This document shows, one piece after another, positions 1 to 64,000 of a stretch of 64,000 bases of DNA. The notes beneath the pieces are model-generated. The model did not search any database, was not told the DNA's origin, and saw nothing but the letters and a program-made list of their open reading frames with translations. The position numbers and the translations under genes are program-made. Origin of the DNA: Alphaproteobacteria bacterium (lineage in GTDB: Bacteria > Pseudomonadota > Alphaproteobacteria > Kiloniellales > DSM-21159); NCBI GenBank assembly GCA_030433005.1, contig JAUILQ010000006.1, positions 62,001 through 126,000 of the forward strand, written 5' to 3'. Numbering within the stretch: position 1 is the first letter of the stretch; each line of letters begins with the position of its first letter.

Positions 1-132
1 CTGAAGTCGCTGATCCCGGCCTTCTGCGTGCTGCTGCTCGTCCAGGGCCTGGCCTGCGCGCTGCGCGACGCCCTGCGCCTCGCGCGCGGCGAGGTCGCCG
101 GCGACGCCAAGGACGGCGGGCCGGCGCTGTGA
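1..132 (+). CDS. dctQ: TRAP transporter small permease (DctQ-like), C-terminal end only
   Basis: Only the last 43 residues are present; the gene enters from the left edge. They form one hydrophobic helix (FCVLLLVQGLACAL) and a short charged tail. The stop overlaps the GTG start of the DctM-type permease by four bases (GTGA), the usual translational coupling between small and large TRAP permease genes. The product would be the inner-membrane small subunit that pairs with DctM for sodium-driven uptake of an organic acid or related solute. The call rests mainly on the neighbour, because the fragment is too short to be diagnostic. Confidence 0.7.
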   Translation: MKSLIPAFCVLLLVQGLACALRDALRLARGEVAGDAKDGGPAL

Positions 133-1727
133 CCCTGCCCCTGGACTGGCTCGCGGACTGGCTCTCCGGCTGGCTCGACCTGCTGATGTTCGCAGCGCTG
201 GTCGGCGCCATCCTCCTCGGCTATCCGGTGGCCTTCACGATCGCCGGCGTGGCGACGCTGTTCGCCGGCCTGGGCTGGGCGCTCGGCCACTTCGACCCCG
301 GCCTGATGGGCGCGCTCGGCCAGCGCGTCTTCGGCGTGCTGACCAACGACGTGCTGATCGCCATCCCGCTGTTCGTCTTCATGGGCGTGATGCTCGAGAA
401 GAGCCGGATCGCCGAGGAGCTGCTGGAGACCCTGGGCCGCCTGTTCGGCAGCCTGCGCGGCGGGCTCGGCATCTCGGTGGTGCTGGTCGGCGCGCTGCTC
501 GCCGCCTCGACCGGCATCGTCGGCGCGACCGTCGTGGCGATGGGGCTGATCGCCCTGCCGACCATGCTGCGCCACGGCTACGACCCGCGCTTGGCCGCCG
601 GGCTGGTCTGCACGGCGGGCACGCTCGGCCAGATCATCCCGCCCTCGACGCTGCTGATCATCCTCTCCGACGTCATGTCGAACGCCTTCCAGCAGGCGCA
701 GTTCGAGCAGGGCAAGTTCACCGTCGAGACCATCTCGGTCGGCCAGACCTTCGCTGCGGCGCTGCTGCCCGGCCTGACGCTGGTCGGCCTCTACCTGCTC
801 TACCTGGTGCTGACCGCCTGGCTGCGGCCGCAGGCGGCTCCGGCGATCCGGGCCGGCGAGGCCCGGCCCTCGGCGCGCCAGGTCGGCCGGGCTGTGCTGC
901 CGCCCTGCCTGCTGATCGTCGCGGTGCTCGGCTCGATCCTCGGCGGCGTCGCGACGCCCAGCGAGGCGGCCTCGGTCGGCGCGGTCGGCGCGCTGCTGCT
1001 GGCCGGCGCCCGGCTCGGCGAGCCGGCGCGCGGCGAGGGCGCCGGGCGGATCGTCCTGGCGGCGCTGGCGCTGGGCGCGCTGGCGGTGCTCGCCGGCGTC
1101 CATCCGCTGCGCCTGCAGCGCGACGACGCGACGCTCGCCGACTGGCTGCTCGGCGCGGTCGCGCTCGGCCTGATCCTGCTGGCGCTGGCCGGGATTCTCC
1201 AGTCGCTGGCGCGGGTCTCGCGCGCCGGCATCCTGAAGCCGGTCACGACGTCCAGCATGGTCGTGGTCTCGATGATCTTCGCGACCATCCTGACCGCCAG
1301 CCTGTTCTCGCTGGTGTTCCGCGGCCTGGGCGGCGACGACCACGTCGAGCAGATCATCGCCGCCATGCCGGGCGGGCCCCAGGGCGCCCTGCTGTTCGTC
1401 ATGGCCCTGGTGTTCCTGCTCGGCTTCTTCCTCGACTTCGTCGAGATCTCGGTGATCCTGCTGCCGCTGGTCGTGCCGGCGCTGATCCTGCTCGGCCACG
1501 ACCCGATCTGGCTGTCGGTGCTGATCGCCATCAACCTGCAGACCAGCTTCCTGACGCCGCCCTTCGGCTTCTCGCTGTTCTACCTGCGCGGCGCCGCGCC
1601 GAAGGAGATCTCGACGGCGCAGATCTACGCCGGCGTCGTGCCCTTCATCGTCATCCAGGTCGTCGGCATGCTGGTCATCTGGTTCGTGCCCGCCATCGCC
1701 ACGGCCCTGCCGGCCTGGCTCTACTGA
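129..1727 (+). CDS. dctM: TRAP transporter large permease (DctM family)
   Basis: A 532-residue, strongly hydrophobic inner-membrane protein of the DctM type, the substrate-translocating subunit of a tripartite periplasmic transporter. DctM-like features are the N-terminal segment GYPVAFTIAGVATLF, the GATVVAMGLIALPTMLRHGYD region, the GQIIPPSTLLIILSD segment and the C-terminal LQTSFLTPPFGFSLFYLRG segment. It is about 100 residues longer than classical DctM (near 430) because of an extra hydrophobic stretch around residues 250-370, as in long DctM homologues of marine alphaproteobacteria. The GTG start overlaps the DctQ stop. The substrate cannot be inferred, since the binding protein lies outside the window. 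Confidence 0.9.
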   Translation: MTLPLDWLADWLSGWLDLLMFAALVGAILLGYPVAFTIAGVATLFAGLGWALGHFDPGLMGALGQRVFGVLTNDVLIAIPLFVFMGVMLEKSRIAEELLETLGRLFGSLRGGLGISVVLVGALLAASTGIVGATVVAMGLIALPTMLRHGYDPRLAAGLVCTAGTLGQIIPPSTLLIILSDVMSNAFQQAQFEQGKFTVETISVGQTFAAALLPGLTLVGLYLLYLVLTAWLRPQAAPAIRAGEARPSARQVGRAVLPPCLLIVAVLGSILGGVATPSEAASVGAVGALLLAGARLGEPARGEGAGRIVLAALALGALAVLAGVHPLRLQRDDATLADWLLGAVALGLILLALAGILQSLARVSRAGILKPVTTSSMVVVSMIFATILTASLFSLVFRGLGGDDHVEQIIAAMPGGPQGALLFVMALVFLLGFFLDFVEISVILLPLVVPALILLGHDPIWLSVLIAINLQTSFLTPPFGFSLFYLRGAAPKEISTAQIYAGVVPFIVIQVVGMLVIWFVPAIATALPAWLY

Positions 1728-1749
1728 GGCCGCTCCCGGGGCATGGCCG

Positions 1750-2259
1750 TCAGTGCGGCCAGTCCTCCCAGCCGACCTCCTCGACGAAGCGGCCGAACTC
1801 GGTCTCGCTCAGCGTCTGGTCGTCGTTCGTGTCGTAGGCGTCGTAGTAGCGGTCGTGGAACGCGATCTCGTCGAGCCCCTCGGCGCCGCTGTCGCTCCAG
1901 GCCTCGGCCTCGGCGGCCGTGAAGTGCGCCGGCGGCGCGGCCCGGTACTCCTCGTCGGTGATCAGGCCGTCGCGGTCGCTGTCCCAGCGCTCGTAGAGGC
2001 CGTAGGCGCCCATGCCCTCGCGGAACTCCTCGCGCGACAGGCTGCCGTCGCCGTCGCTGTCCCAGGCCGCGAGCCCGCTGTTCAGGTCGGCCTTGCTGAG
2101 ATCGGCGCCGAGCGCCGGGGCCGCCGCCAGGCAGGCGGCCAGCAGGCCGCCGACGAGCCAGAGCGCCCATCGTGCGGGCTCGAGGGGGGCCGCCACGGCG
2201 AGCGGCCGGGCGGCTGCCGGCGCGCGACGCACCTGGGGCTGTCTGCGGTGTCTTCTCAT
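1750..2259 (-). CDS. Exported EF-hand protein (fourth of four)
   Basis: A 169-residue protein, last gene of a four-gene minus-strand EF-hand array. A hydrophobic signal segment spans about residues 31-52, ending APALGA before the mature part; LAAC inside it could also be read as a lipobox. Calcium-type loops are at residues 67-78 (DSDGDGSLSREE), 93-104 (DSDRDGLITDEE) and 143-154 (DTNDDQTLSETE). A third loop, near 121-132, has lost its acidic ligands. The ATG start lies in an ATGA overlap with the stop of the preceding EF-hand gene, so the two are probably translationally coupled. Likely a periplasmic or secreted calcium-binding or calcium-buffering protein; no partner or enzymatic domain is visible. 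Confidence 0.85.
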   Translation of the reverse strand: MRRHRRQPQVRRAPAAARPLAVAAPLEPARWALWLVGGLLAACLAAAPALGADLSKADLNSGLAAWDSDGDGSLSREEFREGMGAYGLYERWDSDRDGLITDEEYRAAPPAHFTAAEAEAWSDSGAEGLDEIAFHDRYYDAYDTNDDQTLSETEFGRFVEEVGWEDWPH

Positions 2260-2693
2260 CGCTCGATCCATCCTTCCTCGCGGGCCTGGGCCTCGAAGGC
2301 GCGCCATTCGCTCTCGTCGATGCCCTGGTCGCGGTTGCGGTCGAAGGCGGCGTAGTAGCCTTCGTCGAAGCGCTCGCGGTCGACCCCCTCGTCGCTCAGG
2401 CCCCAGGCCTCCAGGAAGCCGGCGTCGTCCAGCGTCTCGGGACGCCGCGCCCGGAACTCCTCGTCCGAGAGCATGCCGTCGCGGTCGCTGTCCCAGCGCT
2501 CGTAGACGCCGAGCGTGCCCATGCCGAGCCGGAACTCGTGACGCGAGATCGCGCCGTCGTCGTCGAGGTCCCACTCGCCGAAGTCGAGCGTGCCGGCGGC
2601 GCCGGCCGACGCCGTGGCCAGCACGCTCAGGGCGGCGGCGGCGAGCAGACCGCGGCCAGACCGTCGGGCCCGGGCGTCCTTCGCTCCTGTCAT
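2256..2693 (-). CDS. Exported EF-hand protein (third of four)
   Basis: A 145-residue protein with an Ala-rich signal peptide (about residues 15-33). Good EF-hand loops occur at 42-53 (DLDDDGAISRHE) and 68-79 (DSDRDGMLSDEE). A degenerate third loop lies near 98-109 (GLSDEGVDRERF) and a fourth at 118-129 (DRNRDQGIDESE). Spacing and the linker GMGTLGVYERWDSD closely match the next gene (GMGAYGLYERWDSD), so these two are the closest paralogues of the set. Its stop overlaps the next start (ATGA). The upstream gap to the second gene is about 110 bases, so an extra promoter there is possible. Calcium binding is inferred from the loops; location is inferred from the signal peptide. Confidence 0.85.
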   Translation of the reverse strand: MTGAKDARARRSGRGLLAAAALSVLATASAGAAGTLDFGEWDLDDDGAISRHEFRLGMGTLGVYERWDSDRDGMLSDEEFRARRPETLDDAGFLEAWGLSDEGVDRERFDEGYYAAFDRNRDQGIDESEWRAFEAQAREEGWIER

Positions 2694-2802
2694 GCCGTCT
2701 CTCCTCGCTCGCTTGCTTTCGGATTCGAACGGCCGATCCGTCGGAGCCGTTCCGCCGACGCTCCCGGCACGGCGGCGAAAGCGCAGCCTCGCCGCGGTCG
2801 CG

Positions 2803-3231
2803 TCAGTCGTAGACGCCCTCGATCCGGCTCTCGTTCTCGAATTCGCCGATCTCCTCGGAATCGAGCCAGAGGTCGCCGTTGGTGTCGTAGCTGTCGAAGT
2901 AGCCGTTCATGACCTCGCGCTCGTCGATCCAGTCGTTGTCGTCGGCGTTCCAGGCCGCGAAGGCCCCGCCGCGCTGGCCGGCCCGGCGCGGGGCCCTGAG
3001 CTCCTCGCGCGAGAGGCGGCCGTCGCCGTCGCGATCCCAGCGCGCATAGGCGCCGCGCCGGGCCATCTCCGCGCGGTACTCCGCGCGTGAGACCCGGCCG
3101 TCGCCGTCGCGGTCCCAGGCACTGGGGACACCGCCGGCGGCGCCCGCCGGAGCGGCGGGCAGGCTCGCGGCGGCGACGAGCAGGCTGCCGAGGGCCAGCG
3201 CCGCGGCGGCCGGTCGCGTCCTGTCGGTCAT
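2803..3231 (-). CDS. Exported EF-hand protein (second of four)
   Basis: A 142-residue protein. Residues 8-32 form an Ala/Leu-rich signal peptide ending near AGAAG. Two textbook EF-hand loops are present at 40-51 (DRDGDGRVSRAE) and 66-77 (DRDGDGRLSREE). Two looser ones lie at 95-106 (NADDNDWIDERE) and 116-127 (DTNGDLWLDSEE), where the central Gly is replaced. The ATG was chosen because it directly precedes the signal peptide; it lies 14 bases after the stop of the first EF-hand gene. Probably a calcium-binding protein of the cell envelope. Confidence 0.85.
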   Translation of the reverse strand: MTDRTRPAAAALALGSLLVAAASLPAAPAGAAGGVPSAWDRDGDGRVSRAEYRAEMARRGAYARWDRDGDGRLSREELRAPRRAGQRGGAFAAWNADDNDWIDEREVMNGYFDSYDTNGDLWLDSEEIGEFENESRIEGVYD

Positions 3232-3245
3232 CGTCTCGCTCCCGC

Positions 3246-3692
3246 TCAGTCGAACCAGCCGCTCTCGCGCTCGAAGCGGCCGAACTCCTCCTCGTCGAGC
3301 TCCGCGTCGTGGTCCGCGTCGAAGCCGCGGTGATAGCCGTCGCGGAACTCCTCCCGGTCCAGGCTGCCGTCGTCGTTGAGGTCCCAGACGCGGCTGCTGG
3401 CGTCGTCGTAGATCACCGCGTCGCCGAGGCCGGCGTTGAGCTCCTCGTCGGCGAGCAGGCCGTCGCCGTCGGCATCCCACTCGTTGTAGACGCCCGACTC
3501 GACGGCGCCGACGCCGAACTCCTCGACCGAGACCGCGCCGCTGCGGTCGGAGTCCCACTCGCCGAAGAGATCGGCGGCGGCGGGGCCGGCGGCCAGCATC
3601 ACCGCCGCCGCGGCGGTAGCCGCGAGGCGCGCGCGGTCGCGGCGGCGTGCCGCCGTCGGCCGCCGGGGCAAAAGGGATCCAGTCGGGAACAT
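3246..3692 (-). CDS. Exported EF-hand protein (first of four)
   Basis: A 148-residue protein, promoter-proximal gene of the EF-hand array. The start is fixed by an AAGGAGG ribosome site just upstream. A long basic n-region (RRPTAARRRDRAR) leads into an Ala-rich signal segment ending AAGPAAA before DLFGEW. Four EF-hand loops follow at residues 47-58 (DSDRSGAVSVEE), 73-84 (DADGDGLLADEE), 104-115 (DLNDDGSLDREE) and 125-136 (DADHDAELDEEE, central Gly replaced by Ala). It keeps the most complete set of ligands of the four paralogues. Transcribed away from dnaB. Role unknown beyond likely extracytoplasmic calcium binding. Confidence 0.85.
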   Translation of the reverse strand: MFPTGSLLPRRPTAARRRDRARLAATAAAAVMLAAGPAAADLFGEWDSDRSGAVSVEEFGVGAVESGVYNEWDADGDGLLADEELNAGLGDAVIYDDASSRVWDLNDDGSLDREEFRDGYHRGFDADHDAELDEEEFGRFERESGWFD

Positions 3693-3855
3693 CGCTTGCC
3701 TCCTTGCTCGTGGCTCGAGCTGTTTCCTGGCCAACGGCAGCGACGGGGCCCTGTTCCACACGCCGGAGGAATCGACGCACGCCGGCCGACCGGAACAAAC
3801 CTGGACCGTCGCGGCAGAATCGCCCTACCCTGCCGTCAAGCGCCGCTTGCGCCCG

Positions 3856-3864
3856 TTATCCACC
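3856..3864 (+). promoter_or_regulatory. Possible single DnaA box upstream of dnaB
   Basis: TTATCCACC differs from the DnaA box consensus TTATCCACA at the last base. It lies in the 283-base divergent region between the EF-hand operon and dnaB, about 110 bases before the dnaB start. It stands alone and no AT-rich unwinding region is nearby, so it could be chance or a transcriptional DnaA site, not an origin. Confidence 0.25.
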
Positions 3865-3975
3865 CTTGTCCCCGTAATTCTCTGCGGGCGGCGAGCCGCA
3901 AGGGCCAGTAGGCTGCACCGCCATGACCGCACCCGCCGCTTCGCGCGCCCCCTTTCCAGCCAACCTCCCGAGGCC

Positions 3976-5487
3976 ATGAGCTCGACGCTTGCCGCCGTCC
4001 CCGAGAACGGGGAAACCGACTTCTCGCGCCTGCCGCCGTCCAACGCCGAGGCCGAGCAGGCGCTGCTCGCCGCCGTGCTGGCCAACAACCTGGCCTACGA
4101 GAAGGTCAGCGACTTCCTGCTGCCCGACCACTTCGCCGATCCGGCGCACGGCCGCATCTACGAGGCCTGCGGCACGCTGATCGAGCGCGGCCAGCTGGCC
4201 ACGGCGGTGACGCTGAAGAACAAGTTCGACCAGGACGGCGACCTCGCCGAGGTCGGCGGCTCGCAATACCTGGCCGAGCTGGCGGCGAACTACGTCAACA
4301 TCGTCGACGTGCGCCACTACGGCCGGCTGGTCTACGACCTCTACCTGCGCCGCCAGCTGATCGACCTCGGCGAGGACGTGGTCAACGAGGCCTATCGCCA
4401 CGACCTGGAGCTCGGCGCCAGCCAGCAGATCGAGCTCGCCGAGGAGCGGCTCTACCGCCTGGCCGAGACCGGCCAGACCGAGGGCGGCCTCAAGGAGTTC
4501 CGCACCGCGCTGCGCGACGCCATCGAGCTGACCGAGGCGGCCTACAAGCGCGACGGCAAGATCGCCGGCGTGCCGACCGGCTTCGTCGACCTCGACGCCC
4601 TGCTCGGCGGCCTGCACCAGTCGGACCTGCTGATCCTCGCGGGGCGCCCCTCGATGGGCAAGACCTCGCTGGCCACCAACATCGCCTTCAAGGTCGCCGC
4701 CTCGACGCGCCTGGAGCGCGGCCCCGACGGCAACGACATCGAGGAGCCGGAGACCGTCGCCTTCTTCTCGCTGGAGATGTCGGCCGAGCAGCTGGCCAGC
4801 CGCATCCTCTCCGAGCAGAGCGAGGTGCGCTCCGACGCGCTGCGTCGCGGCGACATCAGCCGCGACGACTTCGAGAAGGTCGTCGACGTCAGCCGGCGGC
4901 TCTCGACGATCCGGCTCTACATCGACGACACGCCGGCGATCTCGGTCTCGGCGATGCGCACCCGCGCGCGCCGCCTCAAGCGCCAGCAGGGCCTGTCGCT
5001 GATCGTCGTCGACTACCTGCAGCTGATGAGCCCGCCGGGCGGCAGCCGCGCCGAGAACCGGGTCAACGAGGTCTCCGAGATCACCCGCGGCCTCAAGGCC
5101 ATCGCCAAGGAGCTCAACGTGCCGGTGCTGGCGCTCTCGCAGCTCTCCCGCGCCGTCGAGCAGCGCGAGGACAAGCGCCCGCAGCTCGCCGACCTGCGCG
5201 AATCCGGCTCGATCGAGCAGGACGCCGACGTCGTCATGTTCGTGTTCCGCGAGCAGTACTACCTGGAGCGCGCCGAGCCGCAGCGCCGCGAGAACGAGGG
5301 CGACGACAAGTACCAGGAGCGCTACGCCCAGTGGCAGCGGCGCTGCGAGGAGGTCTACGGCCTCGGCGAGGTGATCGTCGCCAAGCAGCGCCACGGCCCG
5401 ATCGGCACGCGCAAGCTGACCTTCGACGGCAACACCACCCGCTTCGGCGACTACATCCCGGAAGACCACCTGCCGGATGTCCGCTGA
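3976..5487 (+). CDS. dnaB: Replicative DNA helicase DnaB
   Basis: A 503-residue replicative helicase that unwinds DNA ahead of the replisome and recruits primase. The N-terminal DnaB domain starts at LPPSNAEAEQALLAAVLANN. The RecA-like C-terminal domain has Walker A GRPSMGKTSLATN (near residue 225), Walker B LIVVDYLQLM and the sensor segment LALSQLSRAVEQREDKRPQL. The length is at the upper end for the family. The ATG at 3976 was chosen over upstream in-frame codons because conserved DnaB sequence begins soon after it. The gene overlaps alr by 11 bases, suggesting co-transcription. Confidence 0.97.
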   Translation: MSSTLAAVPENGETDFSRLPPSNAEAEQALLAAVLANNLAYEKVSDFLLPDHFADPAHGRIYEACGTLIERGQLATAVTLKNKFDQDGDLAEVGGSQYLAELAANYVNIVDVRHYGRLVYDLYLRRQLIDLGEDVVNEAYRHDLELGASQQIELAEERLYRLAETGQTEGGLKEFRTALRDAIELTEAAYKRDGKIAGVPTGFVDLDALLGGLHQSDLLILAGRPSMGKTSLATNIAFKVAASTRLERGPDGNDIEEPETVAFFSLEMSAEQLASRILSEQSEVRSDALRRGDISRDDFEKVVDVSRRLSTIRLYIDDTPAISVSAMRTRARRLKRQQGLSLIVVDYLQLMSPPGGSRAENRVNEVSEITRGLKAIAKELNVPVLALSQLSRAVEQREDKRPQLADLRESGSIEQDADVVMFVFREQYYLERAEPQRRENEGDDKYQERYAQWQRRCEEVYGLGEVIVAKQRHGPIGTRKLTFDGNTTRFGDYIPEDHLPDVR

Positions 5488-6637
5488 CAGCGAAGCCGCG
5501 CGCCTGCGGCCCGAGCAACTCGCCGGCGGCCTGCTGACCGTCGACCTGGCGGCGCTGAAGGCGAACTACCGGCGCCTGGTCGCCGAGGGCGCCGGCACGC
5601 CGGTCGCCGCCGTGGTCAAGGCCGACGCCTACGGCCTGGGCGCCGAGCGCGCGGCGCCGGCGCTGTGGGACGCCGGCGCCCGGATCTTCTTCGTGGCGCT
5701 GCCCGACGAGGCCCTGACCCTGCGCCGGGTGCTGCCCGCCGAGGCCGAGGTCTACGTCCTGGGCGGGCTGTTCGGCGCCGGGGCCGAGCGCGACTACCTC
5801 GCCGCCGGCATCCGGCCGGTGCTCAACTCGCTGGAGGAGATCGCGCGCTGGGCGGCGCTGGCCGCCGCCGAGGGCCGGGCCCTGCCCGCCGCGCTGCACG
5901 TCGACACCGGCATGAGCCGCCTCGGGCTGCCCACCGACGAGCTGGCCCGGCTGGCCGCCGAGCCAGAGCGGCTGGCGGGCGTCGAGCCGGCCTGGCTAAT
6001 CAGCCACCTGGCCTGCGGCGACACCCCCGACCATCCCCTGAACCGCGAGCAGCTGCAGGCCTTTCGCGCCGCGCGCGAGCGCCTGCCGCGGATGAAGGCC
6101 AGCCTGGCGAACTCGCCGGGCAGCTTCCTGGGTGCGGATTTCCGCTTCGACCTGCTGCGCCCCGGCGCTGCCCTCTACGGCGTCAATCCGACGCCGGGCA
6201 ATCCCAACCCGATGGCGCAAGTCGTTCGACTGCAAGGAAGAATCCTGCAGGTCCGGGTTATTGACCCCCCCATGACCGTCGGATACGGTGCCGCCTTCCG
6301 CGCCAAGCGGCGAACGACGATCGCGACGGTCGGGCTCGGCTATGCCGACGGCTTCCTGCGGTCGCTCTCCGGGCAGGGCAGGGCCTGGGTCTCGGTCGCC
6401 GCCGGAGCGGGCGGAGAAGGCACGGCCGTCGCCGTGCCGCTGGTGGGCCGGGTATCGATGGACCTGATCACGCTCGACGTCACGGACTTGCCCGAGACGC
6501 CGCCGGTCGGCGGCTTCGTCGACCTGTTCGGTCCGGGCCAGCAGCTCGACGACCTGGCCGATGCGGCCGGCACCATCGGCTACGAGATCCTGACCTCGCT
6601 CGGGCGCCGATACCGCCGCGTCTACGAGGGCGCCTGA
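5477..6637 (+). CDS. alr: Alanine racemase
   Basis: A 386-residue fold-type III PLP enzyme interconverting L- and D-alanine, supplying D-Ala for peptidoglycan. The PLP lysine is Lys48 in VVKADAYGLG and the catalytic tyrosine is Tyr270 in VGYGAAF. The barrel is followed by the C-terminal beta domain with GRVSMDLITLDVTDLP. The start overlaps the dnaB stop by 11 bases. It is followed after four bases by the mlaE-type permease, so it probably belongs to the same long operon. Confidence 0.96.
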   Translation: MSADSEAARLRPEQLAGGLLTVDLAALKANYRRLVAEGAGTPVAAVVKADAYGLGAERAAPALWDAGARIFFVALPDEALTLRRVLPAEAEVYVLGGLFGAGAERDYLAAGIRPVLNSLEEIARWAALAAAEGRALPAALHVDTGMSRLGLPTDELARLAAEPERLAGVEPAWLISHLACGDTPDHPLNREQLQAFRAARERLPRMKASLANSPGSFLGADFRFDLLRPGAALYGVNPTPGNPNPMAQVVRLQGRILQVRVIDPPMTVGYGAAFRAKRRTTIATVGLGYADGFLRSLSGQGRAWVSVAAGAGGEGTAVAVPLVGRVSMDLITLDVTDLPETPPVGGFVDLFGPGQQLDDLADAAGTIGYEILTSLGRRYRRVYEGA

Positions 6638-6641
6638 GCCC

Positions 6642-7418
6642 GTGGTGCCGGTCCTCCAGCCGCTCGGCCGCACCTTTCTGGCCTTCCTCGCGGTCACCGG
6701 GCGGCTGACGCTGTTCGCGGCGCGGGGCCTCAGCCACTGCGCGCGCCCGCCGTTCTACGGCCGCTCGATCCTGCGCCAGATGATCGACATCGGCTACTAC
6801 TCGCTCCCGGTCGTCGGCCTGACCGCGATCTTCACCGGCATGGTCCTGGCGCTGCAGAGCTACACCGGCTTCGCGCGCTTCTCGGCCGAGAGCGCGATCC
6901 CCAACGTCGTCGTCGTGTCGATCACCCGCGAGCTCGGCCCGGTGCTCGCCGGCCTGATGGTCGCCGGGCGCATCGGCGCCGCCATGGCCGCCGAGATCGG
7001 CACGATGCGCGTGACCGAGCAGATCGACGCGCTGGTCACACTGGCGACCAACCCCTTCAAGTACCTGGTGGCGCCGCGCCTGATCGCCGGCGTCCTGACC
7101 CTGCCGGTGCTGGTCCTGGTCGCCGACATCATCGGCATCTTCGGCGGCTACCTGGTGTCGATCTACAAGCTCGGCTTCAACCCCTCGACCTACCTGAAGA
7201 ACACCCTGGAGTTCCTGACCTTCGAGGACGTCTTCTCGGGCCTCGTCAAGGCGGCGGTCTTCGGCTTCATCATCACTTTGATGGGCTGCTACCACGGCTA
7301 CCATTCGAAGGGCGGCGCCCAGGGCGTCGGCCAGGCCACGACCAACGCCGTGGTCTCGGCCTCGATCCTGCTGCTGTCGTTCAACTACATCATCACCGAG
7401 CTGTTCTTCGCGCGATGA
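6642..7418 (+). CDS. mlaE: MlaE-family ABC transporter permease
   Basis: A 258-residue inner-membrane permease of the MlaE/YrbE type, used to move phospholipids between the membranes and keep outer-membrane lipid asymmetry. Family features are GMVLALQSYTGFARF, SITRELGPVLAGLMVAGRIGAAMAAEIGTMRVTEQIDAL and a C-terminal YITELFF. The gene starts GTGGTG, four bases after alr, and its stop overlaps the mlaF start (ATGA). No mlaD or mlaC gene follows here; those parts must be elsewhere or the pair serves another MCE-type substrate-binding protein. Confidence 0.92.
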   Translation: MVPVLQPLGRTFLAFLAVTGRLTLFAARGLSHCARPPFYGRSILRQMIDIGYYSLPVVGLTAIFTGMVLALQSYTGFARFSAESAIPNVVVVSITRELGPVLAGLMVAGRIGAAMAAEIGTMRVTEQIDALVTLATNPFKYLVAPRLIAGVLTLPVLVLVADIIGIFGGYLVSIYKLGFNPSTYLKNTLEFLTFEDVFSGLVKAAVFGFIITLMGCYHGYHSKGGAQGVGQATTNAVVSASILLLSFNYIITELFFAR

Positions 7419-8221
7419 GCACGGCCGAGCCAATGGCGCCCGACGCCCCGCCGAAGATCCGCATCCGCGGCCTGAAGAAGGCCTTCGGCAGCAACGTCGT
7501 GCTCGACGGCGTCGACCTGGACATCGCCGCGGGCGAGTCGCTGGTCGTGATCGGCGGCTCGGGCACCGGCAAGTCGGTGCTGCTGAAGTGCATCCTGGGG
7601 CTGCTGACGCCCGACGCCGGCTCGATCCAGGTCGACGGCGAGGAGACGGTCGGCCTGTCGGAGCGCGAGATGGACCGGGTGCGCCGCAAGTTCGGCATGC
7701 TGTTCCAGTCGGCCGCGCTGTTCGACTCCCTGCCGGTCTGGGAGAACGTCGCCTTCGGCCTGATCCAGGGCAAGCGGGCGAAGCGTGACGAGGCCCGCAA
7801 GATCGCCGCGCGCCGCCTGACCGACGTCGGCCTGGAGCCGCGGGTCGGCGAGCTCTATCCGGCCGAGCTGTCGGGCGGCATGCGCAAGCGCGTCGGGCTG
7901 GCCCGCGCGATCGCCACCGACCCCGAGATCATCTTCTTCGACGAGCCGACCACCGGCCTCGACCCGATCATGGGCCACATCATCGACAACCTGATCGCCA
8001 AGCTGACCAGCAAGCTCGGCGCGACCGGCCTGTCGATCACCCACGACATGGCGAGCGCACGGCGCATCTCGACTCGGATGGCGATGCTGTACAAGGGGCG
8101 CATCGTCTGGGACGGCCCGACCGCCGAGATCGACCGCTCGGGCAATCCCTACGTCGAGCAGTTCATCAACGGCTCCGCCGAGGGGCCGATCGACATCCCG
8201 CTGCAGGACCACTTCGCCTGA
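7415..8221 (+). CDS. mlaF: MlaF-family ABC transporter ATPase
   Basis: A 268-residue ATPase partner of the preceding permease. Walker A GGSGTGKSVLLK, signature LSGGMRKRVGLARA and Walker B EIIFFDEPTTGLDP are all present, followed by the H-loop SITHDMAS. The C-terminal tail contains the MlaF-like stretch GKIVWDGP-type sequence (GRIVWDGPTAEI). It shares an ATGA overlap with mlaE and is followed by radA after about 48 bases. Confidence 0.93.
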   Translation: MSTAEPMAPDAPPKIRIRGLKKAFGSNVVLDGVDLDIAAGESLVVIGGSGTGKSVLLKCILGLLTPDAGSIQVDGEETVGLSEREMDRVRRKFGMLFQSAALFDSLPVWENVAFGLIQGKRAKRDEARKIAARRLTDVGLEPRVGELYPAELSGGMRKRVGLARAIATDPEIIFFDEPTTGLDPIMGHIIDNLIAKLTSKLGATGLSITHDMASARRISTRMAMLYKGRIVWDGPTAEIDRSGNPYVEQFINGSAEGPIDIPLQDHFA

Positions 8222-8254
8222 TTTCGGCGGGGGCCTGAATTCGGCGGGTGACCC

Positions 8255-8272
8255 GGGAGGGCCGAGGCACTG
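8255..8272 (+). promoter_or_regulatory. Shine-Dalgarno and CTG start of radA
   Basis: GGGAGG at 8255-8260 is followed nine bases later by CTG at 8270-8272, which opens the frame encoding the conserved RadA zinc finger. An in-frame TGA at 8249-8251 closes the frame upstream, and no ATG, GTG or TTG occurs in this frame before the zinc finger. CTG is therefore the only plausible initiator. Confidence 0.6.
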
Positions 8273-9721
8273 GCCAAGTCGCGTTCCGAGTACGTCTGCC
8301 AGAGCTGCGGTGCGGTCTTCCCGAAGTGGGCCGGCCGCTGCGAGGCCTGCGGCGACTGGAACAGCCTGGTCGAGGAGCTGTCCGGCGGCAGCGGCGCGCC
8401 CGGCGGCCTGGGCGCCAGGCCGGGAGGACGCCCCGGGGGCCGCGGGGGCGGGCGCGGCCAGCGCATCGCCTTCGTCGGCCTCGAAGGCGAAGGCGCGCCG
8501 GTCGCCCGGCTGGTCTCCGGCATCGCCGAGTTCGACCGCGTCGCCGGCGGCGGCCTGGTGCCCGGCTCGGCGGTGCTGGTCGGCGGCGACCCCGGCATCG
8601 GCAAGTCGACCCTGCTGCTGCAGGCCGCAGCCGCCCTGGCGGCACGCAGCGGCCGGGCCTGCGCCTACGTCTCCGGCGAGGAGGCGATCGACCAGGTGCG
8701 TCTGCGCGCCCAGCGCCTGGGGGTGACCGCCGCGCCGGTCGAGCTCGCCTCCGCGACCTCGGTGCGCGACCTCGTCGACAGCCTCGACCACGCCCAGGGC
8801 CCCGGCGTCGTGGTCATCGATTCGATCCAGACGATGTACGTCGACAACCTGGAGTCCGCGCCCGGCACGGTCGCCCAGGTGCGCGCCAGCACCCAGGAGC
8901 TGATCCGCCTCGCCAAGGCGCGCGGCTTCGTGCTGCTGCTGGTCGGCCACGTCACCAAGGAAGGCATGATCGCCGGGCCGAAGGTGCTGGAGCACATGGT
9001 CGACGCCGTGCTGTACTTCGAGGGCGAGCGCGGCCACCAGTTCCGCATCCTGCGCACCACCAAGAACCGCTTCGGGCCGACCGACGAGATCGGCGTCTTC
9101 GAGATGACCGAGCAGGGCCTGATGGAGGTCGCCAACCCCTCGGCGCTGTTCCTCGCCGAGCGGCGCGGCGAGGTCTCGGGCGCCAGCGTCTTCGCCGGGC
9201 TGGAGGGCACGCGCCCGGTGCTGGTCGAGATCCAGGCGCTGGTCGCGCCCTCCTCGCTCGGCACGCCGCGGCGCGCCGTGGTCGGCTGGGATTCCGGGCG
9301 CCTGGCGATGGTGCTGGCGGTGCTCGAGGCGCGCTGCGGGCTGAGCTTCGCCGGCCAGGACGTCTACCTCAACGTCGCCGGCGGCCTGCGCATCTCGGAG
9401 CCGGCCGCCGACCTCGCCGTCGCCGCGGCCCTGGTCTCGGCGCTCGCCGACCGGCCGGTGCCGGCCGAGGCCGTGGTGTTCGGCGAGATCGGCCTGGCCG
9501 GCGAGGTGCGCGCCGTGAGCCAGGCCGAGCAGCGCCTCAAGGAGGCGGCCAAGCTGGGCTTCGAGCGCGCCTTCCTGCCGCCGCGCCGCGGCCGCGGCAA
9601 GGAGGCTGCCGGTCTCCCTGCGGGCGGTGCATTGGAGGTCATCGAGATCGGGCATTTGCAGGACCTGGTCGAATGCCTATCTAGCCATTCGCCGGACGCG
9701 CCGCTGCGGCGCCACGCCTGA
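8270..9721 (+). CDS. radA: DNA repair protein RadA, apparent CTG start
   Basis: RadA, a RecA-like ATPase/helicase that processes recombination intermediates. With a CTG start the product has 483 residues. An N-terminal C4 zinc finger uses Cys10, Cys13, Cys24 and Cys27. A Gly/Arg-rich linker (about residues 38-65) follows, then Walker A GGDPGIGKST (105-114), the RadA-specific KNRFG motif in TTKNRFGPTDEIG, and a Lon-like C-terminal domain (VYLNVAGGLRISEPAADLAV). The first ATG in frame is codon 97, inside the ATPase domain, so an ATG-only call would lose the finger. The open frame extends no further upstream than 8252. Next gene is cvpA, 17 bases downstream. Confidence 0.93.
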   Translation: MAKSRSEYVCQSCGAVFPKWAGRCEACGDWNSLVEELSGGSGAPGGLGARPGGRPGGRGGGRGQRIAFVGLEGEGAPVARLVSGIAEFDRVAGGGLVPGSAVLVGGDPGIGKSTLLLQAAAALAARSGRACAYVSGEEAIDQVRLRAQRLGVTAAPVELASATSVRDLVDSLDHAQGPGVVVIDSIQTMYVDNLESAPGTVAQVRASTQELIRLAKARGFVLLLVGHVTKEGMIAGPKVLEHMVDAVLYFEGERGHQFRILRTTKNRFGPTDEIGVFEMTEQGLMEVANPSALFLAERRGEVSGASVFAGLEGTRPVLVEIQALVAPSSLGTPRRAVVGWDSGRLAMVLAVLEARCGLSFAGQDVYLNVAGGLRISEPAADLAVAAALVSALADRPVPAEAVVFGEIGLAGEVRAVSQAEQRLKEAAKLGFERAFLPPRRGRGKEAAGLPAGGALEVIEIGHLQDLVECLSSHSPDAPLRRHA

Positions 9722-9738
9722 CCGCCGGCTGGACGCGC

Positions 9739-10428
9739 ATGGACCTTCCCGTCAACGCCGCCGACGTCATCGTCATCGCGGTCCTGCTGATCTCCGCCGG
9801 CCTGGCCTTCTTCCGCGGCCTGGTGCACGAGGTGCTGGCGATCGCCGCCGGCGTCGGCGCGGCGCTGGCGACGCTCTACTTCTTCCTGCCGGCGCAGGCG
9901 ATCGCGCGCCAGCTGATCGCGATCCCGCTGGTTGCCGACATCCTCGCCGGCGTGGTCGTGTTCCTGCTGACGCTGATCGTGCTGACCGTGGTCTCGCGCA
10001 TGATCTCAAAGCGCGTGCAGGACTCCAGCCTGGGGGCGCTCGACCGCTCGCTGGGCTTCGTCTTCGGCCTGCTGCGCGGCGCCGTGGTGATCTGCATCGC
10101 CTGGCTGGTGATGGGCTGGCTGCTGCCGCCGGCCGAGCAGCCGGACTGGATCCGCGAGGCGCGCTCGCGACCGCTGGTCGAGGCCGGCGCCGCCGCGTTG
10201 CGCGCGCTGGCGCCCGACGACCTGGGGCTCAGCGTGCCGCCCGCGGGCGGCGGCGAGCCGGCCGCGGACGGGGCGCCCGACGGCAGCGACATTCCGGCGC
10301 AGCCCCGCGCCGGCGGTAACGAAGCTGCAAAGGAAGCCCCGAGCGGCTATAAGGAGGGCCCGAGGCAGCAGATGCAGCAGCTATTCGAATCGGTCGGCCG
10401 CGACAACGCCTCCGGAAACAGCGAATGA
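9739..10428 (+). CDS. cvpA: CvpA family membrane protein
   Basis: A 229-residue protein with about four N-terminal membrane helices (DVIVIAVLLISAGLAFFRGL; VLAIAAGVGAALATLYFF; LAGVVVFLLTLIVLTVV; GLLRGAVVICIAWLVMGW), then a cytosolic Pro/Gly-rich tail. This is the CvpA (colicin V production) layout. As in many proteobacteria it sits directly before purF and overlaps it by four bases (ATGA). The biochemical role of CvpA is not settled; homologues are linked to envelope stress and bile tolerance. Confidence 0.9.
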   Translation: MDLPVNAADVIVIAVLLISAGLAFFRGLVHEVLAIAAGVGAALATLYFFLPAQAIARQLIAIPLVADILAGVVVFLLTLIVLTVVSRMISKRVQDSSLGALDRSLGFVFGLLRGAVVICIAWLVMGWLLPPAEQPDWIREARSRPLVEAGAAALRALAPDDLGLSVPPAGGGEPAADGAPDGSDIPAQPRAGGNEAAKEAPSGYKEGPRQQMQQLFESVGRDNASGNSE

Positions 10429-11873
10429 TCAGCACCAATCCCTTCGACGACGACAAGCTGCGCGAGGAGTGCGGCGTCTTCGGCATCCACGGGATGCCCG
10501 ACGCCGCGACCCTGACGGCGCTCGGCCTGCACGCCCTGCAGCACCGCGGGCAGGAGGCCGCCGGCCTGGTCTGCTTCGACGGCCAGCAGTTCCACGCCCA
10601 CCGGGCGCTCGGCCTGGTCAGCGAGGTCTTCGCCGACGAGCGCGAGACCAGCCGGCTGAAGGGCCACGCCGCGATCGGCCACAACCGCTACGCCACGACC
10701 GGCGACACGGTGCTGCGCAACGTCCAGCCGCTGTTCGCCGAGCTGGAGTTCGGCGGCTTCGCGCTGGCCCACAACGGCAACCTGACCAACGCCTACGCGC
10801 TGCGCCGCGAGCTGGTGCGCCGCGGCTCGCTGTTCCAGTCGACCATGGACACCGAGGTCATCATCCACCTGGTCGCGACCTCGCAGGCGCCGAGCGTCGC
10901 CGACCGGCTGGTCGAGAGCCTGCGCCAGGTCGAGGGCGCCTACTCCCTGGTCGCGCTGACCCACGAGGGGGTGATCGGCGTGCGCGACCCGCTGGGCGTG
11001 CGGCCGCTGGTCATCGGCCGCCTGGGCGAGGCCTACATCCTGACCTCGGAGAGCTGCGCGCTCGACATCATCGGCGCGGAGTTCCTGCGCGACGTCGATC
11101 CCGGCGAGATGGTCATCCTGTCCGACCAGGGCGTGGTCTCGCGGCGCATCGCGCCGGCGCTGCCGCAGCGCCACTGCATCTTCGAGTACATCTACTTCGC
11201 GCGGCCCGACTCGGTGATCGAGGGCCACTCGGTCTATTCCGCGCGCCAGCAGATCGGCGCCGAGCTGGCGCGCGAGAGCGGCGTGCCGGCCGACGTCATC
11301 GTGCCGGTCCCGGACTCCGGCGTGCCGGCGGCGCTGGGCTACGCCGAGGCCGCGGGCATCCCCTTCGAGTTCGGCATCATCCGCAACCACTACGTCGGCC
11401 GCACCTTCATCCAGCCGACCCAGCAGATCCGCGACCTCGGCGTCCGCCGCAAGCACAACGCCAACCGCCCGAAGATCGAGGGCAAGCGCGTGGTGCTGGT
11501 CGACGACTCGATCGTGCGCGGCACGACCTCGCGCAAGATCGTCGAGATGGTCCGCTCGGCCGGCGCCACCGAGGTGCACATGCGCATCGCCGCGCCGCCG
11601 ACCACCCATTCCTGCTTCTATGGCGTCGACACGCCGGAGCGCGAGGAGCTGCTCGCCTCGAAGATGTCGGTCGCGGAGATGGGCCGCTACATCGGCGTCG
11701 ACAGCCTGGCCTTCATCAGCCTGGACGGGCTCTACCGGGCGATGGGCGAGAGCGGGCGCGACCCGGGGCAGCCGCGCTTCTGCGACGCCTGCTTCACCGG
11801 CGACTATCCGACCCGCCTGACCGACCGCGAGGGCAAGGTGACCCGCCAGCTGTCGCTGCTCGCCGAGGCCTGA
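10425..11873 (+). CDS. purF: Amidophosphoribosyltransferase, probable 4Fe-4S type
   Basis: A 482-residue enzyme for the first committed step of purine synthesis (PRPP plus glutamine to phosphoribosylamine). Fifteen residues precede Cys16 (REECGVFGIHG), which would become the N-terminal catalytic Cys after propeptide removal. The PRPP loop is VVLVDDSIVRGTTSRK. Cysteines at RHCIFEYIYF, HSCFYG and CDACFTGDYP match the iron-sulfur ligands of Bacillus-type PurF, so an oxygen-sensitive 4Fe-4S cluster is likely. Coupled to cvpA by an ATGA overlap. Confidence 0.96.
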   Translation: MISTNPFDDDKLREECGVFGIHGMPDAATLTALGLHALQHRGQEAAGLVCFDGQQFHAHRALGLVSEVFADERETSRLKGHAAIGHNRYATTGDTVLRNVQPLFAELEFGGFALAHNGNLTNAYALRRELVRRGSLFQSTMDTEVIIHLVATSQAPSVADRLVESLRQVEGAYSLVALTHEGVIGVRDPLGVRPLVIGRLGEAYILTSESCALDIIGAEFLRDVDPGEMVILSDQGVVSRRIAPALPQRHCIFEYIYFARPDSVIEGHSVYSARQQIGAELARESGVPADVIVPVPDSGVPAALGYAEAAGIPFEFGIIRNHYVGRTFIQPTQQIRDLGVRRKHNANRPKIEGKRVVLVDDSIVRGTTSRKIVEMVRSAGATEVHMRIAAPPTTHSCFYGVDTPEREELLASKMSVAEMGRYIGVDSLAFISLDGLYRAMGESGRDPGQPRFCDACFTGDYPTRLTDREGKVTRQLSLLAEA

Positions 11874-11915
11874 GCGCCGGCGGCCCAGGGAGCGGCGGGC
11901 GGACCGCCATCGGAC

Positions 11916-11933
11916 GGGCGCCGGGGGGCGCCC
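11916..11933 (+). terminator. Hairpin after purF, weak terminator candidate
   Basis: GGGCGCC and GGCGCCC flank a GGGG loop, 42 bases after the purF stop and before the DUF2937 gene. There is no T-tract, so it may only be a processing or attenuating hairpin. Confidence 0.3.
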
Positions 11934-11961
11934 CGCCAGGCCAAGGGGGAGGCCTCGCAGC

Positions 11962-12498
11962 ATGATCGGACGGGTGATGAACGGCGTCTTCGGGGCCGGC
12001 GGCGCCGGGCTGCTGAGCCAGTTCCCGGCCTTCTTCGCCCAGTACCGCCAGCAGCTCGCCGGCCGCCTGGAGCAGGCCCGTGCCGACCTCTCGCGGGTCA
12101 CCGAGGAGGCAGCGGCCCTGGGCCTCTCGCCCGAGGCCTACCTGAGCCGCGCCGAGGCCGAGGGCGGCCAGTTCACCCGGGTGCTGGTCGAGGGCGCGCG
12201 CGAGACGCTCGACACGCTGCAGCGCCTCGAGGCCGCCTATCAGGCCTTCACGGCGGCGACGGCGGTCGGCCGGCCGATCATCTTCGCCCGCCATTTCGAC
12301 GGCGCCATCGCCGACTCGACCCTGCTGCACTTCCAGCCGGCCGTGCCGCTGACGCTCGAGGGCCTGGCCTACGCCGGCGGCGGCCTGCTGCTCGGGCTCG
12401 GCCTGCTCGCGCTCCTGGAGTGGCTGGGCCTGCTCTCGCTCGACGTCAGCGGCCTGCGCCGGCGTCCCAAGAATTCCGGAGGATTGCGTGCCCGCTGA
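11962..12498 (+). CDS. DUF2937 membrane protein
   Basis: A 178-residue protein matching the DUF2937 layout. It has an N-terminal FPAFFAQYRQQLAGRLEQARADL segment, a helical middle part, then the ARHFDGAIADSTLLHFQPAVPLT segment and one C-terminal membrane helix ([20 protein letters not shown]). Function unknown. It lies between purF and the SDR gene and overlaps the SDR gene by 11 bases, so the pair is likely co-expressed. Confidence 0.8.
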   Translation: MIGRVMNGVFGAGGAGLLSQFPAFFAQYRQQLAGRLEQARADLSRVTEEAAALGLSPEAYLSRAEAEGGQFTRVLVEGARETLDTLQRLEAAYQAFTAATAVGRPIIFARHFDGAIADSTLLHFQPAVPLTLEGLAYAGGGLLLGLGLLALLEWLGLLSLDVSGLRRRPKNSGGLRAR

Positions 12499-13282
12499 GA
12501 CACCCGGTTCCGACGACAGACCCGACAGCAACGGAGCGGGCCCCGCTGGCGAACCGGCGCGCGACGCGCCGGAGCATCCGCGCGGCCAGCGCGTCGTCCT
12601 GGTCACCGGCGCCTCGCGCGGCCTCGGCCGGGCGCTCGCCAAGGCCCTGGCCGCGGCCGGCGACCACTGCGTGCTGACCGCGCGCACCGTCGGCGCGCTG
12701 GAAGAGCTCGACGACGAGATCGTCGCCGCCGGCGGCGCGCGCCCGACCCTGGTGCCCTTCGACCTGCGCGACGGCGACAAGATCGACCAGCTCGGTGCCG
12801 CGCTCTACCAGCGCTTCGGCCGTCTCGACGGCCTCGCCGCCTGCGCCGGGATCCTGGGCCGGCTGAGCCCGGTCGGCCACCTGCCGGCGAAGACCTGGAA
12901 CGAGGCCTTCGCCGTCAACACCACGGCCAACCAGCGGCTGCTGCGCAGCCTCGACCCGCTGCTGCGCCGCTCGGAGGCCGGCCGCGCGCTCTTCGTCACC
13001 GACGCCCAGGTCGCCAGCGCCACGGCCTACTGGTCGCTCTACGCGGCCAGCAAGGCGGCGCTGGAGGTGCTGGTGCGCTGCTACGCCCACGAGGTCGCGA
13101 AGTTCGGCGTCAAGGCCAACCTCGCGTGCCCGCCGCCGATGGCGACGACCCTGCGCCGCCAGGCCTTCCCCGGCGAGGACCAGGCGACGCTGGCCGACCC
13201 GCAGGCAGTCGCCGCGCGGCTGCTGCCGCTGCTCGCGGCCGACTGCTCGGTCAACGGCGAGATCGTGCCGGTCGCACCCTGA
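12488..13282 (+). CDS. Short-chain dehydrogenase/reductase family protein
   Basis: A 264-residue SDR. About 35 low-complexity residues precede the Rossmann start VVLVTGASRGLGRALAKAL. The NAG-type strand is present as CAGILGRLSPVG. The catalytic Tyr and Lys lie in YAASKAALEVLV, and the usual Ser position is within DAQVASATAYW. The GTG start overlaps the DUF2937 gene by 11 bases. Homologues beside purF/DUF2937 in related bacteria are simply called SDR family oxidoreductases; the substrate is unknown. Confidence 0.85.
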   Translation: MPAETPGSDDRPDSNGAGPAGEPARDAPEHPRGQRVVLVTGASRGLGRALAKALAAAGDHCVLTARTVGALEELDDEIVAAGGARPTLVPFDLRDGDKIDQLGAALYQRFGRLDGLAACAGILGRLSPVGHLPAKTWNEAFAVNTTANQRLLRSLDPLLRRSEAGRALFVTDAQVASATAYWSLYAASKAALEVLVRCYAHEVAKFGVKANLACPPPMATTLRRQAFPGEDQATLADPQAVAARLLPLLAADCSVNGEIVPVAP

Positions 13283-13288
13283 CCGGCC

Positions 13289-13305
13289 GCGCGCCTCAGG
13301 CGCGC
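13289..13305. terminator. Hairpin at convergent SDR/DUF427 ends
   Basis: GCGCGCC and GGCGCGC pair around a TCA loop that is itself the stop codon (TGA on the minus strand) of the DUF427 gene. It sits in the 13-base gap after the SDR gene and could act on both strands. There is no T-run. Confidence 0.35.
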
Positions 13306-13712
13306 TCGCTGCGCTGCTCCAGGCCCTCGACCTTGCCGACGTAGAAGGCGACGAAGTCCTCGATCTCGGCGACCGCGCCCGAGGGGTCGGGATAGCCCCA
13401 GACCGCGTTCTCGGCGGTTCTGCCGCCGGCGCTCAGGTGCCAGTAGCGGGCGTCGCCCTTGAAGGGGCAGTGCGTCGTGTGTTCGCTCGGCGAGAGCGCG
13501 CCCTCGCGGACGTCGTCGAGCGGCAGGTAAGCGACGGGCGGATAGCCGGTCTCCTCGAGGATCAGCGCGCGCTTGCTGTCGGCGACCGTCTCGCCGTTGA
13601 AGCTGATGACGATGCGTTCGGACGACGGCGCGATCTCGATCGAATGCCCGGTGCCCTTGGTCGTCTCCGGATCCACCGGCGGATGACCGGGATCTGAATG
13701 CTGCTGGACCAT
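13296..13712 (-). CDS. DUF427 domain protein
   Basis: A 138-residue protein of the DUF427 family. Conserved elements are NGETVADSKRALILEETGYPPVAYLP, the CPFKGDARYWHL motif and NAVWGYPDP. The family fold is a small beta barrel of unknown function, common in soil bacteria and fungi. It has its own ribosome site (AAGGAG) and lies 60 bases downstream of der on the same strand. Confidence 0.88.
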   Translation of the reverse strand: MVQQHSDPGHPPVDPETTKGTGHSIEIAPSSERIVISFNGETVADSKRALILEETGYPPVAYLPLDDVREGALSPSEHTTHCPFKGDARYWHLSAGGRTAENAVWGYPDPSGAVAEIEDFVAFYVGKVEGLEQRSERA

Positions 13713-13772
13713 GATGCTGCTCCTTGTCGGTCAGGCTTCTGCGGAGGCAACGCCTGAGACGGGGCGGAGGTC

Positions 13773-15161
13773 TCAGCCGTCGGCGTAGGGATTCTTCGAC
13801 TTCTTGAGATGGATGCGGATCGGCGTGCCCGGCAGGTCGAAATCCAGGCGCAGCTGGTTCTCCAGGTAGCGCAGGTAGCTGGGCGGCAGGTCCTCCGGGT
13901 TGGAGCAGTGCACCGCGAAGGTCGGCGGCCGCGAGCGCGCCTGGGTCATGTACTTCAGGCGGATGCGCCGCCCGCCCGGCGCCGGCGGCGGATGCTGGCC
14001 GGTCACCGCCTGCAGCCAGCGGTTCAGCGGCGCCGTCGACAGCCGCTTGTTCCAGGTCTCGTAGGCCTGGAAGACGGCGCGCATCAGCTTGTCGAGGCCG
14101 CGGCCCTCGATCGCCGAGAGCGCGACCACCGGGATGCCCTTGGTCTGCGGAAAGGAGCGCTCGAGCCGGTCCTCGACCTGGCGCAGCGCCAGCGCCCGGT
14201 CCTCGACCGCGTCCCACTTGTTGAGCGCGATGACCAGGGCGCGGCCCTCCTCGACCACGGTGCGCGCGATCGTCAGGTCCTGCTTTTCCATGCCGAGCGT
14301 GGCGTCGAGCAGCAGCACCACGACCTGGGCGTAGTCGATGGCGCGCTTGCTGTCGGCCGCCGACAGCCGCTCGACCTTGTCGTCTATGCGCGCCCGACGG
14401 CGCAGGCCGGCGGTGTCGACCAGCCGGACGGCGCGCTCTTTCCAGGTCCAGTCGACCGCGATCGAATCTCGGGTGATGCCGGCCTCCGGGCCGGTCAGCA
14501 TGCGCTCCTCGCCGAGCAGGCGATTGACCAGCGTCGACTTGCCGACGTTCGGGCGGCCGACCACGGCCAGCTGGATCGGGCCGCGATGCTCGGCCTCGCC
14601 GTCGTCCTCCGGCGGCTCGTCGTCGGCCGGCTCGCCGTCCCGCGACCGGGCCTCGTCGTCGGCCTTGGCCGCGACCAGCGGCTGCAGGAAGTCGTAGAGT
14701 TCGTCGAGGCCGAGGCCGTGTTCGGCCGACAGCGGCACCGGCTCGCCGAGGCCCAGACCGTAGGCTTCGTAGAGCCCGCTCTCGCCGGCCTTGCCCTCGC
14801 ACTTGTTGGCGGCCAGCAGCAGCGGCGTCGGGGCACGCCGCAGCAGCTCGGCGAAGTGCGCATCGAGCGGCGTGACCCCGGCACGCGCGTCGATCAGGAA
14901 CAGAGCGGCGTCGGCCTGCTCGATGGCCTGCTCGGTCTGGCGGCGCATGCGCGCCTCCAGGCTGTCGTCGGTGACGTCCTCGAGGCCCGCGGTGTCGAAC
15001 ACGCGAAAGCGCAGGTCGAACAGGCGCGCGTCGCCCTCGCGCCGGTCGCGGGTCACGCCGGGCTGGTCGTCGACCAGGGCCAGGCGCTTGCCGACCAGGC
15101 GGTTGAACAGCGTCGACTTGCCGACGTTGGGCCGGCCGACGATGGCGAGGGTGAAGGTCAT
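13773..15161 (-). CDS. der: Ribosome biogenesis GTPase Der (EngA)
   Basis: A 462-residue tandem GTPase needed for maturation of the 50S subunit. G domain 1 has [14 protein letters not shown] and DTAGLED; G domain 2 has [25 protein letters not shown] and NKWD. A KH-like domain follows ([18 protein letters not shown] through the [14 protein letters not shown] end). An acidic linker of about 25 residues joins the two G domains ([20 protein letters not shown]). It follows bamB by 89 bases, an order common in proteobacteria. Confidence 0.96.
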
Positions 15162-15250
15162 GGAACCTGCGCGTCCGGAAGGAAGGCGCTAGAGGTAAGG
15201 CCGCCGGCCGCGCGGCGCAAGCGCCGCCGCCGCGCCCTTTCCGCCTCCGG

Positions 15251-16588
15251 TCAGCGCAGCGCCAGCAGCGAGCCGCCCTTGGTCAGCAGATAGAGCGTGT
15301 TGCCGGCGATCACCGGGGAGACGGCGATCTCGCTCGGCAGCTCGCGTTCGGCCAGGACCGCGCCGTCCTCCGGCGAGAGGAAGACCAGGCTGCCCTTGTC
15401 GCTGACCAGCAGCAGCCGGCCGCCGCCGGCCAGCGGCCCGAACCAGCGGATCGGGCCGGTGCGGTCCTCGGGATCCTCGAAGCGCGGCAGCTCGGTCACC
15501 CAGCGCACCCGGCCGCTGTCGCGCACGATCGCGGCGACCCGCGCCTCGTTGGTCACCAGATAGACGAAGTTGCCGAGCACCAGCGGCATCTCGATGCCGC
15601 CGGCCTCGACCTCCCAGGCCCGCTGGCCGCGGCGCACGTCGATGGCGGCGGCGCGCCCGGAGTGGCTGATCGCGTAGATCCGGTCGTCGCGAGCGACCGG
15701 CAGGCCGACGATCTGGCCGATATCGGCGACCTGGGCGGAGCGCCGGACGGCGGCCAGGTTGAAGTCCCAGAGGTCGCGGCCGTTCTCCATGCGCAGCGCC
15801 GCCAGTTCGCCCGAGGTGTAGGGCGCGACGATGGTGGCGCCGGAAACCACGGGGGCGGCGGCGCCGATCAGGCCCGCCGGCTCCTCCAGGCCGGTGCCGG
15901 TCCACTGCAGCCGGCCGTCGTCGGCGGCCAGGCAGCGGATCTCGTTGATCACGTTGATCGTGAAGACGCGGCCGCCGGCGACCGTCGGCGCGGCGTGGAT
16001 CGGTACGCCGCTGCGTTCCTCCCAGATCGTCTGGCCGCTGCCGGCGTCGAGCGCGAAGAGCGCGCCGAAGCCGGTGGTCACGAACAGCCGCCCGGCCTCG
16101 TAGGCGAGGCCGCCGCCGTAGTAGCCGTCGTCGTCGTCCTCGGGCGCCAGGTCGCGCTGCCAGATCCGCCGCCCGGACTGCGCCTCGAAGGCGCTGACCA
16201 CCGAGACCGAGTCGAGGGTGTAGACCCGGCCCTCGGCGACGATCGGCTGGGCCAGCAGGCGGGCGTCGTCCTCGTTGCCCTGCCCGACGTCGGCGCTCCA
16301 GGCCTGGGCCAACGCCCCGTCGAGCGTGCGATGCCCGGGGTCGTGGGAGGCGTTCCCGCCGACCTGCGGCCAGTCGAGCGACTGCGGCGGCGGCAGCGAG
16401 ACCGGCACGGAAGCGGCTGCCGGATCGGGCGCGAGGCCGCCGATCTGGGTCAGCACGTCCAGGCGGTCGCCCGGCAGCGGCGGCTCCTCGGGCGAGCCGA
16501 ACCAGTCGTCGGTCAGCCCGCAGCCGCCCAGGGCCGCGGCGAGGAGCAGCGCGAGGAGCGCGCGGGTCAGCAGCCGGAAGCGGAGCAT
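15251..16588 (-). CDS. bamB: Outer membrane assembly lipoprotein BamB
   Basis: A 445-residue lipoprotein with signal peptide and lipobox LGGC near residues 20-23. The mature part is an eight-bladed PQQ-like beta-propeller with repeated W-motif blades such as GRRIWQRDLA, GQTIWEERSG, GQRAWEVEAG and GRVRWVTELP. BamB supports the BamA machine that inserts outer-membrane proteins. It lies six bases downstream of the YfgM-like gene and upstream of der, the usual order. Confidence 0.93.
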   Translation of the reverse strand: MLRFRLLTRALLALLLAAALGGCGLTDDWFGSPEEPPLPGDRLDVLTQIGGLAPDPAAASVPVSLPPPQSLDWPQVGGNASHDPGHRTLDGALAQAWSADVGQGNEDDARLLAQPIVAEGRVYTLDSVSVVSAFEAQSGRRIWQRDLAPEDDDDGYYGGGLAYEAGRLFVTTGFGALFALDAGSGQTIWEERSGVPIHAAPTVAGGRVFTINVINEIRCLAADDGRLQWTGTGLEEPAGLIGAAAPVVSGATIVAPYTSGELAALRMENGRDLWDFNLAAVRRSAQVADIGQIVGLPVARDDRIYAISHSGRAAAIDVRRGQRAWEVEAGGIEMPLVLGNFVYLVTNEARVAAIVRDSGRVRWVTELPRFEDPEDRTGPIRWFGPLAGGGRLLLVSDKGSLVFLSPEDGAVLAERELPSEIAVSPVIAGNTLYLLTKGGSLLALR

Positions 16589-16594
16589 CGCCGG

Positions 16595-17236
16595 CTACTC
16601 CGGCAGGCTGTCGAGCAGCTGCGTCGCCCGCTGGCGCAGGCCCAGCGGCGTCGCCGAGTCGTCGGTCAGCTCCGCGAGGCGGCTGCGCGCCGTGGCCACG
16701 TCGCCCTCGCGCAGCGCCAGCAGGGCCGCCAGCTCGAGCGCCGCGGGCCGCACCGCCGAGACCGGGTCCAGAAGCGGCGCGAGATCGGCTTCCAGCTGCT
16801 CGGCAGGCGCCTCGTCGAAGAGATGCTGGACGATCAGCAGCCCGGCCATGTCGCGATAGATGCGCGGCAGGTCGCCGGCGTCGCGGATCGCCTCCCAATC
16901 GGCGACGGCGCCCTCGACGTCGCCGGCCGTGGCGCGCAGGCGGGCGGCCTGCAGCGCGGCCAGCAGGCCGTAGCCGTCGTCGGCCGGCGCGGCCTGGCGC
17001 TCCAGCGTCTCGAGCGCCGCGACCGGCTCGCCCTCGGCGCTCTCCAGGGCCGCGGCATAGAGGTTCGCCGCCTCGCGGCGCTCGCTCTCGCGCCAGGATT
17101 CGTAAGCCTTCCAGCCGCCGACGCCGGCGATCACCAGAACCACCCCGGCGACGACGAAGAGGCCATAGCGCTTCCACAGGCCGAGCAGCTTCTCCTGCCG
17201 GACCTCTTCGTCCACCTCGCGAAAGATATCACTCAC
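16595..17236 (-). CDS. YfgM-like tetratricopeptide membrane protein
   Basis: A 213-residue protein with cytosolic N-terminus (SDIFREVDEEVRQEKLLGLWKRYG), one membrane helix (LFVVAGVVLVIAGVGGW) and a helical TPR_21-type domain in the periplasm. YfgM of E. coli, the best-known relative, works with periplasmic chaperones and SecYEG. The start is GTG, chosen because the conserved SDIFREVDEE motif follows it immediately and an AGGACGGG sequence precedes it. First gene of the unit leading into bamB and der. Confidence 0.85.
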   Translation of the reverse strand: MSDIFREVDEEVRQEKLLGLWKRYGLFVVAGVVLVIAGVGGWKAYESWRESERREAANLYAAALESAEGEPVAALETLERQAAPADDGYGLLAALQAARLRATAGDVEGAVADWEAIRDAGDLPRIYRDMAGLLIVQHLFDEAPAEQLEADLAPLLDPVSAVRPAALELAALLALREGDVATARSRLAELTDDSATPLGLRQRATQLLDSLPE

Positions 17237-17484
17237 GCTATACCCGTCCTGACGTTGCCGGCCCGGCGGAGCGTCCGCCCGGGGCCGTGACCATGGCTGG
17301 GAAGGCGGCGTCCGGCCGCCTCCGAGAAGGGGCGCTACCATAGCGTTGCGATCCCGGCTTGATAAGGGGGCGCCACGCGCGGCCGCGACCCGCGTGCTCG
17401 GGCCCGGTCGGCCGGGCTAAGCCTTTGTTTACCCATGCCGCGGCAGACTGCGGTCCCGTGCCCGGATGCCCGGAAACGCCAGCA

Positions 17485-17802
17485 ATGTTGCGAACGCTCT
17501 CGATCCTGGGCCTGACGGCCCTGCTGTCCGCCTGCGGCCCGGAGACCCTGGTCTCCACGGGCCTGGGCGTCGCCAGCCTGAAGACGACCGACAAGACCCT
17601 GACCGACCATGCGCTCGGCCTGGTGACCAACCAGGACTGCTCGACGCTGCGCGCCCAGCGCGGCGACATCTACTGCCTCACCGATGAGGAGATGCAGGCG
17701 CGCATCCCGGCCCAGCCCGAGTACTGCTACCGCACCATCGGCGGCGTCGACTGCTACGACCGGCCGGACGAGTCCAAGGGCGCCTCGCGCCTGCTCTACT
17801 GA
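17485..17802 (+). CDS. Small lipoprotein of unknown function
   Basis: A 105-residue protein with a short signal peptide and lipobox LSAC (cysteine near residue 17). The first half is hydrophobic and Thr-rich; the second half has four further cysteines (NQDCSTL, IYCLTDEE, EYCYRT, VDCYDRP) that could form two disulfides in the periplasm. I do not recognise a named domain. Transcribed divergently from the YfgM-bamB-der unit and followed by the DUF2794 gene. Confidence 0.75.
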   Translation: MLRTLSILGLTALLSACGPETLVSTGLGVASLKTTDKTLTDHALGLVTNQDCSTLRAQRGDIYCLTDEEMQARIPAQPEYCYRTIGGVDCYDRPDESKGASRLLY

Positions 17803-17929
17803 GCGCTCCGCCGGGCAGCCCGCCGCCGGCCGCTCGGCCAGCCGCCCCGGCCGGAATCCCCTGGACGCCCCCCGGGTTGTTGGGCCACCATCCTGGTCAC
17901 GAAAGTGCAACAGGCGAGGGGAACGGCCA

Positions 17930-18286
17930 ATGGGTCAGCTGCTCAGTCTGCAGGACTTCGTGCCGCCCTCCGGCGGCGGCCGCAAGCAGCCGAAGCCCAC
18001 CTACTTCACGCGCTCGGAGCTGAACCAGCTGCTGTCGGTCTACAGCCGCCGGGTCGCCAGCGGCGAGTGGCGCGACTACGCCATCGACCACCAGGCCGGC
18101 ACGGCGATCTTCTCGATCTTCCGCCATACCCACGAACGGCCGCTCTTCGCGGTTGCCAAGCGCGTCGGCGGCGCAGCCAAGAGCGGGGAGTTCCTGCTGT
18201 TCAGCCAGGGCCAGCGTCTCGCCCGGGCGAAGACCCTGGGCGAGGTGCTCAAGACCTTCGAGCGCAAGCTCAAGGTCGTCTCCTGA
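17930..18286 (+). CDS. DUF2794 protein
   Basis: A 118-residue soluble protein of the DUF2794 family, found almost only in alphaproteobacteria. Typical sequence: FTRSELNQLLSVYSRRVASGEWRDYAID, AIFSIFRHTHERPLFAVAKR and a C-terminal LGEVLKTFERKLKVV. The function is unknown. The ATG is preceded by GAGGGGA. A clear terminator follows the stop, so the gene ends its transcription unit. Confidence 0.88.
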   Translation: MGQLLSLQDFVPPSGGGRKQPKPTYFTRSELNQLLSVYSRRVASGEWRDYAIDHQAGTAIFSIFRHTHERPLFAVAKRVGGAAKSGEFLLFSQGQRLARAKTLGEVLKTFERKLKVVS

Positions 18287-18293
18287 AGTCGGC

Positions 18294-18314
18294 AGGGCCT
18301 CGCGGCCCTTTTTT
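18294..18314 (+). terminator. Rho-independent terminator after DUF2794 gene
   Basis: GGGCC and GGCCC pair around a TCGC loop and are followed by six T residues. It starts eight bases after the stop codon. This is the clearest intrinsic terminator in the window. Confidence 0.8.
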
Positions 18315-18376
18315 AGTGTCCGGCGCGCCCTGGCGGCCCGAATGCCCCTGCGGGCCTGTTTTCCCCTGCCCTGGCC

Positions 18377-18748
18377 TCAGGGGCTCTCCTCGAGCTCGAA
18401 GCGCTCGGCGACCGAGGCCTCGGCGAGGCCGGAGCGCAGGCACAGCATGATCAGCCGGGCGTCGGTGCCCTGCGGCGCCTCCAGCGCGAGCGCGAGTCGC
18501 CGCTCCTGCGCAGAGGCCGCCTCCGGCCCGCTCGCCCCGGCGAAGTCCTCCGGACCGACAAGGCAGTAGGCGACCAGCGCCGCGGCCTCGTCGATCGCCG
18601 CCGCGTCGGGACGCGGCCCGATCAGCCGCAGCACGGTCAGCTTCACCGCGTCGGAGAGCAGTTGGGGGTGCAGGCCGTGGCCGCGCAGCGCCCGGTCGAG
18701 GCGCTGGCGCTCGCGCGAGGGCCCGAACAGAGACCAGATCGAGAGCAT
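18377..18748 (-). CDS. Hypothetical protein, 123 aa
   Basis: A small soluble protein, mostly alpha-helical by composition, with a motif-like stretch AVKLTVLRLIGPRPDAAAIDEAAALVAYCLVGPEDF. No family recognised. It lies 20 bases downstream of the PAS_5 gene on the same strand and probably shares its transcript. The ATG was picked as the first in-frame start after the PAS_5 stop. Confidence 0.65.
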   Translation of the reverse strand: MLSIWSLFGPSRERQRLDRALRGHGLHPQLLSDAVKLTVLRLIGPRPDAAAIDEAAALVAYCLVGPEDFAGASGPEAASAQERRLALALEAPQGTDARLIMLCLRSGLAEASVAERFELEESP

Positions 18749-18768
18749 GGGATGCCGGCGCGCGGGCG

Positions 18769-19401
18769 TCACTCGGGCCGATCTGCCGGCGGATCCCGCT
18801 CGTCCTGCCGCTCCGTCGGCAGGATCGCCACAAGGACGCGCGTCACGGTCTCGTCTCGGCGCAGCGGCAGGACCAGCCGGTGCCAGGCGGTCATGCGCAC
18901 GTCGATCGGCGGGGTGTGGGTGCTGAACAGCGGCACCGGGCGGCGCAGCACGGCCCGGTAGTTGACCAGGAAGAAGTAGCGCAGCGGCGTCTCGATTTCG
19001 CTGAGCCGGCGGCCGGTCCACTCCCAGCGCGCCCGCGCCGCGGTCAGCGAGCCGTGGATGCGGTACTGGAAATCGCTGCCGCCTTCGACGACGTCGAGCA
19101 GCGAGAGATGCCCCAGCGCCGGGCGCAGCGTGAAGGGATCGACGACCTCGATCGACGGCGCGAAACTCTCGGCCCGCGCCTCCTCCCACCAGTCCAGCAG
19201 GAACCCGAGCAGCGGCTCCGGCAGGGTCTTGCGGGTCGGGTGCCAGAGCAGGGCGGGCGGCGGGCTGCCGAGCTCGGCCATCATGGCGTCGCAGGCCCGC
19301 AGATCGCCGTCGGCCAGGCGCGCGGCGCAATCCCACAACGAGGCGTCGTCCCACTTCAAGGCGAACGGACTGGGACTTCGGCTCTGCGGGAAAGCGGACA
19401 T
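18769..19401 (-). CDS. PAS_5-like domain protein
   Basis: A 210-residue protein with the layout of the PAS_5 family, common in Rhodospirillales. A W-rich N-terminus is followed by the core: LGHLSLLDVVEGGSDFQYRIHGS, then RWEWTGRRLSEIE, FLVNYRAVLRRPVPLF and the AWHRLVLPLRRD beta strands. Such proteins are presumed single-domain sensors without a catalytic output. The start was placed at the ATG before SAFPQS; an AT-rich stretch (19455-19560) upstream probably holds the promoter. Confidence 0.75.
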   Translation of the reverse strand: MSAFPQSRSPSPFALKWDDASLWDCAARLADGDLRACDAMMAELGSPPPALLWHPTRKTLPEPLLGFLLDWWEEARAESFAPSIEVVDPFTLRPALGHLSLLDVVEGGSDFQYRIHGSLTAARARWEWTGRRLSEIETPLRYFFLVNYRAVLRRPVPLFSTHTPPIDVRMTAWHRLVLPLRRDETVTRVLVAILPTERQDERDPPADRPE

Positions 19402-19604
19402 ATGACGATCCCCACGCCGCTCATGATCGACCCCTGGCGGCTCCGGTCGGCCAGCCTTGATCCGGCGATATATCTGTCGTTTGTAAACCGCCGCCGAGAG
19501 TATGACCCAAATTTCGGTGACGAGAAGCACCTGTTACAAAATACACGCGAAGCGCGTGGCCTGGCGCGGGCCTTCTCGACGCTGGCGCACGTCGCCTCGG
19601 CAGG

Positions 19605-20438
19605 TCAGCCGGCCACCGCCACGCGGCGCAGCAGGCCCCGGGCGGCGGCCGGCGCCCGCTCCTTGCAGCCGTTGATCATGTAGACGAAGACCTCGCGCGG
19701 GCCGGCGGCTTCGTCGCCGGGCCCGGCCTCTCGTCCGTCCGGCGGCTCGGCGAGCAGCTCCAGGTCGAGCCGCGTCTCGCCGCTGGCCCAGCGCCGGGCC
19801 CGCTCGGCCCAGCGCTCCAGAGCGGCAGCGCCGTAGCCCTCGGCCTCGGCCTCGCGCGCATCCTGCAGGCGGAGATAGACGAAAGGCGCGGTGACGTCGG
19901 CGATCAGCGGGTAGCCCGGCTTGTCGGCGACCACCGCCGCGATGCCGCGCGCGCGCAGCAGGGCCACGAACGTGGGGTCGCGGAAGCTGTCGTGGCGCAC
20001 CTCGACGACGTGTCGCAGCGGCCGGCCCTCGCGCTCCGCCGGCAGGAGGTCGAGAAAGGCGGCGAAGTCGTCGGGATCGTAGGCCTTGGTCGCGGCGAAC
20101 TGCCAGTTGATCGGGCCCAGCTTCTCGCCCAGCTCGAGCAGGCCGGACCCGAGGAAGCGCTCGATCGAGTCTCCGGCCCCGGCCAGCAGCTTGCGGTTCG
20201 TGGCGTAGCGCGGCCCCTTCAGCGAGAAGACGAAGCCCTCAGGGGTCTCGTCGTGCCAGCGCCGGAAGCTCGCCGGCTTCTGCGAGCCGTAGAAGGTGCC
20301 GTTGATCTCGATCGTGGTGACCTGGCGGCTGGCGTACTCGAGCTCGCGCTTCTGCGCCAGGCCCTCGGGATAGAAGGTACCGCCGCGCCAGGGCTCGTAG
20401 ACCCAGCCGCCGATGCCGACGCGGATCGCGCCGCTCAT
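19605..20438 (-). CDS. DUF72 (YecE-like) protein
   Basis: A 277-residue DUF72 protein, a TIM-barrel-like family of unknown activity. Family signatures: VGIGGWVYEPWRGGTFYPEG, TTIEINGTFYGSQKPASFRRW, FVFSLKGPRYATNRK, GPINWQFAATK and the C-terminal YMINGCKERAPAAA. It is the last gene of a set of three coupled by four-base overlaps (DUF763, ArsC/YffB-like, DUF72). Confidence 0.9.
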   Translation of the reverse strand: MSGAIRVGIGGWVYEPWRGGTFYPEGLAQKRELEYASRQVTTIEINGTFYGSQKPASFRRWHDETPEGFVFSLKGPRYATNRKLLAGAGDSIERFLGSGLLELGEKLGPINWQFAATKAYDPDDFAAFLDLLPAEREGRPLRHVVEVRHDSFRDPTFVALLRARGIAAVVADKPGYPLIADVTAPFVYLRLQDAREAEAEGYGAAALERWAERARRWASGETRLDLELLAEPPDGREAGPGDEAAGPREVFVYMINGCKERAPAAARGLLRRVAVAG

Positions 20439-20797
20439 GCCGCGCCCTTGCCGAAGAACTCGGCGTAGCGCTCGGCCTTGTAGCCGACCAGCAGGCGGCC
20501 GTCGCCGGCCTCCAGGACCGGTCGCTTGATCATCGCCGGCTGGGAGAGCATCAGCGCCACCGCGCGGTCGGCGTCGAGGTCCTGCCTGGCTTCGTCCGGC
20601 AGCTTGCGGAAGGTCGTGCCGGCCCGGTTGAGCAGCACCTCCCAGCCGAGGGCCTCGACCCAGCCGCGCAGGGTCGACCGCTCGATCCCGGCAGCCCTGT
20701 AGTCGTGGAAGGCGTAGTCGATGCCGGCCTCGTCGAGCCAGCGGCGCGCCTTCTTCATCGTGTCGCAGTTCTTGATGCCATAGATCGTGACGGTCAT
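20435..20797 (-). CDS. ArsC/Spx-family reductase-like protein (YffB type)
   Basis: A 120-residue thioredoxin-fold protein. The N-terminus VTIYGIKNCDTMKKARRWLDE carries the single active-site cysteine of the YffB/ArsC family. FHDYRAAGIERSTLRGW and SQPAMIKRPVLEAGDGRLLVGY are also family features. YffB-like members are not proven arsenate reductases and may use glutathione in thiol chemistry. Overlaps DUF763 upstream and DUF72 downstream by four bases each. Confidence 0.9.
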   Translation of the reverse strand: MTVTIYGIKNCDTMKKARRWLDEAGIDYAFHDYRAAGIERSTLRGWVEALGWEVLLNRAGTTFRKLPDEARQDLDADRAVALMLSQPAMIKRPVLEAGDGRLLVGYKAERYAEFFGKGAA

Positions 20798-22095
20798 GCG
20801 GTCCCTCCGCTGCCTCCGTGCTGTTGATTGCCCTGCCCTCCCGGCGCCGGTTCCCAGCCGAACACGCTGCGCCCGCCGTAGGCGTGGGACAGCCGCCGCT
20901 CCTCGGCGAGGTGGGCGGCCAGGCAGGGGCCCTCGGCGACCGCCTCGAGGCGCCGCGCCTGGGCGTCCAGGCGGCGGATCGCGGCCAGCTCCTCCTCGCG
21001 GCCCAGACGGGCGTTGCGCACCGCCGTCTTGAGCGTCGCGATGGTGTGGTCGTAGACGCGCGTCGGCACCGGGAAGGGCTGGCGGTCCTTGCCGCCGTGG
21101 GCCAGCGAGAAGCGCGCCGGATCGGAGAAGCGGCAGGGCGTGCCGTGCAGCACCTCGGCGACCAGCGCCAGCGAGCGGACGGTGCGCGCGCCGACGCCGG
21201 GGACCAGCAGCAGCTCGGCGAAGTCGCGTGGCCCCTGCTCGGCGGCGGCGGCCAGGGCTCCGTGCAGCCGGCGCAGCACGACGTCGCCGCTCCTTACCTC
21301 GTGGCGCTCTGGCATCGCGAGATGCGGCAGCACGGGCTGGACCTCGGGACGCGCCGGCGGCCTGCGCTCCGGCTCGATCCGCGCCAGCTCGCGCGCGACG
21401 CCGTCGGGGCCGAGGCCGCCGAGCAGCTCGAGCTGCCGCCCGCGCGAGGCGGCGGCCCGGCGATCGGCGAGATTGACGATCTCGCCCTGTGCGTGGCCCT
21501 CGATGGCCGCGTGCGGCTGGTCGACGAAGCTGGTCATGCCCTCGGAAAGCCAGTGGTAGCGCCGGGCCTGGCGGCGCTCGCCGCTCATGCCCTGCTGGAC
21601 GACCACCCAGCGGCCCTCGTCGGTGACGACGAAGCCGTGCAGGTAGAGCTCGAAGCCGTCCTGGACGGCGGCGCTGTCGACCTTGGCGACCAGCCGGCTG
21701 GCCTGTGCCAGCGCCGCGCCGTCGAGGCCGACCCGCTCGCCGACCGCCGCCAGCTCGGCCGGGGTCGCCCGCGAGTGGCGGCCGCGGCCGCCGCAGACGT
21801 GCACGCCGAGCTCGCCGGCGAGCGGCGCCAGGCCGCGCTTGAGCGCGCCGAGCACCGAGGTGGTGATCCCGGAGGAGTGCCAGTCCATGCCCATGACGGC
21901 ACCGAAGGACTGGAACCAGAAGGGATGGGCGAGACGGCGCAGCAGCTCGTCGCGGCCATACTCCAGCACGATCGCCTCGACCATCACGGCGCCCAGGCGG
22001 GTCATGCGCCGGCCCAGCCAGGCCGGCACGCGCCCGCCGTGCAGCGGCAGGTCGGCGCTGCCCGCGCGCCGCGCGCCCGCTCCGCCCCCCGTCAC
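20794..22095 (-). CDS. DUF763 protein
   Basis: A 433-residue member of the DUF763 family. Typical segments: ADLPLHGGRVPAWLGRRMTRLG, DWHSSGITTSVLGALKRGL, VCGGRGRHSR, HWLSEGMTSFVDQPHAAI and an HhH-like LLLVPGVGARTVRSLALVAEVLHG. The helix-hairpin-helix stretch suggests nucleic acid contact, but no function is established. The GTG start at 22095 was preferred because GGGAG precedes it and the family sequence starts shortly after. Confidence 0.85.
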   Translation of the reverse strand: MTGGGAGARRAGSADLPLHGGRVPAWLGRRMTRLGAVMVEAIVLEYGRDELLRRLAHPFWFQSFGAVMGMDWHSSGITTSVLGALKRGLAPLAGELGVHVCGGRGRHSRATPAELAAVGERVGLDGAALAQASRLVAKVDSAAVQDGFELYLHGFVVTDEGRWVVVQQGMSGERRQARRYHWLSEGMTSFVDQPHAAIEGHAQGEIVNLADRRAAASRGRQLELLGGLGPDGVARELARIEPERRPPARPEVQPVLPHLAMPERHEVRSGDVVLRRLHGALAAAAEQGPRDFAELLLVPGVGARTVRSLALVAEVLHGTPCRFSDPARFSLAHGGKDRQPFPVPTRVYDHTIATLKTAVRNARLGREEELAAIRRLDAQARRLEAVAEGPCLAAHLAEERRLSHAYGGRSVFGWEPAPGGQGNQQHGGSGGTA

Positions 22096-22286
22096 GCCTG
22101 CACTCCCGAGCCCGCCATCGCCTCGCCGTCGTTCCCGCAAGCGGTGTTCCGCAAGTGTTCCAGCATAGGCCGCGGGCCCCGAGGCCGCCAGGGGAATGAT
22201 CGCCGCTTCGTGATGCCGGGTCCCGGGCGGCCGTCTCGAAAAGCCGGCCGCGGCCGCCTATCTTCGCAGGCGGAAGGAGAGAACCC

Positions 22287-22736
22287 ATGGCCGACTACCG
22301 CAAGACCGACGAGGCCGTCGCGGCGCTGACCCCGGAGCAGTACCGCGTCACCCAGCAGAACGGCACCGAGTATCCGGGCACCGGCGCGTACCTGCACAAC
22401 AAGGAGCCGGGCATCTACGTCGACGTGGTCTCGGGCGAGCCGCTGTTCGCCTCGTCCGACAAGTACGAGTCGGGCTGCGGCTGGCCGAGCTTCACCAAGC
22501 CGATCGAGCCGGCCAACGTCGCCGAGCTCAGCGACTCCAGCCACGGCATGATCCGCACCGAGGTGCGCTCGACGCACGGCGACAGCCACCTCGGCCACGT
22601 CTTCCCGGACGGCCCGCGCGACCGCGGCGGCCTGCGCTACTGCATCAACTCCGCCTCGCTGCGCTTCGTCCACCGCGACGCCATGGAGGCCGAGGGCTAC
22701 GGCGCCTATCTCGACCAGGTCGAAGAGCTGACGTGA
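22287..22736 (+). CDS. msrB: Peptide methionine-R-sulfoxide reductase MsrB
   Basis: A 149-residue enzyme repairing methionine-R-sulfoxide. [26 protein letters not shown] and GHVFPDGP are present. The catalytic cysteine is Cys119 in [11 protein letters not shown]. The CxxC pairs that bind zinc in many MsrB proteins are absent ([19 protein letters not shown]), so this is the zinc-free form. It is immediately followed by msrA. Confidence 0.95.
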
Positions 22737-22747
22737 AGGAGGAAGCG

Positions 22748-23263
22748 ATGAGCGAGGAAAAGGCCATTCTGGCCGGCGGCTGCTTCTGGGGCATGCAGGA
22801 CCTGATCCGCAAGCAGCCCGGCGTGCTGGCGACCCGCGTCGGCTACACCGGCGGCGAGGTGCCGAATGCCACCTACCGCAACCACGGCAACCACGCCGAG
22901 GCGATCGAGATCCTCTTCGACCCCGAGCGCATCGGCTTCCGCCGGCTGCTGGAGTTCTTCTTCCAGATCCACGACCCGACCACGAAGAACCGCCAGGGCA
23001 ACGACGTCGGCCCGAGCTACCGCTCGGCGATCTTCTACCTGAGCGAGGAGCAGCGTCGGGTCGCCGAGGACACCATCGCCGACGTCGAGGCCTCGGGCCT
23101 GTGGCCCGGCCAGGTGGTGACCGAGGTGGCGCCGGCCGGCGACTTCTGGGAAGCCGAGCCGGAGCACCAGGACTACCTGGAGCGCTATCCCCAGGGCTAC
23201 ACCTGCCACTTCGTCCGGCCCGGCTGGGTGCTGCCGGCGCGCGAGAAGGCCCGGGCCGGGTGA
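22748..23263 (+). CDS. msrA: Peptide methionine-S-sulfoxide reductase MsrA
   Basis: A 171-residue enzyme for the S epimer of methionine sulfoxide. The catalytic motif GGCFWGMQ has its cysteine at residue 12. VGYTGG and [12 protein letters not shown] are typical. The start was set at the ATG at 22748 because AAGGAGGA lies just upstream; an in-frame GTG at 22733 overlaps msrB but is less likely. Together with msrB it forms an oxidative-damage repair pair. Confidence 0.95.
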
Positions 23264-23276
23264 GCGGCAGCCCGCG

Positions 23277-23672
23277 ATGACCGTCCGGGTCGTCCGCCTG
23301 GGCAGCCCGCGTCACGCCGACGAGGGCCTGCGCATCGGCACGGTGCGCCGTCCGCCGCGCGGCGTGCCCAAGGAGCGCTTCGCCGCCGACGACTGGTACG
23401 ACCTCTGGTACCCCGAGCTCTCGCCGAGCGCCGAACTGGTCAAGCAGGCGCTGGCCGCCGAGAGCGAGAAGGAGTGGCAGGCCTTCGTGCGCGCCTTCCG
23501 CAAGGAGATGGATGCACCGGCGGCCCGCCACACCCTCGACCTGCTCGCCGCTCTCTCGCAGCGCGCCGACTTCTCGGTCGGCTGCTACTGCGAGGAGGAG
23601 GCGCGCTGCCACCGCTCGGTGCTGCGCGCCCTGCTCGACGAGCGCGGTGCATCCTTCGCAGCGGAGCCCTGA
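23277..23672 (+). CDS. DUF488 family protein
   Basis: A 131-residue DUF488-type protein. Conserved segments are RVVRLGSPR near the N-terminus, WYDLWYPELSPSAELV in the middle, and the C-terminal SVGCYCEEEARCHRSVLRALL with its cysteine cluster. Function unknown. It starts 13 bases after msrA, so it is likely in the same operon. Its last 88 bases overlap tail-to-tail with the end of the MFS gene on the other strand. Confidence 0.85.
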   Translation: MTVRVVRLGSPRHADEGLRIGTVRRPPRGVPKERFAADDWYDLWYPELSPSAELVKQALAAESEKEWQAFVRAFRKEMDAPAARHTLDLLAALSQRADFSVGCYCEEEARCHRSVLRALLDERGASFAAEP

Positions 23673-24874
23673 TTCGCTTCTGCGTCAGGCGAGCGCCGGC
23701 CGCCGGCGGCGAGGCGCACCAGCGCCCAGGCCGCCAGCGTGCCGCAGATCGCGGCGAGGCCTAGGAAGAAGCCGGGATCGCCGAACAGCGCGATCGCCGA
23801 GGCGGCAACCAGCGGCCCGACCACCGAGCCGCAGCCGTAGAGCAGCACCAGGGTCGAGCCGGCGGCGACCCGCTTGGACTGCGGCACGCGATCGTTGGTG
23901 ATGGCGTTGCCCAGCGAGTAGAGCGGCAGCGCCAGGGCGCCGAAACCGGCGGCGGCGGCGATGTGGGCGTGGGCCTGGGCGGCCGGGACGCTGCTGGCGT
24001 AGAGCGCGGCGAGCGTCGCGGCGGCGGTCGTCGCCAGGATCACGAAGCGGCGCGGAAGCCAGTCGGAGAGCCGGCCGAGCGGCCACTGCGCGAGGCCGCC
24101 GGCCAGCGTCATGGCGGTCATGAAGACCGCGACCTCGGTCGTCGAGAGTCCGGCGCCGGTGGCGTAGGCCGCGCCCATGCCGCCGTAGGCGCCGAACACC
24201 AGCCCGGCGCCGAGCGCGACCACGACGCCGAGCGGCGAGGCAGCGAAGAGCTCGCGCAGGCCGAAACGCTCGGGCGTGTCGGGCTCGGGGCTCGGGCGCA
24301 CGCTCAGCACCATCGGCAGCACGGCCAGCGAGACCAGGATCGAGGCGACCAGGAACAGCGGCAGGCCGCCCGGCTCGCCGAGCGAGACGACCAGCTGGCC
24401 GCCGGCGACGCTGAGCAGCAGCACCATGTTGTAGAGCGCGATCACCGAGCCGCGGCTGACGTTTTCCGAGCGGCCGTTCAGCCAGGACTCCGAGACGATG
24501 TAGATGCCCGCCAGGCAGAAGCCGGTGACCAGGCGCATGGCGCCCCAGACCGCCGGCTCGACGACCAGGCCGTGGACCAGGACGGCGACCGAGGCGGCAG
24601 CGGCGAAGGCGGCGTAGCAGCGCACGTGGCCGATCCGGCGGATCAGCTGCGGCGTGCCGAAGGAGCTGGCGATGAAGCCGGCGTAGTAGCCGGCCATGAC
24701 GGCGCCGGTGACCAGCGCGCCGAAGCCCTCCTGCGTGGCGCGCATGCCGAGCAGCGTGCCCTGCAGGCCGTTGCCGAACATCAGCAGGGCGATGCTGGCG
24801 AAGATCGGCCAGGACGCCGAGACGGCGCGGGCCGCCGCGCGCGCCGGCGGCTGCCTGACGAAGTGCTGCTCCAA
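23585..24874 (-). CDS. MFS transporter
   Basis: A 429-residue major facilitator with about twelve membrane helices. The MFS loop motif is relaxed (IRRIGHVRCYAAF); LVTGFCLAGIYIVSESWLNGR and the second-half GRLSDWLPRRFVILAT are visible. A polar C-terminal tail of about 45 residues follows the last helix. The TTG start at 24874 is supported by GGAGG five bases before it; longer in-frame versions add only Arg/Pro-rich sequence. Substrate unknown. It is divergent from the 2OG oxygenase pair. Confidence 0.85.
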   Translation of the reverse strand: MEQHFVRQPPARAAARAVSASWPIFASIALLMFGNGLQGTLLGMRATQEGFGALVTGAVMAGYYAGFIASSFGTPQLIRRIGHVRCYAAFAAAASVAVLVHGLVVEPAVWGAMRLVTGFCLAGIYIVSESWLNGRSENVSRGSVIALYNMVLLLSVAGGQLVVSLGEPGGLPLFLVASILVSLAVLPMVLSVRPSPEPDTPERFGLRELFAASPLGVVVALGAGLVFGAYGGMGAAYATGAGLSTTEVAVFMTAMTLAGGLAQWPLGRLSDWLPRRFVILATTAAATLAALYASSVPAAQAHAHIAAAAGFGALALPLYSLGNAITNDRVPQSKRVAAGSTLVLLYGCGSVVGPLVAASAIALFGDPGFFLGLAAICGTLAAWALVRLAAGGRRSPDAEANQGSAAKDAPRSSSRARSTERWQRASSSQ

Positions 24875-24980
24875 GGGGGCCTCCGGGAACTGGCGCGCCC
24901 GCCGCGCCGGCGGCGGGCCCTGACCGGAGCAACGGCCGGCGCCGGCCGCTGTTCCGCGACGCGGAGCATCGCGCCGCCGG

Positions 24981-24994
24981 CTGATCTGGATCAA
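24981..24994. promoter_or_regulatory. FNR/FixK-type palindrome, imperfect
   Basis: CTGATCTGGATCAA matches TTGAT-N4-ATCAA except for the first base. It lies in the divergent region, about 107 bases before the MFS start and 68 before the first oxygenase. Confidence 0.4.
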
Positions 24995-25061
24995 GGCCCC
25001 CTGCGAAGGCGCCGCGGCAAGCTCGCCCGCATTCTCCGGGGGATTCTTGCGGACCCAATCG

Positions 25062-25682
25062 ATGAGCCTGATCGACCTTCAGACCGTCGCGGCGACACCG
25101 GTCGTCGCCGCGCCCTTTCCGCATTTCGTCGCCGGCCCGGTGCTGGGCGAGGCCGCGATCGAGGCGGTCAACCGCGACTTCCCGGCGATCCGCCGGCCGG
25201 GTCTTTTCCCGCTCGCCGAGCTGCCGGTGCGCGGCGCCTTCGCGCGGCTGGTCGAGGCGATCCGCGACCCGCGCCTGGAGGGCCTGCTGGCGCGCAAGTT
25301 CGACGCGCCGATCGAGGGCAAGCCGCTCATGGTCACGGTGCGCGGCCACTGCCAGGCCAAGGACGGCCGCATCCACAACGACAGCGCCAGCAAGCTGGTC
25401 ACCTGCCTGCTCTACCTCAACGAGGCCTGGGACGAGGACGGCGGCCGCCTGCGCCTGCTCAACGGTCCCGACGACCTCGACGACGCGGTCGCCGAGGTGC
25501 CGCCGACCGCCGGCACGCTGGTCGCCTTCCGGCGCACCGAGAATTCCTTCCACGGCCACAAGCCCTTCGTCGGCGCGCGCCGCTATGTCATGTTCAACTG
25601 GCTGACCGACCGGGCGGCCTATCGGCGCGAAGTCTCGCGCCACCGTCTTTCCGCCAAGCTCAAGCGGGTGTTCGCGCGATGA
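25062..25682 (+). CDS. 2OG-Fe(II) oxygenase, first of two
   Basis: A 206-residue dioxygenase-type double-stranded beta-helix protein. The iron ligands are His105-x-Asp107 in GRIHNDSASK and His164 in NSFHGHKPF, with a 2-oxoglutarate Arg in GARRYVMFNW. The family hydroxylates prolines or other residues and small molecules; the substrate here is unknown. ATG at 25062 was chosen; an in-frame TTG at 25047 has a G-rich sequence upstream and would add five residues. Coupled by ATGA to the second oxygenase. Confidence 0.85.
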   Translation: MSLIDLQTVAATPVVAAPFPHFVAGPVLGEAAIEAVNRDFPAIRRPGLFPLAELPVRGAFARLVEAIRDPRLEGLLARKFDAPIEGKPLMVTVRGHCQAKDGRIHNDSASKLVTCLLYLNEAWDEDGGRLRLLNGPDDLDDAVAEVPPTAGTLVAFRRTENSFHGHKPFVGARRYVMFNWLTDRAAYRREVSRHRLSAKLKRVFAR

Positions 25683-26398
25683 CCGACCTCGAGACCAGGC
25701 CCCGTTCTGCCGTCGAGGGCCCCGAGGGCCCTGACGCCGAGGGCCTTGCCCACGCCGGCGACCCGGCGGCCGCGGCGGCGCACCGACGGCGGTTGCTCGC
25801 CTCGCTGGCTGCGGCCGAGCAGGCCGAGACGCCCTACCGCCACTGGCTGCTCGCCAACCTGCTCAGCGAGGACGTCTGCGACGACCTCGCGATGCTGCCG
25901 CTGCCCGAGCCCGAGGCAGAGACCTTCGACGGCCGGCGCGAGACCAACAACCAGACCCGCGTCTTCCTCGATCCGGCCTTCTGCGCCGGCCACCCCGCCT
26001 CGGCCGCCACCGTCGCCCTGTTCAAGGACCCGGCCGTCGTCGCTGGCCTGAGCCGGACCTGCGGCGTCGACCTGACGCCGGGGCTGCTGCGCATCGAGTA
26101 CACCCGCGACCGCGACGGATTCTGGCTGGAGCCGCACACCGACATCCGGGCCAAGCTCTTCACGCTGCTGATCTATCTCAGCGACGACCCGGCCCTCGCC
26201 GACGCCGGCACCGACATCTACGACGCCGGCAAGCGGCGCGTTAAGACCGCGCCCTACGGCCGCAACCTGGGCCTGATCTTCGTGCCCGGCGACGACACCT
26301 GGCACGGCTTCGAGCCGCGCCCGATCCGCGGCCTGCGCCGCTCGCTGATCGTCAACTACGTGACCCCCGACTGGCGCTCGGTGCACGAGCTGGCCTGA
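25679..26398 (+). CDS. 2OG-Fe(II) oxygenase, second of two
   Basis: A 239-residue oxygenase with a disordered N-terminus of about 35 residues. Iron ligands are His153-x-Asp155 in LEPHTDIRAKL and His209 in DTWHGFEPRP, with Arg nearby in GLRRSLIVNYV. It is not a close copy of its neighbour: the spacing between ligands is similar but the flanking sequence differs. The four-base overlap suggests coordinated synthesis and perhaps consecutive action on one substrate. Confidence 0.85.
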   Translation: MTDLETRPRSAVEGPEGPDAEGLAHAGDPAAAAAHRRRLLASLAAAEQAETPYRHWLLANLLSEDVCDDLAMLPLPEPEAETFDGRRETNNQTRVFLDPAFCAGHPASAATVALFKDPAVVAGLSRTCGVDLTPGLLRIEYTRDRDGFWLEPHTDIRAKLFTLLIYLSDDPALADAGTDIYDAGKRRVKTAPYGRNLGLIFVPGDDTWHGFEPRPIRGLRRSLIVNYVTPDWRSVHELA

Positions 26399-26468
26399 AG
26401 CCGCTGCCCGCAACGGCCGAGCGGAGAGGACCCGGCCGGCCGCGCCGGTCGGCCGTGCCGGACCCGGC

Positions 26469-27209
26469 TCACGGCCCCGGCTCGTAGCGGTCGTGGTGGC
26501 GCACCCACTCCATCTTGTGCTCGACAGCTCGCTCGTCGCGGCCCTTGGGCACCAGGTCGAGCATCTGGTAGGTGCCCATCATGACCTCGACGCCGCGCCC
26601 GTAGGTCGAGTAGCTGTGAAAGACCGCGCCGGCCGCGTCCCTGCAGAACACGCTGATGCCGGGCCACTCCTCCCTGGGGTGCGGCCAGCGGCCGTAGTTG
26701 TAGTGGATCTCGCCCGTGGCCAGCGCTTCCGGCGTGAAGCTGACGCCGAAGTCGTAGTTGAAATCGCTGCCGTGCGATGAGACCCAGCGGAACTGCCAGC
26801 CCATGCGGCGGCGGAAGCGCTCGATCTCGGCCAGCGGCGCGCGCGAGACGGCGATCGGCGTGACGTCGCGATGCTTCAGGTGGACCGCCATGCCGTCGCA
26901 ATGGTCGGCCATGAAGGAGCAGCTGGGGCAGCCCTGCTGCCAGCCCGGCGCGAGCATGAAGTGCTGGACCAGGAGCTGGCTGCGGCCGTCGAACAGCTCG
27001 GCCAGCGTGCGCCGTCCCTCGGCCGTGTCGAAGGCGTAGTCCTTCTCGACGCGCACCCACGGCAACGCCCGGCGCTCGCGGGCGACCTGGTCGCGCAGGC
27101 GCGTCAGCTCCTTCTCGCGCGCCAGCAGGGCCTTTCGCTCGGCGAGCCATTCCTGCCTGGAGACGACGGCTTGTCCCTCGGGGCCCGGCTGGGTTCTCTG
27201 TGTCTTCAT
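26469..27209 (-). CDS. DUF899 (thioredoxin-like) protein
   Basis: A 246-residue DUF899 protein with a thioredoxin-like fold. LAREKELTRLRDQVARERRALPWV, LFDGRSQLLVQHFMLAPGW and QGCPSCSFMADHCDGM, with a CxxC motif at the predicted redox site, are visible. WHSAxx-type ends are replaced by YSTYGRGVEVMMGTYQMLDLVPKGRDE, typical of the family. Its function has not been established. Transcribed divergently from the TPR/HTH regulator gene. Confidence 0.9.
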   Translation of the reverse strand: MKTQRTQPGPEGQAVVSRQEWLAERKALLAREKELTRLRDQVARERRALPWVRVEKDYAFDTAEGRRTLAELFDGRSQLLVQHFMLAPGWQQGCPSCSFMADHCDGMAVHLKHRDVTPIAVSRAPLAEIERFRRRMGWQFRWVSSHGSDFNYDFGVSFTPEALATGEIHYNYGRWPHPREEWPGISVFCRDAAGAVFHSYSTYGRGVEVMMGTYQMLDLVPKGRDERAVEHKMEWVRHHDRYEPGP

Positions 27210-27303
27210 TGGTTCGGCTCCTCGCTTCGGCTATCCGTTGTCGGCCCGATGGGGGCCGGTGGCGACGCCAAGGAGGTAGCGCCGGCGCGGCATCCGGTGG
27301 GAG

Positions 27304-27317
27304 TGACATCTGTGTCG
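27304..27317. promoter_or_regulatory. Possible operator between DUF899 and regulator genes
   Basis: GACATCTGTGTC contains GACA and TGTC arms four bases apart, close to the regulator start in the 116-base divergent gap. It is short and could be chance. Confidence 0.25.
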
Positions 27318-27325
27318 GGATTCCG

Positions 27326-28546
27326 ATGGACTCGCTGATCACCGCCGCCGGGCGCGCGCTGGCGGCGGGCGACCCGCTCGGCGCCCTCAACCGCGTCGCC
27401 CTGCGCGACGACGCGCCGGCGCTGGCGCTGCGCGGCATCGCCATGGCGCAGCTGGGCGACCTCGTCCGCGCCAAGGCCCTGCTGCGCCGCGCCGCCCGCG
27501 CCTTCGGCCCGCGCGAGGCGGTGGCCCGGGCCCGCTGCCTGGTCGCCGAGGCCGAGATCGCCCTGGTCTCGCGCGACCTCGGCTGGCCGGCCAAGACTCT
27601 GGCCGCGGCGCGCGCGACGCTCGAACGGCACGGCGATCTCGCGAATGCCGCGCATGCCCGCACCATCGAGGCGCGCCGGCTGCTGCTGGTCGGCCGCCTC
27701 GACGAGGCCGAGCGCACGCTCGCGGATCCCGTGCCGGCTGCGCTGCCCCCGGCAGTGGACGCGGCCCGCGCGCTGGTCGTGGCGGGCATCGCGATCCGGC
27801 GACTGCGCACCGCTCCGGCGCGAGCGGCGCTGGCACGGGCCGAAGCCTCGGCGCGCGCGGCGGCGGTTCCCGCGCTGACGGCCGAGGTCGAGAACGCGGC
27901 CCTTGTCCTGGCCCGGCCGGCGGCGCGCCTGGTCGCGCGCGGCAGGGAGCGGCCACTGAGGCTCGAGGAGGTCGAGGCGCTGCTCGGCTCGCAGGCGCTG
28001 GTCGTCGACGCCTGCCGCCATGCCGTGCGTCAGGCGGACCGCACGGTCGCGCTGGCGAAGCGCCCGGTGCTGTTCGCCCTCGCCCGGGCGCTGGCCGAGG
28101 CTTGGCCCGGCGACGTCGCGCGCGACCTACTGCTGCGGCGGGCCTTCGGGGCGCGGCACGCCGACGAGTCGCACCGCGCCCGCCTGCGCGTCGAGATCGG
28201 CCGGCTGCGCGCCGAGCTCGGGGAACTGGCCGGCATCGAGGCGACGCCGCGGGGCTTCCGGCTGGCGCCCCTGCAGGCGGTCGAGCTGGTCGTGCTGGCG
28301 TGGCCGGCCGAGGAACGGCACGCCGCCCTGCTGGCCCTGCTCGCCGACGGCGAGGCCTGGTCGAGCTCGGCGCTGGCCCTCGCGCTGGGCCGCAGCCAGC
28401 GGACGGTGCAGCGGGCCCTCGACGCCCTCGCCGCCGCAGGCAGGGTCCAGGGCTACGGCCGCGGGCGGGCGCGCCGCTGGACCACCCCGCCCCTGCCGGG
28501 ATTCACGACAAGCTTGTTACTCCCCGGCCCCCTGCCGGGCGGCTAG
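27326..28546 (+). CDS. TPR-like repeat protein with C-terminal winged-helix region, putative regulator
   Basis: A 406-residue, Ala/Arg-rich protein. The first half consists of repeated helical pairs such as ALALRGIAMAQLGDLVRAKALLRRAARAFG and is TPR-like. The second half has DVARDLLLRRAFGARHADESHRARLRVEIGRLR, reminiscent of OmpR-type trans_reg winged helices, and a second HTH ALALALGRSQRTVQRALDALAAAGRVQ. This suggests a transcription regulator. It is followed after 64 bases by the beta-propeller gene and is divergent from DUF899, which may be its targets. Confidence 0.65.
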   Translation: MDSLITAAGRALAAGDPLGALNRVALRDDAPALALRGIAMAQLGDLVRAKALLRRAARAFGPREAVARARCLVAEAEIALVSRDLGWPAKTLAAARATLERHGDLANAAHARTIEARRLLLVGRLDEAERTLADPVPAALPPAVDAARALVVAGIAIRRLRTAPARAALARAEASARAAAVPALTAEVENAALVLARPAARLVARGRERPLRLEEVEALLGSQALVVDACRHAVRQADRTVALAKRPVLFALARALAEAWPGDVARDLLLRRAFGARHADESHRARLRVEIGRLRAELGELAGIEATPRGFRLAPLQAVELVVLAWPAEERHAALLALLADGEAWSSSALALALGRSQRTVQRALDALAAAGRVQGYGRGRARRWTTPPLPGFTTSLLLPGPLPGG

Positions 28547-28610
28547 CCTCTCGACCACGGAGCCCGATCGGACGGGCTCCGCACACGAGCGACGAGAGAG
28601 GCAGTGACCC

Positions 28611-29243
28611 ATGAAGAGATCCTCGGCCGAAATCCTCCGCGAGTACGGTCCCTTCCCGGATGCCGCCAAGGTCCACGGCCTGACCTTCGACGGCCGCCAC
28701 GTCTGGTTCGCTTCGGGCGACCGGCTGAACAGCCTCGATCCGGAGAGCGGCAAGCTGCTGCGCACGCTGGCGGTCGCCGCGGATGCCGGTACGGCCTTCG
28801 ACGGTCGGCATCTGTTCCAGATCGCCGAGCGCCGGATCCAGAAGATCGACCCCGAGACGGGAGACGTGCTCGCGTCGATCCCGGCGCCCGGCGACGGCGG
28901 CGACTCGGGCCTCGCCTGGGCCGAAGGATCGCTCTGGGTCGGCCAGTACCGCGGGCGGCGGATCCATCAGGTCGACCCGGAGTCCGGCGAGATCCTGCGC
29001 ACCATCGAGTCGAACCGGCTGGTCACCGGCGTCACCTGGGTCGAGGGCGAGCTGTGGCACGGCACCTGGGAAGGCGAGGAGAGCGATCTCCGCCGCATCG
29101 ATGCCGACAGCGGCGAGGTCCTGGAAACGCTCGAGCTGCCGGCGGGGACGCCTTTGTCGGGACTGGAGTCCGACGGCACCGACCGCTTCTTCTGCGGCGG
29201 CGGCCCGAGCGGCAGGATCCGTGTTGTCCGCCGCCCGCGGTAG
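28611..29243 (+). CDS. Glutaminyl-cyclase-like beta-propeller protein
   Basis: A 210-residue protein built from repeats of about 40-45 residues, each with a pattern such as LNSLDPESGKLLRTL, IQKIDPETGDVLASI, IHQVDPESGEILRTI and LRRIDADSGEVLETL. This is the NHL/YncE-like or glutaminyl-peptide cyclotransferase propeller type. It has no signal peptide and is shorter than plant-type cyclotransferases (about 260 residues), so a catalytic role is uncertain. Likely co-regulated with the upstream regulator. Confidence 0.75.
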   Translation: MKRSSAEILREYGPFPDAAKVHGLTFDGRHVWFASGDRLNSLDPESGKLLRTLAVAADAGTAFDGRHLFQIAERRIQKIDPETGDVLASIPAPGDGGDSGLAWAEGSLWVGQYRGRRIHQVDPESGEILRTIESNRLVTGVTWVEGELWHGTWEGEESDLRRIDADSGEVLETLELPAGTPLSGLESDGTDRFFCGGGPSGRIRVVRRPR

Positions 29244-29288
29244 GGTTCCGGGAGGACTCCGCACGTCGAGACCTCGCCACGAGAGACG

Positions 29289-29315
29289 CTGGGCGGACCG
29301 GTCCGGTCCGCCCAG
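29289..29315. terminator. Bidirectional hairpin between propeller gene and katG
   Basis: Perfect 11-base arms CTGGGCGGACC and GGTCCGCCCAG enclose a five-base loop. The hairpin lies in the 109-base gap between two convergent genes, 38 bases before the katG stop. No T-run is visible, but the position is that of a shared terminator. Confidence 0.55.
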
Positions 29316-29352
29316 CAGTGAAGACCGCTTTCCGGCAGCGAGCCGGACGGGG

Positions 29353-31677
<2,325 letters not shown>

Positions 31678-31683
31678 TCATTC

Positions 31684-31700
31684 ATTAGAACTATTCTAAT
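31684..31700. promoter_or_regulatory. Fur/PerR-like palindrome upstream of katG
   Basis: ATTAGAA and TTCTAAT are perfect inverted arms with a CTA spacer. Read as TTAGAAC-T-ATTCTAA it has the 7-1-7 shape of Fur/PerR boxes. It is a sharp AT-rich island in GC-rich DNA, 105 bases before the katG start. TCTAAT on the katG strand inside it resembles a -10 element, so binding would block transcription. Confidence 0.6.
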
Positions 31701-31753
31701 CAATGCAGCGGACGTGTGAAATCGATTGTTTCGATAGATTCGATTGGCGCTGT

Positions 31754-34486
31754 TTATCGCGAAGCGGTCGACCGCCGCCGGAAGGCCAGCCGCATCTGCT
31801 TCTCGGTCTCGATCAGCACGAAGAACAGGACGCCGACGGCGACGAGCAGCAGCCCGTCCGCCAGCGGCACGGCGCGGGTGCCGAAGACCGCCTGGAGCGG
31901 CGGCAGGTAGGTGATCGCGAACTGAGCCGCCGTGACCGCGACCACGCAGACCCAGACGACCCTCGTACCCTTCGCCGCGGACCAGGTCAGCGAGGTGCCG
32001 TGGATGTTGCGGATGAAGAAGAGGTGGAAGATCTCCAGCACCACGAGCATGTTCATCGCCAGGGTCTGGGCGAGGGCCGGCTCGTAGCCGCGGTCGACGG
32101 CGTAGGCGTAGATGCCGAAGACGGCGGCCAGGAAGAGCCCCGAGACCAGGACGATGTGCCAGACCAGCGAACCCGTCAGCAGCGGCTCGTCGCGCGGCCG
32201 CGGCGGGCGCCGCATGGTGCCGCGCTCCGAAGGCTCGAAGGCCAGTGCGAGTCCCAGCGTGACCGCCGTGATCAGGTTGATCCAGAGGATCTGGACCGCG
32301 GTGATCGGCAAGGCGAGGCCCGCGAGCAGCGCCACCACGATGGTCAGCGCCTCGCCCGCGTTGGTCGGCAGGGTCCAGCTGATCACCTTCTTGATGTTGT
32401 CGTAGACCGTTCGTCCCTCGCGCACGGCCGCCACGATCGAGGCGAAGTTGTCGTCGGCGAGCACGAACTCGGCGGCCTCCTTGGCCGCCTCGCTGCCCTT
32501 GCGGCCCATCGCGATCCCGGCGTCGGCGCGCTTGAGCGCCGGCGCGTCGTTGACGCCGTCGCCGGTCATCGCGACCGTCAGCCCGCGCGACTGGAGCGCG
32601 GTCACGAGGCGCAGCTTGTGGGCCGGCGAGGTGCGCGCGAAGACGTCGGTCCGGACGGCGGCCTCGGCGAGGGCGGCCTCGTCCATCGCCTCGAGGTCGG
32701 CGCCGGTCAGCACCCGGTCGCTGTTCTCCAGTCCGATCAGCCCGGCGATCGCCCGGGCGGTCGCCGCGTGGTCGCCGGTGATCATCTTCACCCGGATCCC
32801 CGCGGCGCGGCATTCGGCGACCGCCTCGACCGCCTCGCTGCGCGGCGGGTCGATCAGGCCGACCAGGCCGACCAGGGTGAGGCGCCCGTCCAGGTCGCTG
32901 GCGTTCAGGATGGTATGTCGCTGCGGCACGGCGCGCGCGGCGATCGCGATGACCCGCTGCCCGTCGCCGGCAAGCCGCTCCACCGTCTCGTGCCAGGCCG
33001 CCGCGTCGAGCGGCTCGGTCCCGCCATCGGCCGCGCGCTGGTCGGCACAGAGGGCGAGCACCGCCTCCGGGGCGCCTTTGACGTGGATGCGGGCGTGGCC
33101 CTCGTGGTCGTGGTGCAGCACCGCCATGTAGCGGTGCGCGGCATCGAAGGGGATCGCGTCGCTGCGGCTCCAGTCGCGGAACGGCTCCGGCCCCGCGCCG
33201 GTGATCTTGCCGGCGAGCGCGAGCAGCGCGCCCTCCATCGGGTCGCCCTCGACGCGCCAGCCGTCCACGGGACCGTGCAGCACGGCGTCGTTGCACAGCG
33301 CCGCCGCGCGGGCGAACTCCGAGAGCACGGCATGCTCGTCGGGCCGGGCGTCCGCCTCGCGCCAGCGCACCGCGCCTTCCGGTGCGTAGCCGTCGCCGCC
33401 GACGGAGTAGACGCGGCCGACCGCGGCGAGCGTTGCCGCCACCATCTCGTTGCGGGTCAGCGTGCCGGTCTTGTCGGAGCAGATCACCGACACCGAGCCC
33501 AGGGTCTCGATCGCCGGCAGGCGGCGGACGATGGCGTTGCGCCGCGCCATGGCCTGGACGCCGACCGCCAGGGTGATCGTCAGGACCGCGGGCAGGCCCT
33601 CGGGGATCGCCGCGACCGAGAGGCCGACGACCGCCATGAAGAGCTCGGCGAAGGCCAGATGCCCGACGAAGTAGCCGTAGCCGAGGATCGCCCCGGCGAC
33701 GAGCAGGATGAACGCGGTCAGCCAGCGCGCGAAGCCGTCCATCTGCTCGACCAGCGGCGTCGTCAGCGTGCGGACCTCCGCCAGCAGCCCGCTGATCCGG
33801 CCGATCTGCGTCGCCGCGCCGGTCGCCGCCACGACGCCGCGCCCGGCCCCGGCCGCGACGAGCGTGCCGCTGAACAGCATCGGACTGCGGTCGCCCAGCG
33901 CGGCTTCCGCCGCGACCGGCGCGGTGCCCTTGTCGACCGGCACCGACTCGCCGGTCAGGATCGCTTCCTCGGCCTTCAGGCCGCGCGCCTCCAGCAGCCG
34001 CAGGTCCGCCGGCACGCGGTCGCCGGCCTCGATCAGCACGATGTCGCCCGGCACCAGTTCGGCGGCGTCGACGCTGACCCGCCGTCCGTCGCGCAGGACC
34101 GCGGAGCGCGGCGCCAGCATCACCCGGATCGCCGCCATGGCCTGCTCGGCCCGTCCCTCCTGCACGAAGCTGATGACGGCGTTGACGATCACCACCGCCA
34201 GGATCACGCCCGTGTCGATCCAGTGCTGCAGGGCCGCCGTCACTGCCGCCGAGGCGATCAGCACGTAGATCAGCACGTTGTTGAAATGGCCGAGGAAGCG
34301 CAGCAGGAGGCTGCGCCTCGGCGGCTCCGGCAGGCGGTTCGGTCCGTGCTGCGTCAGGCGGCGCGCGGCTTCCTGCGCGCCCAGGCCGTCGCGCGTCGCC
34401 CGCAGGCGCGCCAGCGCGGCCTCGAGCGGCAGGCTGTGGAAGGCCTCGTCGGGCACAGCTTCGGTCGGGCGCTCGCTCTCGGTCAT
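31754..34486 (-). CDS. P-type cation-transporting ATPase (P2 type)
   Basis: A 910-residue P-type ATPase with the full domain order: N-terminal cation ATPase domain (PLEAALARLRATRDGLGAQEA), actuator TGES in AILTGESVPVDKG, M4 motif VAAIPEGLPAVLT, phosphorylated Asp338 in CSDKTGTLTRNE, hinge TGDGVNDAPALKRADAGIAMG, and a six-helix C-terminus. PEGLP places it in the SERCA-like P2 group. M6 reads WINLITAVTLGLALAFEP, where calcium pumps have NLVTDGLPA, so the key M6 aspartate is missing and the ion is uncertain. An FNR-type box lies upstream. Confidence 0.92.
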   Translation of the reverse strand: MTESERPTEAVPDEAFHSLPLEAALARLRATRDGLGAQEAARRLTQHGPNRLPEPPRRSLLLRFLGHFNNVLIYVLIASAAVTAALQHWIDTGVILAVVIVNAVISFVQEGRAEQAMAAIRVMLAPRSAVLRDGRRVSVDAAELVPGDIVLIEAGDRVPADLRLLEARGLKAEEAILTGESVPVDKGTAPVAAEAALGDRSPMLFSGTLVAAGAGRGVVAATGAATQIGRISGLLAEVRTLTTPLVEQMDGFARWLTAFILLVAGAILGYGYFVGHLAFAELFMAVVGLSVAAIPEGLPAVLTITLAVGVQAMARRNAIVRRLPAIETLGSVSVICSDKTGTLTRNEMVAATLAAVGRVYSVGGDGYAPEGAVRWREADARPDEHAVLSEFARAAALCNDAVLHGPVDGWRVEGDPMEGALLALAGKITGAGPEPFRDWSRSDAIPFDAAHRYMAVLHHDHEGHARIHVKGAPEAVLALCADQRAADGGTEPLDAAAWHETVERLAGDGQRVIAIAARAVPQRHTILNASDLDGRLTLVGLVGLIDPPRSEAVEAVAECRAAGIRVKMITGDHAATARAIAGLIGLENSDRVLTGADLEAMDEAALAEAAVRTDVFARTSPAHKLRLVTALQSRGLTVAMTGDGVNDAPALKRADAGIAMGRKGSEAAKEAAEFVLADDNFASIVAAVREGRTVYDNIKKVISWTLPTNAGEALTIVVALLAGLALPITAVQILWINLITAVTLGLALAFEPSERGTMRRPPRPRDEPLLTGSLVWHIVLVSGLFLAAVFGIYAYAVDRGYEPALAQTLAMNMLVVLEIFHLFFIRNIHGTSLTWSAAKGTRVVWVCVVAVTAAQFAITYLPPLQAVFGTRAVPLADGLLLVAVGVLFFVLIETEKQMRLAFRRRSTASR

Positions 34487-34609
34487 GGCGATCTGCGGGC
34501 AGGTGTCGCGGGCTCGTGACGCCTGCGGTTCCTCCGTGGCTGCCGGCGCCCCTCCAGAGGGGCTCGTCCGCATGGTCGGCGCAGCATGGCGACGCACGCT
34601 CGAACCGCC

Positions 34610-34623
34610 TTGACCCAGGTCAA
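34610..34623. promoter_or_regulatory. FNR/FixK-type box between ATPase and methyltransferase genes
   Basis: TTGACCCAGGTCAA is a symmetric TTGAC-N4-GTCAA site, extended by C and G to a 16-base palindrome. It lies midway in the 251-base divergent region, about 115-125 bases from each start. CRP/FNR-family regulators such as FNR, FixK or Dnr use this type of site. Confidence 0.6.
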
Positions 34624-34737
34624 GGGCGCCCCCGGTCCGTTGCTGCGCCGGCCGCGGGAATCGCCACCTGCCCGAAGCCGTTCTTCGGGACGGCTTCTCG
34701 AGGTCGGGCCAGGCTCGTGCAAGAGGGAGAACAGGCG

Positions 34738-35724
34738 ATGGTGAGTTCCGATCGGATCGACAGGATGATCGCGGCGGTGCCTCCGGCCCTGGCGCTTCGG
34801 GCCGGGCTCGAGCTCGGGCTTTTCACGGCGATCGGCGACTCCGAGCTGAGCGCCGACGACCTCGGGGCCGCGCTCGAGCTCGATCCCGACCGCCTGTCGC
34901 GGCTGCTCTACGCGCTGGCCAGCATCGGACTCCTCGAGGTCCGGGCGGGGCGCTTTCGCAACGGCGCCGAAGCGTTGGCCTTTCTCGATGCGTCCAAGCC
35001 GACCTATCGCGGCGGCGATCATGCGCTGCTGCGCGAACTCTGGGAGGCCGACCTGCTGACCGCCGAGTCGCTGCGGCAGAACCGGCCGGCAGCGCTGCAC
35101 GACTTCGCCGCGGCCGGACCCGAAGCCGCGGCGGCCTTCAGCCGCAGGCTGGCGCCCGGTGCGCTCGTCTTCGGGCGGCAGCTGGCCGAGGCGCTGGATC
35201 TCTCCGCGATCCGCTCGGTGATCGACATCGGCGGCGGCCCGGGGACCATTCTGGTCGGCCTCCGCGAGCGCTGGCCGCGGCTTGCCGCGACCTTGATGGA
35301 GCTGCCGACGGTCGCGGCCGTCGCGCCGGAGATCCTGGCGGCGTACGGCGCCCACGACGTCGCGGTCGAGGCGGGGGACATAACCGCCGCACCGTCGAGC
35401 GGTCGGCATGACCTCGCGATCCTGAAGGCCGTCGTCCAGGTTCTGCCGCCGGACCAGGCGCGCCGCTCGATCCTGAACGCGGCGCGCTCGCTCGCCGCCG
35501 GGGGCGAGATCGTCGTTGCCGGGTGGGGCGTCGTCGACGACGACCGTCTCGGACCCCGCGAGGGCGTCTTCCTGAATCTGACCTTCCTGAACCTCTATCT
35601 CCACGGCGAAGCGTACACGGAGAGCCAGTATCGCGCGTGGCTGACCGAGGCCGGATTTCGACGCATCGCCCGGTCGCGCCTGGCGGACGGCTGCACCGTG
35701 TTTCGCGCGCGCCTCGAGAGCTGA
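34738..35724 (+). CDS. SAM-dependent O-methyltransferase-like protein
   Basis: A 328-residue protein like plant and bacterial O-methyltransferases (acetylserotonin or hydroxyneurosporene methyltransferase type). A dimerisation/winged-helix N-terminus (ALRAGLELGLFTAIGDSELSADDLGAAL) precedes a Rossmann domain with motif I VIDIGGGPGTILVGL, motif II-like TLMELPTVA, and LNLYLHGEAYTESQYRAWLTEAGF at the C-terminus. Catalytic His of the family is not clear. GAGGGAGAAC precedes the ATG. Divergent from the P-type ATPase, sharing the FNR-type site. Confidence 0.85.
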   Translation: MVSSDRIDRMIAAVPPALALRAGLELGLFTAIGDSELSADDLGAALELDPDRLSRLLYALASIGLLEVRAGRFRNGAEALAFLDASKPTYRGGDHALLRELWEADLLTAESLRQNRPAALHDFAAAGPEAAAAFSRRLAPGALVFGRQLAEALDLSAIRSVIDIGGGPGTILVGLRERWPRLAATLMELPTVAAVAPEILAAYGAHDVAVEAGDITAAPSSGRHDLAILKAVVQVLPPDQARRSILNAARSLAAGGEIVVAGWGVVDDDRLGPREGVFLNLTFLNLYLHGEAYTESQYRAWLTEAGFRRIARSRLADGCTVFRARLES

Positions 35725-35759
35725 CGACAGCTGCGTCGGCGGGACGGGCTCCCCAGGAC

Positions 35760-37490
35760 TCACGATGCCGAGCGCTCCTCCGTGTCGATGGCGGGTATCT
35801 CGGTGCGCTCCTGCTCGGAGGCGCCGCGCAGCAGTTCGACCGCGCGGTCGGCAGCATCCTGGAAGGGCTCCAGCACGAGATCGGCGCCCGCGGCGAGCAG
35901 CTCCTCGGTATCGCGCGCCTGGTGCGAGGACACGGCGATGCGGCCGCGAAAGCCCGCGCTGCGGGTCAGCTGGATGAGTGTCGCGCGCGCGTCCTCGTGG
36001 CTCAGCCCGGTCGGATGGATCGGCACCGTCGAGACGATCGACTGGGCGCGCGTCAGCGGGAGCTCGGCCACGAACTCCGGGTCGGTCGCGTCGCCGAACT
36101 CGGCCGCGAGGCCCAGCTCGCGCCAGCGCCGCACCGCAAGCGGGTTGAAGTCGACGCCGAGCACCCGGATTCCAAGCTTCTGAAGGCGCAGGCCGATCGC
36201 CGTGCCGAAGCGTCCGAGCCCGAAGACGATCACCGCATACGCGCCGTCCCGATGGGCCACGGCGTCGCTCGGCTCGCGCGGCGTGCCGCGGCGTTCGAAG
36301 ACGCCGAGCAGCGGCTCGAAGGCCGCGTAGAGCCGATGCGAATAGGTGATCATGTAGGTGGAGGCGGCGATCGTCACGAGGCCGACCAGGGTGACCAGCC
36401 CGAGCGACTCCTCGCCCAGATGGCCGAGCGACACCCCCATGGCCACGAAGATCAGCGAGAACTCGCTGATCTGAGCGACCGTGAGGCCGGCGAGGAACCC
36501 GGTCCGCTTGCGGTAGCCGAGCGCACCCATGATCGCCAGGACGATCAGCGGATTGCCGATCAGCACGAACAGCGAGAACACCACGGCGGCGGCTACGTTT
36601 GCGCCGAGCAGGGACAGGTCGAGCGTCGCGCCGAGGGCGATGAAGAAGAACAGCAGCAGGAAGTCCCGCAGCGGCGCGAGACGCGCCGCGATGGTCTCGC
36701 GGTAGGGCGTCGAGGCGAGCGAGACGCCTGCGAGCAGGCCGCCGACCTCCTTGCCGAGTCCGACGGCGTCGCCGATCGCGGCGAACAGGGCGGCCTGCGC
36801 GATGGCGAAGATGACCAGCAGTTCCGGCGCGCGGGCCAGGCGCTCGGTCAGCGGGCTGGCGACGTAGCGCACGAAGAGGACGACCAGCGCGACCAGGGCG
36901 ACGGCGGAGGCGATGACCGACAGCACCGAGCCGCCGCCGTGCCCGGCCTCGCCGCCGGCCGACGCGCCGATGCCGATCGCCGAGAGCACGACCATGGCCA
37001 GCACCACCACGAGGTCCTGGACGATCAGGAAGCCGAGCGCGATCTGGCCGTGCAGCGAGTCGATCTCGCGCTTGTCGGACAGCAGCTTCACGATGATGAT
37101 CGTCGAGGAAAAGGTGAGCGCCACGGCGACGTAGAGACTGGTGACATGCCCGAGGCCGAGCGCCAGGCCGATCAGGTAGCCGAACACGGAGGTGAAGAGC
37201 ACCTGGCCGAGGCCGGTCATCAGCGCGACCCGGCCGAGCGACCGGATCAGCTTGACGTCGAGCTTGATGCCGACGAGGAACAGCAGCACGGCGATGCCCA
37301 GCTCCGAGAGCAGGTCGATCTGCTCGTCGGATCGCACCACGTCGAGCGCCGACGGCCCGGCGAGCAGGCCGACGGCGATGAAGCCGACGATCAGCGGCTG
37401 CCTGAGCAGGAGACCCAGCAGCCCGATGCACGCCGCCATGACGAGCAGGATCGCGACTTCGGCGAAGGGCGTGTGGATCAGCGCCTCCAT
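35760..37490 (-). CDS. Kef-type cation/proton antiporter with TrkA-N domain
   Basis: A 576-residue CPA2 antiporter. About twelve membrane helices (residues 8-390) contain PLIVGFIAVGLLAGPSALD, SELGIAVLLFLVGIKLDVKLI, SSTIIIVKLLSDKREID and the DLVVVLAMV stretch. A cytosolic NAD-binding TrkA-N domain follows (AVIVFGLGRFGTAIGLRLQKLGIRVLGVDFNP). It resembles YbaL/KefB and probably exports potassium in exchange for protons. The ATG at 37490 directly precedes the first helix. Divergent from the universal stress gene. Confidence 0.92.
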   Translation of the reverse strand: MEALIHTPFAEVAILLVMAACIGLLGLLLRQPLIVGFIAVGLLAGPSALDVVRSDEQIDLLSELGIAVLLFLVGIKLDVKLIRSLGRVALMTGLGQVLFTSVFGYLIGLALGLGHVTSLYVAVALTFSSTIIIVKLLSDKREIDSLHGQIALGFLIVQDLVVVLAMVVLSAIGIGASAGGEAGHGGGSVLSVIASAVALVALVVLFVRYVASPLTERLARAPELLVIFAIAQAALFAAIGDAVGLGKEVGGLLAGVSLASTPYRETIAARLAPLRDFLLLFFFIALGATLDLSLLGANVAAAVVFSLFVLIGNPLIVLAIMGALGYRKRTGFLAGLTVAQISEFSLIFVAMGVSLGHLGEESLGLVTLVGLVTIAASTYMITYSHRLYAAFEPLLGVFERRGTPREPSDAVAHRDGAYAVIVFGLGRFGTAIGLRLQKLGIRVLGVDFNPLAVRRWRELGLAAEFGDATDPEFVAELPLTRAQSIVSTVPIHPTGLSHEDARATLIQLTRSAGFRGRIAVSSHQARDTEELLAAGADLVLEPFQDAADRAVELLRGASEQERTEIPAIDTEERSAS

Positions 37491-37643
37491 ACGGACACCC
37501 CGCGGCCGCGCCCGCCGGCCTTCCTGACGCTCCGAGATCGATCGCTCGCCATCGGCGGATGCCCCTTGCCCGTCCCTGCCGGAAATCGGTTCCGCGACGC
37601 AGGGTATCAAGGCGCAAGGGTACCGAGGCGCAGGGGATGCTCG

Positions 37644-37657
37644 TTGATTCTCCTCAA
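37644..37657. promoter_or_regulatory. FNR/FixK-type box upstream of universal stress gene
   Basis: TTGATTCTCCTCAA fits TTGAT-N4-ATCAA with one mismatch in the right arm. It ends 60 bases before the universal stress protein start, in the divergent region to the Kef-type antiporter. Confidence 0.5.
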
Positions 37658-37717
37658 GGCGGGCGCAGTTTCTCCGTGTTCGGCTGACACCCGGGGCGCA
37701 ACGGCAGGAGGGGCGCG

Positions 37718-38581
37718 ATGAAGACCATCATGGTGGCCACCGATTTCTCCGAGCGCTCGGATCGCGCGCTCCGCCGGGCGACGCTGCTCGCGAGGCATGT
37801 CGGCGCCGGTCTGGACCTGGTCCACGTCGTCGACGACGACCAGCCAGAACGCATCGTCGAGAGCGAACGCGAGGCCGCCGGGCGGCTGCTCGGCGAGCAG
37901 GCCGCCACGCTGCGGGGCGTGGACGGCGTGAGCTGCAAGACCCAAGTCGTGCTCGCCGATCCCTTCGCCGGCATCGTGCAGGCCACGCGCGACCGCGAGC
38001 CGGACCTGCTGGTCATCGGCCCCCACCGGCGACAGCTGCTGCGCGACGCCTTCGTCGGCACGACCGCCGAGCGCACGATCCGCTCGGTCTCCTGTCCGGT
38101 CCTGATGGCCAACGCTCCGCCGGCCGGCGCCTACCGCCAGGTCCTGCTGACCACGGACCTGTCGGACGGCTCGCGCGCCGCCGTCGAGGCCTTCGCCGCG
38201 CTCGGCATCGCGCCCAAGGCCTCGGCCTCGATCCTCTACGTCTTCGACGTGCCGCTGCTCGGGCTGGCCATGGGGCAGTCGGTCTCGACGAGCGAGCGCG
38301 AGCGGGTCCTCGACCGGGAACGGCAGGAGGCGGAACGCCAGCTCGCCGGCTTCATGGCGCCCTACCCCGCCGATCTCGCCGAGGCCATCGTACGACCCGA
38401 CGTGTCCGGCCCGGCGAACGAGATCCTGGCGGCAGCGACCGACAACGAGGCCGGTCTGGTCGTCGTCGGGACCCGTGGACGGAGCGGGCTCGCCAGGCTG
38501 ATTCTCGGCAGCGTCGCGGAGGAGGTGCTGAGGAACGCGCGCCTCGACGTGCTGGCGGTGCCACCGAGGCGCGACGCGTGA
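37718..38581 (+). CDS. Universal stress protein, two UspA domains
   Basis: A 287-residue protein with two Usp domains, residues 1-140 and 142-284. The second keeps the ATP-binding pattern G-2x-G-9x-G-S (GTRGRSGLARLILGSVAEEV). The first has lost it (GPHRRQLLRDAFVGTTAE), so the two halves probably differ in nucleotide binding. Double-domain Usp proteins respond to oxygen limitation and stasis in many bacteria. The upstream FNR-type site and the neighbouring antiporter and ATPase support a stress role. Confidence 0.93.
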   Translation: MKTIMVATDFSERSDRALRRATLLARHVGAGLDLVHVVDDDQPERIVESEREAAGRLLGEQAATLRGVDGVSCKTQVVLADPFAGIVQATRDREPDLLVIGPHRRQLLRDAFVGTTAERTIRSVSCPVLMANAPPAGAYRQVLLTTDLSDGSRAAVEAFAALGIAPKASASILYVFDVPLLGLAMGQSVSTSERERVLDRERQEAERQLAGFMAPYPADLAEAIVRPDVSGPANEILAAATDNEAGLVVVGTRGRSGLARLILGSVAEEVLRNARLDVLAVPPRRDA

Positions 38582-38607
38582 CCGGCAGCGGCCCGTGGCG
38601 GCCGCAG

Positions 38608-39609
38608 CTACAGCCCACGTTGCCTGAAATGGTCGCGATAGGCCGCCGGCGTCATGCCGCAATGCCGCTTGAAGAGGCGCCGAAAGAAGGCGGCGTCGTC
38701 GTATCCGACGGCAACGGCGACCCGCTGGATCGAGGCCGCCCCGTCCTCCAGCATCGAGCGCGCCGCGGCGATGCGCAGCATCTGGACGTAGCCGCCCGGC
38801 CGGTAGCCCGTGGCCTCCTTGAAGCGGCGCACCAGGGTGCGGCGGCTCATCCCGGCGACGGCCGCGAGTTCGTCGACGGGAACATCGCGGCGGAAGTGGG
38901 CGCTCAGGTGGTCCTCCGCCTTGCGCACCCCGTCGTCCCCGTGCGGCCGGGCGAGCGGCAGGACCGCATAGCCGGACTGAACCATCCGCGGCATGCCGAG
39001 CAGCAGGGCGCGCGCGGCCTCGAGCGCGACCCGATGGCCGCAGAGCCGCTCGACGAGGTAGAGGCTGAGGTCCGAGGCGGCGTTGACCCCGCCGCCGCAG
39101 AACAGCCCGGCATCCTCGGTGATCAGCAGGTCGCTGCGCCAGTCGACCCGCGGATAGCGGGTCCGGAAGCTGTCCGAGACGCCCCAATGCGTCGTCGCCC
39201 GCCGCCCGTCGAGGAGCCCGGCTTCGGCCAGGAAGGCGACGCCGGAGCAGACGCCGGCGACGAGCGTCCCCGCGCGGTAGCGGCTGGCGAGCCAGGGCGG
39301 CAGGGCGGCATGGCGCGCCATCCATTCGGAGGGCACCGGCCCCGAAGCCGAGACCAGCACGAGGTCCAGGGGGCCGAGATCGGCGAGCGCGCAGTCGGGC
39401 GCGATGCGCAGGCCGTAGGCGCTCTCGACCTGCCCGCCGTCGATCGACGCCGTCGAGACGCGGAACAGCGGGTCGGGCGGCGCCCCCTGCATCTCGTTCC
39501 ACATGGCGCCGGCCGAGGCGAAGACCTCCAGCGGACCGACCGCCGTCGAGGCGTAGCCCTCGTTGACCAGAATGATCGCGACCTCGAGCCTGCCGTCCTG
39601 TGCCGCCAT
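38608..39609 (-). CDS. GlxA-type AraC-family transcription regulator
   Basis: A 333-residue protein with an N-terminal DJ-1/PfpI-like domain (VAIILVNEGYASTAVGPLEVFASAG; TLVAGVCSGVAFLAEAGLLDGRRATTHWG, with Cys in the nucleophile-elbow position) and a C-terminal pair of AraC helix-turn-helix motifs (PVDELAAVAGMSRRTLVRRFKEATG; SIQRVAVAVGYDDAAFFRRLFKRHCGMTPAAYR). Such regulators often sense metabolites through the DJ-1 domain. Divergent from the DUF4242 gene, a possible target. Confidence 0.9.
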   Translation of the reverse strand: MAAQDGRLEVAIILVNEGYASTAVGPLEVFASAGAMWNEMQGAPPDPLFRVSTASIDGGQVESAYGLRIAPDCALADLGPLDLVLVSASGPVPSEWMARHAALPPWLASRYRAGTLVAGVCSGVAFLAEAGLLDGRRATTHWGVSDSFRTRYPRVDWRSDLLITEDAGLFCGGGVNAASDLSLYLVERLCGHRVALEAARALLLGMPRMVQSGYAVLPLARPHGDDGVRKAEDHLSAHFRRDVPVDELAAVAGMSRRTLVRRFKEATGYRPGGYVQMLRIAAARSMLEDGAASIQRVAVAVGYDDAAFFRRLFKRHCGMTPAAYRDHFRQRGL

Positions 39610-39778
39610 GCTCCCTTACCCATCGCCTGGCCGCAGGGTGGAGGAACCGCCGCGTCTTTTCCATCCGCGAGGCCGCCGATGGCACGCTCGTCCCCGCTCT
39701 CTGGCCGCTTCGCCCCTATCGCGACGGCGGGTCACGCCCCACTGTCGGGGCATCGCACTCGAGACAGAGGAGGACGCG

Positions 39779-40075
39779 ATGGATCTCTACATCATCCGCC
39801 GCCGCGGCGTCTGGGCGAGCGAAGCCGAGCTCCGGGAAGCCACCGAGGCCTCCCTGCGCGTCGGCGAGGACATGAAGGATCGGCTGCGCTGGATCCGCAG
39901 CTACGCGGTCACCGAGGACGACGGCCGCGTCGGCTCGCTGTGCATCTACGAGGCCGAGGATGCCGAGGCGATCCGCGAGCACGGGCGTCGGATCGGCGCG
40001 CCGAGCGAAGACTTCCAGCCGGTGCGCGGCACCGCGGTGAAGCGAGCCGACCCGCAGCCGGTCACCTCGGTCTGA
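39779..40075 (+). CDS. DUF4242 protein
   Basis: A 98-residue ferredoxin-like-fold protein of the DUF4242 family: MDLYIIRRRG, WIRSYAVTEDDGRVGSLCIYEAEDAEAIREHGRRIGAPS. The family includes a nickel-binding protein in Streptomyces, but metal binding here is only a guess. The gene ends 12 bases before the left copy of the guaA-like direct repeat. Confidence 0.8.
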   Translation: MDLYIIRRRGVWASEAELREATEASLRVGEDMKDRLRWIRSYAVTEDDGRVGSLCIYEAEDAEAIREHGRRIGAPSEDFQPVRGTAVKRADPQPVTSV

Positions 40076-40087
40076 CCCGCTTCCGCC

Positions 40088-40113
40088 CGATCGTCCCCGG
40101 CGGCTTCGAGGTC
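40088..40113. repeat. Left copy of 26-bp direct repeat (guaA 3'-end sequence, att-like)
   Basis: A 26-base perfect match to 41353-41378. On the minus strand it encodes TSKPPGTI, the C-terminal motif of GMP synthase, but continues as GRK, not EWE-stop. Weaker similarity continues on the upstream side (RVV..xxT). It looks like a displaced end of guaA left at the far border of an inserted segment. Confidence 0.7.
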
Positions 40114-40183
40114 GCGTTCCGGACGACGCGGACGAGCCTCTGAAGCCGCTCGACTGGCGGGGCCCGGGAGCCGCCGGGTCCCG

Positions 40184-40780
40184 TCAGGCGGCCTCCGCCA
40201 GGAGGCCGGAGGCCAGGCATTCGAAGGCCTGGAGGGCCTTGCCCAGAACGGCCGGAGGGTCGTCGCTGGCGGCAACCCAGAGCGCCGCGTCGAGGGCCGC
40301 GCCGTTGAGCAGCCGGGCGGCGGCCTCGACGTCGACCGGCTTGATCGCGCCCTCGGCGGCCAGCGCCTCCAGGGCCGCCATGGTCGCCTGGAGGCAGCGG
40401 TTCTGGCTCGGCCAGCGCGAGGGGTCGCCCAGCACGGCGGGGCCGTCGAGCAGGACGATGCGCTGGATCTCCGGGTCGAGCGCGGTCTCGATGTAGGCCC
40501 GGCCCTCGGCCAGCAGCCCGGCCCAGCCGCCGCCCGCCCGGCGCGCGGCCGCCTCGGCCCGGGCCGCCATCTCGCCGTCGAGGCGCTCGACCACGGCGGC
40601 CAGCAGGCCGCTCTTGTCGCCGAAGTTGTGATAGAGCGCGCCGCGGGTCAGCCCGGCTTCCGCCGTCAGCTCGTCCATCGAGGCGCCGGCGAAGCCCTTC
40701 TCGGCGAACGCCCGGCGCGCGGCCGCGAGCAGCCGCTCGCGCGTTTCCCGCATCTTCTCGGCACGCCGCCCCGTCGCCAC
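40184..40780 (-). CDS. TetR-family regulator
   Basis: A 198-residue repressor-type protein. The N-terminal HTH is RETRERLLAAARRAFAEKGFAGASMDELTAEAGLTRGALYHNFGDKSGLL-like, written here in parts: RRAFAEKGFAGASMDEL, AEAGLTRGALYHNFGDKSGL. The C-terminal ligand domain is helical. The GTG start at 40780 is set by AAGGAGG at 40787-40793. It is divergent from ridA, with two matching palindromes in the gap, and both genes lie inside the direct-repeat bracket. Confidence 0.92.
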   Translation of the reverse strand: MATGRRAEKMRETRERLLAAARRAFAEKGFAGASMDELTAEAGLTRGALYHNFGDKSGLLAAVVERLDGEMAARAEAAARRAGGGWAGLLAEGRAYIETALDPEIQRIVLLDGPAVLGDPSRWPSQNRCLQATMAALEALAAEGAIKPVDVEAAARLLNGAALDAALWVAASDDPPAVLGKALQAFECLASGLLAEAA

Positions 40781-40816
40781 CCCGCCCCTCCTTGCGCAAA
40801 ACAGGCCGCCCGCCGA

Positions 40817-40822
40817 TTGACA
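40817..40822 (+). promoter_or_regulatory. -35 box (TTGACA) of ridA promoter
   Basis: Perfect TTGACA whose last two bases enter the first TetR palindrome. The -10 region expected near 40840-40846 (CAGTTAC) is weak. Repressor binding to either palindrome would cover this promoter. Confidence 0.5.
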
Positions 40823-40835
40823 TACGTCGCGTATG
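40821..40835. promoter_or_regulatory. TetR operator candidate 1
   Basis: CATACGTCGCGTATG is a perfect palindrome with six-base arms and a TCG centre, located between tetR and ridA. Confidence 0.7.
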
Positions 40836-40846
40836 CGACCAGTTAC

Positions 40847-40859
40847 ATACGCAGCGTAT
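40847..40859. promoter_or_regulatory. TetR operator candidate 2
   Basis: ATACGCAGCGTAT repeats the ATACG-N3-CGTAT pattern of the first site, centre to centre 25 bases apart. Confidence 0.7.
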
Positions 40860-40924
40860 CCGAATTGGGAGGCCCGCACCAAGGCCGCCCGATCTCCGTC
40901 CCGCCGAATGCGAAAGGCCCCGAC

Positions 40925-41323
40925 ATGCCCCGCAGCGAAGCCGTCTTCCCCGCCGGCCGCCACGCGCTCTACGAGCGCCACGGCTATTCCGCCGCCGTCC
41001 GCTCGGGCGACCTGCTGTTCGTCTCGGGCCAGGTCGGCAGCCGGCCCGACGGCTCGCCCGAGCCCGACTTCGAGCGCCAGGTGCGGCTGGCCTTCGACAA
41101 CCTGCGCGCGGTGCTGGAGGCGGGCGGCTGCGGCCTGGAGGACATCCTCGAGGTCACGAGCTTCCACACCGATCCCGAGGCCCAGCTCGAGACGGTCCTG
41201 GCGGTCAAGAACGCGGTCTTTCCGCAGCCGCCCTACCCCGCCTGGACCGCCGTCGGCGTCACCTGGCTGGCCGGCTTCGACTTCGAGATCAAGGTGACGG
41301 CAAGGGTGCCGGAGGCCGCGTGA
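40925..41323 (+). CDS. RidA (YjgF/YER057c/UK114) family protein
   Basis: A 132-residue RidA-family protein: GYSAAVRSGDLLFVSGQVG, QVRLAFDNLRAVLEAGGCGLEDILEVTSFHTD, PPYPAWTAVGVTWLAGFDFEIKVTA. The arginine that archetypal RidA uses for imine hydrolysis (in an ARLP motif) is not present at the expected place (VTWLAGFD), so it may belong to a Rid subgroup with another substrate. Probably repressed by the divergent TetR protein. Ends 18 bases from the guaA stop. Confidence 0.88.
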   Translation: MPRSEAVFPAGRHALYERHGYSAAVRSGDLLFVSGQVGSRPDGSPEPDFERQVRLAFDNLRAVLEAGGCGLEDILEVTSFHTDPEAQLETVLAVKNAVFPQPPYPAWTAVGVTWLAGFDFEIKVTARVPEAA

Positions 41324-41341
41324 CGGCGGCTCCCGCCCGCC

Positions 41342-42889
<1,548 letters not shown>

Positions 42890-42972
42890 GGCGCTTGATA
42901 GCCGATTCCCGGACCGCGCGGGAGGGGGAGAAGGCGTGGTTGTCGGGGTTCGGCGCGGGCGGACGCGCCGGC

Positions 42973-43106
42973 CACCTCACCCGCCTCGCTCGCGCTCGGC
43001 ACCCTCTCCCCGGAGCGGAGAGGGTTCACGGGGGCGCTGTTATCCCCTCTCCGCTTCAGGGGAGAGGGAGGGGCCCGCGGCCGTCAGGCCGTGGGAGGGT
43101 GAGGTG
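42973..43106. repeat. Nested inverted repeats upstream of guaA
   Basis: Outer arms CACCTCACCC (42973-42982) and GGGTGAGGTG (43097-43106) enclose two smaller hairpins: ACCCTCTCC/GGAGAGGGT (43001-43009 with 43017-43025) and CCCTCTCC/GGAGAGGG (43045-43052 with 43061-43068). The whole forms a cruciform-like element in the 238-base gap between guaA and the cupin gene. This style of sequence is a common intergenic repeat in GC-rich proteobacteria. Confidence 0.65.
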
Positions 43107-43127
43107 CGGGCGCGGACCTCGCCGCCG

Positions 43128-43508
43128 TCACGCCGGCGCCTCGGTCTCCTCGGTGGCGAACTCGGCCGGGGTGGTGATCTCCAGCATCTCCAGGTCGTCG
43201 GAGTGGGCGACCTCGCGGTGGCGCAGGCCGGGCGGCTGGTGCACGCAGGAGCCGGCCTCCAGGCGCACCTCGCCCTGGCCTTCGTACTCGAAGACGACCC
43301 AGCCCTTGAGCACGTAGACCATCTGGAAGCCGAGGTCGTGGCGGTGCCAGACGGGATTGGCGCCGTGGCCCGGCTTGGCCCGGATGACGTGGGCGCCGAC
43401 CCGCCCGCCGGTCGCCTCGCGGATGCCGAGGTCGCGGTAGGCGAAGAAGCCGCGCAGGCCTTCCTCGAAGGGCTCGTCGGCGTGGCGCACGGAGAAGTCG
43501 GCGGTCAT
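43128..43508 (-). CDS. Cupin domain protein
   Basis: A 126-residue single-domain cupin. The first cupin motif is GHGANPVWHRHDLGFQMVYVLKG and the second is LEAGSCVHQPPGLRHREVAHSDD. Histidines HRH, with His in the second motif, are suitable for metal binding. GGGAGG precedes the ATG. Reaction unknown. It sits between two intergenic repeat elements. Confidence 0.88.
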   Translation of the reverse strand: MTADFSVRHADEPFEEGLRGFFAYRDLGIREATGGRVGAHVIRAKPGHGANPVWHRHDLGFQMVYVLKGWVVFEYEGQGEVRLEAGSCVHQPPGLRHREVAHSDDLEMLEITTPAEFATEETEAPA

Positions 43509-43567
43509 GAGGTCCTCCCGGTTGGCGGCGCATCGGGTCGGAGCGGGACGCCCAGGTCCGGCGCCGT

Positions 43568-43666
43568 CACGCGTGCATGGTTCGACAAGCTCACCATGAA
43601 GCGACGGATACCTTCGTGCCATCCCGGGTCCGCTTCATGGTGAGCTTGTCGAACCATGCACGCGTG
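43568..43666. repeat. Perfect long inverted repeat (REPIN-like), 36-base arms
   Basis: 43568-43603 and 43631-43666 are exact reverse complements, separated by a 27-base loop. The arms contain GGTTCGACAAGCTCACCATG, a sequence type seen as a dispersed repeat in alphaproteobacterial genomes. It fills most of the gap between the cupin and GNAT genes. Confidence 0.85.
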
Positions 43667-43691
43667 GGAGCGCCGGCACCGACAACCGATT

Positions 43692-44246
43692 TCACCGCCA
43701 GGCGGCCAGCCAGCCGTTGATGTCGTCCCAGCCGTAGGCGATCTGGGGGACCGGGCGGCCGGCGAAGGGCTCGCTCTTCTCGGCAAGGCGCTCGCCGCCC
43801 ATGGCCTCGTAGAAGAAGCGGCTGGGGTTCGAGGCGACGACCCAGACCAGGGCCGAGAGGAAGCCGGCGGCGGCCAGCTCCTCGAACAGCGCGACCAGCA
43901 GCTCGCGGCCCAGGCCCTGGCCCTGCCAGTCGGGCAGGATGTAGAGCGTCTCGATCTCGCCGTCGTAGGGCAGCGTCTCGCTGCGCGCCCGGCCGCAGGA
44001 GCCGAAGCCGACCGCCCCCTGGCCCGGCGCGGTCGCGACCAGCACCTTGCCGAGCCGCGGGCTGCCGGCGCGCAACCGGCCGATCGCCTCGCGCCAGCGC
44101 GTCGCCCAGGTGCCGGCGTCGAGCCGCGAGAGATAGGCGGCCTCGAGCATGCCGGCATAGGTCGCCTGCCAGGTCTCGACGTGGATCCGCCCGATGGCTT
44201 CGGAGTCGAGCGGGGTCGCGTCGCGTATGTCGAAGGCGAGGGCCAT
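43692..44246 (-). CDS. GNAT-family N-acetyltransferase
   Basis: A 184-residue acetyltransferase. The N-terminus FDIRDATPLDSEAIGRIHVETWQATYAGML is typical of GNATs. The acetyl-CoA loop is LPDWQGQGLGRELLVALFEEL (Q/R-x-x-G-x-G/A), and WVVASNPSRFFYEAMGGERL is motif B. The substrate is unknown. Its upstream gap to rsmB is short and it may share a transcript with it. Confidence 0.9.
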   Translation of the reverse strand: MALAFDIRDATPLDSEAIGRIHVETWQATYAGMLEAAYLSRLDAGTWATRWREAIGRLRAGSPRLGKVLVATAPGQGAVGFGSCGRARSETLPYDGEIETLYILPDWQGQGLGRELLVALFEELAAAGFLSALVWVVASNPSRFFYEAMGGERLAEKSEPFAGRPVPQIAYGWDDINGWLAAWR

Positions 44247-44342
44247 GACTCCCAATCTAATGCACACGCACGGTTTTGCAGCCGCCCGAATGCGACCCTG
44301 CCCTGCGCCCTCTTCCCGGCTCCGGGGAAGCGGGCCTGCGGC

Positions 44343-45713
44343 TCAGCCGGCGACGGCGCGCTCGAGGATCGCCAGGAAGAAGCCGTCGGTGCCGTCGCGC
44401 GCCGGCAGCAGGCGCAGGAAGGGCCCGGGCGCCGGCGGTGCGCCGCCGAGGCGCCCGGCCTCGACCTGTTCCGCCCACACCCCTTCGACCGGCAGCAGCG
44501 AGAACTCGGGCCGGGCGGCGAGGAAGCGCTCGACCTGGGCCTCGTTCTCCTCGGGCAGCAGCGAGCAGGTCGCGTAGACCAGGCGTCCGCCCGGCTTCAC
44601 CAGGCGGCAGGCCGACTCCAGGATGCGCGCCTGCAGGGCGGTCAGCTCGGAGAGATCGGCCTCGGCGAGGCGCCACTTGGCCTCGGGGTTGCGCCGGAAG
44701 GTGCCGCTGCCCGAGCAGGGCGCGTCGACCAGCACGCGGTCGAAGCCGGCCTTGTGCTTCTTGACCCAGGGGTCGCGCTCGCTCTCCAGGACCTGGCGTC
44801 GCACCGTGTCGACGCCGGCGCGCCTGAGGCGCTGGGCGGCCCGATCGATACGCCCGCCGCGCACGTCGCAGGCGACGATCTGGCCCCTGTTCTCCATGGC
44901 CGCGGCCAGCGCCAGGGTCTTGCCGCCGGCGCCGGCGCAGAAGTCGCAGACGCGCTGGCCCGGCCGGGCGTCGCTCAGCAGCGCGACCAGCTGCGAGCCC
45001 TCGTCCTGGACCTCGACCGCGCCGTTGCGGAAGGGCGCGCTGGCGGCGACCGGCTTGCGGCCGTCGATGCGCAGCGCCCAGGGCGACCAGCGCCCCGGCT
45101 CGGCCTCGATGGCCTCGCGCGCCAGCTGCTCGCGGACCTCCTCCCGGCTCGCCTTCAGGACGTTGGCGCGCAGATCGACCGGCGCCTCCTCGCGCAGCGC
45201 CGCCAGTTCGGCGGCGGCCTCGGTGCCCGGCGCGTCGGCAAGCGCCGCGGCCAGGCGCGCGTGGAGCCAGTCCGGCAGCTCGGCGGCCACCGCCGGCGGC
45301 TGCTCGGGATGGTCGAGCGTCGCGTCGGCCTCGCCGTCGGCATCCGCCACGGCCTCGACCAGCCGGCGCTCGCCGGGGTCGAGCCGCGCGGGTCCGTAGC
45401 GCTCGCCGTCGAACAGCCGCTCGAGCGCGGCCGTCGGCAGGCCCTCGCCGAGCAGCAGCCAGGCGAGCAGGCGGCGGCGCGCCAGGCCGGCGCCCTCGCC
45501 GCCGGCGGCGACGGTGCGGCGCAGCCACCAGTCGAGCCGGGCGCGCGCGCGCAGCACCGCCCAGATCCGCTCGGCGATGGCGCGGCGGTCCTTGGAGCCG
45601 ACGAAGCGCCGCTGCTTGAACCAGTCGGCGGCGACCCGGTCGGCGGGGCGGCCGGTCGCCTGGATCGCGGCGAGCAGCTCGATGGCGGCCTGGATGCGCG
45701 CGGCCGGCGTCAT
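44343..45713 (-). CDS. rsmB: rRNA cytosine-C5 methyltransferase, RsmB family
   Basis: A 456-residue RNA methyltransferase. The N-terminal NusB-like domain (RIQAAIELLAAIQATGRPADRVAADWF) is followed by the RsmB/NOP domain: motif I CDFCAGAGGKTLALA, motif IV DAPCSGSGTFRRNPEAKW with the release cysteine, motif VI ATCSLLPEENEAQV with the catalytic cysteine. It likely methylates 16S rRNA; the exact position may differ from E. coli C967. Confidence 0.9.
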   Translation of the reverse strand: MTPAARIQAAIELLAAIQATGRPADRVAADWFKQRRFVGSKDRRAIAERIWAVLRARARLDWWLRRTVAAGGEGAGLARRRLLAWLLLGEGLPTAALERLFDGERYGPARLDPGERRLVEAVADADGEADATLDHPEQPPAVAAELPDWLHARLAAALADAPGTEAAAELAALREEAPVDLRANVLKASREEVREQLAREAIEAEPGRWSPWALRIDGRKPVAASAPFRNGAVEVQDEGSQLVALLSDARPGQRVCDFCAGAGGKTLALAAAMENRGQIVACDVRGGRIDRAAQRLRRAGVDTVRRQVLESERDPWVKKHKAGFDRVLVDAPCSGSGTFRRNPEAKWRLAEADLSELTALQARILESACRLVKPGGRLVYATCSLLPEENEAQVERFLAARPEFSLLPVEGVWAEQVEAGRLGGAPPAPGPFLRLLPARDGTDGFFLAILERAVAG

Positions 45714-45738
45714 GTCCGAAGCTCCGTCATGGGGTGTC

Positions 45739-46731
45739 TCACGGCCCCGCGTCGGCGGCGGCCTGCAGCACGGCCAGCACCGGCTCGCTGGCGGCGATGC
45801 GGTCGGGCAGCCGGGCCCCGGCCTCGACCAGCGCGCGGGCGACGTCGGGATGCCCCTCGGGGTCGCCGCCGAAGGCGCCCATCTCACGCTGCAACGAGCC
45901 GGCGCCGCACCACTCCAGCGGCGTCGCCCCGTGCGCCGTGCAGCGCGTCTCCAGCAGGGCGCCGCGGGCCGCCAGCAGGCGGACGATCTCGGCATGGCCG
46001 CGGAAGCTCGCCTGGTGCAGCGCCGTGCCGCCGAGCTGGCCGCGGCCCTCCAGCGGCCAGCCGAGCTCCAGGAACACCAGCAGGGCGCGCAGGCGGCCGT
46101 GCCAGGCGGCCTCGCAGGCGGCCGCCGGCGCCTCGGCCGGGGCCGCGCCGAGCGCTTGCGGATGGCGCCGCCCGAGCTCGGCGGCCAGCCGCCGGTCGCC
46201 GCGGGCGGCGGCGCCGAGCAGCTCGTCGGCCGGGGTCACGACCGAGAGGTCGGCGCCGCGCCGGGCCAGCAGCTCGGTCAGCTCGGCCCGGCCGGCGCGC
46301 AGGGCGTGGCGGTAGGGCGACAGGCCGTCGCCGCGCGGCGCCTCGAGGTCGGCGCCGGCGTCGAGCAGCAGCGTCACGACCTTGGCCGAGCGGCCGCGGC
46401 GGATTGCGTGATGCAGCGCGGTGTCGCCGTCGGGCAGGCCGAAGGTCTTCTCGGGGTCGGCGCCGCGCTCGAGCAGCCAGGCGAGGCCGGCGGGATCCTC
46501 CCAGTCGAGCTTGCGCAGCAGCGCGGGGGCCGCATTGAGATCGACACCGAACGCCCATAGCAGCTCGAGCGCCGCCAGGTCGCGGCCCTCGGCGGCGTGG
46601 TAGAGGCTCTCGCCGTCGTCGGGGTCGTGACCGGCCTCGAGCAGCGCCCGCGCCTTCGCGAGATCGCGCTCGACGACCAGCGCCCGGTAGAGCGGCTTGT
46701 CGGTTTCGTCCGTGTCGGAGGTATCGCTCAT
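45739..46731 (-). CDS. Ankyrin-repeat protein
   Basis: A 330-residue protein made of ankyrin-like repeats: GDTALHHAIRRGRSAKVVTLLLDAGADLEA, GLSPYRHALRAGRAELTELLARRGADL, GTALHQASFRGHAEIVRLLAARGALLE and HPDVARALVEAGARL, with degenerate ones before them. No signal peptide, no other domain. Probably a cytosolic protein-interaction scaffold. It lies 25 bases upstream of rsmB and 38 bases downstream of guaB on the same strand. Confidence 0.88.
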   Translation of the reverse strand: MSDTSDTDETDKPLYRALVVERDLAKARALLEAGHDPDDGESLYHAAEGRDLAALELLWAFGVDLNAAPALLRKLDWEDPAGLAWLLERGADPEKTFGLPDGDTALHHAIRRGRSAKVVTLLLDAGADLEAPRGDGLSPYRHALRAGRAELTELLARRGADLSVVTPADELLGAAARGDRRLAAELGRRHPQALGAAPAEAPAAACEAAWHGRLRALLVFLELGWPLEGRGQLGGTALHQASFRGHAEIVRLLAARGALLETRCTAHGATPLEWCGAGSLQREMGAFGGDPEGHPDVARALVEAGARLPDRIAASEPVLAVLQAAADAGP

Positions 46732-46769
46732 AGGGACGGCCGCCCGGCCTCGGGCCCGCGGCCCGCCGC

Positions 46770-48332
<1,563 letters not shown>

Positions 48333-48380
48333 CTATGTTGCGCGCGATGCGCAGGGCAGAGAGAGCCCGGCGGCAGCGCC

Positions 48381-48410
48381 GATCGGCCGTGCCGGTCAGC
48401 AGGGCCGATC
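48381..48410 (-). terminator. Hairpin at the rlmE stop
   Basis: GATCGGCC and GGCCGATC pair across a 14-base loop; the arm nearest the gene overlaps the rlmE stop codon. It lies at the end of the ppx-rlmE unit. No clear T-run. Confidence 0.4.
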
Positions 48411-49149
48411 AGCTGGCCGCGGCGCCCCGGAAGCCGGTGGCGACGACGTAGGTCTCGGCCGATTCGGCGCGGCTCGCCGCCGGCTTGATGTGACGGACCT
48501 TCTCGAAGTTGGCCTTCAGGCTGTCGAGCAGGCTCTTCTCGCTGCCGCCCTGAAAGACCTTGCAGACGAAGGCGCCGCCCGGCGCCAGCACCTCGACGGC
48601 GAAGGCCAGCGCGGCCTCGGCCAGGGCGACGATGCGCAGGTGGTCGGTCTGCGGGTGGCCGGTGGTCGGCGCCGCCATGTCCGAGAGCACGAGGTCGGCC
48701 GGGCCGCCGAGCAGTTGCTCCAGGCGCGCCGGCGCGCTCTCCTCCAGGAAGTCGAGCTGCAGCAGCTCGGCGCCGGGCAGCGGCTCCATGGGCAGGATGT
48801 CGAGCGCGACCACCCGGCCCTTGCGGCCGACCCGCTCGACGGCGATCTGGGTCCAGCCGCCGGGCGCAGCCCCCAGGTCGACGACGCGCTGGCCGGGTTT
48901 CAGCAGCGGCACCTTCTCGTCGAGCTGCAGCAGCTTGAAGGCGGCGCGGCTGCGGAAGCCGCGGGCCTTGGCCTCGGCGACGAAGGGGTCGTTGATCTGG
49001 CGCTGCAGCCAGCGGGTCGAGGAGACGCTGCGCTTCTTGGCGGTCTTGACCCGCTCCTTGAGGCGCCGAGGGCCGCCCGCCGAGCGCAGGTCGCCGCCGC
49101 GTCCCTTCCCGCCGCCCGTGCTTCCGGAGCCGCCCCGGCGCTGGCTCAT
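48409..49149 (-). CDS. rlmE: 23S rRNA 2'-O-methyltransferase RlmE (FtsJ/RrmJ)
   Basis: A 246-residue methyltransferase for U2552 of 23S rRNA. A Gly-rich, basic N-terminus of about 30 residues precedes FVAEAKARGFRSRAAFKLLQLDEK, motif I VVDLGAAPGGWTQIA, and the K-D-K-E catalytic set (Asp in LVLSDMAAPTTG, Lys in GAFVCKVFQGG, Glu in SAETYVVATGF). It overlaps ppx by four bases (ATGA). Confidence 0.95.
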   Translation of the reverse strand: MSQRRGGSGSTGGGKGRGGDLRSAGGPRRLKERVKTAKKRSVSSTRWLQRQINDPFVAEAKARGFRSRAAFKLLQLDEKVPLLKPGQRVVDLGAAPGGWTQIAVERVGRKGRVVALDILPMEPLPGAELLQLDFLEESAPARLEQLLGGPADLVLSDMAAPTTGHPQTDHLRIVALAEAALAFAVEVLAPGGAFVCKVFQGGSEKSLLDSLKANFEKVRHIKPAASRAESAETYVVATGFRGAAAS

Positions 49150-50435
49150 GCCCGGGCCCCGGCGCCGTCGCCGGCCCGGCCGGCGCCCGGGTCGGGCGTC
49201 TCGGCCTGCATCAGGGTGAAGAGGATGCCCTCGCGCAGGCCGCGGTCGGCGACGCGCAGCCGACCGACCGGCCAGGTCCGGCAGATCGCCTCCAGGATCG
49301 CGCAGCCGGCGATCACCAGGTCGGCGCGCTCCGGGCCGATGCAGGGATGGGCGACCCGGGCCCGGTAGTCGAGCGCCATCAGCTCGGCCGTGACCGCGCC
49401 GGCGGTGTCGAAGTCGAGGAAGCAGCCGTCGATCACCGAGCGGTCGTAGCGCGGCAGCCGCTTGTGGATGCCGGCCAGGGTCGTCACCGTGCCGGAGGTG
49501 CCGACCATCTGCATCGCGCGCTCGCGGATCAGGCCGCCCAGGCGGTGCTCGGCCTCGAAGTCCTCGAGCAGCGCCAGCACCTCGTCGACCATGGCCCGGT
49601 AGGTCGCGCCGTCGACCTCCCGCCCGCCGTGCTGCTCGGCCAGGGTGACGACGCCGCAGGGCAGCGAGCGCCAAGCGCGCAGCAGGGCGTCGCCCGGGCC
49701 CTCGCCAGGCCCCTCGCCCGAGCCGTCGCTGGCCCCGTGGGCGGCGCCGTTGCCGCGGCCGGTGCGCTGGTGCAGGGGGCGGCCGGCATCGGCCTCGAAC
49801 CAGCAGATCTCGGTCGAGCCGCCGCCGATGTCGAAGATCAGGGCGTGCGGGACCTCGGGGTCGAGCAGCGGCGCGCAGCCGAGCAGCGCCAGGCGCGCCT
49901 CCTCGACGCCGTCGATGATCTCCAGCACCAGGCCGGTCTCGCGCTCGACGCGCGCCAGGAACTCGCCGCAGTTGCCGGCGCGCCGGCAGGCCTCGGTGGC
50001 GACCGCGCGGACGCGCCGGACGTCGCGCCGCTCGATCTTGGCGGCGCAGACCTTGAGGGCCTCGATCGTGCGCGCCATGGCGGCTTCGGAGAGCTGGCCG
50101 CGGCTGCCGAGGCCCTCGCCGAGGCGCACGATCCGCGAGAAGGCGTCGACGACGCGGAAGCCCTCGGCGGTCGGCTTGGCGATCAGCAGGCGGCAGTTGT
50201 TGGTGCCGAGGTCGAGTGCCGCGTAGAGCGGCCGGTGGCCCGTTCGCCCGCCCGCCCCGGCGCGCTTGCCGGCTTGCCGGTCGGCTTGCCGGTCGACGCT
50301 CCGCTCGGCTCTCCGGGCAGTGCCGGCCGGCCCGTCGGCGCCCCCGGCGACGGCCGGCTCGCCGAAGCCGCCGCCGCCGCTCTCCGCCGCGACCTCGCCA
50401 GCCTCCGATCCTGCCCCCTGGGGAGCGTGACGCAT
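49146..50435 (-). CDS. ppx: Ppx/GppA-family exopolyphosphatase/pppGpp phosphatase
   Basis: A 429-residue member of the Ppx/GppA family acting on polyphosphate and/or pppGpp. The actin-like core begins LYAALDLGTNNCRLLIA, with ATEACRRAGN, FDIGGGSTEICWFE and MVGTSGTVTTLAGI. About 75 low-complexity N-terminal residues precede the core (SVDRQADRQAGKRAGAGG region), and a Gly/Ser/Glu-rich insert (about 24 residues) follows FEADAGRPL. A GTG one codon upstream of the ATG could also start it; GGAGG precedes both. Coupled to rlmE. Confidence 0.88.
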   Translation of the reverse strand: MRHAPQGAGSEAGEVAAESGGGGFGEPAVAGGADGPAGTARRAERSVDRQADRQAGKRAGAGGRTGHRPLYAALDLGTNNCRLLIAKPTAEGFRVVDAFSRIVRLGEGLGSRGQLSEAAMARTIEALKVCAAKIERRDVRRVRAVATEACRRAGNCGEFLARVERETGLVLEIIDGVEEARLALLGCAPLLDPEVPHALIFDIGGGSTEICWFEADAGRPLHQRTGRGNGAAHGASDGSGEGPGEGPGDALLRAWRSLPCGVVTLAEQHGGREVDGATYRAMVDEVLALLEDFEAEHRLGGLIRERAMQMVGTSGTVTTLAGIHKRLPRYDRSVIDGCFLDFDTAGAVTAELMALDYRARVAHPCIGPERADLVIAGCAILEAICRTWPVGRLRVADRGLREGILFTLMQAETPDPGAGRAGDGAGARA

Positions 50436-50438
50436 CAC

Positions 50439-50761
50439 CGTTCAGGCCTCCCGCACTGCTGGGCCGGCCCGCGCGTCGCGTTCCCTGTCCGCCCGGACGG
50501 CACGCCGCCCGGCGGCGGCGCGCCCCTCGAGGCCGGTCCCTGTTTGCTTCACTCGAATGACAGCCTAGACCGAGCGCCGGGAGTCTGGCCAGAGCGGTGC
50601 GCCGCGGCGGCCGGCGCCGCGAAGACGCGGCGCGCGCAACGGAGGGGTTGAACTCGCCCGGCCGCCTGGACTACATAACCGTCCTCTTGCGGGCGCCCGG
50701 CCACCGGCGCCGCCGCGCGGAGGGCCACGGCCCGCCGCGCGAGGCTCGCGAGGCCCCGGCT
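50439..50761. other. 323-base gap between ppx and tRNA-Gln
   Basis: No gene is seen. The left part would hold the ppx promoter on the minus strand, which I could not identify. The right part holds a tRNA promoter candidate at 50648-50677. Confidence 0.6.
50648..50677 (+). promoter_or_regulatory. Promoter candidate for tRNA-Gln
   Basis: TTGAAC (50648-50653) and TACATA (50672-50677) are spaced by 18 bases, 84 bases before the tRNA. Confidence 0.45.
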
Positions 50762-50835
50762 TGGGGGATAGTTTAACGGTAGAACAGCGGACTCTGACTC
50801 CGTTAGTCCAGGTTCGAATCCTGGTCCCCCAGCCA
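50762..50835 (+). tRNA. tRNA-Gln (anticodon CTG)
   Basis: 74 bases with a full cloverleaf. The acceptor stem TGGGGGA pairs with TCCCCCA, with discriminator G and an encoded CCA end. The anticodon loop CTCTGAC gives CTG, reading CAG codons. The T arm is CCAGG-TTCGAAT-CCTGG. A U1-A72 start is typical of glutamine tRNAs. Confidence 0.95.
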
Positions 50836-51009
50836 ACTCCTCCCTCTCGCCGACGTTTCTACCGGCCCGACGCGCCTGCGCCTTGCGGGAGGCCGGCCGC
50901 TTCCCGAGGACAGCTGCGGATTCCCTGCGCCGGCCTGTAGACTGCCGCCGCCGCGCGTCGAGGCGCGGGGTGGAAACCTGCGGATGCGCGCGATGACGGG
51001 AGCTCGGGA

Positions 51010-51669
51010 ATGAAGGTCTACCTCGCCGGCCCGGAGGTCTTCCTCGCCGACGCGCGCGCGGTCGGCGCGCGCAAGAAGGCGCTCTGCGCCCGCTTCGGCC
51101 TCGAGGGGCTCTATCCGTTGGACCAGGAGATCGACGGGGCGGGCCTGGCGCCGGCCGAGCTGGCGGCGCGGATCTACGACGGCAACCTGGCGATGCTCGA
51201 GGCGGCCGACGCGGTGATCGCCAACCTGACGCCGTTCCGCGGCCCCAACCTGGACGCCGGCACCGCCTTCGAGATCGGCTTCGCCCTGGCCCGCGGCAAG
51301 GCCGCCTTCGGCTACGCCAACGTGTCCGCCCTGCACGCAGAGCGCGTCGCCGCAAGCCACGGCGGCCGGCGCGCCTCCGGCTCGGACGGCGGGCCGGAGG
51401 ACGGTTCGGGAAGCGGTTCGGCGGCGGGCCCCGGCCGGCTCGTCGACGCCGACGGCCACGAGATCGAGGACTTCGGCCACTTCGAGAACCTGATGATCTC
51501 GGTACCGCTGTGGCGGCGGGCCGGCCGCCTGTTCTGCCGCGAGGTGCCGGCGGCGCGGCGCCTGGCGGACCTCGGCGCCTTCGAGGACTGCCTGCGCTTC
51601 GCCGCCGGCGAGCTCGGGGCCGCGCCCGAACAGCGGACGGGAACGGAAACGAGCGGCAGCGACGTTTAA
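51010..51669 (+). CDS. Nucleoside 2-deoxyribosyltransferase
   Basis: A 219-residue protein of the nucleoside 2-deoxyribosyltransferase family, which swaps bases on deoxynucleosides. VYLAGPEVFLADA opens the fold, with YDGNLAMLEAADAVIANLTPFRGPNLDAGTAFEIGFALARGK holding the catalytic Glu (in AGTAFEIG). A Gly/Ser-rich insert of about 30 residues (ASGSDGGPEDGSGSGSAAG) interrupts the fold before DADGHEIEDFGHFENLM. It follows tRNA-Gln but is not related to it. Confidence 0.88.
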   Translation: MKVYLAGPEVFLADARAVGARKKALCARFGLEGLYPLDQEIDGAGLAPAELAARIYDGNLAMLEAADAVIANLTPFRGPNLDAGTAFEIGFALARGKAAFGYANVSALHAERVAASHGGRRASGSDGGPEDGSGSGSAAGPGRLVDADGHEIEDFGHFENLMISVPLWRRAGRLFCREVPAARRLADLGAFEDCLRFAAGELGAAPEQRTGTETSGSDV

Positions 51670-51704
51670 ACTGCAAGGCCTGTACGACCTGCCGAGGTGA
51701 AGCC

Positions 51705-52073
51705 ATGAAAGCCCTGATCGGGCTCTGTGCCCTGCTGCTGCTCGCGGCCTGCACGACGCGGGCCAACTACGAGGCCATGCTCGGCCAGTGGGTCGGCGCC
51801 GGCGAGCGAGAGCTGGTGCAGGCCTGGGGGCCGCCGGACAGCGTCTACGAGGGCCAGGACGCGCGCTACCTGACCTGGAACGAGCAGCACCAGAACTACA
51901 TGCCGGGCACGCCGCCGCGCTACGTCACCCGCGTCGAGGGCGACCGCGTCTACACCGTGCCCTTCGGCGGCACGCCGGGCCACCTGTTCACCAGCCGCTG
52001 CAAGACGACCTTCACCCTGGTCGACGGCCAGGTCACCGGCTGGCGCGCCGAGGGCAACGCCTGCCGGCGCTGA
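51705..52073 (+). CDS. Small lipoprotein of unknown function
   Basis: A 122-residue lipoprotein with signal peptide KALIGLCALLLLAAC (lipobox LAAC, cysteine near residue 16). The mature part begins TTRANYEAMLGQWVGAGERELVQAWGPPDSVYE, a pattern seen in small envelope proteins of the SmpA/BamE-like fold group. Two more cysteines lie near the end (SRCKTTF, NACRR). The function is unknown. Confidence 0.75.
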   Translation: MKALIGLCALLLLAACTTRANYEAMLGQWVGAGERELVQAWGPPDSVYEGQDARYLTWNEQHQNYMPGTPPRYVTRVEGDRVYTVPFGGTPGHLFTSRCKTTFTLVDGQVTGWRAEGNACRR

Positions 52074-52159
52074 GCGCCGCCGCCCCGGGGCCGCGCTTAA
52101 GCCGGCCTTAACCGGCGGGCGCGATAGTGCCGCCTCAATCATCGCTTGAGGAAGACGGC

Positions 52160-52582
52160 ATGTCTCGCGTCCGGATCGTTTCGCGCCCCGCCCTGCTGGC
52201 GGCCACCCTGGTGCTCGGCGCTTCCCTGCTCGCCCCACTCTCGCCGGCCCGGGCGCTCAGCCTGAGCGAGAAGACCGCGCTGCAGGCGGCGATGCAGCAG
52301 CATGTCGACCGCCAGACGGTCGAAGGCGGCTACCTCTTTTTCGACCGCGAGGCCCAGGCGGTGAACAGCCTGGCGCCGGTCGCCGCCCATCCCATGATCC
52401 TCACCATGGGCGAGCACTACATCCTCTGCTTCGACTTCCTGGACCAGGCCGGCGAGAAGGTCGAGCTGGACTACTACCTGGCCCGCAAGGGCGACGGCTT
52501 CGTCGTCTTCCACGAGGCGATCGCCCAGCGCGACGTCGTGCGCGCGATGATGCAGGCCGGCAAGGTCAAGCCGGCCGAGTGA
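52160..52582 (+). CDS. Exported hypothetical protein
   Basis: A 140-residue protein with an N-terminal signal peptide (PALLAATLVLGASLLAPLSPARA, cleavage near residue 33). The mature part is acidic and beta-rich (VEGGYLFFDREAQAV, MGEHYILCFDFLDQAGEKVELDYYLARK) and has no recognised domain. The compact size and single domain suggest a periplasmic protein. It lies between a lipoprotein gene and the histidine kinase. Confidence 0.7.
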   Translation: MSRVRIVSRPALLAATLVLGASLLAPLSPARALSLSEKTALQAAMQQHVDRQTVEGGYLFFDREAQAVNSLAPVAAHPMILTMGEHYILCFDFLDQAGEKVELDYYLARKGDGFVVFHEAIAQRDVVRAMMQAGKVKPAE

Positions 52583-52655
52583 CGCCCGGCGCGCACCGCC
52601 GCCGGCAAGGCCTCCGAACGAGCGATCGACGACAGACTCCCGCCCGGCCGCCGCC

Positions 52656-54221
52656 ATGAGCTTTCCGATCCGTCGGCCGCGCGGCCTGCTCGCCCGCTTC
52701 CTGCTGATCCTGATGCCGCTGTTCGTGGCGCTGGCGATCCCGGGGATCGGCCTGCTCGTCCACTACAGCCTCGAGGTCGACCAGGACGTCCTGGCCGCCC
52801 GCTTCGGCAACCACGCCGGGCGCGTTGCGGCGGCCCTGGCGCGGCACGACGCGGCAGCCGTGCCGGGGCTCGCCCAGGATCTGCTGTCGTCGCTGGCGGC
52901 CGACCGCGCCCTGGTCTGCGCCGAGCTGCGCCCGCTCGACGGCACGCCGGCGCAAGACGCGCCGGTCGCGGCGCTGCCGCCGCGGATCGGCTGCCGCTTC
53001 GGCGAGCAAGGCGAGAGCCTGTCGCTGCCGGTCGGCGAGAGCGGCCGCTACCGGCTGCTGCTGCGCTTCAGCGACGCCGAGCTGCGCGAGGCCGCGGCGG
53101 TCGAGCGCAACCTGGCGCTCTCGGTGATCGCCCTCGCCTTCGTCATCGCGCTGGCGACCTCGGCGCTCGGCTTCCGCTTCATCGTCGGGCGGCCGCTGCG
53201 GCTGCTGCTGGCGGCCATCGAGGAGGCCACGGCGACCGGCCGCCGGCGCCGCATCCGGGGCGGCGGACGCGACGAGCTCGGCCGGGTCATCGAGGCCTTC
53301 AACGAGCTGCAGCAGCGCGATGTCGAGCGCGAGAACGCCCTGCGCGCGGTCAACCGCCAGCTCGAGGAATCCCGGCAGGCGCTGCGCCGGCTGAACGCGG
53401 ACCTGGAGGAAAGGGTCGCCGAGCGCACCGCCGAGCTGGCGACGCGCACCGAGGAGGCCGAGGCCGCCAACCGGGCGAAGGCCCGCTTCCTCGCGACCAT
53501 GAGCCACGAGCTGCGCACCCCGCTCAGCGCGATCATCGGCTTCGCCGAGGTGCTCGGCCGCGATGCCGTGCTGGAGCCGGCGCGCCGGGCCGACTATCTG
53601 GAGGAGATCGCGGCCGGCGGCCGCCAGCTGCTGGGGATGGTCAACGACCTGCTCGACATGGCGCGCATAGACGGCGGACGCCTCCAGCTCGACGAACAGG
53701 AGGTCGAGCTTGGCGAGGCGCTGGGCGCGAGCGTCCGCCAGGTCCGGGCGCAGGCCGAAGCGCGCGGCCTGTCGCTCGCCCTGCAGCCCCCTCCGGCGCC
53801 TCTGTCCGTGCTGGTCGACCCCCGCGGCCTGCGGCAGATCCTGCTCAAGCTGCTGTCGAACGCCGTCAAGTTCACGCCGCCCGGCGGCCACGTCGAGGTA
53901 ACCGCGGGTCGGCGCGCCGACGGCGCGGTCGAGATCGTGGTCGCGGACGACGGCTGCGGGATCGCGGAAGAGCAGCTCGACGCCGTTCTCCAGCCCTTCG
54001 GTCAGGGCGGCGACGGCAGCCGCACCGACGGCTGGCTCGCGCGGCCGCACGAGGGCACCGGCCTGGGCCTGCCTCTGGCGAAGGCGCTGGCGGAGCTGCA
54101 CGGCGGCAGCCTCAGCCTGCGCAGCAGCCAGACGCAGGGAACCACCGTTCTGGTCACCTTGCCAGCCTGGCGCCTACGCCCGCTGGAGGCGGAGGCATCG
54201 GCGCTCGCCGATTCGGCCTGA
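52656..54221 (+). CDS. Membrane sensor histidine kinase, orphan
   Basis: A 521-residue kinase. Membrane helices lie near residues 12-36 and 152-174 and bound a periplasmic sensor of about 115 residues without recognised family. HAMP is about 175-230, a coiled coil 230-275 follows, then HisKA with His284 in MSHELRTPLSAIIGFAEVLG. The ATPase domain has NAVKFTPPGG (N box), DDGCGI (G1) and GTGLGLPLAKAL (G2). No response regulator gene is adjacent. Confidence 0.92.
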   Translation: MSFPIRRPRGLLARFLLILMPLFVALAIPGIGLLVHYSLEVDQDVLAARFGNHAGRVAAALARHDAAAVPGLAQDLLSSLAADRALVCAELRPLDGTPAQDAPVAALPPRIGCRFGEQGESLSLPVGESGRYRLLLRFSDAELREAAAVERNLALSVIALAFVIALATSALGFRFIVGRPLRLLLAAIEEATATGRRRRIRGGGRDELGRVIEAFNELQQRDVERENALRAVNRQLEESRQALRRLNADLEERVAERTAELATRTEEAEAANRAKARFLATMSHELRTPLSAIIGFAEVLGRDAVLEPARRADYLEEIAAGGRQLLGMVNDLLDMARIDGGRLQLDEQEVELGEALGASVRQVRAQAEARGLSLALQPPPAPLSVLVDPRGLRQILLKLLSNAVKFTPPGGHVEVTAGRRADGAVEIVVADDGCGIAEEQLDAVLQPFGQGGDGSRTDGWLARPHEGTGLGLPLAKALAELHGGSLSLRSSQTQGTTVLVTLPAWRLRPLEAEASALADSA

Positions 54222-54289
54222 TCCGCTCCGGCTTCCGACGAGGCCCTGGAGAACGGACCTCGACGGACCGACCGCGCGGCGTCGGAGCC

Positions 54290-54553
54290 TCAGGCGCTGC
54301 CGCCGCCGGTCGAGCCGGGCTTGGAGCCGGCGGCGGGCGAGCCGCCCCCGGCGGTGCCGCCCGGCTTGTTCTGCGTCTCCTCCTCGAGGGAATCGGCGAC
54401 GCCCTTGGCGCGCTCGGAGACCTCGTCGGCGGCCTGCTTGGCCTTGGCCTTGACCTGGTCGGTCTGGCCTTCGCTCTCGGTGCGCTTGTCGCCGCCGACC
54501 TTACCGGCGACCTCCTTGATCTTACCCTTGATGCTGTCGGCGATGCCGGACAT
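54290..54553 (-). CDS. CsbD-like stress protein
   Basis: An 87-residue hydrophilic protein. The CsbD-like N-terminus reads SGIADSIKGKIKEVAGKVGGD; an Ala/Lys/Glu-rich helix follows, and the C-terminal 25 residues are Gly/Ser/Pro-rich. CsbD proteins accumulate under general stress; their activity is unknown. Its upstream region is shared with the phasin gene. Confidence 0.75.
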   Translation of the reverse strand: MSGIADSIKGKIKEVAGKVGGDKRTESEGQTDQVKAKAKQAADEVSERAKGVADSLEEETQNKPGGTAGGGSPAAGSKPGSTGGGSA

Positions 54554-54776
54554 GGGGCACCTCCTCTTCGCTTCGGTGGATCGGAAGTCTCTAGGGGGAT
54601 GAAACTGCGACCCGCCCGTCGTTGTTCCACGCGGCGGGCCCCGGGCGAGGCCCGGGTCGACAACCGGAGGCGAGGACCGCGGCGAGAACCGGCGGGCCCC
54701 GGCGCCCGCTTGCGGCGACCGCTGCCTGGCGCCCGCATCGGTTGCTTATCGCCGCCTCCCGACCACCGACGGAAGG

Positions 54777-54790
54777 TTGAGGCAGATCAA
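54777..54790. promoter_or_regulatory. FNR/FixK-type box upstream of phasin gene
   Basis: TTGAGGCAGATCAA fits TTGA-N6-TCAA with full symmetry of the four-base arms. It ends 125 bases before the phasin start and could equally serve the divergent CsbD-like gene. Confidence 0.55.
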
Positions 54791-54867
54791 ACGCCCGTCA
54801 CAGGGTTCTGCTAGCCTACGAACATCGACCGGGCAGGCCGCCGCGGCGGCCGCGGCAGCCCGCAGCG

Positions 54868-54893
54868 GGACCGGCGCGCCAGGGCGCCGGTCC
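54868..54893 (+). promoter_or_regulatory. Leader hairpin before phasin gene
   Basis: GGACCGGCG and CGCCGGTCC are perfect nine-base arms with an eight-base loop. The ribosome site AAGGAGG follows about ten bases later. It could be a 5' UTR element protecting the transcript or controlling translation. Confidence 0.4.
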
Positions 54894-54915
54894 GGACCAT
54901 CTGAAGGAGGATCGC

Positions 54916-55329
54916 ATGGCCAAGCAACAGCCCCGCAAGACCGACGGTGGCGGCCTTTCCGAGACCGCCGTCCCAACCCCCGGCTTCGAGTTCTTCATGG
55001 CCGAGGGACTCGCAGAGGCGGCGCAGAGCTGTGCCCGCACCGGTTTCGCCGTGCAGGAGGAGATGCTTCGCTTCACGGCGCGGCGCTGGGAGGAGGACCT
55101 GCGCCTGCCGCTGGCGCTCGCCGGCTGCCAGTCGTTCGGCGACCTGCTGTCGGTCCAGCAGAAGTGGCTGGACACCGCCTTCCAGGACTACGCCGAGGAG
55201 GGCGAGCGGCTGGCCCGGCTGGCGGGCGGCGCCGTGCGCGACACCGGCGACCGGCTGGCCGGCGGCACCGCCGGAGCTGCCGAGGCCTCGGCCCGCCTGG
55301 TCGAGGAGAGCGGGCAGCTCGTCGAGTAG
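54916..55329 (+). CDS. Phasin-like polyhydroxyalkanoate granule protein
   Basis: A 137-residue amphipathic, helical protein. The phasin pattern is AAQSCARTGFAVQEEMLRFTARRWEEDL, LALAGCQSFGDLLSVQQKWLDTAFQDYAEEGERLARLAG. Phasins coat PHA granules in the cytoplasm. A good ribosome site (AAGGAGG) precedes the ATG, and an FNR-type box upstream suggests oxygen-dependent expression, fitting the link between carbon storage and low oxygen. Confidence 0.75.
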   Translation: MAKQQPRKTDGGGLSETAVPTPGFEFFMAEGLAEAAQSCARTGFAVQEEMLRFTARRWEEDLRLPLALAGCQSFGDLLSVQQKWLDTAFQDYAEEGERLARLAGGAVRDTGDRLAGGTAGAAEASARLVEESGQLVE

Positions 55330-55375
55330 CGGATAGCGGCGGCCGCCGCCCGTCGGCCCTCGCCCGACACAGGAG

Positions 55376-55409
55376 GGGGCCGGGAGGCGGCGTTCGCGCT
55401 CCCGGCCCC
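55376..55409. terminator. Bidirectional hairpin between phasin and MCP genes
   Basis: Perfect 11-base arms GGGGCCGGGAG and CTCCCGGCCCC surround a 12-base loop in the gap between two convergent genes. A T-run is missing. Confidence 0.5.
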
Positions 55410-55438
55410 GTTCGGCTCGCGGGCTGTCGCCGGCGGCG

Positions 55439-57247
55439 TCAGGCCGCCTTCATCTCGCCGAGGAAGCGGGTAACGGCGGACTGCAGCGTCTTGGTGTGAC
55501 CGCTGAGGTCGCGCACCGCTTCCAGCACCTGCCCCGCCGCCGCGCTGTTGGCGTCGGCGCCGCGGTTCAGGCCGTCGAGGGCCTCGCTGACCTGCTGCGT
55601 GCCGCTGGCGGTTTCCTGGACGTTGCGGGCGATCTCGTCGGTCGCCACGGTCTGCTCCTCGACGGCCGCGGCGATCGAGCCGGCGATGCCGTTGAGCCCC
55701 TCGACCGTCTTGGCGATCTCCTCGATCGCGCCGACGGCGCCGCCGGTCGCGTTCTGGATCTCGCCGATCTGCTGGGCGATCTCCTCGGTCGCCTTGGCGG
55801 TCTGGGTCGCCAGCGACTTGACCTCGGAAGCGACGACGGCGAAGCCCTTGCCGGCCTCGCCGGCGCGCGCCGCCTCGATCGTCGCGTTGAGCGCCAGCAG
55901 GTTGGTCTGCTCGGCGATGTCGGAGATCAGGTTGACGACCTGGCCGATGCGCTCGGCGGCCTGAGCCAGCTGCTGCACCGTCTGGCGCGTGTCGCCGGCC
56001 TGGCCGACCGCCTGCTCCGACATGCTCGAGGACTGCTGGACCTGGCGGGCGATCTCCTGGATCGAGCCGGACAGCTCCTCGGCCGCGGTCGCCACGGTCT
56101 GCACGTTCGAGGAGGCCTGGGTCGCCGCCGAGGCGGCGCCGCTCGCCCGTTCGCGGGTTTCCTCGGCCTGCGCGGACATGGAATCGGCCGTGCCGTTGAG
56201 GGTCGTGCTCGCCTGGTTGACACCGCTCAACACGCCGCCGACGGCTTCCTCGAAGCGCCCGGTCAGTTCCTGAAGAGCCTTGGCACGCTGCGTCGCCTGC
56301 TGCTCGGCCTCGGCCTGCTGCTCCTGCAAGCGCGCGTTCTCGACCATCGACTGGCGGAAGACCTGGACGGTGCCGGCCATCTCGCCGACCTCGTCGCCGC
56401 GCCAGGTCTCGGGGATCTCCCGGCTGGTGTCGTTGTCGGCCAGCGACAGCATCGCGCCGCGCAGGCGGCCGAGCGGCGCCAGCACGCGGCGGAACATGCC
56501 GACCGCGGCGACCGCGATGAGCAGGACGAGCACGGCCAGGGTGCCGCTGAAGATCCAGGCGACGGTGGCGACGCGCTGCTGCGCGGCCTCGACCGCCGCG
56601 GCCGTGCGGCGGTCGAGCAGCACGAAGAACTCGTCGATCGGCTTCATGATCTCCGCCTTGAAGCGGAAATAGTCGTCGCCGAACATCAGCGCCCGCGCCT
56701 TGTCCAGGTCCGGCTCGCCGGTCACGCTGTAGCTGCCGTCGGCGCCCTTGAACTTGCCCTGAACGGCGTGCATCGCCTCGGTCTCGAGGGCGACCAGGCC
56801 GTCGGAGTTGCGCTGCGCCGCCTCCAGCTTGGCGAACTCCTGCTCGGTGAAGCCGGCCGCGGTCATCAGCGCGTTGAGCGAGACCGCCCGCGTGCCGGGA
56901 CGCGGCGGCTGCCCGGAGGCGGCGACGAAGTCCCAGTAGATGCGGTTGTAGCCCTCGGGACGCGGCTTCTCGCCGTTGCGGATCGCCAGCACGTCCCAGT
57001 ACATCCCGGCGAACGTCTCGTCGCCGGTCGAGACGTAGCTGCGCGCCAGGTTTGTCAGGTCGTCCGAGCTCTGGCGCAGCTCGTCGGCCAGAAGGTAGGA
57101 ATCGTAGCGCTTTTCGAAGGCCTCCTGCAGGTCGGCCTGGGCCTGCTGGTAGAGGAACCAGAGGCCGAGCAGCGCGGCGGTGCAGGCGATCATGGCACCG
57201 ACGACGAAGACGGTGCCGCCGCGGATGGTCCTGGCAATCCCGGGCAT
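55439..57247 (-). CDS. Methyl-accepting chemotaxis protein
   Basis: A 602-residue chemoreceptor. The first membrane helix is [21 protein letters not shown] (about residues 12-32); a helical periplasmic domain of about 190 residues follows; the second helix is about 232-256 ([21 protein letters not shown]); then HAMP and the signalling domain with [35 protein letters not shown]-type hairpin tip. The sensor is a four-helix-bundle type; ligand unknown. No che genes are nearby. Confidence 0.93.
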
Positions 57248-57469
57248 GGGCGTTCTCTCTGTGCTGGTGGTCGAGCGACAGGCCTGCGAGTCACCTGCCT
57301 ACGAACGATCACAACACCGGGAGTCTTAACGCCAAGTTTCCACCCGTTGCGCAGCGCGATAATATTTCGGCAAACACCCCCGAATACCGCTCGATACAGA
57401 GAATACGCGCCAGCCTGAAACTATTTCTGCGTCCGGATCACACACCCGTAAAAATACAGCCCCTCGCCC

Positions 57470-58456
57470 TCAGCCGTTCTCGCCAAGCGGGAAGTGGCAG
57501 GTGTAGCGGTGGGCGCCGCCGGCGCTGCTGACGGCCGGCGCCTCGCTGCTGCAGCGCTCCCGGGCATAGAGGCAGCGGGTGTGGAATTCGCAGCCTGCCG
57601 GGCGGCGCAGCAGGCTCGGCACCTCGCCCTTGATCTCGACGCGGTTCAGCACGGCGTCGGGGTCGGGCTCCGGGTTCGCGGAGAGCAGCGCCTCGGTGTA
57701 GGGGTGATGCGGCCGCTCGAAGACCTGCCCGGTCGCCCCCTGCTCGACGAAGCGCCCCAGGTACATGATCGCCATGCGGTCGGTGACGTGGCGCACGACG
57801 TTGAGGTTGTGGGTGATGATCAGGATCGCGACGCCGATCTCGCCCTGCAGGCGCGCCAGCAGGTTGAGGATCTCGCCCTGCACCGAGACGTCGAGACCCG
57901 CGGTCGGCTCGTCGGCGATGATCAGCTTGGGATCGAGCGCGAGCGCGCGCGCCACGCCGACGCGCCGCGCCTGGCCGCCGGACAGCTGGTGCGGGAAGCG
58001 CTGGGCGAAGTCGGGCCCCAGGCCGACGAGGCCGAGCAGCCGGCGCACCTCGGCGTCGAGATCGCGGTCCCTGACACCGTGGATGCGGAAGGGTTCGGCG
58101 ACCAGCGAGCGCACGGTCAGCCGCGGCGACAGCGAGCCGACCGGGTCCTGGAACATCATCGCCATGCGCCGCCGGAAGGGCGCCAGCGCCTGCCCCCCCA
58201 GGCCGTCGATGCGCCGACCCTCGACCCGGACCTGGCCCTCGGCGACCGGCACCAGTCCCATGACGGCACGCGCCAGGGTCGACTTGCCCGAGCCCGACTC
58301 GCCGACCAGGCCGAGCGTCTCGCCCTCGGCGATCGAGAGCGAGACGCCGCAGACGGCGTCGATCCAGGGGTCGGCCACGCCGGTCAGCCGGGCCCGCAGC
58401 GGGCCCATCGTCGGGAAGCGCACCCGCAGATTCTCGATCTCCAGGAGCGCGGTCAT
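57470..58456 (-). CDS. Peptide ABC transporter ATPase, DppF/OppF type
   Basis: A 328-residue ATPase. Walker A GESGSGKSTLARAVMG, Q-loop MMFQDPVGSL, signature LSGGQARRVGVARALA and Walker B LIIADEPTAGLD are present. The C-terminal Opp/Dpp extension has the cysteine-rich end CEFHTRCLYARERCSSE, which binds a 4Fe-4S cluster in DppD-like proteins. It overlaps the other ATPase by four bases and is the last gene of the importer operon. Confidence 0.93.
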   Translation of the reverse strand: MTALLEIENLRVRFPTMGPLRARLTGVADPWIDAVCGVSLSIAEGETLGLVGESGSGKSTLARAVMGLVPVAEGQVRVEGRRIDGLGGQALAPFRRRMAMMFQDPVGSLSPRLTVRSLVAEPFRIHGVRDRDLDAEVRRLLGLVGLGPDFAQRFPHQLSGGQARRVGVARALALDPKLIIADEPTAGLDVSVQGEILNLLARLQGEIGVAILIITHNLNVVRHVTDRMAIMYLGRFVEQGATGQVFERPHHPYTEALLSANPEPDPDAVLNRVEIKGEVPSLLRRPAGCEFHTRCLYARERCSSEAPAVSSAGGAHRYTCHFPLGENG

Positions 58457-59496
58457 CGGGCGCCCTCTCCCGCCGGGCCGCTGCCGAGCGGCCGGCAGGG
58501 CGACAGCAGGTGGCAGGCCGCGCGGTGCCCCTCGCCGGCCGCATAGGCCGGCGGCTTGAGCCGGTCGCAGGGCTCGAAGCGCTCCGGGCAGCGGTCCTTG
58601 AAGATGCAGCCGGACGGCGGCTCGACCAGGTCGGGCAGCTCGCCGGGAATCGTCGGCAGGTTGCGGGTCGCCTGCTTGATGCGGCCGGGATCGCAGGCGA
58701 ACAGCGCCTGGGTGTAGGGGTGCGAGGGGCGGTGGAAGATCTCGCGCACCGGGCCGCTCTCGACGACCTCGCCGGCGTACATGACGACGACGTCGTCGCA
58801 CAGCTCGGCGACCGTGCCCAGGTGGTGCGAGACGAACAGCACAGAGCAGCCGAGCTCGCGCTGGAGGTTCTTCAGCAGGTGCACGATCTGCACCTCGAGC
58901 GTGGCGTCGAGCGCCGTCGTCGGCTCGTCGGCGATCAGCAGGGCCGGCTCGACCAGCAGCGCCATGGCGATGCAGATGCGCTGGCGCATGCCGCCCGAGA
59001 AATGATGCGGGTAGGCCGCGAGGCGGCTCTCGGCGTCCGGAATCCCGACGCGCTCCAGCATCTCGGTGGCGCGCCTGCGCATCTCGGCCGGCGAGCGGCC
59101 GCTGCGGTACTGGATGTCGGTCATCAGCTCGCCGATCCGGCGCACCGGGTTGAGCGCGGTCATCGGGTCCTGGAAGACCATCGACAGGCGCTGGCCGCGG
59201 ATCGCCCGGAGCTCGCGCTGATCGAGCTTCAGCAGGTCGCGGCCCTCGAAGAGCAGGCGGCCGTCGGTGACCTCGCCGTTGGCCGCGAGCAGGCCCATGA
59301 TGGCGTAGGCGAGCGAGGACTTGCCGCAGCCGCTCTCGCCGACGACGCCGACGATGCGCCCGCGCGGCACCGACAGGCTGACGTTGCGTAGGGCATGGAT
59401 GCGCCCGCGCGGGCTGCCGAAGTCGAGCGACAGGCCGCTGACCTCGAGGACGCTGCCCTCGGCCGCGGACTCCGGGGGCGACGCGGCGCCGGCCAT
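58453..59496 (-). CDS. Peptide ABC transporter ATPase, DppD/OppD type
   Basis: A 347-residue ATPase. Walker A GESGCGKSSLAYAIMG, Q-loop SMVFQDPMTALNPV, signature FSGGMRQRICIAMAL and Walker B LLIADEPTTALD are visible. The Opp C-terminal region ends with GCIFKDRCPERFEPCDR (cysteine cluster). The start shares one base with the stop of the permease gene upstream (TGATG). Confidence 0.93.
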   Translation of the reverse strand: MAGAASPPESAAEGSVLEVSGLSLDFGSPRGRIHALRNVSLSVPRGRIVGVVGESGCGKSSLAYAIMGLLAANGEVTDGRLLFEGRDLLKLDQRELRAIRGQRLSMVFQDPMTALNPVRRIGELMTDIQYRSGRSPAEMRRRATEMLERVGIPDAESRLAAYPHHFSGGMRQRICIAMALLVEPALLIADEPTTALDATLEVQIVHLLKNLQRELGCSVLFVSHHLGTVAELCDDVVVMYAGEVVESGPVREIFHRPSHPYTQALFACDPGRIKQATRNLPTIPGELPDLVEPPSGCIFKDRCPERFEPCDRLKPPAYAAGEGHRAACHLLSPCRPLGSGPAGEGAR

Positions 59497-60377
59497 CACA
59501 GGTCCTTCCGCAGCTTGGGATCGAAGATGTCGCGCAGGGCCTCGCCGAGGAAGGTGAATCCGAGGGTCACGACGACGATCGGGATGCCGCCGGCGATCAC
59601 CGGCCAGGGCGAGTTGCGGATGTAGTTGTAGCCGTCGTTGAGGATCGTGCCCCAGCTCGGGGTCGGCGGCCGCACGCCCATGCCGAGGAAGCTGAGCCCG
59701 GCCTCGACGGCGATCACCAGCGGCACGTCCATCGAGGCCAGGATGAGCAGCGGCCCGACCACGTTGGGCAGGATGTGGACCCCGAGGATGCGCAGCGGGC
59801 CGGCCCCCATCGCGCGCTCGGCCAGGATGAACTCGTTGTGCTTCATCGCCTGGGTCTGGGTGCGCACGATGCGCGCGTAGATCGGCACCGAGGAGATCGT
59901 CACCACCAGGATGACGGTGTAGAGGCTGGGGCCGAGCAGCGTCACCACGGCGAGCGCGAAGATGATCACCGGGAAGGAGCGCACGGCGTCGAACAGCAGC
60001 AGCAGCAGGTTGTCGAGCCACTCGGGCCCGTAGCCGGCGAGCAGGCCGAGCGCGATGCCGAGGGTCAGCGCCGCGGCGATCGTCGCGGCGGCGACCTGCA
60101 GGGCGACCTGGCCGCCGGCGATGACCCGCGAGAGGATGTCGCGGCCCAGGTGGTCGGTGCCGAACCAGTGCTCCCAGGACGGCGGCGCCAGCCGCGGCCC
60201 CGCGTAGATCTTCAGCGGGTCGTAGGGCGCGATCCAGCCGGCGAACAGCGCCGAGAGCACGACCAGCAGCACCAGCACCAGGCCGAGCAGGCCGAGCTGG
60301 TCGCGCAGCAGCTGGCCGAGATGCTGGCCGAGCGCCGTCTCGCGGAAGCGCCGACCGGCGGCGGGGACCTCGGCCAT
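59496..60377 (-). CDS. Peptide ABC transporter permease, DppC type
   Basis: A 293-residue permease with the DppC N-terminal domain (LLGLVLVLLVVLSALFAGWIAPYDPL), a HWFGTDHLGRDILSRVIAGG motif, and the permease EAA-type loop MKHNEFILAERAMGAGPLRILGVHILPNV. About six membrane helices. It directly follows the DppB-type gene with no gap (TAGATG). Confidence 0.93.
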   Translation of the reverse strand: MAEVPAAGRRFRETALGQHLGQLLRDQLGLLGLVLVLLVVLSALFAGWIAPYDPLKIYAGPRLAPPSWEHWFGTDHLGRDILSRVIAGGQVALQVAAATIAAALTLGIALGLLAGYGPEWLDNLLLLLFDAVRSFPVIIFALAVVTLLGPSLYTVILVVTISSVPIYARIVRTQTQAMKHNEFILAERAMGAGPLRILGVHILPNVVGPLLILASMDVPLVIAVEAGLSFLGMGVRPPTPSWGTILNDGYNYIRNSPWPVIAGGIPIVVVTLGFTFLGEALRDIFDPKLRKDL

Positions 60378-61316
60378 CTAGAGGCTCTCCCGGGCGCGCG
60401 GGTCGAGCAGCGCATTGACCAGGTCCGAGACCAGGGTGGCGAGCACGAAGAGCGCCGTGGTGACCAGCACACAGCCGAGCACGATCGGGTAGTTGCGCGA
60501 GTCGACCGCCTCGACGATCAGCGCGCCGACCCCGGGCCGGGCGAAGATCACCTCGGCGAAGACAGCCGCCGAGACCAGGTAGGCGACGCCGACGCCGAGC
60601 AGCGTGACGGTCGGCAGGATGGCGATCGGCAGGGCGTAGCCGAAGACGATCCTGCGCTCGGTCAGGCCGAAGGCGCGGGCCATGCGCACGTGGGTCTCGC
60701 CGAGCACCTCGAGCATCGAGGCGCGCACGATGCGCGCCATGTAGCCGACCCAGGACACGCCGACGGTGAAGGCCGGCAGGATCAGGTGCTCCAGCGAGTC
60801 GAGGAAGCCCTCGCCGGCGCCGATCGCCGGCAGCCACTTCAGCTCGACGGCGAAGATCAGCAGCGCGTAGAGCGCCATCACGAAGGCCGGGATCGAGATC
60901 ACGCTGACCGACAGCAGGCCGGTCACCTTGTCGAGCAGGCTGTTGCGGCGGATTGCCGAGAAGCAGCCGAGCGGGATGCCGAGCGCCGCGGCCCAGAGGA
61001 TCGAGACGGCGATCAGCGTCAGCGTGAAGGGTAGCTGCTCCAGGACGATGGCGGCGACCGAGCGCCCGGTGAAGACGTCGGTCCCCATGTCGCCCTGCAG
61101 CAGCCGCCAGAAGAAGGTGGCCATCTGCACGTGGAACGGCTGGTCGAGGCCCATGCGCACGCGGAAGGCCTCGATCAGCTCCGGCGTCGCGCGCGGCCCC
61201 AGGATCATCACGGCCGGGTCGCCGGGCACGAGGTGGAGCATCGCGTTGAGCAGCGTGACCGCGATCACGACCACGAGGATCGCAAGGATCAGCCGCCTAC
61301 CGAAATAGATCCACAC
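60378..61316 (-). CDS. Peptide ABC transporter permease, DppB type
   Basis: A 312-residue permease with DppB features: N-terminal helix RRLILAILVVVIAVTLLNAMLHLVPGDPA, then QMATFFWRLLQGDMGTD, SIPAFVMALYALLIF and the EAA loop GETHVRMARAFGLTERRIVFGYALP. It is co-transcribed with the other subunits. The substrate class (oligo- or dipeptide, nickel or glycoside) cannot be decided from sequence. Confidence 0.93.
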   Translation of the reverse strand: MWIYFGRRLILAILVVVIAVTLLNAMLHLVPGDPAVMILGPRATPELIEAFRVRMGLDQPFHVQMATFFWRLLQGDMGTDVFTGRSVAAIVLEQLPFTLTLIAVSILWAAALGIPLGCFSAIRRNSLLDKVTGLLSVSVISIPAFVMALYALLIFAVELKWLPAIGAGEGFLDSLEHLILPAFTVGVSWVGYMARIVRASMLEVLGETHVRMARAFGLTERRIVFGYALPIAILPTVTLLGVGVAYLVSAAVFAEVIFARPGVGALIVEAVDSRNYPIVLGCVLVTTALFVLATLVSDLVNALLDPRARESL

Positions 61317-61359
61317 CGCGCCCGGGTCCCGTCCAGATGACCGTCCGACGTGCCCCGGC

Positions 61360-62964
61360 TCAGACCGGCTTGAAGTGCCGGTAGAGCGGCCGCCCGTCGG
61401 GCCGGTGGGACGGCTCGACGACCGTCTCGCGCCACATCACCGGCGAGCCCTCGTGGGTCAGGAAGCGGTAGGCGCCGCTCTCCTCCATGAGGTCCTGCAT
61501 GCGGTGGTACATCGCGGCGCGCTTCGCGGAGTCGGTAACGGTGACCGCCTCGGCGTGCAGGCGGTCGAACTCCTCGCTGCAGAAGCGCTCCCAGTTCCAG
61601 ATGCCGACCTGCTCGCAGGTGAACCACTCGGTCGCGTAGTAGGGGTCCGGCACCATCGAGAAGCGGTTGACGATCAGCTGGATCTCCTTCCAGCGCTCGC
61701 CCTCGCTCTCCATCCCCATGGTCCAGAAGGAGCCCGAGTCCTGGACGTTGATCTGGACGTCGAGGCCGATCTGCGCGAGCTGGGCCTGGATCACCTCGGC
61801 GATCGTCTTCCAGGTCGAGGCGTTGAGCGTCTCCAGGGTCAACCTCTTGCCCTCGGCGCCGGCCTGCTTGAGGAACTCCCGGGCCTTCTCCGGATCGCCT
61901 TCCGGCGGGATCAGCGACGCCTCGCGGTGGCCGACCAGGCCCGGCGCGATGATGCCGGTCGAGGGCTGCGCCTGGCCGAAGTAGGCGGCGTCCAGCACCT
62001 GCGGGACGTTGATCGCCCACTGGATCGCCTTGCGCAGGTTGGGATCCTGCAGCTCCGGATTGTCCAGGTTCTGGCCCAGCCAGACGTAGTAGAGCGAGGG
62101 ATACTCCTCGAGCGCCGTCTCGTCCGGCAGGTCGTTCTTGTACTGGTCGAGCGAGGCCAGGCTGATTCCGGTGTAGTCGATGTCGCCGGCCTCGTAGGCG
62201 ATCTCGGCGGTCTTGTCGTCGTCCATCGGGATGATGCGGATCTCGTCGAAGCCCGGCTCCGGCCCGGTCCACTCGGGATTGCGGGTCAGATGCACGTACT
62301 GGTCGGGCTTCCACTCCTTCAGCACGTAGGGCCCGGAGAAGGCCGGCGGCTCCATGCCGAAGCTGCCGCCGTCGGCGACCGCCTCGGTCACGGCCTTCTT
62401 GGAGACGATGTGCCCGGCACCGTAGGGCAGGGTGATGCTCCACAGCGGCTGGAACGGCTCCTTGAGGACGATGACGCCGCTGTACTTGTCGGTGACCTCG
62501 ACGTGGTCGAGCGGGCCCCAGTCGCCCTTGATCGGCGAGTCGTGCTCGATGACGCGCTCGAAGGAGAACTTGACGTCCTCCGCGGTCATCTCGCCGTAGC
62601 CGCCGGTGAACATGATGCCCGGGCGCAGCTTGAAGCGGATGTGCGTCGGGTCGACCTGCTCGATCTCCTCGGCCGCCTCGAGCTCCCAGTCCCACTCGCG
62701 GCCGGACTTGTAGCGGACCAGCTTCGAGTAGATGCAGTTCATGACGTCGACGTTGTAGGCGTTCTGGTAGAAGCCCGGATCGAGCGCGTCGAGGTCGGCG
62801 TAGGCGCGGGCGCGCAGCACCTTGCCGCTCTGCGCCCAGATCGCCTGCGAGATCGGCAGGGTCGCGGCGACCACGCCGGCGGTGGCGCCGGCCTTGAGGA
62901 AGGTGCGGCGGCCCAGGGCGCCGAGCCGGCCGGTCACGGGCTGGTTCTGTTGCTCACTGCTCAC
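61360..62964 (-). CDS. Peptide ABC transporter substrate-binding protein, Tat-exported
   Basis: A 534-residue SBP family 5 protein. A twin-arginine signal (GRRTFLKAGATAGVVAATL) indicates folded export. The SBP_bac_5 domain runs from ARAYADLDALDPGFYQN through RFKLRPGIMFTGGYGEMTAEDVKFSFERV to the C-terminus. The GTG start is set by AAGGAGG at 62972-62978, seven bases upstream. First subunit gene of the importer; the nearby CocE-type hydrolase suggests a peptide-like or ester substrate. Confidence 0.92.
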   Translation of the reverse strand: MSSEQQNQPVTGRLGALGRRTFLKAGATAGVVAATLPISQAIWAQSGKVLRARAYADLDALDPGFYQNAYNVDVMNCIYSKLVRYKSGREWDWELEAAEEIEQVDPTHIRFKLRPGIMFTGGYGEMTAEDVKFSFERVIEHDSPIKGDWGPLDHVEVTDKYSGVIVLKEPFQPLWSITLPYGAGHIVSKKAVTEAVADGGSFGMEPPAFSGPYVLKEWKPDQYVHLTRNPEWTGPEPGFDEIRIIPMDDDKTAEIAYEAGDIDYTGISLASLDQYKNDLPDETALEEYPSLYYVWLGQNLDNPELQDPNLRKAIQWAINVPQVLDAAYFGQAQPSTGIIAPGLVGHREASLIPPEGDPEKAREFLKQAGAEGKRLTLETLNASTWKTIAEVIQAQLAQIGLDVQINVQDSGSFWTMGMESEGERWKEIQLIVNRFSMVPDPYYATEWFTCEQVGIWNWERFCSEEFDRLHAEAVTVTDSAKRAAMYHRMQDLMEESGAYRFLTHEGSPVMWRETVVEPSHRPDGRPLYRHFKPV

Positions 62965-63075
62965 GGTTCTGCCTCCTTGTTCGGCCGCCGGGCGGCACCG
63001 GCGGTCCCTTCGTTGTCTTGCCGTCATTAGAGGGGATCGCCGCCGCCCCTCGCAATTTCGCACCCACTTCGAAAC

Positions 63076-63092
63076 GACGCGGAAAGCGCGTC
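63076..63092 (-). terminator. Weak hairpin after hydrolase gene
   Basis: GACGCG and CGCGTC pair around a five-base loop, 23 bases past the hydrolase stop on the minus strand. The stem is only six bases long and GTTTCG, not a T-run, follows it. Confidence 0.25.
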
Positions 63093-63114
63093 ACTTCGCG
63101 AAAGATCTGCTCGG

Positions 63115-64000
63115 TCAGGCCAGCAGGCGCGGGATCCGTTCGCTCCAGTGGCGCTCGACGACCAGCTCGTCGCCTTCCCAGGCGCGCAGCCTGGCCTCGA
63201 CCACGAAGTCGGCGCGGTCGCAGGTGAGGCGCGTCTCGGTGACCGAGCGAACGCGCCAATCGCCGCGGCTCATGGCGTGGTCGGAGCGCGTCCAGCCGCT
63301 GGCACTGGCCGGATCGTCGCCGGCCACGCTGTAGCGCTCGTAGGTCTGGTCGGTGATCGTCAGGTCGTTGTCGAGGATGCGGAAGGTGCCGCCGCCCTCG
63401 GCCAGCTCGAGGCTGGCGACGCCGGTCGCGCAGTCCTCGACGACCCGCCAGTAGGCCTCGGGCTCGGCGATCTGCTCGCGGGCCTGCGGCGGCGACCCCT
63501 CCGGCGCCTCGAAGCCCGGGGCGCGCTCGCCGGCCGGGGCCGAGCGCACCGGCAGCTCGAGCGCGGTCCCGGCCAGCGAGACCGTCAGGGTCACCGGCTC
63601 GGGCGCCGGCCAGGCGATCGGGAAGTAGCTGCTGGAGATCGACAGGCGCAGGCGGTGGCCGGCCTCGAAGCGCTGCGCCACGTGCTTGAAGGGCACGCGC
63701 ACGCGGTAGGTCCGGCCCGGCTCGAGCGGCTGCGGCGTCTCGTGGCCGTCGCGGTGGGTCAGGTTGAGCAGGCCGTAGCTGACCCGCGTCGCCTTGCCGT
63801 CGGGGGCGACATCGACCAGCCGGACGGCGACCTGGGCGACCGGTCGGTCGGCGCTGACCGCCAGCTCCAGGTTGGCGTCGCCGGCGATGTCGAGCGGCGC
63901 CTCCAGCGGCGCGGTCTCGAAGACCAGGCTGCCGGCGTCGTCGCGGCGCTGGTCGACCGGCTGGTCGCCCGGCCCGGCGTAGGAGCACCACTTGCCGCCG
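63115..64000 (-). CDS. CocE/NonD-family hydrolase, C-terminal part, runs off right edge
   Basis: The last 295 codons are in the window; the start and the alpha/beta-hydrolase catalytic residues lie outside. The visible part is the X-Pro dipeptidyl-peptidase-type beta-sandwich: LVFETAPLEAPLDIAGDANLELAVSADRPVAQVAVRLVDVAPDG, VSYGLLNLTHRDGHE, FEAGHRLRLSISSSYFPIAWP. This family cleaves acyl-peptide or ester bonds (X-prolyl peptidases, cocaine esterase). It lies 150 bases upstream of the importer genes on the same strand and may process its cargo. Confidence 0.85.
   Translation of the reverse strand, partial: GGKWCSYAGPGDQPVDQRRDDAGSLVFETAPLEAPLDIAGDANLELAVSADRPVAQVAVRLVDVAPDGKATRVSYGLLNLTHRDGHETPQPLEPGRTYRVRVPFKHVAQRFEAGHRLRLSISSSYFPIAWPAPEPVTLTVSLAGTALELPVRSAPAGERAPGFEAPEGSPPQAREQIAEPEAYWRVVEDCATGVASLELAEGGGTFRILDNDLTITDQTYERYSVAGDDPASASGWTRSDHAMSRGDWRVRSVTETRLTCDRADFVVEARLRAWEGDELVVERHWSERIPRLLA

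Follow-up and report, generated by a model that had tools for sequence, protein, structure and literature searches.

A putative FNR-type site between divergent P-type ATPase and O-methyltransferase genes in an alphaproteobacterium

Described FNR regulons and their relation to this locus

The FnrL/FNR regulons described in the alphaproteobacteria R. sphaeroides, R. capsulatus, and D. shibae are organized around a 14-bp site (PMC2908626, PMC4634722, PMC5398030; these papers, like the others cited here, were available in part). The core regulon of alphaproteobacterial FNR includes FNR itself and UspA, and the R. sphaeroides FnrL sites mapped by ChIP include those at ccoNOQP, uspA, fnrL, and ccpA (PMC2908626). 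In D. shibae, Usp genes and ccpA are activated directly by FnrL (PMC5398030), and direct activation of uspA has been described in R. capsulatus, R. sphaeroides, and E. coli (PMC4634722). The published FNR core also holds a P-type ATPase, the heavy-metal type RSP0690, distinct from the one discussed below. In P. aeruginosa, where the FNR-type regulator is Anr, the cation-transporting P-type ATPase PA1429 and Usp proteins are among the anaerobiosis-linked genes, PA1429 carrying a 'U' in the relevant table (PMC8575079) and being tabulated again in PMC8087004; the likeness to the present case is one of description.

The genome studied here has in common with the alphaproteobacterial regulons the 14-bp site, the kind of regulator, a box at the regulator's own gene, and targets at ccoN, usp, and a cytochrome c peroxidase gene. 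It differs in the small number of its strict sites, 11 in 5.3 Mb, and the ATPase and methyltransferase genes considered below are absent from the published FnrL/FNR targets compared, as given in the available parts of those papers. The kind of control is known, and the gene arrangement is slightly unusual. A literature search on FnrL, kefB, universal stress protein, and cation-transporting found no paper joining three of these four terms. For a cluster of uncharacterised stress genes in an alphaproteobacterium, encoding a KefB-type antiporter, a universal stress protein (Usp), a phasin, and a type IIA-like ATPase lacking the customary aspartate in M6, both a sensor and a signal can now be proposed.

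The box and its divergent genes

The window, by which we mean the whole 64,000-nucleotide stretch analysed, contains at 34610..34623 (no strand) a putative FNR-type box, TTGACCCAGGTCAA, located by pattern search and matrix score between divergent genes for a P-type ATPase (31754..34486, minus strand) and an O-methyltransferase (34738..35724, plus strand). The initial annotation had called this palindrome fully symmetric, but although TTGACC mirrors GGTCAA, the central CA breaks the symmetry, leaving only 12 of 14 positions symmetric. Its placement between two divergent genes was described correctly, the centre lying about 130 bp from the ATPase start codon and 121 bp from that of the methyltransferase. 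At seven of the nine other intergenic strict sites of the genome a start codon is found within 61-88 bp, compared with 121-130 bp for TTGACCCAGGTCAA, which weighs against the reading favoured below.

The box conforms to the 14-bp dyad TTGAY-N4-RTCAA by which FNR-type sites are defined here; it stands upstream of genes, and sites of this kind also occur at other low-oxygen genes of the genome. Scored with a matrix built from 24 of 28 listed R. sphaeroides FnrL ChIP sites (PMC2908626), the four weakest-looking having been omitted, it reaches 22.1 bits, the top match of the window. This value falls inside the 18.7-27.1 bits spanned by the 24 ChIP sites themselves, and 0.025 matches at this level are expected per 64 kb.

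The ATPase (type IIA-like, 910 aa) reaches the cut-off of no specific NCBIfam ATPase model. Its M6 segment has Ala in place of the calcium-pump Asp (Asp800 in SERCA); among 80 ATPase homologues this position is occupied by Ala in 69, Gly in seven, Thr in four, and Asp in none. The methyltransferase (Methyltransf_2 plus a dimerisation domain, 328 aa) is encoded between kefB and the ATPase gene, with an ATG at 34738 assigned by sequence reading where the gene caller gave 34765. Beyond it lie genes for a KefB/CPA2-type cation:proton antiporter with a TrkA-N domain (35760..37490, minus strand) and a universal stress protein with two Usp stretches (37718..38581, plus strand).

Other features of the intergenic DNA were also considered. 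No sigma-70 consensus promoter was found in the region, a result of little weight at about 73% GC. A perfect hairpin with an 8-bp stem occupies 34674-34697 in the methyltransferase leader. RNA structure in the leaders was rejected as a candidate feature, z-scores of 0.01 and 0.12 indicating no more stability than in shuffles, and Rfam gave no match in 33400-38000 at E values up to 1. A mirrored promoter was likewise discarded: inverted arms do surround the box, but the alignment of the flanks was matched by 427 of 2000 shuffles, and shuffles commonly yield 26-nt arms as good as the best pair here (17 matches).

Candidate regulators encoded in the genome

Seventeen proteins of the genome match HTH_Crp_2. 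Four of these are Crp/Fnr proteins, the same four that were recovered in a search with the genome's own FNR as query, and the other 13 are by eye of GntR, Lrp, DeoR, ArsR, and IscR types. One of the four is an FNR encoded outside the window (G000:C9, about 42.8-43.5 kb) with cNMP_binding and HTH_Crp_2 domains. It carries a CX2CX7C motif near the N-terminus and a distal Cys in THSALCRF, the four cysteines expected of a [4Fe-4S] protein; three of them align with those of solved FNR, and the third N-terminal Cys is two residues out of register. The X7 spacing is usual in alphaproteobacteria. Alignment with solved FNR and FixK2 shows the E--SR pattern in its recognition helix, TTETVSR. Among NCBIfam models FnrL matches the protein best (E 4.5e-51), but its 173.5 bits fall below the 300-bit cut-off, and the protein is therefore described as FNR-type and not classed as an FnrL equivalog. 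This fnr gene is itself preceded, at about 120 bp, by a strict box.

FNR, FixK, and DNR have a helix Glu and Arg in common and a near-identical target, and NnrR differs at the Glu (PMC2908626). Reading of the box by another Crp/Fnr regulator, of FixK or Dnr/NnrR type and responding through FixLJ or to nitric oxide, must therefore be weighed, the more so as one of the four proteins (C105) is encoded beside norB, nnrS, and a pseudoazurin gene and as the assembly may lack 6% of the genome. The helix of the norB-linked protein, however, is TLHTVSR and lacks the Glu that reads TTGA, and those of the two remaining proteins are AVHVNR. From the published Glu/Arg rule and these four helices, the C9 protein is the only expected reader of TTGA. 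A protein of FixK type, in the sense of an E--SR helix without one or more of the cysteines, is absent from the four Crp/Fnr proteins of this 94% complete genome; all other HTH_Crp_2 matches fall by eye in different families; and the fnr gene itself carries a strict box. Taken together, these points make another reader very improbable. Nitric oxide, offered in the initial annotation as an alternative signal alongside oxygen, is not supported, and neither is FixK as the reader; oxygen is, because the C9 protein, with four cysteines of the oxygen-labile [4Fe-4S] type, is the only one of the four whose helix fits the box.

Near the norB-linked regulator, TTGC-N6-GCAA palindromes are found instead (L048, positions 5735 and 7528), upstream of the Crp/Fnr gene/pseudoazurin pair and of norB. 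These are candidate sites of a separate nitric-oxide regulon.

The reading we favour, and hold with good confidence, is that TTGACCCAGGTCAA is a site for the genome's own FnrL-like FNR and places the divergent ATPase and methyltransferase genes under low-oxygen control. A drop in oxygen would lead FNR to acquire its [4Fe-4S] cluster, form a dimer, and bind TTGACCCAGGTCAA, and the bound protein would then alter transcription of both genes. The ATPase would most likely be activated, joining the cbb3 oxidase, Usp, and cytochrome c peroxidase in a response to low oxygen and energy stress.

Enrichment of FNR-type sites over chance

In the window, TTGA-N6-TCAA occurs four times where 0.10 occurrences are expected, a number reached in none of 100 shuffles; across spacings from N0 to N15, N6 accounts for four matches and all other spacings combined for one. 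The genome-wide scan proposed with the initial annotation bore out the enrichment. In the 5.30 Mb searched (94% complete, 116 contigs), there are 28 loose TTGA-N6-TCAA sites compared with 13 for the reversed motif, eight at N5, and four at N7, and 11 strict TTGAY-N4-RTCAA sites compared with two in the control. Of 58 genomes searched, this one included, 57 have more strict sites than sites of the reversed control; the remaining one has 12 vs 13. According to our own gene calls, which are weak in low-GC contigs, intergenic DNA contains 10 of the 11 strict sites and 24 of the 28 loose ones, compared with none of the 13 reversed-motif sites; two of the loose sites so scored (L217, L052) sit where few genes were called. 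Wrong-spacing sites (N5 and N7) are also mostly intergenic (9/12). The position bias is thus partly compositional, and site number is better evidence than site position.

Chance origin can be rejected for the set of sites on the basis of shuffles, the reversed motif, and other spacings, though not strictly for a single site. TTGACCCAGGTCAA might be a fortuitous or unused match beside an ATPase and a methyltransferase that are not oxygen-regulated. The intergenic tendency of the wrong-spacing pairs, the control counts (which make some of the 28 sites background), and the scarcity of boxes among the closest ATPases are all consistent with such a reading. They are opposed by the rank of TTGACCCAGGTCAA at the top of the window's scores, by the excess of strict sites, and by the recurrence of boxes upstream of ATPase homologues, and we judge an accidental match unlikely. 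The assignment of an FNR-type site at 34610-34623, as initially put forward, finds support both in the genome-wide enrichment and in the encoded four-cysteine FNR.

Ten of the 11 strict sites adjoin genes, some of whose names were assigned by eye, and one is intragenic. The intergenic sites lie next to ccoN of the cbb3 oxidase operon, the fnr gene, a usp gene, a di-haem cytochrome c peroxidase gene (CCP_MauG), a hemerythrin gene, genes for a YgaP-like membrane protein and a chemotaxis receptor, an aldolase/TRAP-protein pair, a carA/yqeY pair, and the ATPase/methyltransferase pair of the window. The earlier inclusion of usp among the FNR-type sites of this genome is borne out by this list. The site at the chemotaxis receptor, a perfect TTGATCTAGATCAA at L043 5001-5014, stands 360 bp upstream of the gene and may indicate low-oxygen taxis.

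The same 14-mer as TTGACCCAGGTCAA was found in two relatives among the matches listed. One copy precedes a formate/nitrite transporter gene by about 75 bp; the other, in a member of the same family as the source genome, separates a histidine kinase gene from the gene of a small membrane protein. Homologues of that kinase (56% identity) and membrane protein (43%) in the source genome flank TTGAGCCAGGTCAA, such that FNR-like boxes (L051 4001-4014 and L240 2757-2770) occupy the matching intergenic place in two genomes of one family.

Gene order and box conservation in relatives

A set of 80 named related loci, defined by ATPases of 67-84% identity, was compared with the window (tblastn E 1e-8, flanks of up to 5 kb). 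In 13 of these, kefB immediately precedes the ATPase gene on the same strand, and in six of the 13 a divergent usp gene follows beyond. These usp/kefB-ATPase loci, mainly from Rhodobacterales and Hyphomicrobiales, contain the same three genes as the window and the same divergent orientation of usp. They differ in the methyltransferase, which was found within the limits of this search in none of the 80 loci. The best non-self match to it in 58 related genomes has an E value of 5e-25 and 28% identity, and only six of 385 genomes of the class, its own included, have a match at E 1e-30, the best other being 46% identical. Because it is missing from the 80 loci and rare in the class, the methyltransferase gene is most likely an insertion between kefB and the ATPase gene. 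It would thereby split an apparently older kefB-ATPase unit, its position between the two genes producing the divergent promoter region in which the box sits. Nine of the 80 loci carry a small HTH gene with no relative among the genes called in the window; its product is about 79 aa long and excisionase-like by eye, and in L108 (3011-3226) the gene lies between usp and kefB.

Box frequency upstream of the ATPase varies with gene order. Of 89 ATPase loci without kefB immediately before the gene, 31 are preceded within 600 bp by a box matching at least nine of 10 positions, nine of these boxes being perfect, whereas 11 scrambled motifs gave 0-6 boxes (0-1 perfect) in the same loci. None of the 13 ATPases directly behind kefB has one, counting L184, whose kefB gene stops some 1,150 bp short of the ATPase. 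For this count, seven of 109 loci were removed for having an upstream 40-mer in common with an earlier locus, and seven of the 31 boxes are not independent, since they take the same TTGTC form in related Rhizobiaceae. As such ATPase genes outside kefB units often carry FNR boxes, the sequences suggest that ion homeostasis may belong to the low-oxygen response.

Conservation of the ATPase box is nonetheless partial. A box of at least nine positions within 400 bp is present in only four of the 38 closest ATPases (77-84% identity) compared with 14 of 42 at 67-76%, that is, in 18 of all 80 loci and not in the other 62. The exact 14-mer TTGACCCAGGTCAA was found upstream of no other ATPase locus fetched. 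A box at 31 of 89 loci but only four of the 38 closest ATPases implies gain and loss over time. In the relative L096 a strict box separates the ATPase gene from a divergent usp gene, and the same holds for L100, where usp is 1.2 kb further on.

Within FNR control of the locus, the box may serve the ATPase alone, with the methyltransferase a passenger transcribed from an unrelated promoter. Many of the ATPase homologues carry their own boxes, and five distant methyltransferase homologues have no upstream box of at least nine of 10 positions, which lends no support to an old link between methyltransferase and box; the rarity of the methyltransferase points the same way. The near-equal distance of the box from both start codons argues for joint control, and we consider the matter evenly balanced. 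On either version of FNR control, the box would provide the ATPase with a low-oxygen promoter of its own. A more far-reaching scenario, which we regard as tentative and rather doubtful, is regulon rewiring by insertion, in which the methyltransferase brought or created the FNR-controlled divergent promoter on splitting the usp/kefB-ATPase unit, bringing the ATPase under direct FNR control and joining an O-methyltransferase to the low-oxygen response.

Other boxes in the window

The four best matrix matches of the window, at 34610, 24981 (21.9 bits), 54777 (20.4 bits), and 37644 (16.8 bits), are all intergenic, and the next 11 listed score at most 14.4 bits and lie within genes. Boxes similar to TTGACCCAGGTCAA at the usp and phasin genes, as had been claimed, are present, but each agrees with the consensus at only nine of 10 positions. 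The usp box, TTGATTCTCCTCAA (37644..37657, no strand), is in register in four of seven usp/kefB regions, the window included; in three of the six relatives it stands about 65 bp upstream of usp, and the other three are without it. The phasin box, TTGAGGCAGATCAA (54777..54790, no strand), lies between a CsbD-like gene (minus strand) and the gene for a phasin-like protein (54916..55329, plus strand; Phasin_2 24.2 bits, slightly below the 24.9 cut-off) and is known from this genome alone. With this distribution, and with no methyltransferase found in any of the 80 related loci, the inclusion of methylation and storage among the functions of the regulon is unproven.

The second-best match of the window was overlooked in the initial annotation. 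This FNR-like box, CTGATCTGGATCAA (24981..24994, no strand), is situated between genes for an MFS transporter (minus strand) and a 2OG-Fe(II) oxygenase (plus strand), and its initial C is permitted by the R. capsulatus consensus (T/C/A)TGA-N6-TCAA (PMC4634722). The fourth TTGA-N6-TCAA match of the window, at 56217, falls inside a chemotaxis-receptor gene.
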